Under the pieces are notes generated by a model. The model saw nothing but the letters and a program-made list of their open reading frames with translations, had not been told where the DNA came from and searched no databases. Below, one piece after another: positions 1 through 55,109 of a DNA stretch of 55,109 nt. Positions within the stretch are counted from its first letter, which is position 1; every line of letters begins with the position of its first letter. The stretch is from Spirochaetota bacterium (GTDB lineage Bacteria > Spirochaetota > Spirochaetia > Treponematales > UBA12059). A program made the position numbers and the translations under genes. The stretch is from the NCBI GenBank assembly GCA_018816345.1, contig JAHIWG010000006.1:1-55109 (forward strand). The letters run 5' to 3'.

Positions 1-81
1 CGCGGCGAGGGCCTGGTATATCCTGAGGCGCTGCTGGGAAGGCTGTATCCCGTTGTCGCGCAGGAAGCTCGTCGTGTCCAT
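1..81 (-). CDS. Fur/PerR-family regulator, N-terminal fragment
   Basis: Only the first 27 codons lie in the window; the rest runs off its left edge. The translated start (MDTTSFLRDNGIQPSQQRLR) matches the opening helix of Fur-family winged-helix repressors, where a Q-R-L/T-P-Q-R-like stretch precedes the DNA-binding helices. The ATG at 81 has an AGGAGA ribosome site five to six bases upstream. It follows the rubrerythrin gene on the same strand after 42 bp, the usual setting of a peroxide-sensing PerR repressor, but the metal and peroxide-sensing residues are outside the window. Fur, Zur and PerR cannot be separated from this fragment; PerR is inferred from the neighbour only. Confidence 0.7.
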   Translation of the reverse strand, partial: MDTTSFLRDNGIQPSQQRLRIYQALAA

Positions 82-92
82 CGTTCTCCTAG

Positions 93-116
93 GCCCGGCG
101 GCGCGAGCCGCCGGGC
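93..116 (-). other. intercistronic stem-loop
   Basis: A perfect 10-bp GC stem (93-102 with 107-116) closes a four-base loop between the rubrerythrin stop and the Fur-like start. No U tract follows on the minus strand, so it looks like a partial terminator or a 3' mRNA stabiliser that would lower regulator expression relative to rubrerythrin. Confidence 0.55.
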
Positions 117-123
117 AGTATAC

Positions 124-672
124 CTACTTGAAGTACCTCGCTAGAAGCCCCCGGAACCCGGCGCCGTGCCTGGCCTCGTCCTTGCACATCTCGTGCACGG
201 TATCGTGTATGGCGTCGTAGCCTAGCTCCTTGGCGCGCTTGGCTAGCCTCAGCTTCCCCTCGCAGGCGCCGTGCTCGGCGTCCGCCCGGAGCCGTAAGTT
301 CAGCCTGGTATCGGCATGGACTACCTCGCCGAGCAGTTCAGCGAAGCGCGAAGCGTGGTCCGCCTCCTCGAAGGCGTAACGGCGATAGGCCTCGGCGACC
401 TCGGGGTATCCCTCGCGCTCGGCCTGCCTGCTCATCGCTAGGTACATACCTACCTCGGTGCACTCGCCCGCGAAGTTGTCTCGCAGGCCCTGTACGACTT
501 CCTCGTCGAGTCCCTTGGCGACGCCTACGCGGTGCTCGTCGGCGAAGGCGGCGTCGACGGCTACCGCCTTCTCGACGAACTTCTCCCCGGGAGCCTTGCA
601 CTGGGGGCACTGGGCGGGAGGCTCCTCCCCGAGGTAAACGTAGCCGCAGACCGAACAGACGAATGTCTTCAT
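124..672 (-). CDS. reverse-type rubrerythrin (rubredoxin domain first)
   Basis: This 182-residue protein should reduce hydrogen peroxide in the cytoplasm using electrons passed through its own rubredoxin centre. The N-terminus carries the rubredoxin cysteines C6, C9, C22 and C25 (CSVCGY and CPQCKAP). The remainder is a ferritin-like four-helix domain with diiron ligands in GECTE (about 69-73), EEADH (102-106) and DEARH (165-169). Domain order is reversed relative to classical rubrerythrin, as in the clostridial reverse rubrerythrins that act as NADH-dependent peroxidases. I chose the ATG at 672 because AGGAG lies just upstream; the reading frame stays open further but has no support. A consensus promoter with an overlapping palindrome lies upstream (703-740), and a Fur-type regulator follows. 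Confidence 0.93.
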
Positions 673-702
673 GTGAACTCCTATTGTATTTAATGCGTCT
701 TT

Positions 703-740
703 GTATTTAGTACAATATACCGCTAACACAACATTGTCAA
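703..740 (-). promoter_or_regulatory. rubrerythrin promoter with PerR/Fur-like palindrome
   Basis: Read on the minus strand, TTGACA (735-740) and TATTGT (712-717) are separated by 17 bp. The imperfect palindrome GTATATTGTACTAAATAC (703-720, 14 of 18 positions symmetric) covers the -10. An AT-rich dyad over a peroxidase promoter next to a Fur-family gene suggests a PerR-type operator; that link is inference. Confidence 0.6.
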
Positions 741-880
741 TGGAACCGGTACGGCGCCAGGGTCGACGCTTCGTACGTTGGCGCTTTCGAGATGCTACCC
801 AGGGTCCGCCAGGAAAGGCGCGGGCTTGCGGCGCAGGGGGCCGAGGGTATATTCTCGTTCGTCCGCCAGGAAGGACCCCC

Positions 881-1918
881 ATGCCCGATCTACCCCCAGA
901 GCGCAAGCGGCGCGTACGCTATTCCGGCACCCACCCCAGGAAATTCGACGAGAAATACAAGGAACTGAATCCGGAGAGATACGCCGCCGAGATCGAGAAA
1001 GTAAAGGGGCGCGGCCAGACGCCGGCCGGGTCGCACTTGGCTATTTGCGTCGACGAGATAATCGCCGCGCTACGCCTCCGCCCCGGCATGGCCGGCGTCG
1101 ACTGCACCCTGGGCTACGGGGGGCATAGCCTCGAGATGCTGCGGCGCATTACTCCGGGAGGCTCGCTCATAGGGCTGGACGTCGACCCTATAGAGCTCGA
1201 GAAGGCGGCGCGGCGCATCAGGGATCGCGGGTACGACGGCTCCGCCTTCACGGCCAGGCATATGAATTTCTCGTCGATAGAGGGATGCCTATCGACCGTC
1301 CCCGGCGGCTTCGATTTCATACTCGCCGACCTAGGGGTATCGTCGATGCAGCTGGACACCCCGGACCGCGGTTTCTCCTACAAGAACTCAGCCCCCCTCG
1401 ACCTGCGCCTCGACTCCAGCGCAGGGGAGACGGCGGCGGTCCTGTTACGTCGCGTCTCGGCCGAGTACCTGGCAAACCTACTCGTGGAGAACGCCGACGA
1501 GCCGTACGCGGGCGCCATAGCCAAGGCTATCCACGGCAGGTCGGCCGAATGCCAGACGACCGACGGCCTCGGAGGCGTCGTGTCGGAAGCGCTTTCCGCT
1601 TGCGGCGTGAGGCCGGACGACGCGAAGTCGTCTCTCCAGCGAACGTTCCAGGCGCTCAGGATAGCCGTGAACGACGAGTTCGGCTCCCTTGACGGCCTCT
1701 TGCTCTCCATTCCGCGGTGCCTCAAGCCGGGCGGGAGGGTCGCCGTCCTGACGTTCCATTCCGGCGAGGACCGCCGCGTCAAGAAAGCCTTCAAGGCCGG
1801 CGTATCCGCCGGCCTATTCTCCGAGTGCGTCCGCAGGCCCGAGAGGCCGTCGCCGCGCGAACGGCGCGACAATCCCCGCTCCACCTGCGCCAAGCTCAGG
1901 TGGGCGGTAAAGGCGTAG
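881..1918 (+). CDS. rsmH: RsmH/MraW-family SAM-dependent methyltransferase
   Basis: This 345-residue protein belongs to the family that methylates N4 of C1402 in 16S rRNA with S-adenosylmethionine. The SAM-binding motif I is [10 protein letters not shown] (about 74-83), followed by [11 protein letters not shown] (149-159), DRGFSY (162-167) and, near the C-terminus, [10 protein letters not shown]. The ATG at 881 has AGGAAGGA just upstream; the frame is open back to 701 but that part overlaps the rubrerythrin promoter. The first 50 residues (a basic stretch with [17 protein letters not shown]) are an extension absent from typical RsmH of the division/cell-wall cluster. The gene is also not in such a cluster here, so it may be a second paralogue with another target. 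It converges with glyQS. Confidence 0.85.
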
Positions 1919-1921
1919 CGG

Positions 1922-1941
1922 CCGCCCGGGACCCCGGGCGG
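1922..1941. terminator. hairpin between convergent rsmH-like and glyQS genes
   Basis: The arms CCGCCCGGG (1922-1930) and CCCGGGCGG (1933-1941) are exact inverted copies between two convergent stop codons. There is no clear U tract in either direction, so terminator function is only likely from position. Confidence 0.4.
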
Positions 1942-1949
1942 AGCCGGCC

Positions 1950-3314
1950 CTATCTCCTCTTGTAGTTCTTTATCTTGTCCCTGATATACGAGCTCAGCTG
2001 GTCCTTGTGGACGCGCTCCTGCTCCATGGTGTCGCGGTCGCGTACGGTGACGGTGCCGTTCTCCTTGGAGTCGTAGTCTATCGTCACGCAGTACGGGGTG
2101 CCGGCCTCGTCCTGGCGGCGGTAGCGGCGGCCTATGGCGCCGGACTGGTCGTAATCGGTGGCGTAATCGTGCTTGAGCTCGGAGCGTATCTCCTGCGCCA
2201 GCTCGGCCAGGCCGTCCTTCTTCATAAGCGGCATGACCGCGACGGTGATGGGGGCGAGCTCCGGGTGGAACTTCATCACGGTGCGCCAGTCGTCGTCGTT
2301 ACCCTTGTCCGCCACCTTCTCCTCCTCGTAGGCGTCGCACAGCATCATGAGGAGCTGCCTCGTGAGGCCAGCGGAGGTCTCGATGATGAAGGGTATGTAG
2401 CGCTCGTTGCCGTTGTCCTGGTCTATGTACTGGAGGTCCTTGCCGGAGTACTCCTGGTGGCGCTTCAGGTCGAAGTCGGTACGGTTGTGCACGCCCTCCA
2501 GCTCGCGGAAGCCCATCGGGAACTCGTACTCGATGTCGTAGGCGTCCTTGGCGTAGTGGGCCAGCTCGTCGGGGCCGTGCCGGTGCCAGCGCAGCTTGTC
2601 CATGCGCACGCCGAGCTTCTGGAAGTAGGCCCAGCGCTGCTCGCGCCAGTAGTCGAAGAATTTCTCGTCGTCGCCGGGCTTCACGAAGTACTGCATCTCC
2701 ATCTGCTCGAACTCGCAGGTGCGGAAGATGAAGTTCTTGGTGACTATCTCGTTGCGGAACGCCTTGCCGACCTGGGCTATGCCGAAGGGTATCTTCATGC
2801 GGTTGGACTGGACGATGTTCTTGTAGTTGACGTATATGCCCTGGGCGGTCTCGGGGCGCAGGTATATGAGGCCGGAGCCGTCGTCCACGGCGCCTATGTT
2901 CGACTTGAACATCAGGTTGAACTTACGGGTCTCGGTCAGCTCGCCTGAGCACTCGGGGCACTCCTTCCTAGCGAGCTTGTCCTGGTCTATCTGATCGGCG
3001 CGGAAGCGCTGCTTGCACTTCTTGCAGTCGACGAGGGGATCAGTGAAATTCTCGACGTGGCCCGAGGCCTCCCAGGTCCTGGGGTGCATGAGTATGGCCG
3101 CGTCCAGGCCCACGATGTCGTCGTGGAGCTGGGTCATCTCCTTCCACCAGAAGCGCTGGATGCGGTTCTTTAGCTCTATGCCGAGGGGGCCGTAGTCCCA
3201 TGCGCCGGATTGCCCGCCGTAGATCTCCGATGACTGGAAGACGAAACCCCTCCGCTTGGCGAGGGAGGTGATCTTCTCCATCGTTACTTCCCGGGTCTGT
3301 TCTGCTGCTGCCAT
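1950..3314 (-). CDS. glyQS: glycyl-tRNA synthetase, single-chain dimeric type
   Basis: The 454-residue class II synthetase charges tRNA-Gly. Visible are the N-terminal GFVFQSSEIYGG and the WDYGPLG segment typical of the alpha2 enzyme, a zinc-ribbon-like insert with CKKC (about 77-80) and CPEC, the motif 2 region FRNEIVTKNFIFRTCEFEQM, and a motif 3-like SAGLTRQLL, followed by a C-terminal anticodon-binding domain. Length matches the family. The ATG at 3314 has AAGGAG upstream; an ATG 11 codons further in is the alternative. It is transcribed towards rsmH and shows no obvious leader element. Confidence 0.96.
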   Translation of the reverse strand: MAAAEQTREVTMEKITSLAKRRGFVFQSSEIYGGQSGAWDYGPLGIELKNRIQRFWWKEMTQLHDDIVGLDAAILMHPRTWEASGHVENFTDPLVDCKKCKQRFRADQIDQDKLARKECPECSGELTETRKFNLMFKSNIGAVDDGSGLIYLRPETAQGIYVNYKNIVQSNRMKIPFGIAQVGKAFRNEIVTKNFIFRTCEFEQMEMQYFVKPGDDEKFFDYWREQRWAYFQKLGVRMDKLRWHRHGPDELAHYAKDAYDIEYEFPMGFRELEGVHNRTDFDLKRHQEYSGKDLQYIDQDNGNERYIPFIIETSAGLTRQLLMMLCDAYEEEKVADKGNDDDWRTVMKFHPELAPITVAVMPLMKKDGLAELAQEIRSELKHDYATDYDQSGAIGRRYRRQDEAGTPYCVTIDYDSKENGTVTVRDRDTMEQERVHKDQLSSYIRDKIKNYKRR

Positions 3315-3484
3315 GTACTGCTCCTTGCCCCCCGTGGCGCGAGGGGACTGCCCTGTACCCCCGCTAGGCATCGCCTATGAAGGAGCCTCGAGGCTGGGTT
3401 GGTGTCGCTCCGAAGAACGCGCGGGGAGTATAGCAGGCCCGAGCCGCGGCGGGCAAGGAGGCCTATTTGACGAAGCCGATACGG

Positions 3485-3871
3485 TCAGGGCCGGCGCAGG
3501 GTCAACCTGTAGCTCGAGCCGCTTCCCACGTAATCGCTGCGAAGATAGACGTCGCAGCTATACGCTCGGCTCTCCAGGGTCCGGAAGACGGCGGTAGCCG
3601 TGCCGCTGCCGCTGGACAGGTCGAGGTCAAGGTCGTTGATCTGGAAGTGGACGGGATCGCCTTCCCTGGATTCTATCTCGACCTCGAACGACGCGCCCGC
3701 GGTTCCCTGGAACCGATAGAGATCGTAATAGAACATATAGCCGTTGCTGTCCAGGTTATGCTCGTCGCCGGTAGTTATCTCCCCGTCGACGGTAACGTCA
3801 AGGCTGAGCAATGGCGCCCCGCATCCTGACAGGAGCAGGCCGAGGCCGATGATCGCTAACTGCCTACGCAT
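3485..3871 (-). CDS. small predicted lipoprotein, unknown function
   Basis: A 128-residue protein that I do not recognise. It starts with a short hydrophobic signal ending in a lipobox (LLSGC, lipidated Cys at 17), so it should be anchored in an envelope membrane. The mature part is rich in beta-forming, acidic and aromatic residues, with the look of a small beta-sandwich (SFEVEIESR, YRLTLRRP). It ends the transcript that begins with the lipoprotein at 3881-4294, with a 9-bp gap, and the two are probably expressed together. Confidence 0.7.
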   Translation of the reverse strand: MRRQLAIIGLGLLLSGCGAPLLSLDVTVDGEITTGDEHNLDSNGYMFYYDLYRFQGTAGASFEVEIESREGDPVHFQINDLDLDLSSGSGTATAVFRTLESRAYSCDVYLRSDYVGSGSSYRLTLRRP

Positions 3872-3880
3872 GGCCGCCCC

Positions 3881-4294
3881 CTAATAGTAGATTTTGATCG
3901 ATGATGTCTCGATGGTATACTCGTACGACGGATGCGACTCGTACAGCCTCGCGACGAGCTCGTACGGATAGGACATATAGCTCGACGCCGCGAAGGTGAA
4001 GGACAGGTCGACCTCCCCTTCCATCTCGGTTAGCGTCACGTTAGCGCCACCCACCATCGCTCCGTCGTCGGTGTTGAAGCCGACGGCGACCTTGTAGCCT
4101 ACCCCTGGCTCCCTCATAGACAGCATATAGGCTACGGTTACGTTAAAAGGCATGCCCGTGGAGATATCCGCCCCGTTGGCTGGTACGACATGGCTTATCT
4201 CGACGGGGATGAACGGGACCTCGGCGGGCCGGCACCCGGTCAGTAGGCCGAGGTTCGCTATCGCGAAACCGAGAACGAGTAGAGCCTTCGACAT
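3881..4294 (-). CDS. predicted lipoprotein with Ig/sandwich-like mature part
   Basis: This 137-residue protein has a signal sequence ending in the lipobox LLTGC (Cys at about 21) and a mature domain with alternating hydrophobic residues (VEISHVVPANGADI, GYKVAVGFNTDDG), suggesting a bacterial Ig-like fold. Function unknown. The ATG at 4294 is preceded by GAGG; a longer frame upstream has no ribosome site. A promoter with TTGACA lies at 4425-4453, and the second small lipoprotein follows after 9 bp, so this is a two-gene envelope operon. Confidence 0.7.
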   Translation of the reverse strand: MSKALLVLGFAIANLGLLTGCRPAEVPFIPVEISHVVPANGADISTGMPFNVTVAYMLSMREPGVGYKVAVGFNTDDGAMVGGANVTLTEMEGEVDLSFTFAASSYMSYPYELVARLYESHPSYEYTIETSSIKIYY

Positions 4295-4424
4295 ATCATC
4301 CTCGCTTTGGCGAGTCGATGATCGGAAGCGGCTTCCCGCCGTCAGTGGCCGTCGTACTCCGTTCGAGCGCATCAGCAGTGGGAATCCATCCCGCTCCGCT
4401 TCAGTCGACCCGTTTCAAGAGCTA

Positions 4425-4453
4425 AGTATTGATTCGCCCTATTCCGCTGTCAA
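4425..4453 (-). promoter_or_regulatory. sigma70-type promoter of the lipoprotein pair
   Basis: On the minus strand TTGACA (4448-4453), a 17-bp spacer and AATACT (4425-4430) precede the lipoprotein gene by about 130 bp. The rest of the 4295-4521 gap shows nothing else. Confidence 0.5.
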
Positions 4454-4521
4454 TACTCATCGCGTTCGGCGACGCCCCGGGAGATCCTGGCCAGGCGGAT
4501 CCTCTGGACCGGGGTACAGGA

Positions 4522-5259
4522 TTAGCCCGGCGCGACCCGCGATCGCCGCGCCCCCGCGCGCCGGTACCGCGACGGCGGCACGCCCTCCAGCCGCCTGAAG
4601 ACTCGGGCGAAGTAATCGGGGTCGTCGAAGCCGACCGCTACCGCGACGTCGGTGACGTTAACGGATCCCTCGTCGAGAAGGCGCTTGGCCTCCTCGACGC
4701 GATGCCGGTTTAGGTACTTGATGACGGTGGAACCGGTCTCGCGACGGAATAGCCGGCAGAGGTGGGCCTTGCTGGTTCCCGCGACCATGGCCAAGCTGTC
4801 CAGGGACACCTTGGCAGTGAACTGTAGCGTGATGAACTCCACCGCGCGGCCCACGGCGCGGCTGTAGCCCCGGCCGGCGCGGAGGCGCGAGAAGGCGCAA
4901 TACTCGACGAGCATGGAACGTTGAAGCGCCGCGAGGGCTTCGAGCCTCGCGGTCCGTTCTATGGCGATCGCGAAACGCTCCGAGAGGGCATGGATATGGA
5001 GGGGATGGACGCCCCCCTGCTCGACCGCCTTGCGCAGGATAGTGTTGAGGACGATAGTCAGGTTCTTCGCCGAGCGGAGCTCGTCACGGTGGCGCGGCGG
5101 GAAGCGGAAAGCGGACGCGATCTCCGGCAGGGCGCGCTCGAGGGCCACGGAATCGCCCGCCGCGACCAGCCGCATCAGTAAGTTCTCGAAGCGGTACCGG
5201 CGCTCGACTTCTTCGATGGAATCCCGCCCCGCCTCGTCTTCGTCAAGGGTCATCGACAT
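4522..5259 (-). CDS. AraC-family transcriptional regulator
   Basis: A 245-residue DNA-binding protein. The C-terminal 100 residues are a clear AraC/XylS double helix-turn-helix (SLDSLAMVAGTSKAHLCRLF, then VTDVAVAVGFDDPDYFARVF, ending with the usual P-S-R-Y-R). The first ~140 residues are a helical domain that I cannot assign; no cupin motif is obvious. The ATG at 5259 has GAGAGG six bases upstream. It is divergent from the GPH sugar transporter and the glycosidase, so it most likely controls them. The palindrome at 5287-5298 in the shared intergenic region is the obvious candidate site. Confidence 0.9.
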   Translation of the reverse strand: MSMTLDEDEAGRDSIEEVERRYRFENLLMRLVAAGDSVALERALPEIASAFRFPPRHRDELRSAKNLTIVLNTILRKAVEQGGVHPLHIHALSERFAIAIERTARLEALAALQRSMLVEYCAFSRLRAGRGYSRAVGRAVEFITLQFTAKVSLDSLAMVAGTSKAHLCRLFRRETGSTVIKYLNRHRVEEAKRLLDEGSVNVTDVAVAVGFDDPDYFARVFRRLEGVPPSRYRRAGARRSRVAPG

Positions 5260-5286
5260 TCATCGCCTCTCCGAACCGTAGTCTAC

Positions 5287-5298
5287 CCTGAATTCAGG
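5287..5298. promoter_or_regulatory. perfect 12-bp palindrome, possible operator
   Basis: CCTGAATTCAGG is an exact palindrome 28 bp upstream of the AraC-type gene and within the divergent promoter region of the sugar locus. Operator function is inferred from position only. Confidence 0.35.
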
Positions 5299-5392
5299 CG
5301 AGTTGGTGTTTTTTTATTACGGTTCCGATCAAATCCGTCCGTGCGGGCTCTAGTAAACGCCATGACAATTCCCCTGCTGGAGGAGACAAGGC

Positions 5393-6805
5393 ATGACGAA
5401 CGACAGGCCATACGTCGCGCGGCCATTCGGCTTCCGCGACAAGATCGGGTACTTCTTCGGGGATTTCGGCAATAACATGAGCTTCAGCCTTATTACGGGC
5501 TATATGATGCTCTACTACATCAACGTGGTCGGCGTTAGCCCCGTGCACTTCGGGATAATCATCCTGCTGGCCAAGGTATGGGACGGTATCAACGATCCCA
5601 TCGTGGGAGCCATAGTCGACTCGGCCCGGGCCGGCAAGCGCGGCAAATTCCATTCTTGGATATTCTGGGGAGCGTTCCCGCTCTCCGTGGCCGGCTCCCT
5701 GCTGTTCATGGCCAGCCCGGACCTGCCGTACTGGGTTAAGATAGCCTGGTGCGCGGTAGCGTACTTCATATGGGACTCGGCCTACACCGTCGTCAACGTA
5801 CCATACGGCTCGCTAGCCTCCGTCATCACGGCTGATCCGGTAGAACGCTCGGAGCTATCGAAATATCGCACGCTAGGCGCCATCGTCGCGGCAGTCCCGC
5901 TATCGATATTAATGCCTCTGATCATATTCGACCGTTCGCGCCGACCGGTCGGCGGGCGATTCGCCCCCATAGCCCTCGGCCTCGGCGCGGTCGCCTTGAT
6001 ATCGTTCATGCTCTGCCACGGCCTTACCGTCGAGCGTATCCGGCGTAGCCGGGACGCGGCGAAAGGAGAAGGATTCAGTTTCTTCAGGACCTTCGGAGCC
6101 TTCCTGCGCAACCGGCCGATGATGGCGCTCACGCTCATGGCCTTCGCCCAGATCGCCTTCCAGATGTCGACGATGCAGACCAACACCTACCTCTTCAAGG
6201 AATACTTCAACAACACGAGGCTGCTCTCCATCGCGGGCGTCGCCAGCTTCCTGCCGATGCTACTGGCCGTACCCGCCCTCAAGCCCCTCGTCCGACGCTT
6301 CGGCAAGAAGGAGCTTGCGCTCGGGGGCATGGTCGGCTCCCTCGTCGTCAGCTTCTTCATGTTCGTCCTGCCCATCCGTAACCCGCTGGCTTGGATAGGG
6401 CTCTCGGCGCTCTCGGGCTTCTTCGCCTCGGCGCTGAGCCTATTGTCCTGGGCGATGGTCTCGGACGCCATAGACTGGCAGGAGCTTCAGACCGGGCGCC
6501 GCGAGGAAGGCACCGTATACGCCATATACTCCCTCGGCCGCAAGATAGCCCAAGGCATCGGGGGATTCGTCGTGGCGTCGGGCCTCGGCCTCATCGGGTA
6601 CGAGGCGAGCCTCCCGGTCCAGCCCGAATCCGTTTCCAGGGGCATCAAGTTAATGGCCTCCGGCTTCCCCCTGCTCGGCTGCGTCATCATCGTCATCGCG
6701 CTCGGCTTCGTCTACACCCTGGACAAGGGGCGCATAGACGATATGAACAGGAGACTCGGCCGAGCCCCGACGCCGAGGCTCGATCTCCCGCAGGGTGACG
6801 ATTGA
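5393..6805 (+). CDS. GPH-family glycoside/hexuronide:cation symporter
   Basis: A 470-residue inner-membrane sugar symporter with about twelve hydrophobic segments. It begins with the GPH signature RPFGFRDKIGYFFGDFGNN, followed by KVWDGINDPIVGAIVD (about 64-79), which is characteristic of MelB/XynB-like transporters and contains their conserved acidic cation-site region. The ATG at 5393 follows a GGAGGAGA ribosome site. The glycosidase gene begins 95 bp downstream on the same strand, and an AraC regulator is divergent, giving a compact locus for import and cleavage of a beta-linked glycoside. Substrate cannot be read from sequence. Confidence 0.9.
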   Translation: MTNDRPYVARPFGFRDKIGYFFGDFGNNMSFSLITGYMMLYYINVVGVSPVHFGIIILLAKVWDGINDPIVGAIVDSARAGKRGKFHSWIFWGAFPLSVAGSLLFMASPDLPYWVKIAWCAVAYFIWDSAYTVVNVPYGSLASVITADPVERSELSKYRTLGAIVAAVPLSILMPLIIFDRSRRPVGGRFAPIALGLGAVALISFMLCHGLTVERIRRSRDAAKGEGFSFFRTFGAFLRNRPMMALTLMAFAQIAFQMSTMQTNTYLFKEYFNNTRLLSIAGVASFLPMLLAVPALKPLVRRFGKKELALGGMVGSLVVSFFMFVLPIRNPLAWIGLSALSGFFASALSLLSWAMVSDAIDWQELQTGRREEGTVYAIYSLGRKIAQGIGGFVVASGLGLIGYEASLPVQPESVSRGIKLMASGFPLLGCVIIVIALGFVYTLDKGRIDDMNRRLGRAPTPRLDLPQGDD

Positions 6806-6900
6806 TCCGCGCCGAGGCGGTCGCGGGATAAAGGCCCCGTAGCTTACCGGAGCCGGCGGGCGGGACCGAGGCCCGCCTCTAATCAGCACAAGGAGAGTTC

Positions 6901-9222
6901 ATGGAAACTTCGAGGAGAATATTCGAGCTGGCCGACGGCTGGCTCTTCGGCGAGGCCGGAGGAGCGGGCGGGCCGAAGGCGCGGGTCAGCCTCCCCCACA
7001 CCTGGAACGCGGGCGATGGCCGCTCGGCGGATTATCGCCGGGGCGCCTACGTCTACGAGCGCTCTTGGAAAGCCGGCCCGGAGCTGGCTGGCATGAGGAT
7101 ATACCTGGAGGTGGACGCGGCCGCCTCAGTCGCTCGCGTCGAGGCCGGCGGGCGCGAGGTGGCCTCGCACCGGGGAGGCTATAGCCGTTTCCGCGCCGAT
7201 ATAAGCGATTGCCTAGCCTCCGACGGAACGACCCTGATCCGCATCACCGTGGACAACTCCGACGTGGAGGAAGTCTATCCCCTCATGGCGGACTTCACCT
7301 TCTTCGGGGGGCTCTACCGCGGCGTGCGCGTAATCGCGGTCCCGCCCTGCCACCTGGACCTCATGGACTGGGGATCTCCCGGAGTCTATCTGTCCCAGCG
7401 CGAGGTCTCTCGGGAGCGAGCAGTCATAGGCTGCGAGGCGAAGGTCGTCAACGAGGGCGGCGCGCCGGAAGCCCTGGAGCTGTCGGTACGGGCACTCGAC
7501 GCGTCGGGAACCGTCGTCGCGATAGCTAGCCAGGCGGCGACGGTGCACGCCGAGACGACCTTCTTCCTGGATCTGGATATACCTTCGCCGCATCTCTGGC
7601 AAGGCGTCATCGATCCCTACCTGTACCGCTTCGAGGTACTCCTCCTCGGATCCGGCGGCGCGGCAGCGTCGGAACGGGTCGCCACTGACGCGAGGTCCCC
7701 GACGCCCCTTGACGGCAGCTCCGTCGGCCTCGGGATCCGTTCGTACAGCGTCGACTCAGGGCGAGGCTTCCTGCTCAACGGTATACCTACTCCCCTACGC
7801 GGCGTGAGCCGCCACCAGGACCGGGCCGGCCGCGGAAACGCCATCCTCCCCTCGGATATGGAAGAGGACGTGGCGATCATACGGGAGCTGGGAGCGAATA
7901 CCGTCCGCCTCGCCCATTACCAGCACGCGGACTATTTCTACGAGCTGTGCGACCGGGCCGGTCTCGTCCTATGGGCCGAGGTCCCCGTGATCTCCCGGCT
8001 CTCGGAGACCGATCCCACGGGCGAGAACGCCGTCTCTCAGCTCCGCGAGCTAATCCGCCAGAACTACAACCATTGCTCGATATGCTTCTGGGGCGTGCAG
8101 AACGAGATTACCATCTGCCAGCCGACGCCCGGCCTCCGCGCCCTCGTCGCCCGCCTCGGCGCCATGGCCAAGGCCGAGGACCCGACCCGCCTGACGACCC
8201 AGGCCCAGGTCGCCATGCTTGACGACGCCGACCCGCTCAACGACGCCACGGACCTCGTGGCCTACAATAAGTACTACGGCTGGTACGGCGGAAAGACCGT
8301 AGAGTTCGCCGACTGGCTCAAGGACTACCGCAAGGCCCGGCCCGGCAAGACCGTGGGCGTCTCCGAGTACGGCTGCGAAGGCATACTCCATTGGCACTCG
8401 GACAGCCCCAGGATGAAGGATTACACCGAGGAGTACCAGGCTCTCTGGCACGAGACGGCGTACGGCATCATCGGCCGCAAGGCCTGGGTCTGGGGAACCT
8501 GGGTCTGGAACATGTTCGACTTCGCGTCGGCCATACGCGACGAGGGCGGGGTCAAGGGCATGAACAACAAGGGCCTCGTGACCTACGACCGGAAGACCCG
8601 CAAGGACTCCTTCTACTTCTACAAGGCTACGTGGTCCGCGGAGCCTGTGCTCCACGCCTGCGGCAAGCGCTTCGCCGAGCGGACCGCGGACCGGGTCGAC
8701 GTCAAGGTCTACTCCAACAGGGGGACGGTCACCCTCGAGGCGGCCGGGCGCGCCGTGCGGTCGCGGCCGCGCGGCGTCGTGGCGGTGTTCAGGAACGTAC
8801 CCTTATCGCCCGGCCGCAACAGGATCGTCGTCAGGGCCGGCGGTCTCGAAGACGTCCTGGTCATCGAGCGCGCGGAGAAGCCGTCCGTCGACTACGCCTG
8901 CCCGGCGGAGGCTACGAGGGGCGTCCTTGACAACTGGTTCTCGCCCGATATGCCGGAAGCGTCCGCCGCGGGGCCGCTCCGCTTCCCTTCCGGCCGGCTC
9001 TCGATAAGGGACACGATAAGCGACATCATAGCGCTACCCGAGGGAGAGGCGGTCCTCCGCCGCTACGTCGGCCCGCTGTTCGGCCATCCTATGTTCAAGA
9101 TGGCCAAGGGCTTCAGCATCGAGACGATAGTCAAGATGCAGCCCGATACCTTCAGCGAGGCGATGGTGCGGACGATCAACCAAGAGCTGACCGCGATAAA
9201 GAAGAACGGGAAAATGTCATGA
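6901..9222 (+). CDS. glycoside hydrolase family 2 (beta-galactosidase-like)
   Basis: This 773-residue retaining glycosidase has no signal peptide, so it should act in the cytoplasm on sugars brought in by the symporter upstream. The N-terminal jelly-roll (about 1-150) and immunoglobulin-like domain (about 180-275) precede a TIM barrel. The catalytic acid/base is E402 in WGVQNE and the nucleophile E489 in VSEYG; the substrate-loop motif GVSRHQD (301-307) is also present. After the family core come a short beta region and a helical tail (about 700-773, ISDIIALPEGEAVLRRY and GPLFGHPMFKMAKGFSIE) like an appended helical domain known from some bacterial glycosidases. AAGGAG precedes the ATG at 6901. 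Beta-galactosidase, beta-glucuronidase and related specificities are all possible. Confidence 0.93.
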   Translation: METSRRIFELADGWLFGEAGGAGGPKARVSLPHTWNAGDGRSADYRRGAYVYERSWKAGPELAGMRIYLEVDAAASVARVEAGGREVASHRGGYSRFRADISDCLASDGTTLIRITVDNSDVEEVYPLMADFTFFGGLYRGVRVIAVPPCHLDLMDWGSPGVYLSQREVSRERAVIGCEAKVVNEGGAPEALELSVRALDASGTVVAIASQAATVHAETTFFLDLDIPSPHLWQGVIDPYLYRFEVLLLGSGGAAASERVATDARSPTPLDGSSVGLGIRSYSVDSGRGFLLNGIPTPLRGVSRHQDRAGRGNAILPSDMEEDVAIIRELGANTVRLAHYQHADYFYELCDRAGLVLWAEVPVISRLSETDPTGENAVSQLRELIRQNYNHCSICFWGVQNEITICQPTPGLRALVARLGAMAKAEDPTRLTTQAQVAMLDDADPLNDATDLVAYNKYYGWYGGKTVEFADWLKDYRKARPGKTVGVSEYGCEGILHWHSDSPRMKDYTEEYQALWHETAYGIIGRKAWVWGTWVWNMFDFASAIRDEGGVKGMNNKGLVTYDRKTRKDSFYFYKATWSAEPVLHACGKRFAERTADRVDVKVYSNRGTVTLEAAGRAVRSRPRGVVAVFRNVPLSPGRNRIVVRAGGLEDVLVIERAEKPSVDYACPAEATRGVLDNWFSPDMPEASAAGPLRFPSGRLSIRDTISDIIALPEGEAVLRRYVGPLFGHPMFKMAKGFSIETIVKMQPDTFSEAMVRTINQELTAIKKNGKMS

Positions 9223-9447
9223 CGCAGCGCTTTCGCGGTTTGCTTTCGCGGCGGAATAGCCATGGCACGGGCGGAAGCGCTTGCCCGTAGCGGCGGCGGA
9301 CAGTAACCTTCATTGCAGGCTATTTCAGCCGCGAGTAGCGCGTGTCGAGTTAAATACGAGCGTACTGGCGTCGCTCGGGCTCGCGAGGAGCCGATATTCG
9401 AACGAGTATCGCCCTCCTCGAAACGGCGCTGGCTAAAGGAAGTATAA

Positions 9448-10668
9448 ATGAAAGCCAAGAAAGCCTCATTGCCGCTGCTTTTCTCGGTCGTGTTCATGGA
9501 CATGGTAGGCTTCGGGTTCATAATACCGCTGATACCCGACTATATCCATAACTTCGGGGGCGCCCCGGCCCTCGCGGGGCTCCTGATGGCGAGCTATGCG
9601 CTCGGGCAGTTCTTCGCAGCCCCGATCGTAGGCCGCCTCTCCGATCGTTACGGAAGGAAGCCTCTGCTCCTATTCTCGATCGGGGGCACGTTCCTATCGC
9701 TGCTGCTCCTCGGGTTCGCCCGGTCGCTGCCGCTTATCTTCGCGAGCAGGATACTCGACGGCCTGACCGGAGGGAATATCACGGTAGCGCAGTCGTACAT
9801 CGTAGATATCACGGACGACAAGAACCGCGCCAAGGGTTTCGGCATTATTGGCATGGCCTTCGGCTTCGGTTTCATAATCGGGCCCGTATTCGGCGGGCTC
9901 CTGTCCGGATTCGGCCTCTCGGCTCCCGCCTTCGTCGCCGCTGGCATCGCGGCCGTGAACCTGGCCCTCATCGCCTTCGCGCTACCTGAGAGCCTTTCAT
10001 CGGATCGCAAGGACGATCTTACCAGGAACCCGAGGCGGGCTTTCTCGGCGGCCCTCCTCCTGGAGACGCTCAGGCGCAAGGGCACGGGTACCGTGCTCCA
10101 GATGTCCATGGTCTATTCCTTCGCGTTCACGCTGTTCGAGAGCATGTTCGCGCTCTTCGCGGCCGAGGCCCTCGGAGTCGGGCCGAGCGAGCGAGGTTGG
10201 CTCCTGGCCTACGTAGGCGTGCTCGTCGCCCTGGTGCAGGGAGGCGGCGTAGGCCTCTTGGCCAAGCGCTTCGACGAGCGCAAGCTGGCGGCGGTGTCCA
10301 TTTCAGTCGCGGCCGTTTCCCTGGCGCTCTACTCGCTTTCGCCTTCCGTGCCGACGCTGATGCTCGCGCTCGCGCCCCTCAGCCTAGGCTCGGGCGTAGC
10401 CAGTACCATGCTCAGGACCCTCCTCACGAAGAGCGTCTCCAAGGAATCGTCAGGCGGTACGCTAGGGCTCGCTGCCTCGATCGATAGCGTCAACCGTATC
10501 CTCGCGCCCTTGGCCGGCGGAGCCATATTGGCGTCGATCGGGCCTAGGGCCCCGGGCCTGATCGCGGCCGCGCTCGCGGGCGCCACGGCCCTGTACGCCT
10601 GGAAACGCCTGGTACGGGAAGACTGCCTCTCCACCGACGCCGCCACGGGCTCTTGCGAGGAGGCCTGA
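9448..10668 (+). CDS. MFS drug-efflux transporter, TetA-like (DHA1)
   Basis: A 406-residue, 12-helix proton antiporter of the inner membrane. MFS motif A is visible as GRLSDRYGRKP after helix 2, the motif-B-like ASRILDGLTGG in helix 4, and the antiporter motif C as GFGFIIGPVFGG in helix 5. Closest in pattern to the TCR/TetA group, but this group includes many chromosomal pumps with other substrates, so tetracycline export is not implied. AAAGGA lies upstream of the ATG at 9448. The 225-bp gap before it holds no gene that I can find; the 287-bp gap behind it holds only the efp terminator. Confidence 0.88.
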   Translation: MKAKKASLPLLFSVVFMDMVGFGFIIPLIPDYIHNFGGAPALAGLLMASYALGQFFAAPIVGRLSDRYGRKPLLLFSIGGTFLSLLLLGFARSLPLIFASRILDGLTGGNITVAQSYIVDITDDKNRAKGFGIIGMAFGFGFIIGPVFGGLLSGFGLSAPAFVAAGIAAVNLALIAFALPESLSSDRKDDLTRNPRRAFSAALLLETLRRKGTGTVLQMSMVYSFAFTLFESMFALFAAEALGVGPSERGWLLAYVGVLVALVQGGGVGLLAKRFDERKLAAVSISVAAVSLALYSLSPSVPTLMLALAPLSLGSGVASTMLRTLLTKSVSKESSGGTLGLAASIDSVNRILAPLAGGAILASIGPRAPGLIAAALAGATALYAWKRLVREDCLSTDAATGSCEEA

Positions 10669-10897
10669 TCGAGGGGCGCTCGACTAGAGTCCTCTTCGCT
10701 CGGCGGCTTCGTATGCGCGGAGAAGGCTGATACGCCATGGCCTCGGCCGGGCGCATGGGACTATCGGCGCGGGGGCGCGACGGGTCCTGCCCGAGGCTAA
10801 ACGGAAGGCGACTTCGGATAGCGCTCGCCGGGCCGCCTGGTCGTCAGTCGCGCGAGGGCCCGCCCGGATTATCGATCGCGGCGGACAATGGAGACAG

Positions 10898-10929
10898 AAA
10901 AAACCCCCTCGCCGCGAGCGGCGAAGGGG
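10898..10929 (-). terminator. Rho-independent terminator of efp
   Basis: On the minus strand a GC stem of about 11 bp with one bulged base (arms 10905-10915 and 10918-10929) is followed by six U residues (A tract at 10898-10903), 27 bp after the efp stop codon. Confidence 0.8.
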
Positions 10930-10955
10930 CCTTAGTACGCGTCGCGGCACGAAGG

Positions 10956-11522
10956 CTACTTAACGCGCTCCTGGAAAGTGCCGTCGCGGGTATCGAGCCG
11001 TATCCTGGTGCCGATCTCGCAGAAGAGCGGGACCTGGCAGACGAGGCCGGAGTCGAGCGTGGCGGGCTTAGAGGACTTGCCCGAGGTATCGCCCTTGATG
11101 CCGGGCTCGCAATAGGTGATGGTCCGCTCGATGGATATGGGAAGCACTACTCCTACGGGCTTCCCCTCGTAGAAGGTTATCTCCGCGTCGAAGTCGTCCT
11201 CGGGCGTGATGTAATCGGCGTTGTCGCCGAGGTCTTCCTTGGTGAGCTCGAACTGCTCGTAGCTCTCCTGGTCGATGAAAACGTAGTTCTCGCCGTCGAT
11301 GTACGAGAGCTTCATCTTGTGCACGTCGAGCGATACGTCCTCGAACTTCTCGCCGGCGTCGAGGCCGAGGTCGGAGGTGGACCCGGTGAGCAGGTTCTTG
11401 ACCCTCATCTTAACTACGACGCCGCCGCGGCCGCCCTTGTTGCCAAGCATGCGCTGGACTACGACGATGTCCTTGCCGGACTTAAAAACGGTACCCACTC
11501 TAAGATCGGATGTCATCAGCAT
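10956..11522 (-). CDS. efp: elongation factor P, arginine-type (EarP substrate)
   Basis: EF-P binds between the P and E sites of the ribosome and relieves stalling at proline runs. The 188-residue protein has the three-domain length of the family, with the domain I loop NKGGRGG and the C-terminal signature region (PLFCEIGTRIRLDTRDGTFQ). At the position of the modified lysine of E. coli EF-P stands R32, the residue that EarP rhamnosylates in Pseudomonas and Neisseria. The neighbouring gene encodes EarP itself, so rhamnosyl activation is strongly implied. GAGG precedes the ATG at 11522; a second ATG two codons in is possible. The gene ends in a strong terminator. Confidence 0.96.
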   Translation of the reverse strand: MLMTSDLRVGTVFKSGKDIVVVQRMLGNKGGRGGVVVKMRVKNLLTGSTSDLGLDAGEKFEDVSLDVHKMKLSYIDGENYVFIDQESYEQFELTKEDLGDNADYITPEDDFDAEITFYEGKPVGVVLPISIERTITYCEPGIKGDTSGKSSKPATLDSGLVCQVPLFCEIGTRIRLDTRDGTFQERVK

Positions 11523-11608
11523 AATAAACCTCGTAAAAAACCCAAGATAATCCTATCATAACGGGCGAAAACGCTATGGATAGTAATAGTACGATGTACC
11601 TTCGTATC

Positions 11609-12772
11609 TTACACGATTTCGCGCAAGAAAGTCATCAGGGCGGAGGCGAGGTTCCCGTTCCTAACGAGCGATTCGGAGAACTCCTCGAACCCGGCCCGGC
11701 CCTCCGCGCCCAGCGAGAGGAGCGGGTAGATCCGCTCCGATCCCGCGACGTCGTCGCCGTCGGAGAGCCTGTCGTTGAAGGCGAGGAACGCGGCCTCTAT
11801 GGCCGAGAAATCCGCCTCGGAAAAGTGCGGCCGCATTCGCCCTAGCAGGGCCGCGACCTTGACGAGCTGGTGGGCTCCGTCCTGCGGATAGGCCTGCCAG
11901 AGGAAGGGCTTCCCGGACAGGGCGGCCCTGGCCATGGAATCCTCTCCCCGGACGACGAGGAAATCGCTCGCTACGAGCACCTCGTCCCAGGCCTCCTGCC
12001 GCATGAACGGCAGGTCCAGGGCTTGGAACGGCCGGCCGGCGCCCTCCCACGCCCGTGAAAAGCACGCGGCGCTCTTGCCGTGCGCGACGAGGGCCAGGAC
12101 GGGCCGTTCTCGCGAGAACTCGGCGATATCGTCGACGATTCGGCGGTAGTCGCGCTCGTACCCGAATACGACTATCCAGAACAGGCCCGCGAGGCCCTCG
12201 AGAAGCGGCCCGTCGTCTATGCCTATCCCCTCCAGGATCTCGGTCCTAGTACGCTCGCGCGCGCCCATGTAGGCGCGATCCAGGATAAGCCCGCCCGTCT
12301 TCTCGGTGAACCCGGGCAGGAACATATGCTTCCTTACCGACGAAGACCTCGTGAGCGACGGCATGCGGTGGAATTCCTCGGCGTAGCCTTCCGCGGTCAA
12401 GTACTCGAGGTTGACGATAGTCTTCCGCGCCTCGCAGGCCGGATCGAATAGCATGGCCTCGAGCCAATCGGGCCTGCCGCACGCGAAGCACTCTATGACG
12501 ACTCGGGCCGGATCGCCTCGATAGGCCAGCTCGAAGGCGGCCGCCGACGCGGGCGTCGGCCCGGACCACGATAGCACCGTCCAGCCGCGGACGCGCTGCG
12601 CCGGCGCGGCCGGGTCGACGCTCGGCTCGATCCGGTTGAAGGCTCCGAGGTCGTCGACTATCAGGCGGAGGCGCGGCGCCGTCGGCAGTTCCGAGAGCGC
12701 GCGCGCCAATCTGAACACGACCCCTATATCGCCGTAGTTGTCGACGACCCTGCAGACGATATCGAGGGTCAA
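11609..12772 (-). CDS. earP: EF-P arginine rhamnosyltransferase EarP
   Basis: EarP transfers rhamnose from dTDP-rhamnose to the tip arginine of EF-P in the cytoplasm. The 387-residue GT-B protein has the family's N-terminal motif DIVCRVVDNYGDIG, with the two aspartates (D11, D15) equivalent to the catalytic/structural pair in Pseudomonas EarP, and the C-terminal nucleotide-sugar signature RGEDSMARA with YPQDGAHQLVK. The start is TTG at 12772, five bases after the preceding stop; no good ribosome site is visible, so it may rely on coupling to the upstream gene. The target gene efp lies immediately downstream (86 bp). dTDP-rhamnose synthesis genes are not in this window. Confidence 0.95.
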   Translation of the reverse strand: MTLDIVCRVVDNYGDIGVVFRLARALSELPTAPRLRLIVDDLGAFNRIEPSVDPAAPAQRVRGWTVLSWSGPTPASAAAFELAYRGDPARVVIECFACGRPDWLEAMLFDPACEARKTIVNLEYLTAEGYAEEFHRMPSLTRSSSVRKHMFLPGFTEKTGGLILDRAYMGARERTRTEILEGIGIDDGPLLEGLAGLFWIVVFGYERDYRRIVDDIAEFSRERPVLALVAHGKSAACFSRAWEGAGRPFQALDLPFMRQEAWDEVLVASDFLVVRGEDSMARAALSGKPFLWQAYPQDGAHQLVKVAALLGRMRPHFSEADFSAIEAAFLAFNDRLSDGDDVAGSERIYPLLSLGAEGRAGFEEFSESLVRNGNLASALMTFLREIV

Positions 12773-12777
12773 TACGC

Positions 12778-13248
12778 TTAGAACCAGAACCTGAGGCCGA
12801 AGGCGCCCTGGACGCCGAATACCGGAACCCGTACCACGGGGCCGCCTATACCAATGGCTAAGGTAGGGGCTACCTCGAGGAAAAGCTCAAGGTTCTTAAT
12901 AGGATAGATATTTAATCCGATGGGTAAGCGCCCGCCGACTACCAGGTCATCTTCGTAGCCAATATAGAACCCAGGCCCGATATAGTAGTTTACGAACGAG
13001 AAGAGATTCTGGTTAACGGCCCACCAGTCTCCCGTGAGGCCGAACTGGAAGGTTTGCTCTCCGATCGCGAAGCCTATCCCCATCAGGAACGGGATCTGGG
13101 GAACCTTGAGCGACAGCATGAGGTTGGATCCGGGCAGGCCGCCGAGCGGATCGATGCCGGCCGCGACGCCTACGCCCATAGCGAAGGTCGCCGGGATGGA
13201 GACAGCTACCAGCAAGACGATAGCGATGAGTACTGCTTTTCTTCTCAT
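12778..13248 (-). CDS. exported small beta-barrel-like protein (DUF3996-like)
   Basis: A 156-residue exported protein with a clean signal peptide (basic MRRK, hydrophobic core, cleavage near ATFA). The mature part is glycine-rich with alternating hydrophobic strands and ends in an aromatic residue (LRFWF), as in outer-membrane barrels. The pattern resembles the small DUF3996 barrel family of spirochaetes; I cannot confirm this without a search. The ATG at 13248 has a strong GGAGGA site. It lies directly upstream of earP and may share its transcript, though a functional link is not evident. Confidence 0.65.
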   Translation of the reverse strand: MRRKAVLIAIVLLVAVSIPATFAMGVGVAAGIDPLGGLPGSNLMLSLKVPQIPFLMGIGFAIGEQTFQFGLTGDWWAVNQNLFSFVNYYIGPGFYIGYEDDLVVGGRLPIGLNIYPIKNLELFLEVAPTLAIGIGGPVVRVPVFGVQGAFGLRFWF

Positions 13249-13373
13249 TATTCCTCCGCGATGTAGTTTAAGTAACATTAAAATATCGTATGCGATCCGC
13301 TAAATCAATGGGAAGCGCGGTAAAATCGCCGTTCGCCCCGTAACGCCATCAGGCGCCCGGAACGCGGCGCCGA

Positions 13374-13403
13374 TTGACATCGGGATAGCATTATTGGTAT
13401 TGT
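13374..13403 (+). promoter_or_regulatory. promoter of tRNA-Glu
   Basis: TTGACA (13374-13379) and TATTGT (13398-13403) with an 18-bp spacer end 20 bp before the tRNA. The -10 has the same sequence as that of the rubrerythrin promoter. Confidence 0.6.
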
Positions 13404-13423
13404 TCGCTCGTTCGGCAGCGACT

Positions 13424-13495
13424 GTCCCCTTCGTCTAGTGGTTAGGACACCGGGTTTTCATCCCGGCAACGGGAGTTCAATTCTCCCAGGGGATG
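13424..13495 (+). tRNA. tRNA-Glu (anticodon UUC)
   Basis: The 72-base cloverleaf has acceptor arms GTCCCCT and AGGGGAT (one G-U pair), D-arm TCGTCTAGTGGTTAGGAC, anticodon stem CCGGG/CCCGG with loop TTTTCAT (anticodon TTC at 13457-13459) and T-arm GGGAG/CTCCC with TTCAATT. The sequence is close to E. coli tRNA-Glu. CCA is not encoded. The 3' end lies four bases from the stop codon of the convergent alarmone synthetase gene. Confidence 0.97.
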
Positions 13496-13499
13496 TACT

Positions 13500-14747
13500 T
13501 CACATCTTTAGCTTCTTAATCACCATGCTCTTCAGCTTTCGCAGCGACTCGTTATCCGGCTCCAGCTCCAAGGCCGCGTCGCAATCGGCTAACGCCTTAG
13601 GATAATCCTCAACGTGATAGTAGGCCTGGGCGCGCCTGTAGGTCGAATAGAAGTGGTACGGGTGTATGACCAGGGCGTCGTTGAAATCGTCTATCGCGGC
13701 CGAGTAATTCTGCTTGACGCTATGCACGACTCCGCGATAATAGGCGGCCTTGTAGCACTTCGGGTCTATCTCGATAGTAGCCGAGAAATCCTCCATCGAC
13801 TCGTCGTAGCGGCTCTCGGCGAAGAATGCCATTCCCCTATGCTTGTAGATGAGGGCTCGGATCTCGGGCTTGGGATCCATGGCCAGCAGGTGGGAATAGA
13901 TGTCTATGGCTCGCACGTAATCGGCCCTATTGTGCGCGTTCAGGGCCTCTAGCAGCAGGTCGTCCAAGGACTTCCACGGCCCTAGCCAAGCCGGTTGCTT
14001 CGGCTCCTCCCCGGCGGACCTGGAAGTCTCCTTGAAACTGGTATAGAGATCCTTGTCTATCTCGTCCTCTATCTTCTTGAAGAACGCGACCCGGCGCTTG
14101 GCGAGCTCGTTGGTCAGCTGATGCTGATAGTCCCGTATCTCCTGGAACAGCATGTCCGACAGGGTTAGGTTGGCGTTGAGGGCGGCCAGCTTCCGCTTCA
14201 TGGGATCGTCGAAGGGGGTGAACTCGGCCTTGTAGACGAGCTCGTGCTCTACCTCCGCCCACGCGTCCTGGAGGATGGTACGTATCTGAACCTCGCATAC
14301 CGGCGGGTCGATGAACGCGTTCGCCTTGAGGATATCCGCGGGTATCTCGAGCAGGAGGTGGGTCGACTCGTATCCGAATTCCTTGAACGACCTCGCTGCG
14401 CCCTTCCTCTCTACCTCTCTTACGGCGAAAAGGCCGGACAGCGCTCTTTCAACTCGCTCGAGGTCGCCTATGAAGGGGCATATGATGCGGACGGCTATGA
14501 TATCGGTAATCGGGAGCGGCTTCGTGCCGTGCGTGGAAGCGTCCCTGATGAACTTGACCTTCTTCGAGAAGAAGCTCGGGAACGACTTGATCCGATGCTT
14601 ATAGGCGGGAAAAATGCCCTCGGCGTCCAGGGCGCCTTGTATGCGCGATACCATCTCGGCCAGGATCGCCTCGACGCTCTTGCTGTTGGCCTTATACAGC
14701 CTCTCGAGCGAGGCCCTGCTCGGTAGCGGTTCAGTAGCTTCTTCCAT
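13500..14747 (-). CDS. RelA/SpoT-type alarmone synthetase fused to TPR repeats
   Basis: This 415-residue protein combines a (p)ppGpp synthetase domain with a C-terminal TPR region and lacks the HD hydrolase, TGS and ACT domains of long Rel proteins. Synthetase residues are present: D82 in TDIIAVR (metal), Y126 in EFGYES (guanine stacking), EVQIRT (152-157) and E167 in the EVEHEL motif. Three or more TPRs fill about 262-400 (for example AYYRGVVHSVKQNYSAAIDD). It should make pppGpp/ppGpp in the cytoplasm, with TPRs giving a protein contact or an oligomer switch. The ATG at 14747 has no ribosome site; a promoter ends six bases upstream, suggesting a leaderless message. Confidence 0.88.
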   Translation of the reverse strand: MEEATEPLPSRASLERLYKANSKSVEAILAEMVSRIQGALDAEGIFPAYKHRIKSFPSFFSKKVKFIRDASTHGTKPLPITDIIAVRIICPFIGDLERVERALSGLFAVREVERKGAARSFKEFGYESTHLLLEIPADILKANAFIDPPVCEVQIRTILQDAWAEVEHELVYKAEFTPFDDPMKRKLAALNANLTLSDMLFQEIRDYQHQLTNELAKRRVAFFKKIEDEIDKDLYTSFKETSRSAGEEPKQPAWLGPWKSLDDLLLEALNAHNRADYVRAIDIYSHLLAMDPKPEIRALIYKHRGMAFFAESRYDESMEDFSATIEIDPKCYKAAYYRGVVHSVKQNYSAAIDDFNDALVIHPYHFYSTYRRAQAYYHVEDYPKALADCDAALELEPDNESLRKLKSMVIKKLKM

Positions 14748-14753
14748 GGTATT

Positions 14754-14782
14754 AGGATAAACCGTTCCGTAGCCGTAGACAA
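14754..14782 (-). promoter_or_regulatory. promoter abutting the alarmone synthetase start
   Basis: On the minus strand TTGTCT (14777-14782), 17 bp, TATCCT (14754-14759), then six bases to the ATG. Transcription would start at or next to the start codon. Both hexamers match consensus at four of six positions. Confidence 0.4.
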
Positions 14783-14792
14783 GCCAATAAGA

Positions 14793-14816
14793 AGGCCGCC
14801 CGATAACGGGCGGCCT
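14793..14816 (-). terminator. Rho-independent terminator of flaA
   Basis: A perfect 10-bp stem (AGGCCGCCCG at 14793-14802 with its complement at 14807-14816) and a four-base loop are followed on the minus strand by TTCTTATT, 24 bp after the flaA stop. Confidence 0.8.
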
Positions 14817-14840
14817 CGTATATCTATCGCGCGCTAGGTA

Positions 14841-15923
14841 CTATTTCTTCTCTTCCGAGAAGCCGGTCTTCGTCTCCTGCTTCATGCGCTCGATGTAGCG
14901 CATGACCTGGGAAGCTCCGAAGCGCTGGCTCTCGAGGCGCTTACGATCGTCTTCCTTCTGCCCGACGATGCCCCAGATGGCCTCGTCGTCGATGTCGCGG
15001 ACAGGCTCGAGGACGGCCTTGTCGTAGAGGATCTTGACGTCCTTGACGTAGGCGATGAAGTCGCCGCCGATGGCCTCCGCGTCCCTGGAGACGAGGAACC
15101 CGGCGAACTTGACGAAGGGGGTCGAGCGCGGATAGAGCGGGTCGATCCTGAGCTCGCGGTTGCGAACGTCGGAGATGTACTGGGGATTGTCCCAGCGGAG
15201 CTCGCGCCAGCCGTCGAAGTTCAGATAGCCCATGAACATGACGTGCTCTTCGGCGTCGTTATCCTTGAGGATGATGGACAGGCCGTGGGGGAAGTTGAGT
15301 CCCTTGACGTTTACGGCGATCGACTTGATGACGCCCACGTTCTTGACGACGCCGAGGGCGGTGACGATCTTGGTGTCGGCGTTATAGCTACCCTCGAAGC
15401 GGGAAAGCCTAGCGTTGACGGGATCGGATCCCTGCGCGTCGGCCTTAGGCACGATGGCGCCGGAATCGTCGATGTCGGCCTTAGGCTCGAAGGCGGGAAC
15501 GTCGAAGGGAGGCTGTATCCTGGCCCAGGAGTTAAACGGCTCCAGGGGGAAGCTGACGCGTACTCCGAGGGCCTTGGCGCCGGCGTACTGCTTGGCGTCC
15601 TGGGCTATCTGAGCCTCGCGGGTATACGAGAGAGCCTGGCGCTCTCCGGTCCTGGACGACGAGGCGAGGATGACGTCCCAGTTGGGGATGGCGAGAGAGA
15701 TAGCCATCTGCTTCTTCTGCTCGTCGGTATAGCTAGCCCCGGCTACCGTGGAGAAATCCATCATGGTCGCGCGGTTCTGGGTCATCATCCCTTTCTGGAT
15801 GGGGTCCTCGATGATATCCGCTCCGAGGAGGGAAAAATCTATCAGGACGGCTTCATCCGCGAAAGCGACCGAGGCGCTCGCGATTAATAGAGCGGCGACG
15901 ATCAGTGCTAACGGCCTTCTCAT
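14841..15923 (-). CDS. flaA: flagellar filament outer-layer (sheath) protein FlaA
   Basis: FlaA forms the sheath around the FlaB core of spirochaete periplasmic flagella. The 360-residue precursor has a signal peptide cleaved near SVAFA-DEAVLIDF; the mature start, the PFNSWARIQPPFDVPAFEP region, the NFPHGLSIIL segment and the FVKFAGFLVSRDAEAIGGDF block followed by an acidic/basic C-terminus are typical of FlaA. Export to the periplasm by Sec is expected. AAAGGAG precedes the ATG at 15923. A near-perfect sigma70 promoter (15973-16000) and a terminator frame it as a single-gene transcript. It directly follows the seven-gene operon that ends with the GerMN gene. Confidence 0.95.
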   Translation of the reverse strand: MRRPLALIVAALLIASASVAFADEAVLIDFSLLGADIIEDPIQKGMMTQNRATMMDFSTVAGASYTDEQKKQMAISLAIPNWDVILASSSRTGERQALSYTREAQIAQDAKQYAGAKALGVRVSFPLEPFNSWARIQPPFDVPAFEPKADIDDSGAIVPKADAQGSDPVNARLSRFEGSYNADTKIVTALGVVKNVGVIKSIAVNVKGLNFPHGLSIILKDNDAEEHVMFMGYLNFDGWRELRWDNPQYISDVRNRELRIDPLYPRSTPFVKFAGFLVSRDAEAIGGDFIAYVKDVKILYDKAVLEPVRDIDDEAIWGIVGQKEDDRKRLESQRFGASQVMRYIERMKQETKTGFSEEKK

Positions 15924-15972
15924 TCAAATGCTCCTTTCCATAGTGCGCGTACAATTTACCCAATTTGACTTG

Positions 15973-16000
15973 ATTATAGTCAAGCCGTACCCTTTGTCAA
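15973..16000 (-). promoter_or_regulatory. consensus flaA promoter with overlapping dyad
   Basis: On the minus strand TTGACA (15995-16000), a 16-bp spacer and TATAAT (15973-15978) match sigma70 consensus exactly. The -10 sits inside an inverted repeat, TTGACT-ATAATCA-AGTCAA, that could bind a repressor or simply be chance. Confidence 0.8.
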
Positions 16001-16020
16001 TTATTTTATTCAATTTAAGC

Positions 16021-16572
16021 CTATTTAGCCATTAAAGACGGTTCCCATGACGGTTCGTTGCCCCCGACGGTGATCACTATCTTATAAAGCGGCAGGTTCC
16101 AGCGCAGCGTACGATCGATGAACGCGAGCGCGGCGCGCGGCTGTAGCGGAGGCGAATCGTACACGTCCGCCGACTTGAGCCGCCCGAACAGGATATCGCT
16201 CGAAACGTCGACGTAGAGCGTCTTGTCTGAGCGGATGGACGAGATCAGCCTGGCGCTCGGTACGCTTATTGGCCTCGAAGTGGGAACGAGCGGGCCGAGG
16301 AGCATTTCCTCGACGATAGAGGCCGCGGTCCTCGCCGCGTCGCGATCCGAGCGGATATACCGCAGCTCCGCGCGCGCGCCGCCTTCCGACGTGGCTTCGG
16401 GAAACCATAGCACCGTCGCCCTCCGCGAGGGAAACGAGAAGGATACCGCGGCGCTGACTATGAACGCGGCTATAAGCAGGCCAGGCCAGAATATCCTGGG
16501 CCTGAGCGCGATGTTCAGCGCCGCGCGAGCCGAGCTGAATACACTCCCTAACGAACGCTTCACGCTACTCAC
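16021..16572 (-). CDS. GerMN-domain membrane-anchored protein
   Basis: A 183-residue protein with an N-terminal transmembrane helix (about 28-50, FWPGLLIAAFIVSAAVSF) and an extracytoplasmic GerMN domain (about 52-175: VLWFPEA, SIVEEMLLGPL, LYVDVSSDILF, RTLRWNLPLYKIVITVGG). GerMN domains occur next to cell-wall amidases and in spore germination proteins; their exact role is not settled. The GTG start at 16572 overlaps the amidase stop (GTGA), so the two are translationally coupled and probably act together on peptidoglycan. It is the last gene of the operon that starts at 24170. Confidence 0.85.
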   Translation of the reverse strand: MSSVKRSLGSVFSSARAALNIALRPRIFWPGLLIAAFIVSAAVSFSFPSRRATVLWFPEATSEGGARAELRYIRSDRDAARTAASIVEEMLLGPLVPTSRPISVPSARLISSIRSDKTLYVDVSSDILFGRLKSADVYDSPPLQPRAALAFIDRTLRWNLPLYKIVITVGGNEPSWEPSLMAK

Positions 16573-17654
16573 AAACCCTTCCTATGCTCGAAATACTCCA
16601 CGAAATCTATGATGCCATTATAAATGCCGTCGCCGAGCTTACGCAAGTGACCCGGGTCGGACAGCTTCCTGGCCTCGGCCTCGTTAGTGACGAAGCCGAC
16701 CTCCACGAGCACCGAAGGCATCTTCGCGTTGCGCACGACGAACCACTCCTCGGCGCGCAGACCCCGGTCGACGGACGCGTCGCCGATTTTAGCCTTCAGG
16801 CCGCCGAGTATGCTCTTGGCCAGGAAAACGCTCTCGGTGGTGTATTCTTCCTCCAGCATGGCGTTCAGGATGGGCAGGACGCTCTTATCGACGCCCTCGG
16901 CCTTCTTGTCGTCGACGACGGTGCGCCTATACTCGGGATTCAGGTACCATACCTCGAAGCCCGAGGCCGATTTATTGAAGGAGGCGTTGGCGTGGACCGA
17001 AACGTATATGATCGCCTCGTTGAGCCCCAGCTGGACGTCGTTGGCCATATCGACTCGCGCGTCGAGGGACGGGTAGGTATCGCCCGATCGGGTTATTAGG
17101 ATACGCTTATCCGGCCACGCGGCCTGCAGGCGGGCGTAGAGGTCCTTGCCGATGGCTAGGGATACGTCCTTCTCGAGCACGCGCAGGCGATCCTTGCCGG
17201 ATCCGAATTCCCCGATAGCGCCCGAATCCTTCCCTCCGTGGCCCGGATCTATGATGATGGCGGCGACGCTGAACCGCGAGGCGCGCTCCGCGTCGCGCTC
17301 CGCGAACCATCGCGCTATGGCCCTCTCCGTATCTAGCGGCATTTGCAGGCGGCCGCCCGAGTCGCGGACGGCCGCGGACCTCAGGGGGCGGCCCGAGCCT
17401 AGAGAGAAGACGGGATAGTCCTTCTTGAAGCGCACTAAGTCGCCGCCGCGCAGGATGTGGCCGGTGCCGGTCAAGGGATCGTACGATACGGCGGCCTTCC
17501 ATTCGGAAGCCGCCGCCATGATGTCCACCCACCCCGCGGTCGCGCTTGGGGCCGTCGCGCTTGGGGCCGTCGCGCCTTGGGCGCCCGCCCTGGAGGCTAC
17601 GGCCACGAGCGCGAGCAATAAGGCCAGCCGCGAGGTTTTATCCGGCCCTCTCAA
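16569..17654 (-). CDS. N-acetylmuramoyl-L-alanine amidase (Amidase_3)
   Basis: A zinc amidase that cuts the stem peptide from muramic acid in the periplasm. The 361-residue precursor has a signal peptide (SRLALLLALVAVASRAGA) and a C-terminal catalytic domain with zinc ligands in DPGHGGKDSGA (His), EKDVSLAIGKDL (Glu) and SVHANAS (His), plus the catalytic Glu in VEVGFVTN. A middle region of about 80 residues precedes it. I place the start at TTG 17654, which overlaps the ATP-grasp stop (TTGA) and leaves a proper signal peptide; the upstream extension is arginine-rich frame noise. A 15-bp repeat encodes ATAPS units just after the signal peptide. The gene is coupled to the GerMN gene downstream. 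Confidence 0.92.
   Translation of the reverse strand: MRGPDKTSRLALLLALVAVASRAGAQGATAPSATAPSATAGWVDIMAAASEWKAAVSYDPLTGTGHILRGGDLVRFKKDYPVFSLGSGRPLRSAAVRDSGGRLQMPLDTERAIARWFAERDAERASRFSVAAIIIDPGHGGKDSGAIGEFGSGKDRLRVLEKDVSLAIGKDLYARLQAAWPDKRILITRSGDTYPSLDARVDMANDVQLGLNEAIIYVSVHANASFNKSASGFEVWYLNPEYRRTVVDDKKAEGVDKSVLPILNAMLEEEYTTESVFLAKSILGGLKAKIGDASVDRGLRAEEWFVVRNAKMPSVLVEVGFVTNEAEARKLSDPGHLRKLGDGIYNGIIDFVEYFEHRKGL
17539..17583 (-). repeat. 15-bp tandem repeat in the amidase signal/linker region
   Basis: Two exact copies of GTCGCGCTTGGGGCC (17539-17553, 17554-17568) and a degenerate third encode repeated ATAPS residues. Length change would stay in frame and only alter a linker. Confidence 0.75.
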
Positions 17655-19243
17655 GCGCCGGCCCCCGTCCCGGCCGATCCGCCGGCTACGACCCCGTCCA
17701 CGACCCACGCGCCGGCCTGGTAGCCGCCCCGGAAGAGGGCCCGCCAGAACGAGGAGCCGAGCACCGCCTCGCCGTGCGCGCCCACGGTAGCGCCCGTGAG
17801 CGCGGCGACCGCCTGCAGGGATTCGACGATGCCGCGGCCCTGCCAATCTAGCGCCGTCTCGCCCTCTACGCCCTGCAGCGGGGCGATCGATACGGTCGCC
17901 GGGTTCGCGCAGGCGCGGAGCATTCCCGGCATCTTGTCGAGCGACGCTAGCGTCATAGCCGACAGGCCCGTATAGGCCTCGGGAGGCCAGGAGGAGCCGC
18001 CCGGTCCTCGTATCCTGCCTTCTCCCCGGAGGAAGCCGGCCGTGCGGGCGTCTCCGCGCTCAAGGCGCACGAGTATCGACCTGGCGGCGGCCTCGGCGAG
18101 CCTATCCGCCGTCGCTATATCGGGCGCGACGGCTAGCACGTTGCCGCATTTCTCCACGTTATTGCACGGGAACACGACCCTGTCGCCCGCCCCGGCGCGG
18201 GCGAACACGTCGCGCACGCCTTCCAGACGCGCCGCGGCGTCCAGTCCCGCCACCGAGGCCACGGTACCCGGTATCGATATCCAGGCCCTCTCGGAGCAGG
18301 CAAGGCTTAGCGTCGGCTCGCGCATGGCCGGCTCGACGCCGCAGGCTATGTCTATGGCCTCCGCCGTCGCCTCTATGCCGCTCGAGTACGGATAGGTCCA
18401 GCCGGACATATAGCCGCCCGAGAGCCTCGCGGCTATCTCGCCTACGAAGGCGCCCGACCTCGTGTACTTGATGTCTCCCTTGGCGGCGCCGTCCCGGATG
18501 CCGAGGGCCGCGACGCCCTTCTCGAAGACCGCTACGACCTCCGAGAGGACCTCCGGCCCGTAGGCGCTGGGCATCGTGTGCCCCATCTCCACGAAGAAAG
18601 GCTCGAATACCACGGCCCTGTCGGCGACTCCCCTGAGCGCGACCCGTCCCCCGCTGACTATGGCGTCGATGCTGAATTCCGGCCCCTCGAGATAGGCCTC
18701 GACGATGGCCCGCCCCGTCCTCGAGTTAGCCACGGCGTCGTCCCAGGCCTCGCGCAGCTCGCCTATCGTCCGAGCGAGCCGGCAGCCTCGGGCGCCCATG
18801 TTATCCACGGGCTTGACGACGAGGGGCAAGGCGGCGACGCGCGACGCGAGCTCCTCCGGATCGTCCATCCGCGAGCCGTAGGCGTACGCCGGCACGGCCA
18901 CGCCTCCCGCCGCGAGACGCTCGCGCATCCTGGCCTTATCCGACGCGTCCAGAGCGACTTCGTAGGGTATTCCCGGCAGGCCGAGCTCGCGGGCCACCCA
19001 GGCGACCGAGGCGGAGAAATCCGTTCCGGCGGTCATGACCCCGGCGAGGCCGGCGATGCCCTTGGCGGCTAGCGTCAACGCTTCCTTGTCCTTGAGGTCG
19101 ACGTGCAGGAAACCGTCGGCCGACGCGGCGTTGGCCGCGTCGGGATTGCCGTCCGCGGCGTACGTCCTATAACCCTTGGACTTGGCTATCCTGATGGCGG
19201 GGCCCTGCATGACCCCGGCCCCGAGTATCAATATCGATTTCAT
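17651..19243 (-). CDS. ATP-grasp ligase-like protein of the spiro-SPASM operon
   Basis: A 530-residue protein with the carbamoyl-phosphate-synthase/PurK-type ATP-grasp fold. The N-terminus is a pre-ATP-grasp nucleotide-like fold (ILILGAGVMQGPAIRIAKSKG), then LPLVVKPVDNMGARGC (ATP-binding loop, about 144-159) and the metal site FVGEIAARLSGG (about 273-284). About 200 further residues follow with no clear assignment. ATP-grasp enzymes join a carboxylate to an amine or thiol through an acyl phosphate; the substrate here is unknown. The ATG at 19243 overlaps the stop of the upstream fusion gene (ATGA) with GGGGAG before it, so it belongs to the same operon. Confidence 0.8.
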   Translation of the reverse strand: MKSILILGAGVMQGPAIRIAKSKGYRTYAADGNPDAANAASADGFLHVDLKDKEALTLAAKGIAGLAGVMTAGTDFSASVAWVARELGLPGIPYEVALDASDKARMRERLAAGGVAVPAYAYGSRMDDPEELASRVAALPLVVKPVDNMGARGCRLARTIGELREAWDDAVANSRTGRAIVEAYLEGPEFSIDAIVSGGRVALRGVADRAVVFEPFFVEMGHTMPSAYGPEVLSEVVAVFEKGVAALGIRDGAAKGDIKYTRSGAFVGEIAARLSGGYMSGWTYPYSSGIEATAEAIDIACGVEPAMREPTLSLACSERAWISIPGTVASVAGLDAAARLEGVRDVFARAGAGDRVVFPCNNVEKCGNVLAVAPDIATADRLAEAAARSILVRLERGDARTAGFLRGEGRIRGPGGSSWPPEAYTGLSAMTLASLDKMPGMLRACANPATVSIAPLQGVEGETALDWQGRGIVESLQAVAALTGATVGAHGEAVLGSSFWRALFRGGYQAGAWVVDGVVAGGSAGTGAGA

Positions 19244-21021
19244 ACGCTCCCCGGGCGGCCCGTATAGACGGCGTAGCACTCGAAAGTGTCTCCGAGGCCG
19301 CAGAGTCTGGAGGCCGCCATGGCGGCCTTATACCGTAACGTCCGGGGATCCGCCGGAACGCCCGGAAAGCGCTCTGGATGATGCCCGGTAACGACGATAC
19401 GTTGTACCTCGAAACCGAAGCGCTTGAGAATACCGGGCGCGGTCTTCGGGCTCCAGACGGTGAAATGGTCGTCGGGGGAACGCTCGTAGAAGGCCCCCGG
19501 ATCCTTCCGGGCGGAGATACCCGAGCCCGAGGGCGTCGAGAAGGCGAACACGCCGCCGGGCCTTAGGAGCGAGGCCGCGCGCCTCAGGATACGGCCGAGC
19601 TCCTCGAAATGCTCTATGACGTACCACATCGAGAGGCAGGCAGCGTTCCGCGGGTACAGGCCGTCGGCGCCGGGCTCGGAGAAATCGCCTACGAAGGCCG
19701 GGACGCCGAAGCTGTCGCGCACGTACTCCACGGCGTCGGGGGACAGGTCTGAGCCTACGGGATCCCAGCCGCGGGCCTGGGCCTCGGCGACGAAGGCGCC
19801 GTAGGCGCAGCCGACGTCCAGGATGCATTGCCCCTCGTGGCCGGCGGGCAGGAGCGATTCAATGACGCCCAGGCGCTTGGCCGCCGAGAGCCTGATGGAA
19901 GGGATATCCTCGATGTACGTGCGCCCGTATTGCGCCTTGTACTCCTCGAAGAAGTAGGCTCGCTCCGCGTAGGGGTTTTCCCTCGGATGAAAGTGCGCCA
20001 TGCGCACGAGGCCGCAATCGGGGCAGGCGAGGTAGGTCTTTCGCTCGTTCCTATAGACCGCGACGCCGTCGGGGCGGCCGCAGCAGGGGCATTCGCCCGA
20101 GTTCCTCGGCGTCAGCGAATCGATCCTCGCCGCGAGGTCCAGCCGTTCCCGGGGAGCCGCCCGAGCCGTCGCCTCTATCATGCCTCCGGGCTCCGCGAGC
20201 ATGGAGCCGAGGACCTTCCTGCTAGGCGCCGATATACCGAGGCTGTAGAAGCCGGCGGCTCGGGATAGTTCCTCGTGCGCGTCGCTAGGGTTTAGTAGGA
20301 GCACCGCGCAACCGGCCCAGGCAGCCTCGAAGGCGGTGAGGCCGAACTGCGTGACGACGAGATCGTACGAGCGGAGCATCTCCTTGAGGTCCTGCACAGG
20401 ACCTATGGCGGTCACGCCGGGGAAACGCGACTCGGACCTCGAAAGAGCCCCCGTGACCACCGTGACCTGCTCGGGCGATAGGATCCCGCCGCCTATGGCC
20501 GCCTCCAGGAAGGATTCGGCTAGCCTGCGGGGGTCTTCCCCCCCGAAGCTCACGAGGACGCGCCGTATCGCCTGAGGAGGCTCCCGCCTCGCCTCGGGCA
20601 AGGAGAGGAAGCCTAGCGAGGCGATGTTAGGCGGCGATCCGACGCGGGCGGCCCGCCTGGCGCGGGGCAGGATGTCAATGAGGTACGAGGCTCGCGGCCT
20701 CGCCTCCCCGCCCTCGTCTATCGCGACTACTGCCCCCCGGGCCGACCATCGCGCCAGCTCCGTGGCGCTGGTCTCTCGCCTGTCGAGGACTACGAGCCTG
20801 AAGCGCGCCTCCGACCTCAGCTCGCCTATGACGCGGACGGCGCCCATCTCCCGGGGATACGCGAGCCGTAGCTCGTCGGCGCTCCAGTAGCCCTCTCCAG
20901 GATCGTCCGCCAGGAACAGGGCCGCGGTATTACCGAGCGCCCGCGCGAGCGAGAAGCACCGGACCAGGTGGCCGGAGCCGTTCCCGCGGCGGACCGACGG
21001 CACGAGGAGTATTTCTACCAT
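19240..21021 (-). CDS. SpsG/PseG-like sugar-nucleotide enzyme fused to a methyltransferase
   Basis: A 593-residue fusion. Residues 1-295 resemble the GT-B type UDP-sugar hydrolase/transferase PseG/SpsG (RRGNGSGHLVRCFSLARAL near the start, VLVSFGGEDP at 155-164, TQFGLTAFEAAWAGCAVLLL at about 224-243). A zinc ribbon follows (C311, C314, C333, C336), then a class I methyltransferase with motif I LDVGCAYGAF (401-410) and WYVIEHFEEL. The layout of zinc ribbon plus methyltransferase is like sugar C-methyltransferases. It probably prepares or modifies a nucleotide-linked sugar with the SpsF-like enzyme encoded 5 bp upstream. Its ATG at 21021 lacks a strong ribosome site, and it ends in an ATGA overlap with the ATP-grasp gene. 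Confidence 0.82.
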   Translation of the reverse strand: MVEILLVPSVRRGNGSGHLVRCFSLARALGNTAALFLADDPGEGYWSADELRLAYPREMGAVRVIGELRSEARFRLVVLDRRETSATELARWSARGAVVAIDEGGEARPRASYLIDILPRARRAARVGSPPNIASLGFLSLPEARREPPQAIRRVLVSFGGEDPRRLAESFLEAAIGGGILSPEQVTVVTGALSRSESRFPGVTAIGPVQDLKEMLRSYDLVVTQFGLTAFEAAWAGCAVLLLNPSDAHEELSRAAGFYSLGISAPSRKVLGSMLAEPGGMIEATARAAPRERLDLAARIDSLTPRNSGECPCCGRPDGVAVYRNERKTYLACPDCGLVRMAHFHPRENPYAERAYFFEEYKAQYGRTYIEDIPSIRLSAAKRLGVIESLLPAGHEGQCILDVGCAYGAFVAEAQARGWDPVGSDLSPDAVEYVRDSFGVPAFVGDFSEPGADGLYPRNAACLSMWYVIEHFEELGRILRRAASLLRPGGVFAFSTPSGSGISARKDPGAFYERSPDDHFTVWSPKTAPGILKRFGFEVQRIVVTGHHPERFPGVPADPRTLRYKAAMAASRLCGLGDTFECYAVYTGRPGSV

Positions 21022-21026
21022 ATCGC

Positions 21027-21713
21027 TTATCCGCCCTTCCGCTCGGCCCGAACCCAGGACAGGACCTCCTCGTCGGAAGGCGCCGCGCCGTATTCCGATA
21101 CTATCGCCAGGGCCCTATCGAAATCGGCCCGGGTGTCTACCGTGACGCGGCCGCCCGGCAGGAAGTAGCCCTCGGGGCACTCGGGCCTGAGCACGGAGAA
21201 CAGGCCGGGGTTACGGTATAGGTACGGGCAGACGTGCTCTCGATCGAACGCATCGCGGGCCTCGCGCGCGGCCTTAAGGAGGGCGCCCGCGAGCACGGCC
21301 TCGACGCCCATGCCCACGGGCATGCCGACGAGCCCCACGTAATCCGCTCCCGCCTCGCGGGCGACGCTCAGGGCGGCCTCGGCGAGCGTCGCCGATACGA
21401 AGGGATTGTCTCCCGTGGCCCGGACCACCCTGCTTAGGGAGAACGCCTCGATAGCCATGGCGTACCGGGCCAGGACGTCGTCCTTGGGCCCCGCGAACAC
21501 CGAGAAGCCGGCGTCCCGCGCCGCCTCGCCGAGGGCTGACGCGCCGGCGGCGTCGGTCGCGAGGACGTACTCGTCGGCATCTATCCCGCGCAGCCTGCGC
21601 ATGACCATCCCCGCGAGGCACGTCCCGCCTATCGGGAGCAGGGCCTTGCCTGGCAGCCTCGAGGAGTCGAGGCGCATCTGGACCACGACGCCCGTCCGCT
21701 CCCCTCCCGTCAC
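21027..21713 (-). CDS. SpsF-like cytidylyltransferase
   Basis: A 228-residue enzyme of the CMP-sugar synthetase (SpsF/CMP-Kdo synthetase) family. The nucleotide-binding N-terminus is visible as QMRLDSSRLPGKALLPIGG, followed by RATGDNPFVSA (the metal-binding D region) and RVTVDTRADFDRALAIV near the end, a signature of SpsF proteins. It should activate a sugar acid or related sugar with CTP. The start is GTG at 21713, overlapping the preceding stop (GTGA); an internal ATG at the QMRLDSS motif would cut the first strand. It pairs with the SpsG-like protein encoded next, as SpsF and SpsG do in other bacteria. Confidence 0.88.
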   Translation of the reverse strand: MTGGERTGVVVQMRLDSSRLPGKALLPIGGTCLAGMVMRRLRGIDADEYVLATDAAGASALGEAARDAGFSVFAGPKDDVLARYAMAIEAFSLSRVVRATGDNPFVSATLAEAALSVAREAGADYVGLVGMPVGMGVEAVLAGALLKAAREARDAFDREHVCPYLYRNPGLFSVLRPECPEGYFLPGGRVTVDTRADFDRALAIVSEYGAAPSDEEVLSWVRAERKGG

Positions 21714-22672
21714 GAAAGCGGGTCCCATAGATCGGCGAGGCGCGCGGCGTCGGCCTTGAAGCGGTACGAGCAGGCGGAGACCCATTCCCGGGCCGCCTTG
21801 AATTCCTCGAGGCCGGAGGCGGGGCCCATCCTCGAGCGGGCCAGGTAGCTTATCAGCCTGGAACGGGGCAGGACCGCGCAGTCGCCGCGATACGATGGGG
21901 CGAGGTTCTTGAGCCAGAACCGGCCGTAGTCCGCGTCGGGCGTCGTATCGTCCGGCTGTGGCGAGCCTTCGTAATTGAGCCTGAGGGCCTGGGCGTAGCG
22001 GATCGACTCTCCCCATAGCCACGCGCGCATGCCGAAGTCGAGCTTCTGCCAATACGGGTTGGAGATGGTCCAGTCGAAGCCCCCGAGCGAGGTGAATTTC
22101 TCGCGCGAGTATATGCCGCAGGCGTCGAAGGGATAGAGGCTCTTCTCCCCGTCCGCCTTGGGCGGCAGGGGGACGACCTTGAAGGCCTTCCCGGATTGCG
22201 CCGGATGGCTGATAGACGGCACGACCGAGCCGGCCGAGTCGTTCAGGGTCGGGACGAGGCAGGCGGCCCCTAGCTCCGTGACCTTGTCGAAGAAGCGGCT
22301 CGACAGCGTGCTCGTCGCGAGCCTCAGGTCGTTCCACATGACCAGCACGAACGGCGAGCAGGATTCGCGCATGCCGATGTTGATCCTCGCGCCTAGGTTG
22401 GCTTCCTCGTGCAGGCAGACGAAGCGGACCTGCGGGTACTTCGACGTGATACCCTCCAACTCGGGCGAGTCAACGGGCCCCTCCATCGATACGATAGAGT
22501 CGAAGCCTACCTTGACGAGGTCCTGTATCAGCGCGGCCCGGTAGAGCCTCGGGCCTCGGTTGAGGAGGAGCACCGAGACGGGGAAGCCGTCGTTGCAGCC
22601 CGCGCCCCGTCCGCCTCCCAGGACCGTATAGGTAGGCCTGAAGGCGTCAAGCGTTAAAGGTATGGTATTCAT
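21710..22672 (-). CDS. glycosyltransferase-2-like protein
   Basis: A 320-residue protein with a GT-A type layout: an N-terminal nucleotide-binding part (PVSVLLLNRGPRLYRAALIQ), ANLGARINIGMRES, and VMWNDLR, which stands where the metal-binding DXD usually lies but is not a canonical DXD. A later region (LGGFDW, YWQKLDFGMRAWLWG) resembles the acceptor half of family 2 enzymes. It probably transfers a sugar in the cytoplasm, but the donor is unknown. The ATG at 22672 lies 26 bp inside the end of the spiro-SPASM gene, and the end overlaps the SpsF-like start, so all three are coupled. Confidence 0.72.
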   Translation of the reverse strand: MNTIPLTLDAFRPTYTVLGGGRGAGCNDGFPVSVLLLNRGPRLYRAALIQDLVKVGFDSIVSMEGPVDSPELEGITSKYPQVRFVCLHEEANLGARINIGMRESCSPFVLVMWNDLRLATSTLSSRFFDKVTELGAACLVPTLNDSAGSVVPSISHPAQSGKAFKVVPLPPKADGEKSLYPFDACGIYSREKFTSLGGFDWTISNPYWQKLDFGMRAWLWGESIRYAQALRLNYEGSPQPDDTTPDADYGRFWLKNLAPSYRGDCAVLPRSRLISYLARSRMGPASGLEEFKAAREWVSACSYRFKADAARLADLWDPLS

Positions 22673-24170
22673 CGCACCGTCCGCAGGGTTCGGGATAATC
22701 GCGGACGAGGTGCCTTCCATACCAGGCGCCCATCCTGTTCCAGACCGCCTCGAGGCCGTCGTCGAAGGCGTTACCCTCTATCTCGGCGTAGGCGAGGCGC
22801 CCGTCGGCGCCCTTCGAGAGGCAATGCTTGCACGCCGGGACGTCGCCGTTGCAGAGCACCGCGACGTCGCGCGCAAGGTGCCTGCAAGGAAGCCTATCCA
22901 GGGGCGACAGGTCCGCGACTACCCTATCGGGCAGGCACGACGCGAACGAGTCGTATTTCTGCACTATGACCTTGTCGCCGCGCTTCTTCCAGCCCCTGTA
23001 GAACGCCTCGAGGCGGCTCTCGTTCTCCTTCATGCGCACCGCCTGGACGTGCACGTTGCCCGGCGAGGCGACTATCATACGCTCGGCGAAGGCGCAGGCC
23101 TCGTCCTTGCCCTCTCCCCGCAGCGTCCTATAGCCGTCGTCGTCGGCGTCGTCGAGGGAGACGATCCATTGCACGCGGCTCCCGGCCTTGGCGGCTATCG
23201 CCTCGGCCAGGCCTTGCTTCCAGCCTATGCCGCTCGTCTCCACGATCATCGTGAAGCGGGGCCGCGCCATGACGGCCCCGGCGAGCGCGGCGAAGTCGGG
23301 ATGCAGCGACGGCTCGCCCCAGAGCGACACGTCGACGACGAGGTCGTCGCAGAGCGACTCGGCGTCCGCCATGAGCCGCTCGAAGCGCTCTACGGGCATC
23401 GTCCCGGACAGTCCCCTCGGGTCGCCTACCATGCCGGGATACGGGCAGTAGGAACAGGCCTGGGGGCAGCCCTCGGCGATCTGCACCCACATGAACGCCG
23501 GGACCGTCCTCAGGAGCTCGGGATGCCCGGGCAGGAAGCCGGTCGCGTCCCGGGCCGACCTGACGCCTTGGCCCCACAGGCGCTCGGCCGTCACGAAGCC
23601 GCGCTTGGAGTCGCAGACCGGCGCGAAACGGAAGGCCCTCAGGTCGACGGGCGACAGGTGCGTCTCGATATCGTAGGAATTAATGTCTTTCTGTATCACC
23701 GCGAAGAGGCCGTCGCGCTCGGAGGGCGCGTCATGCCTCGAGGCCAGCTCGACTATATTGGGAAGGCTCTTGACGGCTATGAGCTCGGGGGCGAAGCCGG
23801 GCGGGTAGCCGTCCGCGAAAGTGTACTCCGCGCGATAGCGCCTATGGAGCTCGAGGAGGGTCTTCGTAAGCTCTAGGTCCATGAACGGGGCGTCGGCGTG
23901 GAAGTAGAGGACGGTATCGGCTCCGGGCTTCGAGGCCGCGAAGCCAGCCGCTTCGGAGAGCACGTCATGCATCGTCCACGAAGGCTTCCGTACCGTCGCT
24001 ATACCCAGCTCGGGTACGGACGGCGACGCTATGACGAGGATTCCGTCGTCTCCGCCTAGTACGCCCCGCGCGTACGACAGAACGCGTTCCATGGCGCTCG
24101 GGCCGCCCGCGAGCGGAGCGAGGGCGAATTCATTGACCTTCGCGGCGTTTATTATCGCTAGTGTTTCCAT
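22647..24170 (-). CDS. spiro-SPASM radical SAM protein
   Basis: A 507-residue protein, first gene of the operon. Its centre holds a radical SAM domain with CX3CX2C cysteines C235, C239 and C242 and the GEP-like motif LWGEPSLHPDF (about 284-294). The C-terminus is a SPASM-type auxiliary cluster domain with C429, C440, C447, C450, C496 and C499. The first ~200 residues resemble a nucleotidyltransferase/GT-A fold (VLYFHADAPFMD at 88-99, YTFADGYPPGFAPELI). The combination matches the spiro-SPASM family known from spirochaetes, whose reaction is unknown. By context it may act on a sugar nucleotide or a peptide linked to it. The ATG at 24170 has a weak ribosome site. Confidence 0.87.
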   Translation of the reverse strand: METLAIINAAKVNEFALAPLAGGPSAMERVLSYARGVLGGDDGILVIASPSVPELGIATVRKPSWTMHDVLSEAAGFAASKPGADTVLYFHADAPFMDLELTKTLLELHRRYRAEYTFADGYPPGFAPELIAVKSLPNIVELASRHDAPSERDGLFAVIQKDINSYDIETHLSPVDLRAFRFAPVCDSKRGFVTAERLWGQGVRSARDATGFLPGHPELLRTVPAFMWVQIAEGCPQACSYCPYPGMVGDPRGLSGTMPVERFERLMADAESLCDDLVVDVSLWGEPSLHPDFAALAGAVMARPRFTMIVETSGIGWKQGLAEAIAAKAGSRVQWIVSLDDADDDGYRTLRGEGKDEACAFAERMIVASPGNVHVQAVRMKENESRLEAFYRGWKKRGDKVIVQKYDSFASCLPDRVVADLSPLDRLPCRHLARDVAVLCNGDVPACKHCLSKGADGRLAYAEIEGNAFDDGLEAVWNRMGAWYGRHLVRDYPEPCGRCDEYHTFNA

Positions 24171-24262
24171 ACCGTATAGAGTATCGGCCCTTCGGACGCC
24201 GCTCGTTAGTCGCTAATATGACCCTAGACAGGTACCCCATATCGCGCTATATTAATCCTTTC

Positions 24263-24278
24263 ATACTATAAGTAGTAT
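24263..24278 (+). promoter_or_regulatory. NrdR-box-like palindrome upstream of nrdJ
   Basis: ATACTATAAGTAGTAT has exact 6-bp arms around TAAG and matches 12 of 16 positions of an NrdR-box consensus (ACACTATATATAGTGT). It lies 24 bp before the ribonucleotide reductase start. A second box is not clear; 24234-24242 fits half of one at 29 bp spacing. Confidence 0.5.
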
Positions 24279-24302
24279 ACATAGTCATATTCGGAGGCTA
24301 TT

Positions 24303-27300
24303 ATGAAGATCGCTAGAAAATTCACGACCGCGGGCAAAGGCCCCTATGAAGGCATACGATGGGAGCGCCGCGTCTCGGAGATTAAAAACCCCGACGGCAA
24401 GACGGTCTTTAGGATGGACGGCGTCATCGTCCCCTCGACCTGGAGCCAGATAGCGACCGATATAATCGCCCAGAAATATTTCCGCAAGGCGGGCGTACCG
24501 GCGGACAAGGCGGACGCCTGGCGCGCCTGGGTACCCGAGTCGCAGCAGACGCTCGGCGGAGCGTCGCCCAACCCCGGGTCGGAGCACGACGCGAGGCAGG
24601 TCTTCCATCGCCTGGCCTACACGTGGCTCCTCTGGGGCAAGGCGTCCGGCTACTTCGACTCCGAGGCCGACGAGAAGGCGTACTACGACGAGATATGCCG
24701 CATGCTGGCCACCCAGCGCGGCGCGCCCAATAGTCCCCAGTGGTTCAATACCGGCCTCCACGCCGTTTACGAGCTCGAGGGACCGGCCCAGGGCCATTAC
24801 TTCGTCGATCCCGCTACGGGGGAGGTGGTAGCCTCGTCGAGCGCCTACGAGCGCCCCCAACCCCACGCCTGCTTTATCCTCAACGTCGAGGACGACCTCG
24901 TCAACGACGGCGGCATCATGGACCTCGTCGAGCGGGAGGCGCGACTCTTCAAGTACGGCTCCGGCACCGGCTCCAACTTCTCCAAGATACGCGGGGCGAA
25001 CGAGTCGCTCTCCGGCGGAGGCGTCTCGAGCGGCCTCCTGTCGTTCCTCAAGATAGCCGACCGCTCGGCCGCCGCCATCAAGTCGGGCGGCACCACGAGG
25101 CGCGCCGCGAAGATGGTCATACTCGACGCCGACCATCCGGACATCGAGGCCTTCGTCGAGTGGAAGACGGGCGAGGAATTCAAGGTCGCGAGCCTCGTCA
25201 CCGGCAGCAGGGCCCTCAAGCGCTACTCCTCGGCCATGCGGGACGCGGCGTCCAGGGCCGACGTGCCGGCCGCCGACAGGCTTTCCTTCGACGCCAACCC
25301 CTGGCTCCGGGCCGCGGCCAAGGAAGCGCTCGACGCCGGCGTCCCAGGGGCTTACGTCTACCAGCTCCTACGCCGCATAGCCGACGGCGACCCGGACATC
25401 GACGGCCAGGTCTTCGACGCCAACTGGGAGGGAGAGGCCTACAATACGGTCTCCGGCCAGTCGTCCAACAACTCGGTGCGCGTCACCAACGAGTTCATGG
25501 AGGCGGTCGCCAAGAACAAGGACTGGGCCCTGACTATGCGCAAGGGCGGCAAGACGATGAAGACGGTCAAGGCCCGCTCGCTGTGGGATCGCATCGCCAA
25601 GTCGGCGTGGCAGTGCGCCGACCCGGGGCTCCAGTTCCATACCACCATAAACGACTGGCACACCTGCCCCGCCGACGGCCCCATCCGCGGTTCCAATCCC
25701 TGCTCCGAGTACATGTTCCTGGACGATACGGCGTGCAACCTCGCCTCGCTCAACCTGACGTCGTTCTACGACGAGGCGACGCGGTCCTTCGACGCCGACG
25801 CCTACAGGCACGCGGTCAGGCTCTGGACCATGACGCTGGAGATATCCGTCGCGATGGCCCAGTTCCCGTCCAAGGAGATAGCCCGCAGGAGCTTCGACTA
25901 CCGGACGCTGGGCCTCGGGTACGCCAACCTCGGCACGCTCCTCATGCTGATGGGCCAGCCCTACGACTCCGACGAGGGCCGCGCCACCGCGGCCGCCCTC
26001 ACCGCCCTGACCACGGGCGAGGCCTACGCGCACTCCGCGCGCATGGCCGCCGAATTCGGCCCCTTCGCGCGGTACGGCGCCAACGCCGACTCGATGCTCC
26101 GCGTCGTCCGCAACCATCGCCGCGCGGCCTACGACTCCGCGCCCGCCGAGTACGAGGGCCTGTCGGTAGCCCCCAAGGGCCTGGACGCCTCGAAGGCCCC
26201 TCCCGCCCTTGTGGCGGCGGCGAGAGCCTCCTGGGACGAGGCGCTGGCCGTCGGAGAGGCGCACGGCTACAGGAACGCCCAGACCACCGCCATCGCGCCT
26301 ACCGGGACGATAGGCCTCCTCATGGACTGCGATACCACGGGAATAGAGCCGGACTTCGCCCTCGTGAAATTCAAGAAACTGGCAGGGGGCGGCTACTTCA
26401 AGATAGTCAACAACTCTATCGCCCCCGCGCTCCGCGCCCTCGGCTACTCCGAGGAGCAGATAGAGGACGTCAGGCTCTACATGGTCGGCCGGGGCACTCT
26501 CGAGGGGGCGCCAGGCGTGCCGCTCGCCTCGCTCCGCGAGAAGGGCCTGCCGGACGCCGCGCTCGACAAGGCGGAGAAGGCGCTCAAGTCGGCGATGGGC
26601 CTGGACTCGGCCTTCAACCCCTACACGCTGGGCTCAGAGGCCTTCGACGCGGTCGGCGCGGTCGCGGATATCCGCAGCGAGGCGGATTTCGACGTACTGG
26701 CGTTCATGGGATTCTCCGCGCCCGAGATCGGCGCGGCCGAGGCCTACGCCTGCGGGTCGATGGGCATAGAAGGCGCCCCCCACGTCAAGAAGTCCCATTA
26801 CGCCGTCTTCGACACCGCGACGCCCTCGGGCAGGTCGGCCACGAGGTCGATAGCGTGGCAGGCCCATATCGCCATGATGGCCGCGACCCAGCCCTTCGTC
26901 ACGGGCGCGATATCCAAGACGATCAACATGCCCGACTCGGCCAGCTTCGACGACGTCAAGGGCGCCTACATGACGGCGTGGAAGAGCATGCTGAAGTCGA
27001 TCGCCCTGTACCGCGACGGGTCGAAGCTATCGCAGCCCCTGTCATCGATAGCCGCGGGCGCGAACCCCTTGGCGGAGGGCCTCATCGCCCTGCAGTCGGC
27101 GCCAGCCGAGATACCGGAGGGCGCGAAGCCCTCCGAGCCGGTCCCGGCCGTAGCCAGCGTCCGCCATTCCCTGCCTAACCGCCGCGACGGCTATACCCAG
27201 AAGGCGAAGATAGGCGGCCATTCCGTATTCGTCCGCACGGGCGAGTACGACGACGGCCGCCTGGGAGAGATATTCCTCGATATGCACAAGGAGGGCGCAG

Positions 27301-27773
27301 CGTTCAGGAGCCTCCTCAACTCATTCGCCATAGCGGTGTCGCTGGGCCTGCAGTACGGCGTGCCCCTGGAGGAATACGTCGACGCCTTCACCTTCAGCCG
27401 CTTCGAGCCCAACGGCATGGTCCAGGGCCACGAGTATATAAAGATGGCGACGAGCGTGCTCGACTACGTGTTCCGGGACCTGGCGATCAGCTACCAGGAC
27501 CGCTTCGACCTCGGCCAGGTCAAGCCCGAGGACCTGAACGCCACGAACACGCAGAACGGCAAGGCCAAGCGAGAGACGGAGAGGCGGGCCCAGGAGACGC
27601 AGGATAGGGCCAGTCCCGCGGCCCAGGCTCCCCGCCCCAAGGACGACTCGAAGAAGGCGCGCATGAAGGGCTACGAGGGAGACCCCTGCCCCGTCTGCGG
27701 CCACCTGACCCTAGTCCGCAACGGCACCTGCCTCAAGTGCGAGACCTGCGGGAGCACGACCGGCTGCAGCTGA
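24303..27773 (+). CDS. nrdJ: adenosylcobalamin-dependent ribonucleotide reductase (class II)
   Basis: NrdJ makes deoxyribonucleotides with or without oxygen using B12. The 1156-residue protein has the glycine-rich [14 protein letters not shown] region (about 218-231), the active-site signature [11 protein letters not shown] from residue 465 (C467), and [20 protein letters not shown]. After the core comes a long linker and then a vitamin-B12-RNR C-terminal domain (about 960-1080: [21 protein letters not shown]). The terminal zinc-ribbon/redox cysteines are C1129, C1132, C1143, C1146, C1149 and C1155. A GGAGG ribosome site precedes the ATG at 24303, and an NrdR-like box lies in the promoter. 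The divergent neighbour is the spiro-SPASM gene. Confidence 0.97.
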
Positions 27774-27851
27774 GCCATAACGGCCTCCTGGGATCTGTAA
27801 GGCGTTTCGCATTCCAGGTCCCGAATTCGCCTTTCCGAATAGTAATGGAAA

Positions 27852-27884
27852 TAATAACGGGACGCGAAAGGCGTCCCGTTATTA
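27852..27884. terminator. bidirectional terminator between nrdJ and the ArsB-type permease
   Basis: A perfect 14-bp stem (27852-27865 and 27871-27884) with a five-base loop lies between convergent genes. The stem ends in AT-rich bases on both sides, and on the minus strand TTATTATTT follows. Confidence 0.85.
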
Positions 27885-27903
27885 CGCTCGCCGGAGCGGC
27901 TCC

Positions 27904-29178
27904 TCAGAACCGTATCAGCATATAGGCGCTCGATACCGCGAGCGAGATGACGGTATAGACGGCGCTATATTTAGTGAAATCCCAGAACGAGATATGATTG
28001 CCGTTCTTCCGCGAGATGCCTACGGCGACCACGTTGGCGGACGCGCCTATGAGCGTGCCGTTGCCGCCCAGGCACGCGCCTAGCGACAGCGCCCACCAGA
28101 GCGGCCGCACGGCGCTCGCGCCCAGGGTTACGCCCATGTCCTGGATCAACGGGATCATGGTGGCGACGAAGGGTATGTTGTCCAGGATCCCGGAGAGCAG
28201 TCCCGAGGCCCACAGTATCAGCATCGTGGTCGCCCCCATATGCCCGGTCGTCGCTCCGAGGACCGAGGCCGACGCCTGCGTCATGATGCCGGTCTCGACC
28301 AGCCCGCCCACGAGCATGAACAGGCCTAGGAAGAACATGATCGTCGTCCATTCTATCTCGCCCAGGATCGCCTCGACGTCGCGGGTGCCGGAGGCGATGA
28401 GGAGGACCGCCGCCCCGCTGAGCGCAATGGTCGAAGGCTCGAGCCCTAGCCTGGAGTGGAGGACGAACGCGGCCATCACCGCTCCGAGCACGACGAGCGA
28501 CTTGACGAGCAGAGGCTTGTCCTCGATGGCCTTCGCGTGGTCGAAGGCCAGGATGCGCGCCTTGCGCTCGTTGGTGACGACGAGGCTCTTCCTGAAGACG
28601 AGGAAAATGAACGCGCAGAGCGCGACGAGGTTGACGACGACGACGGGGGCCGTGTAGGCCAGGAAGTCGGAGAAGCCCAGGCCCGCGGCCGAGCCGATCA
28701 TTATATTGGGCGGGTCTCCTATCAGGGTCGCCGTGCCGCCGACGTTCGACGCGAGGGCCAGCGCTACGACGAAGGGAGTCGGCGCCACGTTGAGCTCCAC
28801 GGCGATGAGGAACGTTATCGGGACGAGGATCAGCACCGTCGTCACGTTATCCAGGAGCGCCGAGATGACGGCGGTCGCGACGGACAGCATGAGTATGATG
28901 GCGACCGGCTCGCCCCGCGCTAGCTTCGCGAGCCTGATCGCGATGTATTGGAACAAGCCGGTCCGCTTGGTGATGCTCGTTATTATCATCATGCCTATGA
29001 GGAGGAATATGACGTTCCAATCCACGTTGGAGAACGCGACGGATTGGCTCTCCAGGCCGAATATGACCATCAGCATGCCCCCGAGGATGGCCGCCGAGGT
29101 CTTATGGACCTTCTCGGTGGTAATGGCGATCATGGAGACGATGAAAATGACGAGGGCTACGGGTATCGAGGATTGCAT
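27904..29178 (-). CDS. ArsB/NhaD-superfamily (SLC13-like) permease
   Basis: A 424-residue inner-membrane ion transporter with about eleven hydrophobic helices. It shows the two repeated hairpin motifs of the ion transporter superfamily: ALASNVGGTATLIGDPPNIMIG (N-terminal half, split here as a G-G-T-A-T-L-I-G-D-P-P-N pattern) and ACLGGNGTLIGASANVVA (C-terminal half), plus LLDNVTTVLILVP. The group includes arsenite, sodium and dicarboxylate carriers, so the ion cannot be named; no arsenic genes are nearby. CAGGAAA lies upstream of the ATG at 29178. The EIIA-CBS gene ends 12 bp upstream on the same strand, so the two are co-transcribed. Confidence 0.87.
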   Translation of the reverse strand: MQSSIPVALVIFIVSMIAITTEKVHKTSAAILGGMLMVIFGLESQSVAFSNVDWNVIFLLIGMMIITSITKRTGLFQYIAIRLAKLARGEPVAIILMLSVATAVISALLDNVTTVLILVPITFLIAVELNVAPTPFVVALALASNVGGTATLIGDPPNIMIGSAAGLGFSDFLAYTAPVVVVNLVALCAFIFLVFRKSLVVTNERKARILAFDHAKAIEDKPLLVKSLVVLGAVMAAFVLHSRLGLEPSTIALSGAAVLLIASGTRDVEAILGEIEWTTIMFFLGLFMLVGGLVETGIMTQASASVLGATTGHMGATTMLILWASGLLSGILDNIPFVATMIPLIQDMGVTLGASAVRPLWWALSLGACLGGNGTLIGASANVVAVGISRKNGNHISFWDFTKYSAVYTVISLAVSSAYMLIRF

Positions 29179-29190
29179 GCGCTTTCCTGC

Positions 29191-30093
29191 CTAGGCCCTG
29201 AGGACCTTGGAGAGGATATCCATGGACGAGACGACGCCGACGAGGCGTCCGCCCTCCACGACGGGGAAATGGCGCTTCCTGCTCCGGGTCATCTCGAACG
29301 CGACCGCCAGGACGGAGCTATCGGGGGCGATAGACCTGACCGGAGGCTTCATGATGCTTCGGACCAGGATCTTGTCCTCGTTCTTGAGTAGTTCTTCCAT
29401 GGGCTCGAATTCGTCGAGGAATTTGAGGCTCCCGACGCGGTATACGTAGTCGGGGATGCCCGCGGCGATGAGGTCGAGGATGCCAACCTCGCCGACGAGC
29501 GCGCCGGCCGAGTCGACGACCGGCAGGTAGCGTAGCTTATTGGCGAACATGGCGTCGGTGAGCTCGTGGAGAGTCGCGTCGTCCCTGACGGACAGCACGT
29601 CGCGCGTCATGATGTCGCTGACGTGGAGGCCTTTTTCGACCTCGTAGCCGCTCGACTCGACGCCCTCGACGAATCGGGATCCCGATTCGACCGATAGGAG
29701 GACGCTCATGGCGGCCTCGTCCTTGGAGATAAGGGCGAGGTTCGCGAGCACCTTAAGATACGTCGAAGACGCCGATTGCGACGTCAGCACTATCCATACG
29801 AGCCGGACGGGCGATTGTCCCTCCACGGCTATCGGGACCCTGGGCCTTACGACAGCGATGACGATATCGTCGAATCCCGCCAGCCTCGCGTGCGGGATCG
29901 CTATGCCCGTAGGGAACACCGTGCCTCCGAGCGCCTGGCGCTCGCGTATGCGCGCCAGGACCTCGTCGGGCTTTAGGGAATGAAGATGCTGCGCCGAGAA
30001 GCCAGAGACCCCGGCTACTATGGCTTCGTCTATCGTCGACGCGTCCCTATCTAAGAGAACGAGCCTCGGGTCCAGGAGATTCGCCAATTTCAT
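29191..30093 (-). CDS. PTS EIIA (Ntr/Fru-like) domain fused to two CBS domains
   Basis: A 300-residue soluble regulator. Residues 1-150 form a PtsN/fructose-type EIIA domain with the phosphorylatable H68 in GIAIPHARL. Residues 155-300 form a CBS pair (DIMTRDVLSVRDDATLHEL and SIMKPPVRSIAPDSS), which usually binds adenine nucleotides. No EIIB or EIIC lies in the window, so it is likely a regulatory phosphoprotein and not part of a sugar PTS. Its gene is followed after 12 bp by the ArsB-type permease; control of that permease by phosphorylation and by nucleotide level is the simplest reading. AAAGGA precedes the ATG at 30093. Confidence 0.88.
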   Translation of the reverse strand: MKLANLLDPRLVLLDRDASTIDEAIVAGVSGFSAQHLHSLKPDEVLARIRERQALGGTVFPTGIAIPHARLAGFDDIVIAVVRPRVPIAVEGQSPVRLVWIVLTSQSASSTYLKVLANLALISKDEAAMSVLLSVESGSRFVEGVESSGYEVEKGLHVSDIMTRDVLSVRDDATLHELTDAMFANKLRYLPVVDSAGALVGEVGILDLIAAGIPDYVYRVGSLKFLDEFEPMEELLKNEDKILVRSIMKPPVRSIAPDSSVLAVAFEMTRSRKRHFPVVEGGRLVGVVSSMDILSKVLRA

Positions 30094-30170
30094 GCGTATT
30101 CCTTTCTGCGGCCTTCGGATCTCTTTTTATTCGCCTCGATGCAAGACTTCCATGATCCGCGGCACAGCAG

Positions 30171-30184
30171 AGTATGTTCATACT
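30171..30184. promoter_or_regulatory. perfect dyad in the divergent arcA / EIIA-CBS region
   Basis: AGTATG-TT-CATACT is an exact inverted repeat in the 230-bp AT-rich gap between the divergent EIIA-CBS and arginine deiminase genes. It could be an operator; the regulator is unknown. The rest of the gap shows no gene. Confidence 0.35.
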
Positions 30185-30323
30185 TCTTAATGAAATCAAG
30201 TGGATAATGCGGCATTCTATGCTGTTTTGTGATATTTAGTGTCATATTTCGCACACTGACGATGTTAGCCTTTCCTTGCGGACTATCTCGAATCTTGGTA
30301 TCCTAGGGCAAAAGGGAGGTTCT

Positions 30324-31568
30324 ATGGATAGGAGGCTGAGAATACTCTCGGAGACAGGGCGTCTCCGTAGGGTTATCGTGCACACGCCAGGTGCAGAGGT
30401 CGAGGCCATGCGACCGAGCAAGGCCGAAGAAGAACTGTATAACGACATAATTCCGCTCGAGGTAGTCAAGCGGGAGCATTCCCAGCTCAAGGGATTCCTC
30501 GCCAAGGTCGCGGAAGTAGCCGAGCTCGGCGACCTCCTAGCGCAGACGCTGGCGGATTCCGCGGCGAGGGAGGATTTCGCTACCCTCATCGCTACGCATT
30601 ACGGAGCGGAGCATAGGCTCGAAGAGCTCAAGGCCATGGACGCGGAGGCGCTACGGAAGGCCTCTATCGCCGGCTTGCCGGCCCGCCACGCCAAGCTGGC
30701 CGATTTCATTCGCGGAGCCGATTTCGACGTCCCGCCCCTGCCGAATATGTACTTCATGCGCGACGCCGCGATGGTCTACCGCGATAAGTCCATATCGTCC
30801 GCGATGCGCTTCCCCGTCAGGCGAGCCGAGGCCCTCATCAATAGGTTCGTCTTCGCGCGCCATCCCGACTATAAGGGCGGCGGCCGCCTGATCGACGGCC
30901 CGGCCCTCGTCAAGGAGGGTTTCTCCATAGAGGGCGGGGATTTCCAGGTCCTTAGGAAGGACGTCGTCGTCATAGGCGTCTCCGAACGGACGAGCGCCGA
31001 GGCCATCGACGCGGCGGCCAGGGCCATCGCCGATTCGTACGGGGAGCCGGTGACCCTGTTCGCGGTCGCGCTACCCGTAGCGCGGGCGACCATCCACCTG
31101 GATATGGCGTTCACCGTCATAGACCGGGAAGCCTGCCTCGTCTACGAGCCCGTGATCCTAGGCCCGCGCAGGGCCAGGGCGATCCGCATCGACGCCGCGC
31201 CGGGCAAGCCCGCCAGGCTCTCGGAGGTCGAGTCGCTCCTCGCTGGCCTCAAGGCCGTGGGCGTCGACCTTCGGCCCGTCCTGACAGGCGGCTCCGACCC
31301 CCTCAGGCAGGAGCGCGAGCAATGGCTTTCCGGGGCGAACTCGTTCAGCTTCGCGCCCGGCAAGATAATCATGTACTCGTGCAACGTGCATACCCTGGAA
31401 TCGCTGTCCTCAGCCGGCTTCGAGATCCGATCGGCCAAGGACTTCCTCGAGGGCGGCCAGGATCCCCTGTCGTTCAAGCGACTCGCCGTAGGCTTCGACG
31501 GCGTGGAACTCGCCAGAGGCGGCGGAGGCGCCCGCTGCATGACCTGCCCCATAGAGCGAGAGGATTAG
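30324..31568 (+). CDS. arcA: arginine deiminase
   Basis: The 414-residue enzyme hydrolyses arginine to citrulline and ammonia in the cytoplasm. The family start is visible as SETGRLRRVIVHTPGAEVEAM, then PNMYFMRDAAMVYRD (arginine-binding region), EGGDFQVL, a HLDMAF histidine motif, and the catalytic cysteine C405 in ARCMTCP near the end. I chose the ATG at 30324, which follows GGGAGG; the longer frame has no ribosome site and an atypical start. Ornithine carbamoyltransferase and carbamate kinase genes, the usual partners for ATP gain, are not adjacent. A terminator follows. Confidence 0.94.
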   Translation: MDRRLRILSETGRLRRVIVHTPGAEVEAMRPSKAEEELYNDIIPLEVVKREHSQLKGFLAKVAEVAELGDLLAQTLADSAAREDFATLIATHYGAEHRLEELKAMDAEALRKASIAGLPARHAKLADFIRGADFDVPPLPNMYFMRDAAMVYRDKSISSAMRFPVRRAEALINRFVFARHPDYKGGGRLIDGPALVKEGFSIEGGDFQVLRKDVVVIGVSERTSAEAIDAAARAIADSYGEPVTLFAVALPVARATIHLDMAFTVIDREACLVYEPVILGPRRARAIRIDAAPGKPARLSEVESLLAGLKAVGVDLRPVLTGGSDPLRQEREQWLSGANSFSFAPGKIIMYSCNVHTLESLSSAGFEIRSAKDFLEGGQDPLSFKRLAVGFDGVELARGGGGARCMTCPIERED

Positions 31569-31593
31569 GGCCCTCGCTGATCATCGATAATAA

Positions 31594-31623
31594 AAAGCCC
31601 CTTCGGCGCGCCGAGGGGGCTTT
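31594..31623. terminator. bidirectional terminator between arcA and ferredoxin
   Basis: A 13-bp stem with one G-U pair (31594-31606 and 31611-31623) and loop CGCG lies between convergent genes. The minus strand continues with TTTTTATTATC, so it fits the ferredoxin gene best, and the plus strand ends in TTTCC. Confidence 0.85.
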
Positions 31624-31690
31624 CCATACCGGGGCTGGTAAGGGAATCGGGCTCCGCGATGGCGCAGACGCCCCGATATCGAAGAAAAGC

Positions 31691-31858
31691 TTACTGGACG
31701 ATGGCCTCGGTGGGGCAGACGGAAGCGCACGACCCGCAGTCGGTGCACTTGTCGGGATCGATCCAGCGAAGGCTGTTCTTCTCGCTGATAGCCTGGACGG
31801 GGCACTCGGATTCGCAGGCGCCGCAGTTCACGCACGCATCGGTTACCTTGTATGCCAT
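31691..31858 (-). CDS. 2[4Fe-4S] bacterial ferredoxin
   Basis: A 55-residue electron carrier of the clostridial type. It has two CX2CX2CX3C-P clusters: CVNCGACESECP and CTDCGSCASVCP. The translation begins MAYKVTDACVNCG and ends EAIVQ, which is the standard length for this family. GAGGAG lies upstream of the ATG at 31858. It is a single-gene transcript ending at the terminator at 31594-31623. As a low-potential donor it may serve radical SAM or oxidoreductase proteins in the cytoplasm; no specific partner is shown. Confidence 0.96.
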   Translation of the reverse strand: MAYKVTDACVNCGACESECPVQAISEKNSLRWIDPDKCTDCGSCASVCPTEAIVQ

Positions 31859-31983
31859 AGTATATCTCCTCGGGACGTAGATGTTGTCCTATCCTAGCAT
31901 ACGGGGCGGATAGGGCGCAAGATCGGCCGATGACGCACTTGCCCGCTGGGGCCGGCATCGTCCATACTGGCTACGGAGGGACC

Positions 31984-33732
31984 ATGAAGGAACAGCTGAT
32001 AGTCAAGAACCTTCCGTTCATCAAGATTCTCCCGTCCTGGGCCCAGGAACTGTCCTATAAGTACTGCTCCAAGACGGCCAATCTCTATATAGTCCACGGC
32101 AACATACGCGACTTCCTGCCCCACAAGATGAACGAGGGCGAGTTCAACTTCGTCAAGATACAGGACTACGTCTCGGAGGTGCTCTTCGGCAACAGGGACA
32201 TCATAGTGTTCTGGGACCGCTCGAGCGGGGTAAGCTTCTGCTCGCCGGAGATGCAGCGCGACTACCTGCGGACGATGCGGGAACGCTTCCCGGATACCAG
32301 CGACGACGAGCTATTGTCCGCGGATCCGATGGCGGCCTTCAAGACGCTCGAGCGGTACTTCCTCATCAACATCCCGCAGAAGAAGCGCATTGTCATGATC
32401 ATCGACTACGCGGAGACTATCCTGCCGGCGTCCGACGTCGCGAAGCTCGACGAGTCGGACCGGTATTGCTTCGTCACGCTCAACAGGTGGTCCCACGACC
32501 CGGTCTTCACGCGGGGCGACGTATCGGTACTGCTCCTGTCCGAGAACCTGGCGGACCTGAACCCGAGGATAGTCTCGAGCCCCTCGACGATCAAGGTGGA
32601 GATCCCCATTCCCGACGGTACGGTGCGCTCCTCGTTCCTCGAATTCCTCGAGGGCAAGGGCACCGTCCTCCTCGACAAGGGCCTGTCGGCCGCGTCGGTC
32701 GGGGCCATCACCTCGGGGCTCAACCTGGTCAACCTGAACCGCCTCGTGGCGGAGAGCTGGCAGGAGGACAAGCCCATTTCGATGGACTACCTCCAGTCGA
32801 AGAAGCGCGAGATAATAGAGAACGAGGCCGGCGGACTCCTCGAATTCCTCGATACGGAGCACGACCTGTCGTTCGTATCGGGCCACGAATTCGTCAAGAA
32901 GCGCTTCAAGCACGCGGCGCGCGCGCTCAAGCAGGGCCGCCTCGACGTGCTCCCCATGGGCTACCTGATAGCGGGCCCGGTAGGCACCGGCAAGAGCTTC
33001 ATGGTATCGGCCTTCGCGGGCGAGATAGGCGTGCCCATGGTCAAGTTCAAGAACTTCCGCTCTAAGTGGCAGGGCGTCACCGAGTCGAACCTGGAGAAGG
33101 TCCTGACGATACTCAAGGCCATGTCGCCAGTAGCCGTGATGATAGACGAGGCGGACGCCTTCCTCGGCGACCGCGACCAGGACGGCGACTCGGGCACGTC
33201 CAACCGCATTTTCGCCCAGCTAGCGAGCTTCATGGGCAATACCGAATTCCGCGGCAAGATTATATGGTTCCTCATCACCTGCCGCCCCGACCTCCTGCCT
33301 ATAGACCTGAAGCGCCAGGGCCGCGCCGAGGAGCACCTCGCCCTCTTCTACCCGGATAACGACAAGGACAAGGAAGCCCTCTACGAGGTCCTGGTCAAGA
33401 AGCTGGACCTCTCGATACGCAGGTTTCCCGTCTCCGACCTGTTCAAGCGCTTCAAGCACGAGTTCTCCGGCGCCGACCTCGAGGCGGTGCTCATACGCGC
33501 GAAGCTCAAGGCGACGATGGACGGGCGATCCTTCGTCACCAAGGAGGACCTCGAGGAGACGATGGCAGACTTCGTGCCTCCCGCGTACCCTCACGAGATA
33601 GAGCTCCAGAACCTCGTCGCCGTCATCGAGTGCACGAGCAAGGAGATGGTCCCGAAGAGATTCCAGAACCTCGACCGATCGCGCCTCGTCAAGGACATCC
33701 AGGAGCTTAAGAGCCTGCTCGGGGAGCGCTAG
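31984..33732 (+). CDS. AAA+ ATPase (Cdc48/Ycf46-like)
   Basis: A 582-residue soluble ATPase. The C-terminal half is a classical AAA module with Walker A GPVGTGKS (331-338), a pore-loop-like stretch (FRSKWQGVTESN), Walker B VAVMIDEAD (383-391), and a sensor region ending in arginines (TCRPDLLPIDLKRQGR). The N-terminal ~290 residues look like a degenerate AAA-type or sensor domain without a Walker A (YIVHGNIRDFLPH, RIVMIIDYAETIL), as in Ycf46-type proteins. The substrate is unknown. GGAGGG precedes the ATG at 31984. The histidine kinase gene starts 4 bp after the stop, so the ATPase is probably made with the two-component system. Confidence 0.82.
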   Translation: MKEQLIVKNLPFIKILPSWAQELSYKYCSKTANLYIVHGNIRDFLPHKMNEGEFNFVKIQDYVSEVLFGNRDIIVFWDRSSGVSFCSPEMQRDYLRTMRERFPDTSDDELLSADPMAAFKTLERYFLINIPQKKRIVMIIDYAETILPASDVAKLDESDRYCFVTLNRWSHDPVFTRGDVSVLLLSENLADLNPRIVSSPSTIKVEIPIPDGTVRSSFLEFLEGKGTVLLDKGLSAASVGAITSGLNLVNLNRLVAESWQEDKPISMDYLQSKKREIIENEAGGLLEFLDTEHDLSFVSGHEFVKKRFKHAARALKQGRLDVLPMGYLIAGPVGTGKSFMVSAFAGEIGVPMVKFKNFRSKWQGVTESNLEKVLTILKAMSPVAVMIDEADAFLGDRDQDGDSGTSNRIFAQLASFMGNTEFRGKIIWFLITCRPDLLPIDLKRQGRAEEHLALFYPDNDKDKEALYEVLVKKLDLSIRRFPVSDLFKRFKHEFSGADLEAVLIRAKLKATMDGRSFVTKEDLEETMADFVPPAYPHEIELQNLVAVIECTSKEMVPKRFQNLDRSRLVKDIQELKSLLGER

Positions 33733-33736
33733 GCCC

Positions 33737-35500
33737 ATGCGGAGACCGCGCTACTTCAGGAGAGTCTTCGCGCTGTTCCTCGCGGCGGCCATCGCCCCCG
33801 CCGCGGCCATCTCCGTCGTATATACCTCGCTCGCCGGCGCCGCCCTTCGCCGGGAGGCGGAAGGGCGGCTTGACTCGCAGGCCGCGGCGTTCGCGCGCGC
33901 GGTCGCCTCGATAGCCGACTCCTGCGCCAGGGGCCTCGAGGCGGTAGCCTCGGACCAGGCGGTACTGGCGGCGCTCGCCCCCGGCAACCGAGGCGACCCG
34001 GCCGTTTCCGCGAAGGCCTATAGGCGCATCTCGGCGAGCTTCCCTCGTGACTCCGGCCCCGCGGAGGCGAGCGTCATCTCGGTCGACGGATCGGTCTTCC
34101 TCCCTCTCGGGGCCGTCCCCCCCGACCGCGACCTCTCGGTCTACGGCTCCTGGGGGATATTCCGCTCGCTGGCGGCCGCGCCCATCGCCGTCGAGCCCCG
34201 AGTCGCCCCGCTCTCGGACGGCTCTCCCGGCTCGTTCTGCGTCGGCATCCCCATCGAGGGCGATGACGGCGTACGGCTCGGCTACGCCATCGCCGACGTA
34301 CGGCGCTCGGCTATAGCCGCCGCGGCCTCCTCGAGCGGGCTGTCGTCGGGAGCCTCGCTCGCCTTCCCCTCGGGGAAGATAGTCTTCGACCGCTCCGAGC
34401 CGGAACGGGAGGACGGCTTCGTCTACGAGGCGGGCCTCGGCTCGGACTCGGGGCGGCTCTCCGAGGCGTCCGCCTCCGGCGCGGGAACGGGGTTCACCGT
34501 CTTCGCGTCGTCGCCGAGCGGCCTCTACGACGGTTTCGGGAGGTCCGCCAGGAACGTCGCGCTGGCCGGGCTCGCGGGCGCGGCGGTACTCGCCTCGGTC
34601 CTGGCCCTGCGCGTCTCCTCCTCGGTTACCGAGCCGGTCCTGCAGATGGCGCGATCGATGAGCCGGGTCGAGGCCGGGGACCTAACGATACGGATAGAGC
34701 CGTCCGGCGACGACGAGCTGGGCGACCTCGCCCGCTCCTTCAACGCGATGACCGCCGAGATAGACGCGTTGCTCAAGCGGGAGGTAGAGCGGCAGGAGCT
34801 GCTGAGGGAGGCGGAGCTCGGGGCGCTGGCCGCTCAGATGAACCCGCACTTCCTGCATAATACCCTCGCGTCCATAAAGTCCCTGGCGAAGCTCGGGAGG
34901 CAGGCGGAGATAGCGGAGGTCGTATCCAGGCTCGGCAAGATCCTGCGCGCCGGCATGGGGACCCGCGCGGGATTCTCGACGATAGGCGAGAGCCTCTCCT
35001 ACGTCAGCGACTACCTGAGCATCGAGAAAGTGCGCTTCGGGGACCGATTCGCGTTCCGGCTCGACGTCGATCCTTCCGTGCAGGCGGCGGCCATCCCTCC
35101 GCTGACCCTCGAGCCGCTCGCCGAGAACGCGCTGACCCACGGCCTCGAGCGCAAGCGGGGCCACGGGACCTTGCGTATAACGGGAAGGCTCGAAGGCTCC
35201 GACGTCGTCGTCTCCTTCGTCGACGACGGTCCGGGCATGGAACCGGACGCGATGGAGGCGCTTTCCGCGTCGCTACTCGCGGCTGAACCGCCTAAGGGGG
35301 GGCGCGGCATGGGGCTCCTCGGCACTAACCGGCGGATCGCGCTGGAGTACGGCGACGGCTACGGCATCGGCGTGCGCCCGGCCGACGCGGCGACGGGGCG
35401 CGGCTTCGAGGCGATCCTCCGCGTCCCGGCGAGGCTCGGCGACCAGGCGAGGCCCGGCGACCCGGCGAGGCTCGGCGCTATCGCGGGAGGCCCGGCTTGA
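33737..35500 (+). CDS. YesM/LytS-type sensor histidine kinase
   Basis: A 587-residue membrane kinase. Transmembrane helices near residues 9-31 and 273-293 enclose an extracytoplasmic sensor domain of about 240 residues. A HAMP linker (SSSVTEPVLQMARSMSRVEAG) follows, then the His_kinase domain with phospho-accepting H371 in QMNPHFLHNT, and an ATPase domain with PLAENALTHGL (N box), VDDGPGM (G1) and GRGMGLLGTNRRI (G2). The C-terminal tail consists of 18-bp DNA repeats encoding ARLGDQ-like units. It should phosphorylate the response regulator encoded next, whose TTG start overlaps its stop. The convergent sugar ABC importer is the likely target system. Confidence 0.92.
   Translation: MRRPRYFRRVFALFLAAAIAPAAAISVVYTSLAGAALRREAEGRLDSQAAAFARAVASIADSCARGLEAVASDQAVLAALAPGNRGDPAVSAKAYRRISASFPRDSGPAEASVISVDGSVFLPLGAVPPDRDLSVYGSWGIFRSLAAAPIAVEPRVAPLSDGSPGSFCVGIPIEGDDGVRLGYAIADVRRSAIAAAASSSGLSSGASLAFPSGKIVFDRSEPEREDGFVYEAGLGSDSGRLSEASASGAGTGFTVFASSPSGLYDGFGRSARNVALAGLAGAAVLASVLALRVSSSVTEPVLQMARSMSRVEAGDLTIRIEPSGDDELGDLARSFNAMTAEIDALLKREVERQELLREAELGALAAQMNPHFLHNTLASIKSLAKLGRQAEIAEVVSRLGKILRAGMGTRAGFSTIGESLSYVSDYLSIEKVRFGDRFAFRLDVDPSVQAAAIPPLTLEPLAENALTHGLERKRGHGTLRITGRLEGSDVVVSFVDDGPGMEPDAMEALSASLLAAEPPKGGRGMGLLGTNRRIALEYGDGYGIGVRPADAATGRGFEAILRVPARLGDQARPGDPARLGAIAGGPA
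35428..35480 (+). repeat. 18-bp imperfect tandem repeat at the kinase C-terminus
   Basis: Three units beginning GGCGAGGCTCGGCGACCA, GGCGAGGCCCGGCGACCC and GGCGAGGCTCGGCG (last one partial) sit just before the stop and the start of the regulator gene. Copy change would stay in frame. Confidence 0.75.
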
Positions 35501-36324
35501 GGCGCCTCCTCGTGGCCGAGGACGAGGAGCTGGCCAGGCGGGAGCTCGAGACGACGGTACCCTGGGAGCGATGGGGATACATGCTCGTCGGAGCGGCGGA
35601 GGACGGCGCCCACGCGTGGGACCTGATAGTCGAGCGCCGCGCGGAGGTCGTCGTCACCGACATACGCATGCCCGGCATGGACGGCATGGACCTGATGCGC
35701 AAGGCCCTCGCGGAGCTCGAGCCGGCCTCGAGGCCGCTCTTCGTCATCCTGTCGGGGCACGCCGACTTCGAGTACGCCCGCGAGGCGGTACGGCTCGGGG
35801 CGTTCGACTTCCTCATCAAGCCCGTCGACGACGGCGACCTGGAGGACACCATGCTGCGCGCGTCCAGGCGGGCTGACGAGCTGGAGAGGATAGCCGGCCT
35901 CGAGAAGGCCGCGGCCACCGACCTGGCCTACGGCCTCCTCCGGGACCTTACCAAGGAGCGGGTCGCGGACTCCGGCGACGCCTACGTGGAGGCGGCCATC
36001 GCCGACCTCCGCGATCGCTTCGTCGTCGACCTGTCGGCGGATTCGGTCGCGGAGCGCCTCGGCATCTCGGGGGACCACCTCTCGCGGCTGCTTAAGAAGG
36101 CGACGGGCATGACGTTCAACGAGTACCTGACCCGGCTCAGGATGAAGCGGGCCATGGAACTGCTCCGCGACCCCGCCGTCCGCATCGGCGAGGTCGCGGA
36201 CCTGTCCGGCTACAAGGACGCGCGCTATTTCAGCACGCTATTCCACCGCGTCGTAGGCTCTACGCCCAGCGAATTCAGGCACGGCCGCAAGCCGTCGCCT
36301 AGCGAGGGGAACGAGGGTCAATAG
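35497..36324 (+). CDS. YesN-type response regulator (REC + AraC HTH)
   Basis: A 275-residue cytoplasmic regulator. The receiver domain has the acidic pocket (E8, D9), phospho-acceptor D55 in VVVTDIRMPGMDG, a Ser in the ILSGH switch position and K in FLIKPVDD. The C-terminal 100 residues are an AraC double helix-turn-helix (LSADSVAERLGISGDHLSRL, then IGEVADLSGYKDARYFSTLF). The start is TTG at 35497, overlapping the kinase stop (TTGA), with GGGAGG seven bases upstream. Together with the kinase it likely controls the neighbouring sugar ABC operon; the stop codons of this gene and the lipoprotein gene overlap by 7 bp tail to tail. Confidence 0.93.
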   Translation: MRRLLVAEDEELARRELETTVPWERWGYMLVGAAEDGAHAWDLIVERRAEVVVTDIRMPGMDGMDLMRKALAELEPASRPLFVILSGHADFEYAREAVRLGAFDFLIKPVDDGDLEDTMLRASRRADELERIAGLEKAAATDLAYGLLRDLTKERVADSGDAYVEAAIADLRDRFVVDLSADSVAERLGISGDHLSRLLKKATGMTFNEYLTRLRMKRAMELLRDPAVRIGEVADLSGYKDARYFSTLFHRVVGSTPSEFRHGRKPSPSEGNEGQ

Positions 36325-37364
36325 CCCGACAGCAAGGCCTTGAAGCGCCCGAGCGTGGCCTCGCGGCGAGTGACGGCGGCGTCGAAGTCGTAGTCGACGA
36401 GCCGTATGGAATCCAGGGGCGGGAGGCCGTCGGGCACGGGCGCGTCGGACCTGGCCGAGCGCCGCTTGAATCGGGCCGTGACGACCCGGGCCACGTCGCC
36501 GCCGAGCGCGAAATCGACGAATCGCCTCGCCGCCTCGGGATGCGGGGCGCCCCGGATTATGGCTACGCCGTCCGGAACCGCCGAGGTGCCCTCGAGCGGA
36601 TAGACGACGCTGACGTCCGAGCCCAGCCGCCTCGCGTCCGCGCCGGCGTTCTCGTAGGTAGCGCCGGCGAGGTACTCCCCGGCCGCGACGCCCTTGTATA
36701 CCATCGCCGACTCGGCGAGCGGCTCGCCGCCTATCGCCCCGATGAAGCCTTCCACCAGCCGCCACCCGCTCTCCGTACCGTCGGGATCGGCGGCGCTACT
36801 TGCGACGGCGGCGCTGCTTGCGACGATCATCGTGCGCAGTATCGTATACGAGCTGCCCGAGGCGGAAGGATCGGCGTACGCGACGCTTCCCTGGAGCGCC
36901 GGCGACAGGAGGTCGGCCCAGCTCCTGGGCGCCGCGGCCTCGGGGACGAGCCTGGCGTTATAGATGATCACCATGGGAAGCACGGTGAAGCCCGTCCAGT
37001 ACCCGTCCTCGTCGCGCAGGCTCCTCGGTATGGCCTCCCGCTCCGGGGACGCATAGGCCTCGAACAGCCCGATATTCGCGACGAGGCTCTCGGCGCCGCC
37101 GCCCCACAGCACGTCGGCGTCCGGGCCCTCCCCCCGGCCCAGCCTGGCCAGCAGGGCTCCCGTGCCGTCCGAGACGACGCGGACACGGAGGCCGGTGCGC
37201 TCGCGGAACTCGTCGACTATCGCCTTGGCCAGGTCCTCGGGGTGCGAGGAGTAGACGACGAGGTCGGCCGCCCGATCTTCCGGCGGCCTCGGCGAGCATG
37301 CGAGAATCGTCGCGGATACGAGGGCGGCCGCCAGCCCGGCCGCCGCGAGGCGGGCGATCGTCAT
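36318..37364 (-). CDS. FbpA/AfuA-like substrate-binding lipoprotein
   Basis: A 348-residue extracytoplasmic binding protein with a lipobox (ILAC, lipidated C23). The mature part shows the type II periplasmic-binding pattern of the iron/phospho-sugar family: LVVYSSHPEDLAKAIVDEF, GPDADVLWGGG, YWTGFTVLPMVIIYN, SWADLLSPALQGSVAYADP. It is the second binding protein of this ABC locus, coupled by ATGA overlap to the permease upstream, and unlike the first one in family (the first is a CUT1 sugar binder). Such orphan lipoproteins can act as ligand sensors for LytS/YesM-type kinases (HptA with HptSR in Staphylococcus). That role is inferred; simple transport is the alternative. Confidence 0.87.
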   Translation of the reverse strand: MTIARLAAAGLAAALVSATILACSPRPPEDRAADLVVYSSHPEDLAKAIVDEFRERTGLRVRVVSDGTGALLARLGRGEGPDADVLWGGGAESLVANIGLFEAYASPEREAIPRSLRDEDGYWTGFTVLPMVIIYNARLVPEAAAPRSWADLLSPALQGSVAYADPSASGSSYTILRTMIVASSAAVASSAADPDGTESGWRLVEGFIGAIGGEPLAESAMVYKGVAAGEYLAGATYENAGADARRLGSDVSVVYPLEGTSAVPDGVAIIRGAPHPEAARRFVDFALGGDVARVVTARFKRRSARSDAPVPDGLPPLDSIRLVDYDFDAAVTRREATLGRFKALLSGY

Positions 37365-38215
37365 TCCTTACCGGCCTGGTACACGGCCGAGCCTCCTAGG
37401 AAGTATTTGGACAGGGTGAAGAATAGCACGAAAACGGGCAGGGAGGCGATGACGGCCACGGCCATCATGGCGCCCTCGTCGGCGTGCTTCTCCGCGGCGA
37501 ATTTGACTATGTACGCGGGGATCGTCTTCATCTTCTCCTCCTGCGCGACGAGGAGCGGCCATAGCAGGTTGTCCCACTGCTGCCTGAACGAGAGGACGGC
37601 CAGGGTCGCCGCGGCGGGGCCGGAGTTCCTGAACACTATCTCGCGGAAGATCCTCGGTTCCGAGCAGCCGTCTATACGGGCCGCGTCGAGCATCTCCTCG
37701 GGGAAGGTGATGAGGTACTGCCTCATGATGAACACGCCGAACGCGTTCATCAGGAAGGGCACGATGAGGCCGGCGTACGAATTCTGCATGCCCGCCTTGA
37801 CGATGATCAGGTACAGGGGGATCATCACCGTCTCGAACGGTATCATCATGGTTCCCATGATAGCCATGAATACGGCGTCGCGGCCCCGGAACCGGAACTT
37901 CGCCAGGCCGTAGCCCACGATCGACGAGAGGACGACCGTCGAGACCGCTATGGAGGAAGAGACTATGACCGAGTTGAGGATGTTCCGTAGGAACATCCAC
38001 GTGCCGTCGTTGCCCGCGAGCGCGCGTAGGTAGTTCGCGGGCATCCAGGTCTCCGGGATCCAGCGGTACGGCATCCTCATTATGTCGATGGCCGGCATGA
38101 ACGAGGAGCCGAGCATGAACGCGAGGGGCACGAGCACGACGGCGCAGGAGGCGGCGACGAAGACCGTCCTCAGCGCCGGGGCCGCGGCCTCGCGTAGCGG
38201 GACGAGGCGCGTCAT
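37361..38215 (-). CDS. sugar ABC transporter permease, MalG-like (CUT1)
   Basis: A 284-residue inner-membrane permease with six predicted helices. The EAA loop that contacts the ATPase is visible as EEMLDAARIDGCSEPRIFREIV (a long form of EAAxxDGA-x8-I-x-LP), after the typical SFMPAIDIMRMPYRWIPETW start. The ATG at 38215 overlaps the stop of the first permease gene (ATGA); the longer reading frame upstream is not real. It forms the channel with the MalF-like permease. No ATP-binding subunit gene is present, so a shared MsmX/UgpC-type ATPase encoded elsewhere must serve it. Confidence 0.93.
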   Translation of the reverse strand: MTRLVPLREAAAPALRTVFVAASCAVVLVPLAFMLGSSFMPAIDIMRMPYRWIPETWMPANYLRALAGNDGTWMFLRNILNSVIVSSSIAVSTVVLSSIVGYGLAKFRFRGRDAVFMAIMGTMMIPFETVMIPLYLIIVKAGMQNSYAGLIVPFLMNAFGVFIMRQYLITFPEEMLDAARIDGCSEPRIFREIVFRNSGPAAATLAVLSFRQQWDNLLWPLLVAQEEKMKTIPAYIVKFAAEKHADEGAMMAVAVIASLPVFVLFFTLSKYFLGGSAVYQAGKE

Positions 38216-39123
38216 AGCCCGGCCTCGTCTTTCTTCGAGACCTTGAGCTGGACCCAGGTCAGGCCTAGCATGAACAGGAACAGTACGGTGCTCATAACGC
38301 TGGCCCTGCCGATATTGAGGTCGCGCATGGCGGTGTTGTAGATATTGAGCGTTATGACGTTGACGGGAGCGAGGGGGGCGCCGCTCTGCGTGAACAGGTA
38401 CTGCGTGCTGAACGTCTTCATGCACTGTATGAGTATCATGACCGACACCAGCACGGTGGTCGGCCTGAGGAGCGGCAGGGTTATGGAGAAGAAGCGCCTT
38501 ACGGGGCCGGCGCCGTCCATGGTCGCGGCCTCGTTGACCGAGTCGGGGATCTTCCCTATCCCGGTTACGAATAGGATGGTGAAGTACCCGAGGTACTTCC
38601 AGACGTAGACTATCATCGTGGAGACCTGCACCATCCTCCCATCGGAGAGCCACCGGTGGTCTATGCCCGGCGTCATGGAGACCCAATTGACGAACTGGTT
38701 GGCCAGCCCCCTGGGATCCAGCATGAGGAGCCAGATAAGGGCCGCCACGACGGAGGAAAGCACCGCCGGCGAATAGAGGGCCGCCTGCACGAGACGCCGG
38801 CCGCGCCTCATCGTCGTCACGAGGACCGCGAACAGGAGGCTCAATATGAAGAGCGGGACGAATACGCCTACGGTGAAGGTCGCGGTCGCCCTCGCCGAGT
38901 TCCAGAATTCCTCGGAGCCGAGGACCCGCTGGTAATTCTGGAGCCCTATGAACTTAGGCGCCTTGAGGGACAGGAGCCTCTTATTGAAGAAGCTCGTCCA
39001 TATCGCGTTGAGCATAGGATAGAAAGAGAATATCGAGAAGAACGCGAGGCCGGGAGCGACGAAGATCCAGCCCCATTTAGCCCGGTTCCACTCGAGCCCG
39101 CTAGCGGTCGATCGCCCAATCAT
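38212..39123 (-). CDS. sugar ABC transporter permease, MalF-like (CUT1)
   Basis: A 303-residue inner-membrane permease. It opens with the CUT1 pattern WIFVAPGLAFFSIFSFYPML and FIGLQNYQRVL, and the EAA loop reads VNEAATMDGAGPVRRFFSITLPLL. GGAGG precedes the ATG at 39123. The binding-protein gene lies upstream, separated by a strong hairpin (39180-39218) that probably lowers permease expression relative to the binding protein; the MalG-like gene is coupled downstream. Confidence 0.94.
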   Translation of the reverse strand: MIGRSTASGLEWNRAKWGWIFVAPGLAFFSIFSFYPMLNAIWTSFFNKRLLSLKAPKFIGLQNYQRVLGSEEFWNSARATATFTVGVFVPLFILSLLFAVLVTTMRRGRRLVQAALYSPAVLSSVVAALIWLLMLDPRGLANQFVNWVSMTPGIDHRWLSDGRMVQVSTMIVYVWKYLGYFTILFVTGIGKIPDSVNEAATMDGAGPVRRFFSITLPLLRPTTVLVSVMILIQCMKTFSTQYLFTQSGAPLAPVNVITLNIYNTAMRDLNIGRASVMSTVLFLFMLGLTWVQLKVSKKDEAGL

Positions 39124-39179
39124 CTAGACCTCCAAAAAACGCGAGACGCGAGACTATGCATGCACGTACTAACGATAAC

Positions 39180-39218
39180 GCCGCCGGGGGCGCGGAGAAG
39201 GCCCGCGCCCCCGGCGGC
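39180..39218 (-). other. intercistronic stem-loop after the binding-protein gene
   Basis: A perfect 16-bp GC stem (39180-39195 with 39203-39218) and a seven-base loop follow the binding-protein stop by 16 bp. No U tract follows, so it looks like an mRNA-stabilising or partial terminating element setting the ratio of binding protein to permeases, as in the maltose operon. Confidence 0.7.
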
Positions 39219-39233
39219 AACGCACCCATCCTC

Positions 39234-40532
39234 TTAGATGTCTGCCAGCGCGGCGGCGACGTCGCGGCGCAGCTTCTCGAGGGCCTTGGCGGGCTCTACG
39301 CCGGAGAGCATCACCGACTCGAAGGCCTCCTTGAGCAGGGACTCGATCTTGGAGCTCGCGGGTCCGTAGTAGACGATGTGCCCCGCGGCCATGTCCTTCG
39401 CGAAGACGTCGGAGTACGGAGTGGCCTTGAAGGTCTTGGAGTCGAACAGCGCCTTGGTCGGCTGGACTATGGCCACCTTCTCGAGGTATTCCTCCCCGTG
39501 CGACAGCATATACCCAATGAGCGCCCACGCCGCCTGCTGGCTCAGCTTGGGCTTCTGAGCGTTGACCATGTAGTAGTGGCCGTAGTAGTTATTCGGCACC
39601 TTCTTCACGGCGTCCTTCCACTGGGGGAAGGGCACGACCATCCACTCGCCGGAATCGTAGAAGGCCCTGTTGGCGTCGCGCATGCGCGCTTCTTGGTAGA
39701 GCCCCGACAGGGACATCGCTATCTCGTTCTTGTCGTTGTCGAAGACCTTGCGGGCTGCGGTATACGTGGGAGAGCCGAGGTTCTTGCCGTTGGGGCCGAA
39801 TTCCCTGAAGTACTCGAGCACCTTGAGCCAGGCGGCGTCGCCGGTGACGGAGCTCTTACCGTCCTTGGACACGAGGACGCCGCCGAGCTGCTCGACCATC
39901 GGCACGACAGAGGTCAGGTAGTACGGATAGCGGAAGTCGAAGCCGCGGCGCTTGATGATCTGGCCGTCGCGCGTGACTATCTTCTCCGAGACGGCCATCA
40001 CCTCTTCCCAGGTCTTGGGATAGTCCTTCATCGGGTCGAGGCCGGCGTCCCGGAATATCTTCTTATTGAGGTACATGGCCCAGTTGGTCAGCTCGAGGGG
40101 CATGCCGTAGATCTTGCCGCCGTCGGTCACCGGGTCGAGCATGCCGGGAAGGTACTTGCCCTGCATGTCCTTCATGCTCTTGAACCCGGCGGAGGCGTAG
40201 TCCACCGGGGCGACGCGGCCGTTCTCTATGAACTGGTACTCCTCGAATATCTCGAGGTTGAAGACGTCGGGCCCGGCGTTGGCCGCGAACCCGGCGACGA
40301 CTATATCCTTGATCTTCCCCGACGGGTACGTGACGTAGTTCACGCTCACGCTCGGGTTGGCCGCGACGAACTCGTCGATCAGGCGCTTCTCGAGGGCCGT
40401 CCTGGCCTGGTCCTCGTGGGTCCAGACGACGAGCTCGACCTTCTTGCCCTTCAGGGCCCTCACGGTCGGGGCCTGCGCGAACGCGGGCGCTACGAGCAAC
40501 GCGGCTAGCATAACCGCTACGAAACGTTTCAT
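39234..40532 (-). CDS. sugar ABC transporter substrate-binding protein (CUT1)
   Basis: A 432-residue extracytoplasmic binding protein of the MalE/UgpB type. The signal peptide is MKRFVAVMLAALLVAPAFA with cleavage at AFA-QA; no lipobox. The mature part starts VELVVWTHEDQARTALEKRL and has the hinge-region motif PDVFNLEIFEEYQF and GKIYGMPLELTNWAMYLNKK typical of the family. AGGAGG precedes the ATG at 40532. It is the first gene of the operon with the two CUT1 permeases and the extra lipoprotein. The ligand is probably an oligosaccharide or a sugar, not identifiable here. The promoter region carries a dyad and an 11-bp repeat array. Confidence 0.94.
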   Translation of the reverse strand: MKRFVAVMLAALLVAPAFAQAPTVRALKGKKVELVVWTHEDQARTALEKRLIDEFVAANPSVSVNYVTYPSGKIKDIVVAGFAANAGPDVFNLEIFEEYQFIENGRVAPVDYASAGFKSMKDMQGKYLPGMLDPVTDGGKIYGMPLELTNWAMYLNKKIFRDAGLDPMKDYPKTWEEVMAVSEKIVTRDGQIIKRRGFDFRYPYYLTSVVPMVEQLGGVLVSKDGKSSVTGDAAWLKVLEYFREFGPNGKNLGSPTYTAARKVFDNDKNEIAMSLSGLYQEARMRDANRAFYDSGEWMVVPFPQWKDAVKKVPNNYYGHYYMVNAQKPKLSQQAAWALIGYMLSHGEEYLEKVAIVQPTKALFDSKTFKATPYSDVFAKDMAAGHIVYYGPASSKIESLLKEAFESVMLSGVEPAKALEKLRRDVAAALADI

Positions 40533-40588
40533 GGCATCCTCCTAGTAAAGCGACTACGATGATGATCATGGCGTTAGCCCGGGCCCGC

Positions 40589-40615
40589 AATGCCGCTAAT
40601 CCGGCATTTTGTTAA
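40589..40615 (-). promoter_or_regulatory. candidate promoter/operator of the sugar ABC operon
   Basis: On the minus strand a weak -35 (TTAACA, 40610-40615) is followed by a perfect dyad with 7-bp arms, AATGCCG (40602-40608 complement) and CGGCATT, around six bases; the dyad would lie between -35 and a poor -10. Function is inferred. Confidence 0.35.
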
Positions 40616-40630
40616 GAAAGGCGGCATCGC

Positions 40631-40685
40631 GGCGACCTCGCGGCGATCTGGCGGCGATCTGGCGGCGATCTGGCGGCGACCTGGC
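40631..40685. repeat. 11-bp tandem repeat array (five units)
   Basis: Five head-to-tail 11-bp units: GGCGACCTCGC, GGCGATCTGGC three times exactly, and GGCGACCTGGC. The array lies between the sugar ABC promoter and the membrane protein gene at 40749. The period is about one DNA turn. It may be a row of regulator half-sites or a slippage-prone element. Confidence 0.9.
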
Positions 40686-40748
40686 GGCGGCGTACCGTCG
40701 GCGAGCGATCCGCTTGCCAATCGGGCCGCCCCCTGCTACGCTGTACGG

Positions 40749-41516
40749 ATGCTTAAGTTCTTCCTCAAGAAAAGCTTCTACGACGGATGGGATAATATGC
40801 TCGCGCTGGCCTGCTTCAACGCCGCCGCGCTCGCGCTCGTCGGCCTCGGTATATGGCTGCCCTCGCTCGTCGACTCCGCGGCCGCGAGGCTCGCGGGACT
40901 GGCCTTCACGGTGGCGGCGGTATCGGTCTGGTGGTCTATAACGGCCCACGCGTTCTGGAAGGCCGCCGATGGAAAAACGGTCCGCCTGGGGGACGTCCGC
41001 CCGGCAATCGCCGCGGGCGTCGTCCCGGGGCTGCAGTTCGGGGCCATGGCCGCCGCGTCTATCGTCGCCGCGTCCATAGCCTTCCCGTTCTACGCCTCCA
41101 TCGGCGGGTTCGTCGGCCTATTCGCCACGAGCGTCGCGTTCTGGCTATTCCTGGCGCTCTGGCTTACCCTGCAGTACTTCCTGCCGGTCAGCGCCGCCGA
41201 CGGCAAGGGGTTCAGGTCCGCCCTCAAGTCGTCGCTTATCCTCTTCATCGACGCGCCGCTCTTCTCGCTGGCGCTCGCCCTCGACTGCGCCGTATGCGTG
41301 GCGGTATCGCCGCTCGTGGCCTTCCTCCTGCCAGGCCCCGCCGCGGCCGCCCTAGCCTCCTGCGAGGCGGTCAGGCTCAGGCGCTATAGGCTCTCCTGGC
41401 TCGCCGGGAGCGACGGGAAGCCCGGCCCTACTCCGTGGGCCGGGCTCCTGGCCGACGACGTCGAGGCCCTCGGCTCGAGGGGCCTCAAGGACCTGTTCTT
41501 CCCCTGGAAGCACTAG
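40749..41516 (+). CDS. multi-spanning membrane protein, possibly YesL/DUF624-like
   Basis: A 255-residue inner-membrane protein with five or six hydrophobic segments (about 17-40, 46-67, 92-145 as two, and 170-205) and a cytoplasmic-looking tail. It begins MLKFFLKKSFYDGWDNMLAL. The layout resembles YesL (DUF624) proteins found beside YesMN systems and sugar ABC importers, but I see no decisive motif. I start at the ATG 40749; the frame is open to 40590 but that part reads through the 11-bp repeats. No clear ribosome site is visible. It is divergent from the sugar ABC operon. Confidence 0.68.
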   Translation: MLKFFLKKSFYDGWDNMLALACFNAAALALVGLGIWLPSLVDSAAARLAGLAFTVAAVSVWWSITAHAFWKAADGKTVRLGDVRPAIAAGVVPGLQFGAMAAASIVAASIAFPFYASIGGFVGLFATSVAFWLFLALWLTLQYFLPVSAADGKGFRSALKSSLILFIDAPLFSLALALDCAVCVAVSPLVAFLLPGPAAAALASCEAVRLRRYRLSWLAGSDGKPGPTPWAGLLADDVEALGSRGLKDLFFPWKH

Positions 41517-41520
41517 CGGC

Positions 41521-41539
41521 GGGAGGCCGTAGGCCTCCT
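41521..41539. terminator. hairpin between convergent genes
   Basis: GGAGGCC (41522-41528) and GGCCTCC (41532-41538) pair around GTA, between the stop of the membrane protein gene and the stop of the 4Fe-4S protein gene. No U tract, so only a weak terminator candidate. Confidence 0.35.
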
Positions 41540-42047
41540 ACCTCGGCCCCCTCTGCATGGATACCACCGACAGGACGTGCTCCGACGCGAACTCGGCCGT
41601 CACGACGGCCGTCCTGTCGTTCCGCGCGGCCTCGTTGACCCCGGTCACGCGGCCGGGGCATACGACCCGGCCGAGGCGGTCAACCATCCGCACCTCGTCC
41701 CCAGCCTCCGGCCTCGGCAGGTATTCCCAGGGGAACCGTATGGTGGCCTTCTCGCCCTCCACGCGCTTGATGGTGATCGCTATGCCCGGGCAGGCCGGTA
41801 TGCAGAGGCCGCAGGCCGTGCATTTATCGCGATCGAGGGCCGGCAGGTTAGTGATCGGGCTTCCTACCCTTATAGCGCCCCTGGGGCAGCTCGTCTCGCA
41901 GGGATTGCAGGGGATCTCCTCCACGCACTCGATGCAGAGGCAGGCCCGCGCCTTAAGGTCCTCGAGGCCGGGCAGCATCCCGGCCGCCTCCAGCTCCCCT
42001 AGCGAAGGCGCGCCCTTGGTCTTAAGCGTTCGTTCCGGTACGTTCAT
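41538..42047 (-). CDS. 4Fe-4S dicluster protein of the amine dehydrogenase operon
   Basis: A 169-residue iron-sulfur protein. The cysteines are C36, C38, C41, C47, C50, C54 (first group, CLCIECVEEIPCNPCETSCP) and C76, C79, C82, C86 (CTACGLCIPACP, a regular cluster site). The C-terminal ~70 residues (MVDRLGRVVCPGRVTGVNEA) look like a small beta barrel. It is the last gene of the operon, coupled by ATGA to the HcnB-like subunit, and likely passes electrons from the dehydrogenase complex onward in the cytoplasm. I do not know a named homologue. Confidence 0.87.
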   Translation of the reverse strand: MNVPERTLKTKGAPSLGELEAAGMLPGLEDLKARACLCIECVEEIPCNPCETSCPRGAIRVGSPITNLPALDRDKCTACGLCIPACPGIAITIKRVEGEKATIRFPWEYLPRPEAGDEVRMVDRLGRVVCPGRVTGVNEAARNDRTAVVTAEFASEHVLSVVSMQRGPR

Positions 42048-43138
42048 CGATTATGGCTCTCCTCTAGGACGCGGCTCTTGGCGTCGAAGCGCTTCTTCCC
42101 GAATACGCCCTGGCGTAGCGCGTCGAGCCGCCTCCGGGTCTCGGCCGCGCCGGCTTCCATGGCCGCGTCGTCCAGGTAGCCCAAGGACCAGGCCGCGTGG
42201 ATCCCGGCGAGCCGGCCCTCCTCCATGGCGGTGCTCGCCTCCTCCACCCCGGCGGTGTCCCCGACGACGTAGACTTCCTCTACGCTGGAGCGCATGTACT
42301 CGTCGTGCAGCGGCATCCGCCCGCCTAGCTCGGGCACGTACGTCGTCGCGCACCCGGCGAGGCTCGGCAGCTCCACGGACGGCGTCAGCCCCACGGCGAG
42401 GCATATCGTATCGACCTCGAGGGTCCGCTCGGTCCCGGGCAGCGGCTTGAACGAGTCGTCGAGGCCGACGATGGTAGCCCGCTCCAGGCTCTCGCCGCCC
42501 TCGGCCCTGGCGACCGTGGTCCGTACGTGGAACGGCACGCCGGCCCGCGCCAGCTTGGCCGTATGCACTCCGTAGCCTCCGAGGGTTGGCGCCGCCTCCA
42601 CGACGCCTACGACCTCGGCCCCGGCCTGCATCAGCTGATAGCCGACGATGACGCCGACGTTGCCCGACCCGATAATGAGCACGCGCTTGCCCGGCAGCAC
42701 CCGGTATACGTTGACGAGGGTCTGCGCGCAGCCCGCGGTCATGACGCCCGGGAGCGTCCAGCCGGGGAAGCTGAGCGCGTTCTCCGTGGCCCCCGTCGCT
42801 ATGACGAGCCTCGACGCCTCGAGGAGGTACGACCTGCCGCGGTCCTCGACGGCCCAGACCCGTAGGCCCGGGTCGACGCCCACGACCTCGGTCTTTAATC
42901 GCACGTCGATGCCCAGGCGAAGGGACTCGTCCAGGAGGCCGGTCCCTATATCGAAGCCGCGCGTGCCCGCCTTATGCTCCCTCGAGCCGAAGAACTTGTG
43001 GATCTGCTTGAACAGCTGCCCGCCGGGCTTGTCGTTCTCGTCGAGGAGGACGACGGGGGCGCCCGCCTTCTTCAGCTCTATGGCGGCGCAGAGCCCGGCC
43101 GGGCCCGCGCCGACGACCACGACCGGCTTATCGGCCAT
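42044..43138 (-). CDS. FAD/NAD(P)-binding dehydrogenase subunit (HcnB/LhpE-like)
   Basis: A 364-residue flavoprotein with two Rossmann motifs: VVVVGAGPAGLCAAIE at the N-terminus (FAD) and VLIIGSGNVGVIVG near 152-165. ATGATENALSFPGWTLPG and YVVGDTAGVEEASTAMEEG (FAD-binding end motif) match the HcnB/OoxA-type subunit of multi-subunit amino/imino-acid dehydrogenases such as D-hydroxyproline dehydrogenase and opine oxidase. Its ATG at 43138 lies 11 bp inside the end of the 2Fe-2S subunit gene. With that subunit and the DAO-type gene at 45413 it completes a three-part dehydrogenase. Confidence 0.9.
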   Translation of the reverse strand: MADKPVVVVGAGPAGLCAAIELKKAGAPVVLLDENDKPGGQLFKQIHKFFGSREHKAGTRGFDIGTGLLDESLRLGIDVRLKTEVVGVDPGLRVWAVEDRGRSYLLEASRLVIATGATENALSFPGWTLPGVMTAGCAQTLVNVYRVLPGKRVLIIGSGNVGVIVGYQLMQAGAEVVGVVEAAPTLGGYGVHTAKLARAGVPFHVRTTVARAEGGESLERATIVGLDDSFKPLPGTERTLEVDTICLAVGLTPSVELPSLAGCATTYVPELGGRMPLHDEYMRSSVEEVYVVGDTAGVEEASTAMEEGRLAGIHAAWSLGYLDDAAMEAGAAETRRRLDALRQGVFGKKRFDAKSRVLEESHNR

Positions 43139-43484
43139 CCTCGGCCCCCTCGCTCCAGTTGCCCTTGCCGTCCTGCCGCTCGACGCGCATGCCCGGCGCG
43201 ACCCTGGTCACGCAGGTCCGTACGCCCGGTACGCCGTCGACCTTCATCACGCAATCGGTGCATCGGCCGATGCCGCAGAACATGCGCCTGGGGGAGCCCT
43301 TGGCCGTATGGCGGAACACCGTGACTCCGGCGGCGACGAGGGCCGACATCACGGGCTCGCCTTCCTTCGCCGTTATAGGCTGGCCGTCGAGGAATATCTC
43401 GACGTCGGCCGCCTCGGGCGCCGCTCCCAGCACCGCGTGGTCGGCGACCCTGTTGCTCGTCTTAAGCATGCCGTCTCCGTTCAT
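43128..43484 (-). CDS. 2Fe-2S subunit (HcnA/LhpF-like)
   Basis: A 118-residue plant-ferredoxin-like protein. Four cysteines hold the cluster: C70, C75, C78 and C91 (CGIGRCTDC then RTC). It begins with a short beta-grasp domain (VEIFLDGQPITAKEGEPVMSAL). It corresponds to the small subunit of HcnABC-type dehydrogenases and should carry electrons between the two flavin subunits. The ATG at 43484 overlaps the DapA stop (ATGA), and the HcnB-like start is inside its end. An internal Met at residue 6 is another possible start. Confidence 0.9.
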   Translation of the reverse strand: MNGDGMLKTSNRVADHAVLGAAPEAADVEIFLDGQPITAKEGEPVMSALVAAGVTVFRHTAKGSPRRMFCGIGRCTDCVMKVDGVPGVRTCVTRVAPGMRVERQDGKGNWSEGAEDGR

Positions 43485-44353
43485 GGCCTGAGGCCGGCCA
43501 AGGCCTTCTCCAGCTGCAGGCTAACCTCGGCTGACGCCTCCTTGAGCGGGGGCCTTAGGCCCCCGACGGGGAAGCCCGCGAGCGATAGGGCCTTCTTGAG
43601 CGGTACCGGGTTAGGCTGGAGGAAGAGGGCGCGGTTGATAGGCTGGAGGAGCCCGTGAAGGCGCGCGGCCTCGGCGACGTCTCCGGCCAGGTACGCGTCT
43701 ATCATGGCCTTCATCTGGGGAGCGGCCACGTGCCCGGCTACGCTGACGACGCCGTAGGCGCCGCAGGCCAGGCTGGGAAGCGTGAGGCCGTCTTCTCCCG
43801 TATACACCCGGAAGCCCTCGGCCGCCTCGTTGACTATGACGGTCAACGCGTCGAGGTCTCCCGACGCGTCCTTTACCGAGCTTATGCCAGCTACGTCCCT
43901 CGATAGCCTGACGACCGTCTCGGGGCGGATGGTAACGGCCGTCCTCCCCGGGACGTTGTATAGCATCGACGGTATGCTCACCGACTCCGCTATCGCCTTG
44001 AAGTGGTCGTAGAGCATGTCCTGATCCGGCTTATTGTAATACGGAGCCACGAGGAGTATGCCGTCGGCGCCCGCGGCCTCGGCGTCCCTGGCGTTAGCTA
44101 TAGAGGCGCGCGTGTCGTTCGTGCCTGCGTTTCCGATTACCGGTACGCCGACCGCCTCCTTCACGGCCTTGATCAGCGCTATCTTCTCCTCGCGGCTCAG
44201 GGTCGGGGATTCTCCCGTCGTGCCTGAGACTACGATGGCGCTTACGCCCTCGCGCACGAGGCGCCTGGCCAGGTCCTTGGCCTTCCCTAGGTCTATCTCG
44301 AGATCGTCGTCGAACGGCGTCGCCATGGCGACGATGAGCCTACCAAAATCCAT
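43481..44353 (-). CDS. dapA: DapA-family lyase (dihydrodipicolinate synthase-like)
   Basis: A 290-residue class I aldolase-like enzyme (one residue longer if the first of two adjacent ATG codons is used; AGGAGG spacing favours 44353). All DapA catalytic residues are present: the threonine pair in SGTTGES, Tyr and Arg in YNVPGRT, and the Schiff-base lysine in SSVKDASGD. By sequence it could condense pyruvate with aspartate semialdehyde for lysine synthesis. By context, inside an imino-acid dehydrogenase operon, it may instead be a lyase or deaminase such as the DapA-type LhpC of hydroxyproline breakdown. The Arg of YNVPGRT favours true DapA; I cannot decide. Confidence 0.85.
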   Translation of the reverse strand: MDFGRLIVAMATPFDDDLEIDLGKAKDLARRLVREGVSAIVVSGTTGESPTLSREEKIALIKAVKEAVGVPVIGNAGTNDTRASIANARDAEAAGADGILLVAPYYNKPDQDMLYDHFKAIAESVSIPSMLYNVPGRTAVTIRPETVVRLSRDVAGISSVKDASGDLDALTVIVNEAAEGFRVYTGEDGLTLPSLACGAYGVVSVAGHVAAPQMKAMIDAYLAGDVAEAARLHGLLQPINRALFLQPNPVPLKKALSLAGFPVGGLRPPLKEASAEVSLQLEKALAGLRP

Positions 44354-44384
44354 CATGAGCCTCCTAATCCGCGCGCGGCGGTAG

Positions 44385-44660
44385 TCATTCTTCTTCCCTG
44401 CAGACGGCGCGTATCGATACGGGCCGTATAGGCGGCCGCGTGGTCGGCGGCTCCAGGGTCGCCGGGCTAACGCCGAGCTCCTCGCAGAGGATACGCTCGA
44501 CGAGGCGCCTGCACGACCGGCCCTGGCAGATGCCCATGCCGGCCCTCGTCCAGCGCTTTATCTCCGTAACGGTCCGGGCCCCGGCCTTGACGGCCTCCCG
44601 TATCTCCCGCTCGCTGACTTCCTCGCAGCGGCAGACGTGCCGCTCTTCATCGGGGTTCAT
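44385..44660 (-). CDS. Bfd-like [2Fe-2S] protein
   Basis: A 91-residue protein with the BFD-like cluster pattern: C10 and C12 (CRC) and C45 and C50 (CQGRSC). This fold is also found as a domain in HcnB/opine oxidase and NirB-type proteins, so here it is probably a free-standing electron-transfer piece of the dehydrogenase. CAGGAG precedes the ATG at 44660, which lies 14 bp inside the regulator gene. The C-terminal 25 residues are proline-rich and unstructured in appearance. Confidence 0.87.
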   Translation of the reverse strand: MNPDEERHVCRCEEVSEREIREAVKAGARTVTEIKRWTRAGMGICQGRSCRRLVERILCEELGVSPATLEPPTTRPPIRPVSIRAVCREEE

Positions 44661-45423
44661 CGGTCTTCTCCTGCTCTCGTCGCGGGGAATCGGCGTCGCT
44701 CTCCGCGTAAAGGTCCCAATACTTCGTGACGTCGTCTATGAGCGAATCCATGTGGCGCATGATGCAGCGTTCGGCCTCGTCGCCGTCGTGGGCGCATAAG
44801 GCCTTCAGTATGCTCCGGTGCGCCTGGCGATAGGTGGAGTCCACCCGGCTCCGTACGAATTCGAACAGTTCGGACTGCTGGCGCATCGTGGCCAGTATCT
44901 CGTACAGGGCCTGGAGGGCGAAGTTATGCGAGGCCTTGGCTATCTCCCGGTGGAACGCGATATCTATATCGGCGATGCTCTCGTTCCGCTTGGATTTCTC
45001 CTCCTGCTCCTCGAGTATGCGTTCCAGCGCCCGCTCCTGGGCCTCGGTGATGTTCTCCGCCGCGAGCCTCGCGGTCTCGCGCTCTATGGCCCGCCTGGCC
45101 TGCAGCACCATGAGGAATTCCTCGAGCACCTTGCTGTTGACGAGGTGCTCGAGCCTCTGGCGATGCGACTCCATGGAATTCTGAGCCTTGGAGGCGCCGA
45201 TGGCCCGCCTGCCCTCGTCCGTTATCACTCGGCCGCGGTTGCTCTGCCCCACGACGTAGCCGAGCCGCTCGAGCCTATAGAGCATCCGCCCTATGGACGC
45301 GGAGCTCACCTTGTGCCCGTGGGCCTCGAGCCTGTCGACGAGGGACCAGGAGCCCATAGGCTCCCCCGAGTCCCGGATGCATTCCAGCACGAGTATGTCG
45401 CGCTCGTCTAGCTCAGGCTCCAT
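44647..45423 (-). CDS. FCD-domain regulator with atypical winged helix
   Basis: A 258-residue transcription factor. The C-terminal part (about 95-235) has the FCD ligand-binding pattern (IDIAFHREIAKASHN with metal-type His, RQAHRSILKALCAHDGDEAERCIMRHM). The N-terminal 75 residues form a winged helix (SWSLVDRLEAHGHKVSSASIGRMLYRLERLGYV) that does not show the usual GntR start, resembling instead the NrpR/HrcA-type wing. It sits within the catabolic operon between the DAO-type gene (11 bp overlap) and the Bfd-like gene, and likely regulates the operon on sensing its substrate. AAGGAG precedes the ATG at 45423. Confidence 0.86.
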   Translation of the reverse strand: MEPELDERDILVLECIRDSGEPMGSWSLVDRLEAHGHKVSSASIGRMLYRLERLGYVVGQSNRGRVITDEGRRAIGASKAQNSMESHRQRLEHLVNSKVLEEFLMVLQARRAIERETARLAAENITEAQERALERILEEQEEKSKRNESIADIDIAFHREIAKASHNFALQALYEILATMRQQSELFEFVRSRVDSTYRQAHRSILKALCAHDGDEAERCIMRHMDSLIDDVTKYWDLYAESDADSPRREQEKTDEPR

Positions 45424-46618
45424 GCGCGGCTCCTTGCGGCCTCATGGCCCGCTCCACCCGGAAGGGCGTCGCGTCGAATTCGGGCGTCTTCCCGCAGGCG
45501 AGATCGGCTACGAACCTTCCCGTAATAGGCGCCATGGCGATGCCGTCCCCCTCGTGGCCGGCGGCCATGAAGAAGCCGGGGCGGTCCGGGACCTCCCCGA
45601 GGAAGGGCATCCCGTCGAAGGTCGACGGCCTGAGCCCCGCGAAGCTCCGGATGACCTGGGCCTGGGCGATTACGGGGAAGAACTTCCTGGCCTGGGCCGC
45701 TATGAGCGACAGGGCGTCGGGATCGGTGGCCTTATCGAAGCCCGCGTCCTCCCGCGTGCTGCCGATGAGGTAGTTGCCGTTATGCGTCCCGGTGAACGCG
45801 AAGCCCAGGCCGAAGCGGGCGGCCGCGCCGGCGGCGCCGGGAGCGGAGCTTTTCGCGAGCTCCGGCTTGAGCTTGGAGACTATGTACTGGGCGCTCCAGA
45901 CGTTAGTCTCGCCCAGCGCGGGGAGCTGCTCGGTCACGAGGACCTGCCCCTTCCGGGGGGCGATTGGCAGCTCGAAGCCGAGGAGCCGGCAGACGGAGTT
46001 GGCGTAGGCGCCGGTAGCGTTGACGACTACCTCGGCCTCGATCGACTCTCCGCCGGTCATGCGGAGCGACCAATGCCCTGCCCTCCGCTCTATCGCCTCC
46101 GGCCTCGTCCGCGAGAGGTAGCGCAGGCCCTTCGCCTGGGCGCCCAGCATGAAGCCCTTCATGAGCTGCATCGGGTTGACCTGCGAGTCGTCGGCGCTGT
46201 ACGTGGACGCGATGACGTGGGCCGAGACGTGCGGTTGCAGGCGCCGCAGCCTCGCCGCGTCGATTATCTCCACGGCTAGCCCCGAGCGCTTCTGGCTCGC
46301 GACGAAATCCTCCATCACGGCTAGCTGGGCGGCGTCCTCTATGAGGATGGTGCCGCCCCTCGTCTCGAATTCTATGTCGCAGGGCAGGTCCCCCGTGAGG
46401 GCCTTGAACAGCTCGAGGCTCCTGAAGGTCATCTCGAGAAGGATGCCCGGCTTCTTCGATTGCAGCAGGATCATGTCGTCGCAGGAGCCGGACGCGCCGG
46501 CCCCCATGACGCTCGCGTCGGCCAGTATAACGCTCTTGCCGCGCCGGCATAGCTCGTACGCGATGGCGAGCCCGTTCACCCCGGCTCCGAGGACCACCGC
46601 GTCTGTCTTTAGCGCCAT
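45413..46618 (-). CDS. FAD-dependent amino/imino-acid dehydrogenase (DAO family)
   Basis: A 401-residue flavoenzyme. The N-terminal dinucleotide motif is VVLGAGVNGLAIAYELCRRG, a GSCDDM-like segment follows, and the C-terminal part has FAGLRPSTFDGMPFLGEVPD and AAGHEGDGIAMAPITG, typical of the DAO/glycine-oxidase/HcnC group. It is the catalytic subunit candidate that oxidises the C-N bond of the substrate, with electrons leaving through the iron-sulfur and HcnB-like subunits. GGGAGA precedes the ATG at 46618. The TRAP permease gene ends 32 bp upstream, so substrate import and oxidation are linked in one transcript. Confidence 0.9.
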   Translation of the reverse strand: MALKTDAVVLGAGVNGLAIAYELCRRGKSVILADASVMGAGASGSCDDMILLQSKKPGILLEMTFRSLELFKALTGDLPCDIEFETRGGTILIEDAAQLAVMEDFVASQKRSGLAVEIIDAARLRRLQPHVSAHVIASTYSADDSQVNPMQLMKGFMLGAQAKGLRYLSRTRPEAIERRAGHWSLRMTGGESIEAEVVVNATGAYANSVCRLLGFELPIAPRKGQVLVTEQLPALGETNVWSAQYIVSKLKPELAKSSAPGAAGAAARFGLGFAFTGTHNGNYLIGSTREDAGFDKATDPDALSLIAAQARKFFPVIAQAQVIRSFAGLRPSTFDGMPFLGEVPDRPGFFMAAGHEGDGIAMAPITGRFVADLACGKTPEFDATPFRVERAMRPQGAAHGA

Positions 46619-46650
46619 TATCTCTCTCCCGTCGTGGTTTGGAACATGTG

Positions 46651-48567
46651 CTAGGCCGCCGTCTCGACTCGCAGCGTCGCCTTCCCGGCCTTCCTAGAGC
46701 CGACGGCGAAGAGCGCCAGGAGCAGGAGACCGCCTGCGATGGTGATCGATTGGACCAGCGCGCGGTCGAGCACGGGCTTGGCCGCGGCGAAGACGGTAAG
46801 GCCCAGGGCCGCGATCCCGAGCGCCACGCTCTGGTAGGCCTTGAGCTTCTTGAACAGGTAGCCGGAGATGGCGGCCGCGAAGAGGATGGCCACGAGCAGC
46901 ATCACTATGAAGGTAGCCGCGATGAGCCCGGCCGAGCCTTGGAGGATCATGCCGTTGTTATAGATGAAGATGAACGGGATGAGATATCCCATTATCGCGA
47001 GGCGGGCCGCCTCGAAGCCCGTCGCCATGGGCTTGGAGCCGGCGATCGCCGCGCCGCAATACGCCGCGATGCACACGGGCGGCGTCACCTCGGCCAGGAT
47101 GGCGAAGTAGAAGACGAACAGGTGGGCGGGCAGGAGCTCGATGCCCAGGGACAGGAGGGCGGGCCCGCCTATGGTGATGGCGATAATATAGGCCGGCGTG
47201 CACGGGAGGCCCATGCCCAGCACTATCGACGTAATCATGATGAGGATGAGGGCCGGGAGGAGGAAGCCGCCGGAGAAGCTGGTTATAACGGTGGCTATGC
47301 CGAGCGCGAGTCCCGTATAGGTGACGACGCTTATGACGATGCCCGCCCCGGCGCAGCACACGGCCAGCATGATGAGGTTATGGCCAGAGAGGCTGAACAC
47401 CTCGAACAGGCGCTTCGGCGTGAGCATCGTATCCTTGCGCAGGAACGACAGGACGAAGGTGACGGCGATGCTCGCCGTGGCCGCTCCGAACGGCGAGTAG
47501 CCAATGACGAGGAACGCGATCAGCACGACGAGCGGGATGAGGAGGTACGCGTCCTTGATCACCTGCTTCCAGCTTATCATCTCGCTCGGGTCCATGGCCT
47601 TGAGCCCGCGCTTGAGCGCCATGAAGTGGACCCTGAAGTAGATGCTGGTATAGTAGAGGATGGCGCCGAACGTGGCGGCGAGCGCGATGGTCCCGTACGG
47701 TATGTTGGTGATCTCCGACATCACGAAGGCGCCCGCGCCCATGATCGGCGGCATGAGGAGCCCTCCCGTGGAGGCGGCCGCCTCGACGGCCCCCGCGAAC
47801 TGGGGCCTGTAGCCAAGCTTCTTCATGAGGGGGATCGTGAACGTCCCCGTGGCGTATACGTTGGCGGAGGCCACGCCTGAGATCGAGCCGAACAGGCCCG
47901 AGCTAACCACGGCTATCTTCGCTGGGCCGCCGGGGCCCGAGCCCGCGACGCGGCACGCGAAGTTGGTGAAGAACTCGCCGGTCTTGGTATATTGCATGAA
48001 GGACCCGAATATGACGAAGACGGCGACGAAAGTCGCGGTGACGCCCGTGATGGATCCGTAGATGCCTGTGTCGGAGATCAGGTAATTCATCTCGATGATT
48101 CGCGCTAGCGATACGCGGCGCGAGTAGAAGATGCCCGACAGGTAGGGGGCCAGGAACATATAGCCGAGGAAGCCCGCGACCAGTATGGCCATCGCGGGGA
48201 CGACCGCGCGCCTTATCGCCTCTATCAGGAGGACGATGTTGATGACGCCGAGCGCCATCTCCAAGGGCAGCACCGGGTCAACCATGGCCATGCGCATATT
48301 GAGCGCGTCGTTATTGAATATGACGTAGAGGGCCGGCACCATCGAGAGCGCGGCCAGGATGAGGTCGAGTACGGTCGGCCTGTCCTTGGGCGACTTCTTC
48401 GTCGCCGGGTACAGTATGAAGGCCAGGGGCAGGAGGAACAGCAGGTGTATGCCGCGCTGGATCCTCGGTTGCATTATGCCGAATATCGCCGTATACAGAT
48501 GGAATACGGCGATCGTAGCCGCCCATACGGCGACGATAGTCTTCGTGAATCCCTTGAGTTCTCTCAT
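46651..48567 (-). CDS. TRAP transporter fused permease (4TM/12TM)
   Basis: A 638-residue inner-membrane protein with about 16-17 hydrophobic segments. The fusion joins the small DctQ-like and large DctM-like subunits, as is usual for TAXI-type TRAP systems. In the DctM part the patterns SGVASANVYATGTFTIPLMKK, MGLPCTPAYIIAITIGGPAL and EVTPPVCIAAYCGAAIAG are visible. It should import an organic acid or amino/imino acid with a sodium gradient. GAGG precedes the ATG at 48567. It follows the binding-protein gene after a strong hairpin (48609-48649). Confidence 0.94.
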   Translation of the reverse strand: MRELKGFTKTIVAVWAATIAVFHLYTAIFGIMQPRIQRGIHLLFLLPLAFILYPATKKSPKDRPTVLDLILAALSMVPALYVIFNNDALNMRMAMVDPVLPLEMALGVINIVLLIEAIRRAVVPAMAILVAGFLGYMFLAPYLSGIFYSRRVSLARIIEMNYLISDTGIYGSITGVTATFVAVFVIFGSFMQYTKTGEFFTNFACRVAGSGPGGPAKIAVVSSGLFGSISGVASANVYATGTFTIPLMKKLGYRPQFAGAVEAAASTGGLLMPPIMGAGAFVMSEITNIPYGTIALAATFGAILYYTSIYFRVHFMALKRGLKAMDPSEMISWKQVIKDAYLLIPLVVLIAFLVIGYSPFGAATASIAVTFVLSFLRKDTMLTPKRLFEVFSLSGHNLIMLAVCCAGAGIVISVVTYTGLALGIATVITSFSGGFLLPALILIMITSIVLGMGLPCTPAYIIAITIGGPALLSLGIELLPAHLFVFYFAILAEVTPPVCIAAYCGAAIAGSKPMATGFEAARLAIMGYLIPFIFIYNNGMILQGSAGLIAATFIVMLLVAILFAAAISGYLFKKLKAYQSVALGIAALGLTVFAAAKPVLDRALVQSITIAGGLLLLALFAVGSRKAGKATLRVETAA

Positions 48568-48608
48568 CTATTCCATCCTCGTGTGTATCGCGTTCGGACA
48601 GGGAAGGC

Positions 48609-48649
48609 CCGGGAACCCCGGCCCCGCGATGCGGGCCCGGGATTCCCGG
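48609..48649 (-). other. intercistronic stem-loop after the TAXI binding-protein gene
   Basis: Arms of 19 bases (48609-48627 and 48631-48649) pair with two mismatches around a three-base loop, 31-71 bp after the stop. No U tract follows. As in the sugar ABC operon, this probably keeps binding-protein mRNA above permease mRNA. Confidence 0.65.
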
Positions 48650-48679
48650 TACGGGAAAATCAGCGCTGAGCGGGATTCA

Positions 48680-49729
48680 TCACGGTAGGACGCCGGCCTC
48701 TTTGTAGTACTTGGCGGCGCCGGGATGCAGCGGGACCTGTACGGTCTTGGCGGTCGTCTTGGGATCGAATACGCGGTATCCGGCGCCGAGCTGCACGAGG
48801 AAATCCTTGTTCTCGTTAAGCACCTTCGTAAGGAGGTAGACCACGTTCTCGGGGAGGCTCGGGCTGACCAGCAGCTCGGTCGAGTGGCAGAGCGTCTGGA
48901 TGGCGTCGGGCATGCCCGCGTACGTACCGCCGGGGATCTTGGCGAGGCCGGAATCCCTGGCCACGGTCCCGTAGGTCTTGGCGCAGAAGTCTATGGCCTC
49001 GTTGGAAAGGGCCAGGAGCACGGCGGAACGGCCCATGGTCATCTCGGTCATGATGGCTCCGGGATAGCCGAGGCACGCGAAGGCGTAGTCGACGTGACGG
49101 TCCTTGAACAGGCTCGGCATGTCCCCGTACACGGCCTGTATGACGGAGCCGCCGTTGGCCTTGATCATGTCGTAGGATACGCCGTAGTGCTCCAGCACGA
49201 AGGAAGTCATCACGAAGTCGGAGGTCCCGGTCATGGGCGCCGCGACCTTTACCTTGCCGCCCTTCTTGATCTTGTCGACGAACTGCTCGAGCGTAGTGAC
49301 GCCCTCGTCCTTGGCCGCGAGGAAGTGGTAGTAGTCCACCGCCATGGTGCCAGCCCAGGAGGCGATGTTCTTGTACGGCTTGTCGTAGATGGGAGCGAGG
49401 CCGTTATAGGCGGCCTTATCCACGTACCCGACGCCCCAGGCTATGTCGGCGTCGCCCATATCGAGCTGCCTGGGATTGGCTACGCCGCCGCCGGGAATCA
49501 CCTTGATGGTGATACGGGGCTCCTTCTCGTTGACGAGGCGGGCGAATCCGCCCGCGACCGTATACCAGCCGCCGCCCATGCCGCCCGCGACCCAGGTATA
49601 GGTAGCCGACTTGATCTCGTTCGCGGCACCCGTCGCCGAACCGGAATCCTTGTCGCCCATCGCGGAGACTACCCCTACGGCGGCGAAAAGCACGATTAGA
49701 GCCATAATAGCTCTCTTGAACCTCTTCAT
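48680..49729 (-). CDS. TAXI-family TRAP substrate-binding protein
   Basis: A 349-residue exported binding protein. The signal peptide (MKRFKRAIMALIVLFAAVGV) is followed by the TAXI pattern: YTWVAGGMGGGWYTVAGGFARLV, PGGGVANPRQLDMGDADIAWG, and PMTGTSDFVMTSFVLEHYG. AAGGAGG precedes the ATG at 49729. It is the first gene of the catabolic operon that extends to 41538; a promoter and a dyad lie at 49756-49803. TAXI substrates known elsewhere include glutamate-like and dicarboxylic acids, so an imino or amino acid is plausible here. Confidence 0.95.
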   Translation of the reverse strand: MKRFKRAIMALIVLFAAVGVVSAMGDKDSGSATGAANEIKSATYTWVAGGMGGGWYTVAGGFARLVNEKEPRITIKVIPGGGVANPRQLDMGDADIAWGVGYVDKAAYNGLAPIYDKPYKNIASWAGTMAVDYYHFLAAKDEGVTTLEQFVDKIKKGGKVKVAAPMTGTSDFVMTSFVLEHYGVSYDMIKANGGSVIQAVYGDMPSLFKDRHVDYAFACLGYPGAIMTEMTMGRSAVLLALSNEAIDFCAKTYGTVARDSGLAKIPGGTYAGMPDAIQTLCHSTELLVSPSLPENVVYLLTKVLNENKDFLVQLGAGYRVFDPKTTAKTVQVPLHPGAAKYYKEAGVLP

Positions 49730-49755
49730 ACATCCTCCTTGCGGAACTTAGCTCC

Positions 49756-49803
49756 ACTCATCAGCGGATGAGTAATGCTATGGCCGTTTTTTGCTCCTGT
49801 CAA
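49756..49803 (-). promoter_or_regulatory. promoter and dyad of the TRAP/dehydrogenase operon
   Basis: On the minus strand TTGACA (49798-49803), 17 bp and TAGCAT (49775-49780) precede a perfect 7-bp inverted repeat (ACTCATC and GATGAGT, 49756-49762 and 49767-49773) located at the expected transcription start. It could be the operator for the FCD regulator of the operon. Confidence 0.55.
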
Positions 49804-49980
49804 CGGAATTCTTATCATTCTTTCATGCTTGCCCTTCGCATCCGGAAATAAAAAACCAGGAATTAGACAGAATCCGTTTCCGCCCCCTTGACCCGCATGG
49901 CTCGATTTGTTAGTTTTCCGCCATTCTGATTTCTTTCATACTGAATACTGTCGATTCCGATCAAGGATGGTACGTACCGC

Positions 49981-50457
49981 ATGAGCGACGAAGAGCCCGA
50001 TACCTACGAAATGAGCGAGCGGATACTTAGCATCATCCCGCATTTCCATAGGACCTTCGGGCTCTATATCGAGAGGAACAGGCTCGAGGCGGGTATCTGC
50101 AACAAGAACCAGGAGAAGGCCCTGCTCGTGCTGCGCGATAACGACGGGATGATAGCGTCCCGCCTGGGCGCGTGCCTGAACCTGCAACGGGGGAGCCTTA
50201 CGAGCCTCGTCGACGGCCTCGTCGATATGGGTTTCGTCATGAAATCGCCCGACGCCGACGATCGCCGCAAGGCGCACCTGGAGCTTACGCCCGAGGGCCG
50301 GAGCTATATAGACGAGCGTCACGACAGCTTGCGCGCGCGCATAGGAGAAAGCCTCCTGGCGCTAAGCCGGTCTGAGCGACGCGAATTCGGACAGGGCCTC
50401 GAGGCCTTGCTCGAGGCTTTCAAGCGCATCGAAGCGCGCGAGGAGAAGAACGATTGA
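49981..50457 (+). CDS. MarR-family regulator
   Basis: A 158-residue dimeric winged-helix regulator. The core reads NKNQEKALLVLRDNDGMIASRLGACLNLQRGSLTSLVDGLV (recognition region, shown in shorter pieces: QEKALLVLRDNDG and NLQRGSLTSLVDGL), followed by the wing KSPDADDRRKAHLELTPEG, the classic MarR D-x-R-D-x-R/K pattern. It is coupled to a MATE efflux gene by a TTGA overlap, so it most likely represses it until a toxic compound binds. The ATG at 49981 has only a distant AAGGA site. The 251-bp gap before it holds the TRAP promoter and no gene. Confidence 0.92.
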   Translation: MSDEEPDTYEMSERILSIIPHFHRTFGLYIERNRLEAGICNKNQEKALLVLRDNDGMIASRLGACLNLQRGSLTSLVDGLVDMGFVMKSPDADDRRKAHLELTPEGRSYIDERHDSLRARIGESLLALSRSERREFGQGLEALLEAFKRIEAREEKND

Positions 50458-51824
50458 GCGACGAACGGACGATCAGGGGAAACGACAGGACGGAGCAGCT
50501 CGGCAAGGCGGGAATCGGGCGCCTCTTACTAAAATTCTCGGTGCCGGCCATCGTCGGCATGCTGGTTCAATCATTATACAACGTGGTCGACCGCATCTTC
50601 ATAGGGAACGGCGTCGGCGCGCTGGGCCTCGCGGGAGCGACGGTGAGCTTTCCGTTCATGCTCGTCTTCATGGCGTTCAGCATGATGATAGGCATAGGCG
50701 GTAGCGCCCTCCTGTCTATCTCCCTGGGCGAGGGCAAGACGGATTACGCGGAGCGGGTACTGAATAATTCCTTCGTCCTCGTGATCATAGTGTCCGTTTG
50801 CCTGACCGCGCTCGGGCTAGCGTTCCTCGATCCCCTGCTACGCTTCATCGGCGCGAGCGACGCGGTCCTACCGTACGCCCGCAGCTACATGCGGATCATC
50901 CTATTCGGCGCCATCCTCAACGGCGTGGGCTTCGGGCTTAATAATTTCATACGCGGGGAGGGGAACCCGAGGATCGCCATGATGACCATGCTCATAGGCG
51001 CGGTCCTCAATACTATCCTCGACCCTATCTTCATCTTCGCCCTGGACATGGGCATCGAGGGCGCGGCCTGGGCAACCATCATAAGCCAAGGCGTCAGCGC
51101 GATCTGGGTACTAGCCTATTTCTTCGGGAAAAAGAGCCATCTATCGCTCAAGCCGTCGTTCATGACGCCGCGCAAGGATATTATCCTTCGCATCATAGCC
51201 ATCGGGTCCGCCCCTTTCGCGATGCAGCTCGCCTCGAGCGTCCTCAACACCATCCTCAATAAGCAGCTGTATACCTTCGGGGGCGACACGGCCATCTCGG
51301 CCATGGGAATCATCCATAGCGTAACCATGCTGATCCTGATGCCTATCTTCGGCCTCAACCAGGGTTCCCAGCCGATCATCGGCTACAATTTCGGGGCGAA
51401 GAACTATAAGCGGGTCGTCAGGGCGGCGGAGCTGGCCATCCTGGCGGCGACGGCTATAGTCGTGATTGGCTGGCTGGGCACGAGGTTCTTCTCCGGAGCG
51501 ATAATTTCGGCGTTCGCGGGCGGCAACGAGGAGCTCGTGCGCATCGGCTCGTACGCGATGAGGATATTCTTCTCCATGTTCCCGCTCGTAGGCTTCCAGA
51601 TAGTCGCCTCGAGCTACTTCCAGGCGGTCGGAAAGCCTAGGCACGCGCTCGTCCTCAGCCTGAGCAGGCAGGTGCTCTTCCTCATCCCTCTCCTCTTCAT
51701 ACTCCCCCGCTTCTTCGGCCTGGAAGGCGTATACGGCGCGTCCCCGGTCGCCGACGTCCTGAGCTCGCTCGTCACGGGCGCTTTCTTCATAGCCGAGCTA
51801 CGGACGATGAGGAGGACGGCCTAG
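50454..51824 (+). CDS. MATE-family efflux transporter (MepA-like)
   Basis: A 456-residue, 12-helix inner-membrane antiporter. The MATE pattern is visible as LLLKFSVPAIVGMLVQSLYNVVDRIFIGNGVG at the N-terminus (key pieces: SVPAIVGMLVQSLYN, VDRIFIG), GIGGSALLSISLGEG, NFIRGEGNPRIAM, and GLNQGSQPIIGYNFGA in the second half. The start is TTG at 50454 within the MarR stop (TTGA), with GGAG eight bases before it. It belongs to the MepA/NorM-like multidrug group that expels cationic compounds with Na+ or H+; the substrate is unknown. Confidence 0.93.
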   Translation: MSDERTIRGNDRTEQLGKAGIGRLLLKFSVPAIVGMLVQSLYNVVDRIFIGNGVGALGLAGATVSFPFMLVFMAFSMMIGIGGSALLSISLGEGKTDYAERVLNNSFVLVIIVSVCLTALGLAFLDPLLRFIGASDAVLPYARSYMRIILFGAILNGVGFGLNNFIRGEGNPRIAMMTMLIGAVLNTILDPIFIFALDMGIEGAAWATIISQGVSAIWVLAYFFGKKSHLSLKPSFMTPRKDIILRIIAIGSAPFAMQLASSVLNTILNKQLYTFGGDTAISAMGIIHSVTMLILMPIFGLNQGSQPIIGYNFGAKNYKRVVRAAELAILAATAIVVIGWLGTRFFSGAIISAFAGGNEELVRIGSYAMRIFFSMFPLVGFQIVASSYFQAVGKPRHALVLSLSRQVLFLIPLLFILPRFFGLEGVYGASPVADVLSSLVTGAFFIAELRTMRRTA

Positions 51825-51874
51825 CCGGGGCCCTCGTCCCGGAACGGCATTCAATCCTTCCTAGATATCCTATC

Positions 51875-51925
51875 CGATATATACATATTGACTTATTTGC
51901 GTATATACCCAAGTATATCGATAAT
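51875..51925 (+). promoter_or_regulatory. AT-rich promoter region with inverted repeats
   Basis: TTGACT (51888-51893) and several -10-like hexamers (TATATC at 51914-51919, GATAAT at 51920-51925) lie in an AT-rich stretch. CGATATATAC (51875) and GTATATCG (51913) form an inverted pair around GTATATAC. Exact promoter hexamers are not certain. Confidence 0.35.
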
Positions 51926-51975
51926 GATAAGTACGCTCCTTGAGGAGCGGGGATAGTAATCCAGGAGGGCCACGA

Positions 51976-52848
51976 ATGAAGAAGATCATCATCGCGACCG
52001 TAGCCATCGCGCTCGGCGCGGCGGCCGCGTTCGGCCAGACGGCGACGAAGTATTACGTCGCGCACCAGGGCGGCTACGTAGGCGAAGCCACCGTCACTAT
52101 CAAGGGGACCAAGGTCGCCAGCGCTTCCTACGCCGAATGGCAGGGTCCGGGCGGATGGGCCGAGAACAACGCGCCCGACGGCAAGTCGATCGTCGACGGC
52201 GCCGTCGTACGCGTGCCCGATCCCTTCGCCAACGCCGGCAGCGCCGATCCCGCGATCAAGGGCTATATGTTCTATATCTACAACGTCCAGAACGGCCTCG
52301 GCGTCTGGTCGCAGTACACCCCCGGCAAGGACGGCTTCGTCCGCCCCTCGCGCCAGTACGAGCGCGACTTCGAGGGCCTGATGGGCAACCCCATCCGCGC
52401 CGCCGCCTACGCCAAGGCCGCCCGCGAGGACACCCTCGTCAACGTGACCATCGAGGGCCTCAAGGTCACCGTCGGCAAGCCCGCCTCGCAGACCGTGCAC
52501 TACGGCCACATGAACAAGGCCGACCCCAGCGCCAATTATATGTCCCTGAACTCCTCCAGCATCGGCTACCGCTATAACTACCAGGCCACCATCGCGTTCT
52601 TCATGGCCCATCCGACGGCCGACTATACCGCCGCCACCATGAAGAAGGCCAAGGTAACCCTCAAGGAAGACAAGTCCGTCGACGCCCTAGCCAAGGTCTC
52701 CGACTACACCGCCGCCGAGGATAACGTCTACGTCGTAGCCGACGCCGTCTCCGGCGCCACCTTCTCGGACTTCCAGCACTATTCCATGGAGCTCCAGGCC
52801 GCCTACAAGATGGCCCTGGCCGAGCGCGCCGTCAAGTTCAAGAAGTAA
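51976..52848 (+). CDS. exported FMN-binding-type protein with flavinylation motif
   Basis: A 290-residue exported protein. The signal peptide is MKKIIIATVAIALGAAAAFG. The mature chain has two similar halves with the pattern G-x-V-G-x-A-T-V-T-I-K-G (about 33-44) and VTLKEDKSVDALAKVSDYTA near the C-terminus. DAVSGATFS (256-264) matches the [DN]xxSGATxS/T motif to which ApbE/Ftp attaches FMN through phosphothreonine (T262 here). It is thus probably a flavinylated extracytoplasmic redox protein, like RnfG or PplA. No ApbE gene is in the window. AGGAGG precedes the ATG at 51976, and a strong terminator follows, so it is a single-gene transcript. Confidence 0.78.
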   Translation: MKKIIIATVAIALGAAAAFGQTATKYYVAHQGGYVGEATVTIKGTKVASASYAEWQGPGGWAENNAPDGKSIVDGAVVRVPDPFANAGSADPAIKGYMFYIYNVQNGLGVWSQYTPGKDGFVRPSRQYERDFEGLMGNPIRAAAYAKAAREDTLVNVTIEGLKVTVGKPASQTVHYGHMNKADPSANYMSLNSSSIGYRYNYQATIAFFMAHPTADYTAATMKKAKVTLKEDKSVDALAKVSDYTAAEDNVYVVADAVSGATFSDFQHYSMELQAAYKMALAERAVKFKK

Positions 52849-52867
52849 GGATCCGCCCCGTCGTTCC

Positions 52868-52896
52868 GGCCGAGGCCCGCGGGCCTCGGCCTTTTT
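52868..52896 (+). terminator. Rho-independent terminator
   Basis: An 11-bp GC stem (52868-52878 and 52881-52891) is followed by five T residues (52892-52896), 20 bp after the stop of the FMN-type gene. Confidence 0.9.
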
Positions 52897-52930
52897 GTAT
52901 CCTTCCGCTTTCGCGACGCTAATGCGCCGC

Positions 52931-53620
52931 CTACGCGCGCTCCGGTCGTCCCAGCTGCTTGAGCGCCTCTTCGAGGTGCTCCCGTACGGCCGTCCCCGTC
53001 CCGGCCTCGTCGCCCGCCTCGAGCGCCGCGACGATGCGCCGATGCTCGACGGCGACCTTCGCGGGCCAGCCCGCCGCCTGGAGGAGCCTGCGCCTGCTCA
53101 GGATAACGAATTTCTCCATGGCGGCCGACAGGCCCTCGTAGACCCTGTCGAGCACGGGGTTGTGCGCGGCCGCGACTATCAGGGCGTGGAACCTGGCGTC
53201 CCACGCGCCCGCCGACTCGGCGTCGCCCTCGGCCGCCTCCAGCCTTCGCACGCATTCGGCGAGGCGCTCAAGCTCCGCCCGAGTACGGCGCGAGGCCGCT
53301 AGCGTCGCCGCCGGAGCCTCTATGATGAGCCGCATCTCCATCACGTGCGCGAGCACGTCGTCGGGCCAGACCGAGAGGTACCTAAGGCTCGCCGCGAGAT
53401 CATCGGCGCCAGGAGCCGCTATGAAGGCGCCCTGGCGTTCCCTCACCTCCAGGAGCCCCATAGCCTCCATGGTGATAATGGCCTCGCGCAGCAGATTGCG
53501 GCTCACTCCGAGGCTCTCGGCGAGCTCGCGCTCCGGAGGCAAGCGTCCGCCGGGAAAATCCTCCGGCTTCCGGATCATGGCGCTCAACGCGCGGACCAGC
53601 TCCGCTCTCTTCTTTTCCAT
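52931..53620 (-). CDS. GntR/FCD-family regulator
   Basis: A 229-residue regulator. The N-terminal winged helix (LPPERELAESLGVSRNLLRE) is typical of GntR/FadR, and the C-terminal domain (about 85-225) is an FCD domain with metal-type residues in WDARFHALIVAAAHNPVL and EHRRIVAALEAGD. It is divergent from the IlvD-type dehydratase gene; between them lies a strong inverted repeat with the GntR-FCD pattern TGGT-N-TACCA. It probably represses the dehydratase and its own gene until a sugar acid or similar ligand binds. The ATG at 53620 has a weak ribosome site. Confidence 0.92.
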   Translation of the reverse strand: MEKKRAELVRALSAMIRKPEDFPGGRLPPERELAESLGVSRNLLREAIITMEAMGLLEVRERQGAFIAAPGADDLAASLRYLSVWPDDVLAHVMEMRLIIEAPAATLAASRRTRAELERLAECVRRLEAAEGDAESAGAWDARFHALIVAAAHNPVLDRVYEGLSAAMEKFVILSRRRLLQAAGWPAKVAVEHRRIVAALEAGDEAGTGTAVREHLEEALKQLGRPERA

Positions 53621-53660
53621 ATTGACCCGACTGTAACCGGCGAGTACAATTTAGTCAATC

Positions 53661-53684
53661 GTGGTTCTACCTTGGTAGTACCAC
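53661..53684. promoter_or_regulatory. GntR-type operator between regulator and ilvD
   Basis: GTGGTTCTACC (53661-53671) and GGTAGTACCAC (53674-53684) are inverted copies with one mismatch, separated by two bases; the inner TGGTAGTACCA is itself a near-perfect palindrome fitting the FCD-regulator consensus. It lies 22 bp before the ilvD-type start. Confidence 0.7.
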
Positions 53685-53705
53685 GGCATCTTCGGGAGGT
53701 TACGC

Positions 53706-55109
53706 ATGAGAAGCGACAGGGCTAAGCGGGGCATCGAGAGGGCTCCCCACAGATCGTTGTTGAAGGCCTCCGGCTATACCGATTGGGAGATAGAGCGTCC
53801 GTGGATAGGCGTGGTCAACGCGTTCAACTCCATCATCCCGGGCCACGTCCACCTTAAGCGCATCGCCGAGGCGGTCAAGGCCGGCGTGTACGCGGCGGGT
53901 GGGCTCCCCCTCGAGTTCCCGGTGATAGGCGTCTGCGACGGCATAGCGATGAACCACGCCGGCATGCGCTACTCGCTCCCGAGCCGCGAGCTGATCATGG
54001 ACTCCATAGAGGTGATGGCCCAGGGGCACGCCCTCGACGCCCTCGTCCTCGTGACCAACTGCGATAAGATAACGCCTGGCATGGCCATGGCCGCCGCGCG
54101 GCTCGATATCCCTTCCATAGCCATTAGCGGGGGGCCGATGCTCGCGGGCCTGCGCGGCGGGGCGGCCATAGACCTATCCACCGTTTTCGAGGCCGTGGGC
54201 AAGGTGATGGCGGGCTCCGCGACCGAGGCCGAGCTCCTGGAGACCGAGAACGCGGCTTGCCCGGGCTGCGGATCCTGCGCCGGCATGTTCACCGCCAACA
54301 CCATGAACTGCATGATGGAGGCCCTCGGGCTGGGCCTTCCAGGCAACGGGACGATACCGGCGGTCTACGCGGAGCGCGAGCGCCTGGCCAAGGACGCCGG
54401 CCGGGCCATAGTCTCGCTCGTCGAGGCGGACGTCCGCCCTCGCGCCATCCTGACGCGGGAATCCTTCCGCAACGCGGTGGCGGTAGATCTCGCCCTGGGC
54501 GGATCGACCAATACGGCCCTGCACCTCCCCGCCATAGCGCACGCCGCCGGGCTGGAATTCGACATAGAGATATTCAACGAGATGGGCCGCTCGGTGCCTC
54601 ACCTATGCAGCATGAGCCCGGGCGGCCCCCACCATATCGAGGACCTGTACAGGGCGGGCGGCGTGCAGGCGGTGATGGCTACGCTCCTCGAGGCCGGCCT
54701 CATAGACGGCTCCTGCGTCACCGTTACCGGCAAGAGCGTCGCCGAGAACCTGCGGGGCAGGCTCTCGCTCGACGACGACGTCATACGGCCGATAGGCCGG
54801 CCCTACCACGCGCGGGGCGGGCTCGCCGTGCTCAAGGGCAGCCTCGCTCCGGACGGAGGGGTCGTGAAGGAATCCGCCGTCGCCGAGGAGATGCTGAGGC
54901 ACGTCGGGCCGGCCCGGGTCTACGACAGCGAGGACGAGGCGTACGCCGCCATCCGCGCCCGCTCGATCGCCGACGGGGACGTCGTCGTCATACGCTACGA
55001 GGGACCGAAGGGAGGCCCGGGCATGCGCGAGATGCTCAGCCCGACGTCGGCCCTCGCGGGCATGGGCATGGACAAGACGGTGGCCCTGGTCACCGACGGC
55101 CGCTTCTCC
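53706..55109 (+). CDS. ilvD: dihydroxy-acid dehydratase-family protein, 3' end cut off
   Basis: The first 468 residues of an IlvD/Edd-type dehydratase run to the window edge without a stop; full-length relatives have about 550. Typical pieces are PGHVHL (45-50), [20 protein letters not shown], the cluster Cys C119 in [10 protein letters not shown] and C191 in [13 protein letters not shown]. The first cluster Cys of the [2Fe-2S] type is replaced by Gly in PGHVHL, as in the E. coli-type [4Fe-4S] enzyme. It would dehydrate 2,3-dihydroxy acids in branched-chain amino acid synthesis; a sugar-acid dehydratase role is possible because a GntR/FCD regulator is divergent. GGGAGG precedes the ATG at 53706. 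Confidence 0.93.

Follow-up and report, generated by a model that had tools for sequence, protein, structure and literature searches.

A conserved operon beside flaA that looks like the central part of a pathway for a sialic-acid-like sugar on spirochaete internal flagella

A tightly packed operon beside flaA

The stretch of DNA analysed here (hereafter the window) covers 55,109 nucleotides of a Spirochaetota bacterium genome and carries seven closely packed genes, all on the minus strand, followed by the flagellar filament sheath gene flaA. Gene 1 (22647–24170; 507 aa) encodes a spiro-SPASM protein, gene 2 (21710–22672; 320 aa) a GT-A-fold glycosyltransferase-like protein, gene 3 (21027–21713; 228 aa) an SpsF-like cytidylyltransferase, gene 4 (19240–21021; 593 aa) a fusion of an SpsG/PseG-like hydrolase with a class I methyltransferase, gene 5 (17651–19243; 530 aa) an ATP-grasp ligase of the L-amino-acid-ligase group, gene 6 (16569–17654; 361 aa) an exported N-acetylmuramoyl-L-alanine amidase (Amidase_3, PF01520, 150 bits) and gene 7 (16021–16572; 183 aa) a membrane-anchored Germane (GerMN) protein. 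This content and all the junctions claimed in an earlier note on this DNA were correct when re-read on the sequence: gene 1 (24170 to 22647) and gene 2 (ATG at 22672) share 26 bp, genes 2 and 3 share a GTGA at 21713, a 5-bp gap precedes gene 4 (ATG at 21021), and the following junctions are an ATGA at 19243 (genes 4/5), a TTGA at 17654 (genes 5/6) and a GTGA at 16572 (genes 6/7). The flaA gene (gene 8; 14841–15923, minus strand; PF04620, 247 bits) adjoins the operon in most loci, set apart from it by a median spacing of 91 bp, and in the window a sigma-70-type promoter was matched by pattern on the same strand at 16000–15973 (TTGACA, 16 bp, TATAAT; 12/12 consensus positions).

The eight-gene stretch is present in most flagellated spirochaetes and its order is kept across the class Spirochaetia, the full succession from gene 1 to gene 8 being found in about 79 of 119 loci (L031–L149), with contig ends interrupting most of the others. 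The overlap of genes 1 and 2 measures exactly 26 bp in 103 of 111 loci, and each of the six junctions is an overlap, a gap of 20 bp or less or a fusion in about 84–99% of loci. This arrangement is far beyond chance. The common gene order that the earlier note proposed to look for in spirochaete genomes was thus recovered, and these genes, examined for being scattered and never together, were instead found in a conserved order.

Profile searches specify the sugar genes further. Gene 3 matches CTP_transf_3 (97.5 bits), making it a candidate CMP-nonulosonate synthetase, and is fused with gene 4 into a single protein in treponeme genomes. The PseG match of gene 4 is weak (28 bits for an equivalog cut-off of 153.6), with residues G15, G17, H18 and R21 invariant, and its second domain is a Cys-pair-ribbon class I methyltransferase (Methyltransf_23, 72 bits). 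Gene 5 combines LAL_C2 (59.5 bits) and ATP-grasp_4 (41.5 bits) domains, with 3vot and BacD as PDB profile matches, and is probably the ligase that N-acylates the sugar; a literature search on the name of the acyl group found no paper.

Two modules with contrasted distributions

Across genomes the set splits into two modules, and the reading of the seven genes as a single pathway was rejected on this ground. Module A comprises genes 1, 3, 4 and 5, and module B genes 2, 6 and 7. The SPASM gene was found in 61 of 66 flagellated genomes and in none of the 14 flagellin-less ones. Five flagellated genomes are without it: three Borrelia-like ones, one with a contig end in the operon (G321), and one with flagellin, Maf, NeuB and PseB/PseC but a missing operon (G317), which is likely an assembly gap. 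Maf proteins (PF01973), with four matches in the window's genome, occur, among 38 genomes, in every one of the 26 that are flagellated and non-Borrelia and in no other, and the SPASM gene in 25 of these 26 and in 0 of the other 12. A NeuB match (E < 1e-45) was obtained in every SPASM-bearing Spirochaetia genome tested, and genes 4 and 5 display the same presence pattern as NeuB and SPASM. In the Borrelia-like genomes, module A, NeuB, PseC and Maf are all missing together. Within one family (f9), the flagellated genome G298 has everything, while the flagellin-less G318, G149 and G238 have module B only. A T. pallidum-like genome distributes the genes over three separate sites, namely genes 1–4, gene 5, and amidase–GerMN–flaA. 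The genes outside the operon are tied to it by co-occurrence in related genomes, so that these counts are not independent and only about four to five separate losses carry the argument.

In the window's genome, the NeuB synthase (PF03102, 193.6 bits) lies at L224:9470-10600, and the NeuB proteins fall under both equivalog cut-offs (PseI, 188.8 for 340.3). The CapD-like and PseC-like genes adjoin each other in this genome (L249), as the pair does in most genomes, and this 4,6-dehydratase and aminotransferase pair is associated with a molybdenum-hydroxylase trio in a second conserved cluster of five genes. PseH (TIGR03585) was above cut-off in 0 of 38 genomes and a NeuD-type protein in 1 of 23, counts that both rest on the family cut-offs, other acetyltransferases being present. 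NeuB also occurs in two genomes without flagellin (G372 and G227), and in this phylum it serves surface polysaccharides as well, as illustrated by a polysaccharide-like cluster (L223).

Gene 2, for which no Pfam or NCBIfam match was obtained, has a GT-A fold in its AF2 model (pLDDT 88.7), closest to ppGalNAc-transferase (GT27) structures (Z 20.3 over 261 residues, 3.4 Å), the next-best structure group reaching a Z of about 15. Its residues 114–115 form an ND/DD/EE/NT-type pair, a candidate counterpart of the DxH/DxD metal motif, in which D115 is about 90% conserved. The Germane domain (PF10646) of gene 7 scores 16.5 bits in the window, under the cut-off of 23, and 27.5 and 34.6 bits in homologs at L031 and L213. 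Gene 2 is kept adjoining the amidase in Borrelia-like and non-flagellated genomes, and the trio of gene 2, amidase and GerMN stays intact in Borrelia-like genomes and in part of the non-flagellated ones; module B therefore appears, from gene content, to be a flagellum-independent envelope module. A literature search on BB0666 found no paper. As a main reading, gene 2 as the flagellin transferase was discarded, because it persists in non-flagellated f9 and Borrelia-like genomes devoid of NeuB and because Maf fits that role. The amidase and GerMN, which the earlier note took to act on the wall, belong to this envelope module, and gene 2 groups with them and not with the sugar genes.

The spiro-SPASM protein and its cluster motifs

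Gene 1 is a member of the NCBIfam family TIGR04321 (spiroSPASM; 471.8 bits for a cut-off of 250 in the profile search) and fuses a nucleotidyltransferase-like domain (residues 1–204) to a radical-SAM/SPASM domain (residues 219–507). Compared with PDB structures, its AF2 model (pLDDT 95.1) matches 6oew (Z 20.4 over 215 residues) and GlmU (Z 16.6) with its N-terminal half, and SuiB (Z 23.3, the best) and BtrN (Z 22.5) with its radical-SAM half. Because no glycine-rich GxGxR...K pyrophosphate loop was found within the N-terminal 40 residues of either the window protein or its homologs, we did not class gene 1 as an active nucleotidyltransferase. A literature search on "spiro-SPASM" found no paper.

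The window protein has the CX3CX2C motif of the radical-SAM cluster (C235/C239/C242, in CPQACSYC), and the SPASM auxiliary-cluster cysteines 429, 447, 496 and 499 are present in 134 of 136 aligned homologs. In 31 of these 136, one of them T. pallidum-like, CX3CX2C is found nowhere in the protein, and 30 of the 31 keep all four SPASM cysteines; at least 11 changes between presence and absence are required on the tree. Radical chemistry cannot be the family-wide role of the SPASM protein, since the motif is absent from these homologs, and a universal radical function was ruled out; such chemistry remains compatible with the intact motif of the window protein but does not extend to the whole family. 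What appears new and unexpected, judging from the aligned sequences, is a nucleotidyltransferase/SPASM fusion family that repeatedly loses its radical-SAM motif and retains its SPASM cysteines. A radical-SAM family that drops the catalytic cluster yet keeps the auxiliary one would be a useful case for understanding what SPASM clusters are for.

More tentatively, and at somewhat less than even odds, spiro-SPASM may be a former radical-SAM enzyme turned non-radical Fe–S protein, which would hold a nucleotide-sugar, consist of a loop-less nucleotidyltransferase domain and a SPASM cluster, and be needed for nonulosonate glycosylation of flagellin, with the radical-SAM cluster shed in many lineages (T. 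pallidum-, T. denticola- and Brachyspira-like), and with the sugar acylated by the ATP-grasp ligase, possibly using an acid from the molybdenum-hydroxylase trio beside the dehydratase and aminotransferase.

A proposed flagellin glycosylation pathway, its alternatives and known systems

Taken together, the eight-gene stretch seems to supply the core that was missing from the pathway for the unusual sialic-acid-like sugar on spirochaete internal flagella; it is apparently centred on an Fe–S enzyme family with repeated loss of its radical site and joined to three older cell-wall genes. With a probability of roughly 70%, we read the operon as two modules joined beside flaA, of which module A would provide the intermediate and final steps of a CMP-nonulosonic-acid pathway serving FlaB O-glycosylation. 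The genomes directly show which genes are present, their order, their domains and their gain and loss together, and the enzyme roles given here are proposals built on this. The pathway would start with the CapD/PseB-like dehydratase and PseC-like aminotransferase of the second conserved cluster, located elsewhere in the genome as is the gene for the NeuB synthase. Gene 4 would remove UDP and methylate the sugar or its acyl chain, gene 5 would form an amide between the amino sugar and an unusual acid, replacing the role that PseH plays elsewhere, gene 3 would make the CMP-sugar, and Maf proteins would attach it to flagellin (FlaB). In gene 1, the nucleotidyltransferase-like domain would bind a nucleotide or nucleotide-sugar. 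Proteins with an intact CX3CX2C, such as that of the window, may then use radical chemistry to oxidise or rearrange this ligand, whereas in other lineages the same protein would work without a radical. Module B would act on the envelope around the periplasmic flagella without requiring the sugar. A nonulosonic acid is the most likely sugar, its synthesis also drawing on genes that lie beyond the operon, its exact identity not being fixed because gene 4 scores far under the PseG cut-off and NeuB under both equivalog cut-offs. The earlier proposal of a rare-sugar pathway for the surface or the flagella thus holds in part: the co-occurrence of NeuB, PseC-like proteins, Maf and flagellin gives good support to a flagellin target, but there are two modules, and further genes lie outside the operon.

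The NeuB genes of polysaccharide-like clusters and of two flagellin-less genomes would also suit a sugar destined for a surface polysaccharide or lipid, whose link to flagella would be indirect, both being lost in reduced lineages; we consider this unlikely, as Maf and the operon share their distribution over 38 genomes apart from a single case, flaA adjoins the operon, and the flagellin-less f9 genomes keep module B only while their flagellated relative has everything. It is quite improbable that the operon acts in its entirety as a single unit of wall remodelling that fits periplasmic flagella into the wall, with the sugar placed on peptidoglycan or on the FlaA sheath: the tight junctions do bind the seven genes together and amidase, GerMN and flaA lie downstream in most loci, but the modules are separate in Borrelia-like and non-flagellated f9 genomes and dispersed over three sites in the T. 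pallidum-like one. There is very little chance that the SPASM protein modifies a peptide, in a RiPP-like maturation where the ATP-grasp and methyltransferase enzymes act on the same substrate. Although a peptide cyclase (SuiB) is the top structural match of the radical-SAM half and ATP-grasp enzymes are also found in peptide pathways, the aminocyclitol enzyme BtrN scores practically as well as SuiB, the close packing from gene 1 to gene 7 leaves no space for a precursor-peptide gene, and the N-terminal half has a nucleotidyltransferase fold and not a peptide-recognition domain.

Our preferred reading, flagellin glycosylation by a nonulosonic acid, offers a testable gene set (the four operon genes, NeuB, the five-gene cluster and the Maf transferases) and predicts that Borrelia-like spirochaetes would be without this glycan. 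TIGR04321, for which the sources searched assign no pathway, would thereby receive one, with its cluster motif missing in many lineages. B. subtilis requires spsC, D, E and G to synthesise legionaminic acid and spsF to transfer it (PMC7439481). This Sps pathway (SpsM-C-D-G-E-F; PMC7439481) shares with the spirochaete set a dehydratase, a DegT aminotransferase, an SpsG-like hydrolase, a NeuB-type synthase and an SpsF-like cytidylyltransferase, whereas the spirochaete acetyltransferase step is without a PseH or NeuD counterpart at cut-off, an ATP-grasp ligase, an SpsG-fused methyltransferase and a SPASM protein are added, and the target would be flagellin instead of the spore crust. Maf-dependent flagellin glycosylation is known (PMC4065374), and the pseudaminic systems of Campylobacter, Helicobacter and Aeromonas likewise associate nonulosonate genes, flagellin and Maf-type proteins in each genome. 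By contrast, the spirochaete genes cluster with flaA and an amidase gene, their PseB, PseC, PseG and PseI matches are under equivalog cut-offs, and the set was not classed as a standard pseudaminic pathway (PseB-C-H-G-I-F) because PseH exceeds its cut-off in none of the 38 genomes. The full gene set for the T. denticola FlaB glycan was not found in the accessible literature. This 450.2-Da glycan, described as required for filament assembly and motility (Kurniyati 2017, as cited in PMC9481697), would be the likely product of the module A pathway in a relative, and our analysis proposes genes for a modification that is, according to that account, essential to the T. denticola filament.

Architecture and conservation of the operon

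The seven genes and six junctions described in an earlier note were re-read on the sequence and all confirmed. By Pfam and NCBIfam profiles, and by fold for gene 2, they encode a spiro-SPASM protein (gene 1, TIGR04321), a GT-A-fold protein (gene 2), an SpsF-like protein (gene 3), an SpsG-like/methyltransferase protein (gene 4), an ATP-grasp ligase (gene 5), an amidase (gene 6) and a GerMN protein (gene 7), followed by flaA. TIGR04321 matched 320 of 393 Spirochaetota genomes (291 above cut-off), and the gene order, which that note suggested checking in other spirochaetes, is conserved among relatives: ~79 of the 119 loci fetched around these matches run from gene 1 to FlaA in the same order, the others being mostly cut by contig ends. 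Class-wide, in 103 of 111 loci, the SPASM gene runs by its 3' end exactly 26 bp into the start of gene 2 (window 22647-22672), and a 4-bp stop-start overlap is the most frequent spacing at the five following junctions. Genes 3 and 4 are fused into one protein of ~850 residues in Treponemataceae-like genomes. Outside the class, genome G001 (family f22) still carries consecutive genes for SPASM, an SpsF-SpsG-methyltransferase fusion, amidase, GerMN and FlaA. This order is not a local accident. In T. denticola, flaA shares its transcript with four ORFs lying upstream (PMC9481697).

The surroundings of the operon include a RelA_SpoT and TPR-repeat protein of 415 aa (window 13500-14747), the usual next gene after flaA within the taxonomic order to which the window's genome belongs, and a divergent ribonucleotide-reductase-like gene (24303-27773) found as the same neighbour in families f1 and f4. 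An EarP-like EF-P arginine rhamnosyltransferase (11609-12772) matched PF10093 at 258.6 bits but scored under the NCBIfam equivalog cut-off.

Separation of two modules and co-occurrence with flagellin

Several lineages have lost or dispersed parts of the operon. The Borrelia-like genome G076 (locus L210) retains gene 2, amidase, GerMN and FlaA in this order, with no gene 1, 3, 4 or 5 between gene 2 and the amidase; SPASM, SpsG-like and ATP-grasp genes are absent from its genome, as are NeuB, PseC and Maf, despite the presence of flagellin. In this family (f6), flaA is followed by genes read by eye as chemotaxis-like. Three flagellin-less genomes of family f9 (G318, G149 and G238) have lost the other four genes but keep a tight trio of gene 2, amidase and GerMN, the complete set being present in G298, a flagellated member of the family, and in family f12 (L214) a relative of gene 2 still adjoins an amidase. 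The T. pallidum-like genome distributes the set over three sites (genes 1-4, gene 5, and amidase-GerMN-flaA). Genes 2, 6 and 7 are therefore an envelope module independent of the sugar, distinct from the sugar module formed by genes 1, 3, 4 and 5. The predicted structure of gene 2 (pLDDT 88.7) is a GT-A fold closest to polypeptide GalNAc-transferases (Z 20.3 vs ~15 for other families), with a metal motif that is not strictly conserved; an envelope role is favoured by its staying beside the amidase where flagella or NeuB are absent.

Among 80 genomes, the SPASM gene occurs in 61 of 66 with flagellin and in none of the 14 without. The five flagellin-bearing genomes that lack it comprise three Borrelia-like ones, G321, whose operon runs off a 13.6-kb contig, and G317, where Maf, NeuB, PseB/PseC and flagellin are present and the operon is absent, likely through an assembly gap since this assembly is 93% complete. 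Among 38 genomes, PF01973 Maf proteins were found in exactly the 26 flagellated non-Borrelia genomes (3-5 copies each), with SPASM in 25 of these 26 and in 0 of the 12 others. Fisher tests of these co-occurrences gave 5e-9 and 8e-12, counting related genomes that are not independent, so that the weight is carried by some four or five separate events of joint loss (f6, f12, genus g43 of f9 and two genera of f4). In the window's genome itself there are four Maf/MptE-like matches, including two near each other (contig C131:104974-107102).

The two-domain spiro-SPASM protein

The AF2 model of gene 1 (pLDDT 95.1) comprises two halves, a nucleotidyltransferase fold (residues 1-204; 6oew, Z 20.4) and a SPASM/twitch radical-SAM fold (residues 219-507; SuiB, Z 23.3; BtrN, Z 22.5). 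The former is devoid of the glycine-rich loop of active enzymes, with N164, D176 and R181 near-invariant and D93 kept in most homologs. The window protein has an intact CX3CX2C motif, which is missing in 31 of 136 non-redundant homologs and was found nowhere else in any of these (0/31); the four SPASM cysteines are all present in 30 of the 31. A quick, unrooted tree that excluded the motif columns shows at least 11 changes of this trait, loss being the natural, if not proven, direction. Of the positions conserved in the other homologs, motif-less proteins retain 90% in the SPASM region and 82% in the nucleotidyltransferase half, against 69% in the radical-SAM region. Selection thus acts on a function other than SAM-radical chemistry; the protein may serve as a nucleotide-sugar holder. 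The name "spiro-SPASM" hints that curators may have seen the missing motifs. In the T. pallidum-like genome (G056), the gene lies near 300 kb, consistent with locus TPASS_0285, listed as a SPASM protein, TPASS_0289 being listed as a methyltransferase (PMC4403809).

A candidate nonulosonate pathway for flagellin

We propose, with a probability of about 0.72, that the sugar module belongs to a CMP-nonulosonate pathway, together with the NeuB synthase and Maf transferases encoded elsewhere in the genome, with flagellin as the putative target. Genes for a CapD/PseB-like dehydratase and a PseC-like aminotransferase are adjacent in most genomes, and in the window's genome this pair precedes a molybdenum-hydroxylase trio (MoCoBD/Ald_Xan_dh_C, Fer2_2, FAD_binding_5) in a five-gene cluster (L249:1603-7615, contig C32; also loci L250-L273). 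The trio follows the pair in almost every Spirochaetia genome examined, the T. pallidum-like one among them, and TPASS_0079 and TPASS_0081 are listed as xanthine-dehydrogenase-like (PMC4403809). The dehydratase lies elsewhere in G276 and G126, where the trio follows the aminotransferase, and G246, G278 and G078 have both sugar genes without an adjacent trio. This cluster is probably part of the same pathway; as a lead, the trio might act as an oxidase that produces the acyl acid or oxidises the sugar.

The gap in this pathway is the N-acylation step: PseH was found over cut-off in none of 38 genomes and a NeuD-type acetyltransferase in only 1 of 23, the sole NeuD-type match of the T. pallidum-like genome being the N-terminal part of the dehydratase. 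Gene 5 falls in the L-amino-acid-ligase group (LAL_C2; structures 3vot, BacD), whose enzymes couple an acid to an amine. Given this missing step and this affiliation, we put at even odds that gene 5 would N-acylate the sugar. Its homologs in other classes of the phylum (L232, L233) reach ~720-755 aa through an additional C-terminal region. The T. denticola FlaB glycan is reportedly a pseudaminic-type nonulosonate with a 2-methoxy-4,5,6-trihydroxyhexanoyl group on N7, an acyl group that would suit an amide ligase and a methyltransferase. Filament assembly depends on a 450.2-Da FlaB glycan (PMC9481697), and the putative glycans of Leptospira FlaB1 are located between core and sheath (PMC13144727), which would explain the sheath gene flaA as operon neighbour.

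In B. subtilis, spsC, spsD, spsG and spsE are required for legionaminic acid, and SpsF is the cytidylyltransferase (PMC7439481). The spirochaete counterparts of this Sps pathway would be the CapD/PseB-like dehydratase, the PseC-like aminotransferase, the SpsG-like half of gene 4, the NeuB-family synthase and gene 3.

Follow-up and report, generated by a model that had tools for sequence, protein, structure and literature searches.

Gene content and layout of the locus

The window, meaning the whole stretch of 55,109 nucleotides that was analysed, is contig JAHIWG010000006.1 of the Spirochaetota assembly GCA_018816345.1, and the features considered here are listed in Table 1. By Pfam membership, one SBP_bac_1 binding protein (SBP1) and two BPD_transp_1 permeases make up a CUT1 transporter operon, and ORFs and Pfam together confirm the first-pass annotation in that this operon ends in a second binding protein of a different family, the lipoprotein LIPO. 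Against the NCBIfam models, permease 2 scored 134 bits (UgpE, cut-off 297) and permease 1 scored 126 bits (UgpA, cut-off 335), both below the cut-offs, and the solved structures matched by SBP1 are mostly maltose/oligosaccharide-type binders. The CUT1 operon in the window has no ATPase gene; two OB_MalK candidates for a MalK-type ATPase are present in the same genome, both away from the operon.

Table 1. Features of the LIPO locus, with positions in the window
Feature	Position	Strand	Basis or remark
AAA ATPase, genus-specific neighbour	31930..33732	+	ends 4 bp before HK
HK, YesM-type sensor histidine kinase	33737..35500	+	Pfam HAMP + His_kinase + HATPase_c
RR, YesN-type response regulator	35497..36324	+	Pfam Response_reg + HTH_18/AraC; TTG start
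LIPO, HptA/AfuA-family lipoprotein	36318..37364	-	Pfam SBP_bac_6 best
CUT1 permease 2, UgpE-like	about 37361..38212	-	Pfam BPD_transp_1
CUT1 permease 1, UgpA-like	38212..39123	-	Pfam BPD_transp_1
SBP1, the CUT1 transporter's own binding protein, MalE-like	39234..40532	-	Pfam SBP_bac_1
Candidate operator AATGCCG-N6-CGGCATTGCGGG	40584..40608	-	~52-76 bp upstream of SBP1 start codon

The start of LIPO overlaps the stop codon of permease 2, and the HK and RR genes overlap by 4 bp in the ORF calls. As the RR stop codon (TAG) occupies 36322-36324 and the LIPO stop codon (TGA) 36320-36318, the 7-bp convergent overlap with the kinase-regulator pair that had been noted from the sequence is real. The gene order and the convergence of LIPO with RR were repeated in 10/10 other family loci whose contigs reach RR and HK (an eleventh ends at a contig edge), and the arrangement is therefore more than a chance juxtaposition. 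The exact overlap is not conserved; at these other loci spacing varies from a slight overlap to roughly 100 bp apart, and convergence alone is retained. In most relatives, a HAD phosphatase gene that is absent from the window lies between permease 2 and LIPO. The AAA ATPase gene adjoins HK in those loci of the genus whose contigs reach that far, and none was found at the g2, g4 and g7 loci. In one genome (G018), it still adjoins the CUT1 operon though HK, RR and LIPO are gone, and the AAA ATPase is probably outside the LIPO-HK-RR module.

The perfect palindrome core of the candidate operator occurs once in the whole 3.8-Mb genome, upstream of SBP1, and of 10 upstream regions from the family, 8 carry the palindrome in the equivalent position with 0-2 mismatches. 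It is absent from the corresponding region of G018, which is without RR and HK. Genus g4 and the more distant loci of class A (see below) likewise have no such palindrome ahead of SBP1, though RR is present there. When two mismatches were allowed, the palindrome was not enriched in the genome (13 sites versus 17 for the reversed control), so the perfect copy and its conservation are the only evidence that counts. A sigma-54 promoter was also weighed as the identity of this element but dropped because of the spacing, judged by eye. One further site with a single mismatch (on C40) falls within an ORF.

The lipoprotein clade and its putative ligand site

The clade that includes LIPO contained 46 rows (SH-aLRT 91) in three groups, A (20), B (17) and D (9), and the same groups were recovered in the HK trees. 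The trees were quick and unrooted, with SH-aLRT support only; 12 loci duplicating others were removed beforehand, and LIPO matches of <60 bits or <200 residues and kinase matches of <150 bits were left out. Class A consists of spirochaetal loci with the CUT1 transporter setting, class B of LIPO-HK-RR gene sets with no CUT1 operon, and class D of LIPO-ATPase-permease (FbpB-type) operons with HK-RR nearby. Across these three settings and two phyla, all 46 rows are linked to HK-RR except 3 at contig ends. Thus, an exclusive pairing of the homologues with permeases and never with kinases, which the first-pass annotation had named as the outcome against a sensing role, does not hold in this clade.

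Several loci depart from these settings. At one (L098), LIPO faces RR-HK and no CUT1 genes were found in the 21-kb locus. In Pygmaiobacter and Fournierella (L106 and L110), there are two copies of the LIPO homologue, one standing with the transporter and the other with the kinase. Class E comprises six related HK-RR pairs from another family that face a CUT1 operon without LIPO, indicating that such kinases can exist without a LIPO; at one of them (L188) a second CUT1-type binding protein occupies the LIPO slot. Beyond the clade, most LIPO homologues stand with FbpB-type permeases. In class D, and in the majority of relatives beyond the clade, the homologue seems to feed a transporter; that of the Erysipelothrix-type branch appears both to sense and to feed one.

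LIPO includes a lipobox-like sequence ending in Cys23, which is invariant in 12/12 orthologues. Its best match by sequence among solved proteins is HptA (6lkg/6lki; 26 % identity, Z 30.9), which was also the top match for the A1 profile (126 bits), and its AF2 model (mean pLDDT 94.8), a predicted structure, aligns with AfuA (Z 35.0) and P5PA (Z 33.1). The phosphate-binding residues of AfuA and P5PA are those given in PMC4546632 and PMC8427247. T68, S169, S171 and S219 of LIPO, each present in 20/20 class A rows, align with AfuA S37, S148, T150 and S184, respectively, and this putative phosphate-binding cradle supports a phosphorylated ligand. The sugar-coordinating residues of AfuA, given as H205, D206 and E229 in PMC4546632, correspond to N239, A240 and E258 of LIPO, and only the counterpart of E229 is kept. 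Apart from the window, which has none, 14 of 19 class A loci contain a HAD phosphatase gene; of 9 class D loci, 7 contain a HAD gene and 8 a phosphohexomutase gene.

Two other ligands were rejected. The best NCBIfam name is that of the 2-aminoethylphosphonate binding protein PhnS2 (TIGR03261), yet LIPO scored only 97.6 bits against a cut-off of 392.75, the score of a class D relative (L089; 187.5 bits) is also below that cut-off, and the genes adjoining the class D relatives encode phosphohexomutase and HAD proteins. Ferric-binding proteins are among the solved relatives, but the best profile and fold matches bind phosphorylated ligands. Routine annotation would label LIPO as an iron- or phosphonate-transport protein.

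Co-occurrence, divergence and the kinase sensor

LIPO orthologues were found in 12 of 23 family genomes (E <= 1.5e-79) and HK in the same 12, which bears out the co-occurrence that had been put forward as a check. SBP1 was found in 13, the thirteenth being G018, where SBP1-permease-permease directly faces the AAA gene and LIPO, RR and HK are missing. The G018 SBP1 falls within the genus in the tree, and loss of the three genes is therefore the simplest reading. As they are neighbours and could have been lost in a single deletion, G018 demonstrates persistence of the transporter in the absence of LIPO, but not an interaction between LIPO and HK. CUT1 operons without LIPO were also found in G282, in a second operon of the same genome as the window (C14) and in class E, and the persistence of the transporter in these cases supports the earlier claim that the lipoprotein does not feed it.

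These operons bear on the reading of LIPO as a second delivery protein that widens the substrate range of the CUT1 permeases, with HK-RR adjacent only because RR lies opposite the operon under its control. Binding-protein genes often occur in tandem, LIPO starts on the permease 2 stop codon, and homologues in class D and most of those outside the clade stand with FbpB-type permeases. However, SBP1 is of the MalE type, whereas the family of LIPO is the one that pairs with FbpB-type permeases; loci without a CUT1 operon (class B and L098) still carry LIPO together with HK-RR, and LIPO diverges at the rate of the two-component system rather than that of the transporter. For class A, 66 pairs (not independent) from 12 of 16 usable loci gave mean identities of 49.8 for LIPO, 52.7 for RR and 52.7 for the HK core versus 69.3 for SBP1 and 71.8 for the permease, i.e. 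LIPO of class A diverges like HK and RR and not like the transporter. The partial correlation of LIPO with the HK sensor given the transporter was 0.76, and that of LIPO with the permease given HK and RR was 0.28 (pairs again not independent). In class D (5 loci, 10 pairs), LIPO (63.7) tracks the permease (65.1). We consider a delivery role improbable.

A dual role, in which LIPO would sense and would also serve a separate FbpB-type permease whose gene lies in another part of the genome, is less probable still and would be surprising. It is suggested by class D, where one homologue may serve both purposes, and further SBP_bac_6 loci exist in the genome, one of which includes a permease and an ATPase. 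However, a binding protein of the group with the AfuA-type H/D residues accompanies the FbpB-type permease at C49, so no orphan permease is evident among the genome permeases examined, and, measured against the transporter, LIPO evolves at another rate than the transport homologues do.

The N-terminal part of HK gave a sub-threshold match to Pfam dCache_1. The AF2 model of the extracellular sensor (approximately residues 30-272, mean pLDDT 90.9) has a dCache fold, with Z scores of 17.7 to 6d8v and 15.9 to NagS (8w7p) in VIA-align, which re-scored only Foldseek's list of matches. The HptS sensor was not among the matches listed for this model, nor was it matched by the HK sensor profile. A WG motif is present in the sensor of 53 of 60 aligned kinases; L143 and the six class E kinases all lack it. 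It was considered as a mark of LIPO-linked kinases and rejected because four control kinases that do not adjoin LIPO carry it, and it is thus not specific to them.

The strongest competing explanation, though rather unlikely in our view, is that the nutrient is detected by HK itself, either directly by the dCache domain or by way of SBP1, and that LIPO merely sharpens sensitivity or can be dispensed with, as CuaD partly can for CuaSR. The class E kinases manage without LIPO, dCache domains bind small ligands, and the closest among the matches listed for the HK model are directly binding receptors; CuaSR also answers cellobiose even without CuaD, according to PMC10384115. On the other hand, within the family LIPO and HK are either both retained or both lost, and LIPO was found without HK at no CUT1 locus examined, contig ends aside. 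The class E sensors have lost the WG motif, as if sensing had changed, although it persists in the four kinases that have no LIPO next to them.

Proposed signalling route and comparison with known systems

We conclude that LIPO, HK and RR probably form an HptASR-like three-component system wired onto the CUT1 transporter operon. The proposal that the lipoprotein senses a sugar or sugar phosphate for the kinase is likewise favoured by comparison, through the 46-row HK-linked clade and the predicted phosphate cradle. LIPO, anchored outside the inner membrane, would bind a small phosphorylated compound, with a sugar phosphate the most likely candidate, and the ligand-bound form would dock on the dCache sensor and alter HK activity. 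HK would then phosphorylate RR, which may bind the palindrome upstream of SBP1 and switch on the CUT1 operon. The permeases would be fed by SBP1 and not by LIPO, and LIPO, as the last gene of that operon, would provide feedback on the sensor.

The clade may also preserve steps from a transport binding protein to a dedicated sensor, a tentative scheme that we regard as somewhat short of probable: dual in class D, doubled in L106 and L110, kinase-only in class B, rewired to CUT1 in class A and lost in class E, where a CUT1-type protein seems in one case to have taken the place of the lipoprotein. On this view, the kinase would be a socket for different antennae and pumps, with one kind of ligand, a phosphorylated hexose. 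As the trees are unrooted, we infer the direction from D to A and B. The dual-use, duplicated, dedicated and lost versions form a natural series for a direct test of how a signalling protein arises from a transport protein. Should LIPO prove to be a sensor, the names given to many SBP_bac_6 proteins encoded next to YesM/YesN genes in spirochaetes and Clostridia would be wrong, and the ligand of each would reveal the inducer of the neighbouring transporter.

In XylFII-LytS, AraPSR and PgtC-PgtB-PgtA, a binding protein also relays a ligand signal to a sensor kinase, but the binding-protein families or the kinase/regulator types are other than those found here. A YesMN-linked or spirochaetal version was not found in titles and abstract openings, in literature that covers few subscription journals, and this is weak evidence of absence. 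The CuaD-CuaS-CuaR system of Ruminiclostridium cellulolyticum is alike in that a second binding protein, not the transporter's own, senses for a two-component system controlling the transporter (PMC10384115). However, CuaD senses cellobiose according to that paper, whereas LIPO belongs to the HptA/AfuA family and has the phosphate cradle. AfuA (of AfuABC) and P5PA share the fold and the phosphate-binding positions of LIPO, but they feed FbpB-type ABC permeases (PMC4546632, PMC8427247), and LIPO is without the sugar-specifying H205 and D206 of AfuA.

The closest likeness is to HptA-HptS-HptR of Staphylococcus aureus, which, like the system here, combines an HptA-family lipoprotein, a kinase with an extracellular sensor and an AraC-type regulator. 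HptASR responds to a phosphorylated ligand and controls uptake (PMC8774646, PMC8399564). The hptASR genes form one side-by-side set, an order shared by the class B relatives, whereas in the window LIPO belongs to the transporter operon, on the other strand, and is transcribed convergently with RR-HK. HptA binds glucose-6-phosphate and the sensor of its kinase, while for LIPO the conserved phosphate cradle points to a phosphorylated ligand. HptASR controls the UhpT hexose-phosphate antiporter, and the transporter presumed to be controlled here is a CUT1 ABC system. On the best reading, this kind of system is already known, and what is new is its wiring onto a CUT1 transporter.

Gene content and conservation in the host family

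The 3.8 Mb spirochaete assembly that includes the window is in 175 contigs. The genes described in the first-pass annotation, and the 7 bp overlap between the stops of the HptA/AfuA-family lipoprotein (LIPO) and the YesN-type regulator (RR), were found where it had placed them, and its family assignments agree with Pfam and NCBIfam. The CUT1 operon does not contain an ATPase gene, and two MalK-type candidates were found elsewhere in the genome. The AAA ATPase listed below is 92-94 % identical within the genus.

Features of the locus in the window
Feature	Position	Strand	Remarks
AAA ATPase (CDC48/FtsH-like AAA domain)	31930-33732	plus	4 bp upstream of HK
HK, YesM-type kinase	33737-35500	plus	
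RR, YesN-type regulator	35497-36324	plus	
LIPO	36318-37364	minus	Start on permease 2 stop
SBP1, CUT1 binding protein	39234-40532	minus	First of operon, then two permeases, then LIPO
Divergent intergenic region	40533-40751		Given the later ORF start
Candidate operator, AATGCCG-N6-CGGCATTGCGGG	40584-40608		Upstream of SBP1
ORF, membrane-type protein	40590-41516	plus	Likelier start near 40752
Short tandem repeats (gcgatctggcg-like)	40640-40700		Upstream of candidate operator; window only, not in relatives' upstream regions

LIPO orthologues are present in 12 of 23 genomes of the host's family. The CUT1 genes, then LIPO, face RR and HK in 10 of the 11 relatives; in the eleventh, G013, the locus stops at a contig edge and the HK orthologue is on another contig. 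The co-occurrence of lipoprotein and kinase, proposed as a check in the first-pass annotation, was seen within the family: the same 12 genomes hold LIPO and HK, and SBP1 is found in 13, though several of the 23 are incomplete (the lowest 57 % complete) and some absences may therefore be gaps. Genome G018, from the window's genus and 94 % complete, lacks LIPO, RR and HK but still has the CUT1 operon, with the AAA gene facing it directly. Because its SBP1 falls inside the genus in the tree (support 99), the three genes were probably lost. A single deletion could explain this, and G018 is thus informative on the dispensability of LIPO for the transporter, rather than on an interaction with HK. 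In its distribution across genomes, LIPO tracks HK rather than the transporter.

Permease 2 and LIPO are separated by a gene for a HAD phosphatase of ~200 residues in all eight loci read from genera g1, g2 and g7. Of 19 class A loci (defined below; window not counted), 14 have this gene (e.g. L031:7541-8143), but it is absent from the window (at 37361) and the three g4 loci. The product is glucose-1-phosphatase-like, with a score far under that family's cut-off. Contig C14 of the same genome carries a paralogous CUT1 operon with a HAD gene and without LIPO, RR and HK.

Ten upstream regions from the family were examined; eight carry the candidate operator at the equivalent position, with 0-2 mismatches, and two from genus g4 lack it. 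It is kept in G011, where SBP1 shows just 74 % identity, and is absent in G018, which lacks RR, and before the C14 paralogue. The window's genome has a single copy of the perfect core. The element is also missing from more distant class A loci, so that the site, if it is that of RR, has drifted.

The LIPO family and the delivery alternative

Neighbourhoods of 114 loci were annotated with locally built profiles. Of 125 LIPO-family proteins placed in a tree, 46 form one group (SH-aLRT 91), made up of 20 in class A (spirochaetes, CUT1 operon facing RR-HK; L098 alone is without CUT1 genes), 17 in class B (Oscillospiraceae and relatives, with LIPO-HK-RR all in one direction) and nine in class D (LIPO-ATPase-FbpB-type permease, with HK-RR nearby). 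Three class A rows are truncated at contig ends; all the others in the group are linked to HK. HK trees (54 and 60 rows) recovered these three classes. L106 and L110 have LIPO-HK-RR sets and, in agreement, their HKs fall in class B; both loci additionally hold a class D LIPO with its transporter.

Beyond the 46, the majority of LIPO homologues adjoin genes for FbpB-type permeases and ATPases. In six Treponema-like loci (L145, L147, L148, L149, L151 and L155) there is a separate, second LIPO-HK-RR set; the transporter encoded after it has a binding protein that retains the AfuA H and D residues. The link between LIPO and a kinase thus appears to have formed, or moved, on more than one occasion. 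Eight loci of genus g58, probably Brachyspira (L138, L139, L140, L144, L161, L163, L164 and L174), have 2-4 LIPO-family genes in tandem, followed by an FbpB-type permease and in some loci also an ATPase.

Class D, in which a close homologue is built into a transporter operon, is one of the two strongest points against a dedicated sensor. The other is class E, related kinases that can dispense with LIPO. SBP1 homologues (E ≤ 1e-100) were found in 22 of 296 genomes of the phylum sample, and 20 stretches were read (G018, C14 and 18 more from SBP1 matches). LIPO is absent from all 20; HK-RR lie opposite the CUT1 operon in six (class E), and an HK-type kinase was not found by profiles in the other 14. 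The LIPO slot facing RR-HK is taken in L188, a locus of a related family, by an additional CUT1-type binding protein (4097-5344), which is on a long branch and is possibly a replacement antenna.

Divergence points the other way. Mean pairwise identities in class A, from 12 of 16 loci (L122 with a partial SBP1) and with pairs that are not independent, are 49.8 % for LIPO and 52.7 % each for RR and the HK core, whereas the slower SBP1 and permease 1 share 69.3 and 71.8 %. In class D, LIPO (63.7 %) is similar to its permease (65.1 %), with the HK sensor at 27.4 %, and nine purely transport loci gave 43.8 % for LIPO and 49.9 % for the permease. We read this contrast as class A LIPO having been freed from permease contact.

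Ligand and kinase sensor

The best match of LIPO profile A1 is HptA, at 126 bits; members of the AfuA group score 123 and 121 bits, and P5PA 103. The LIPO AF2 model (mean pLDDT 94.8) resembles AfuA most closely (Z 35.0, rmsd 2.8, 303 aligned), with HptA at Z 30.9 (rmsd 3.1, 290 aligned). According to the AfuA and P5PA reports, the phosphate site comprises AfuA S37, S148, T150 and S184-G185, or the P5PA equivalents (PMC4546632, PMC8427247). LIPO T68, S169, S171 and S219, which align to the AfuA phosphate positions so described, are present in 20/20 class A rows, but H205 and D206, which in AfuA coordinate the sugar, are substituted. The class D pocket is much like that of class A, and class D loci include a phosphohexomutase (8/9) and a HAD gene (7/9). 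Given the conserved phosphate residues and these neighbours, a phosphorylated sugar appears the likeliest ligand; hexose-1-phosphate, which would suit both enzymes, is a guess. The phosphohexomutase is beside the LIPO-transporter-kinase set in L087 (13834-16275) and other class D loci, with a nucleotidyltransferase-like gene in 4/9, possibly a pathway for sugar phosphate uptake and activation.

The HK sensor model (mean pLDDT 90.9) is a dCache domain resembling, among many others, the NagS sensor 8w7p (Z 15.9); HptS was not among the structures listed.

Comparison with known systems

Despite classes D and E, the comparative evidence favours the first-pass reading, that LIPO senses and does not feed the transporter, and a dedicated sensor component appears more likely than a delivery protein. 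In the literature searched, of limited coverage, neither a CUT1 operon that has its own, different binding protein and closes with the gene for an HptA-type lipoprotein nor a series of intermediate states from transport to sensor was found. The idea of a lipoprotein sensor is itself not new in kind, with precedents in HptASR (PMC8774646, PMC8399564) and CuaDSR (PMC10384115).
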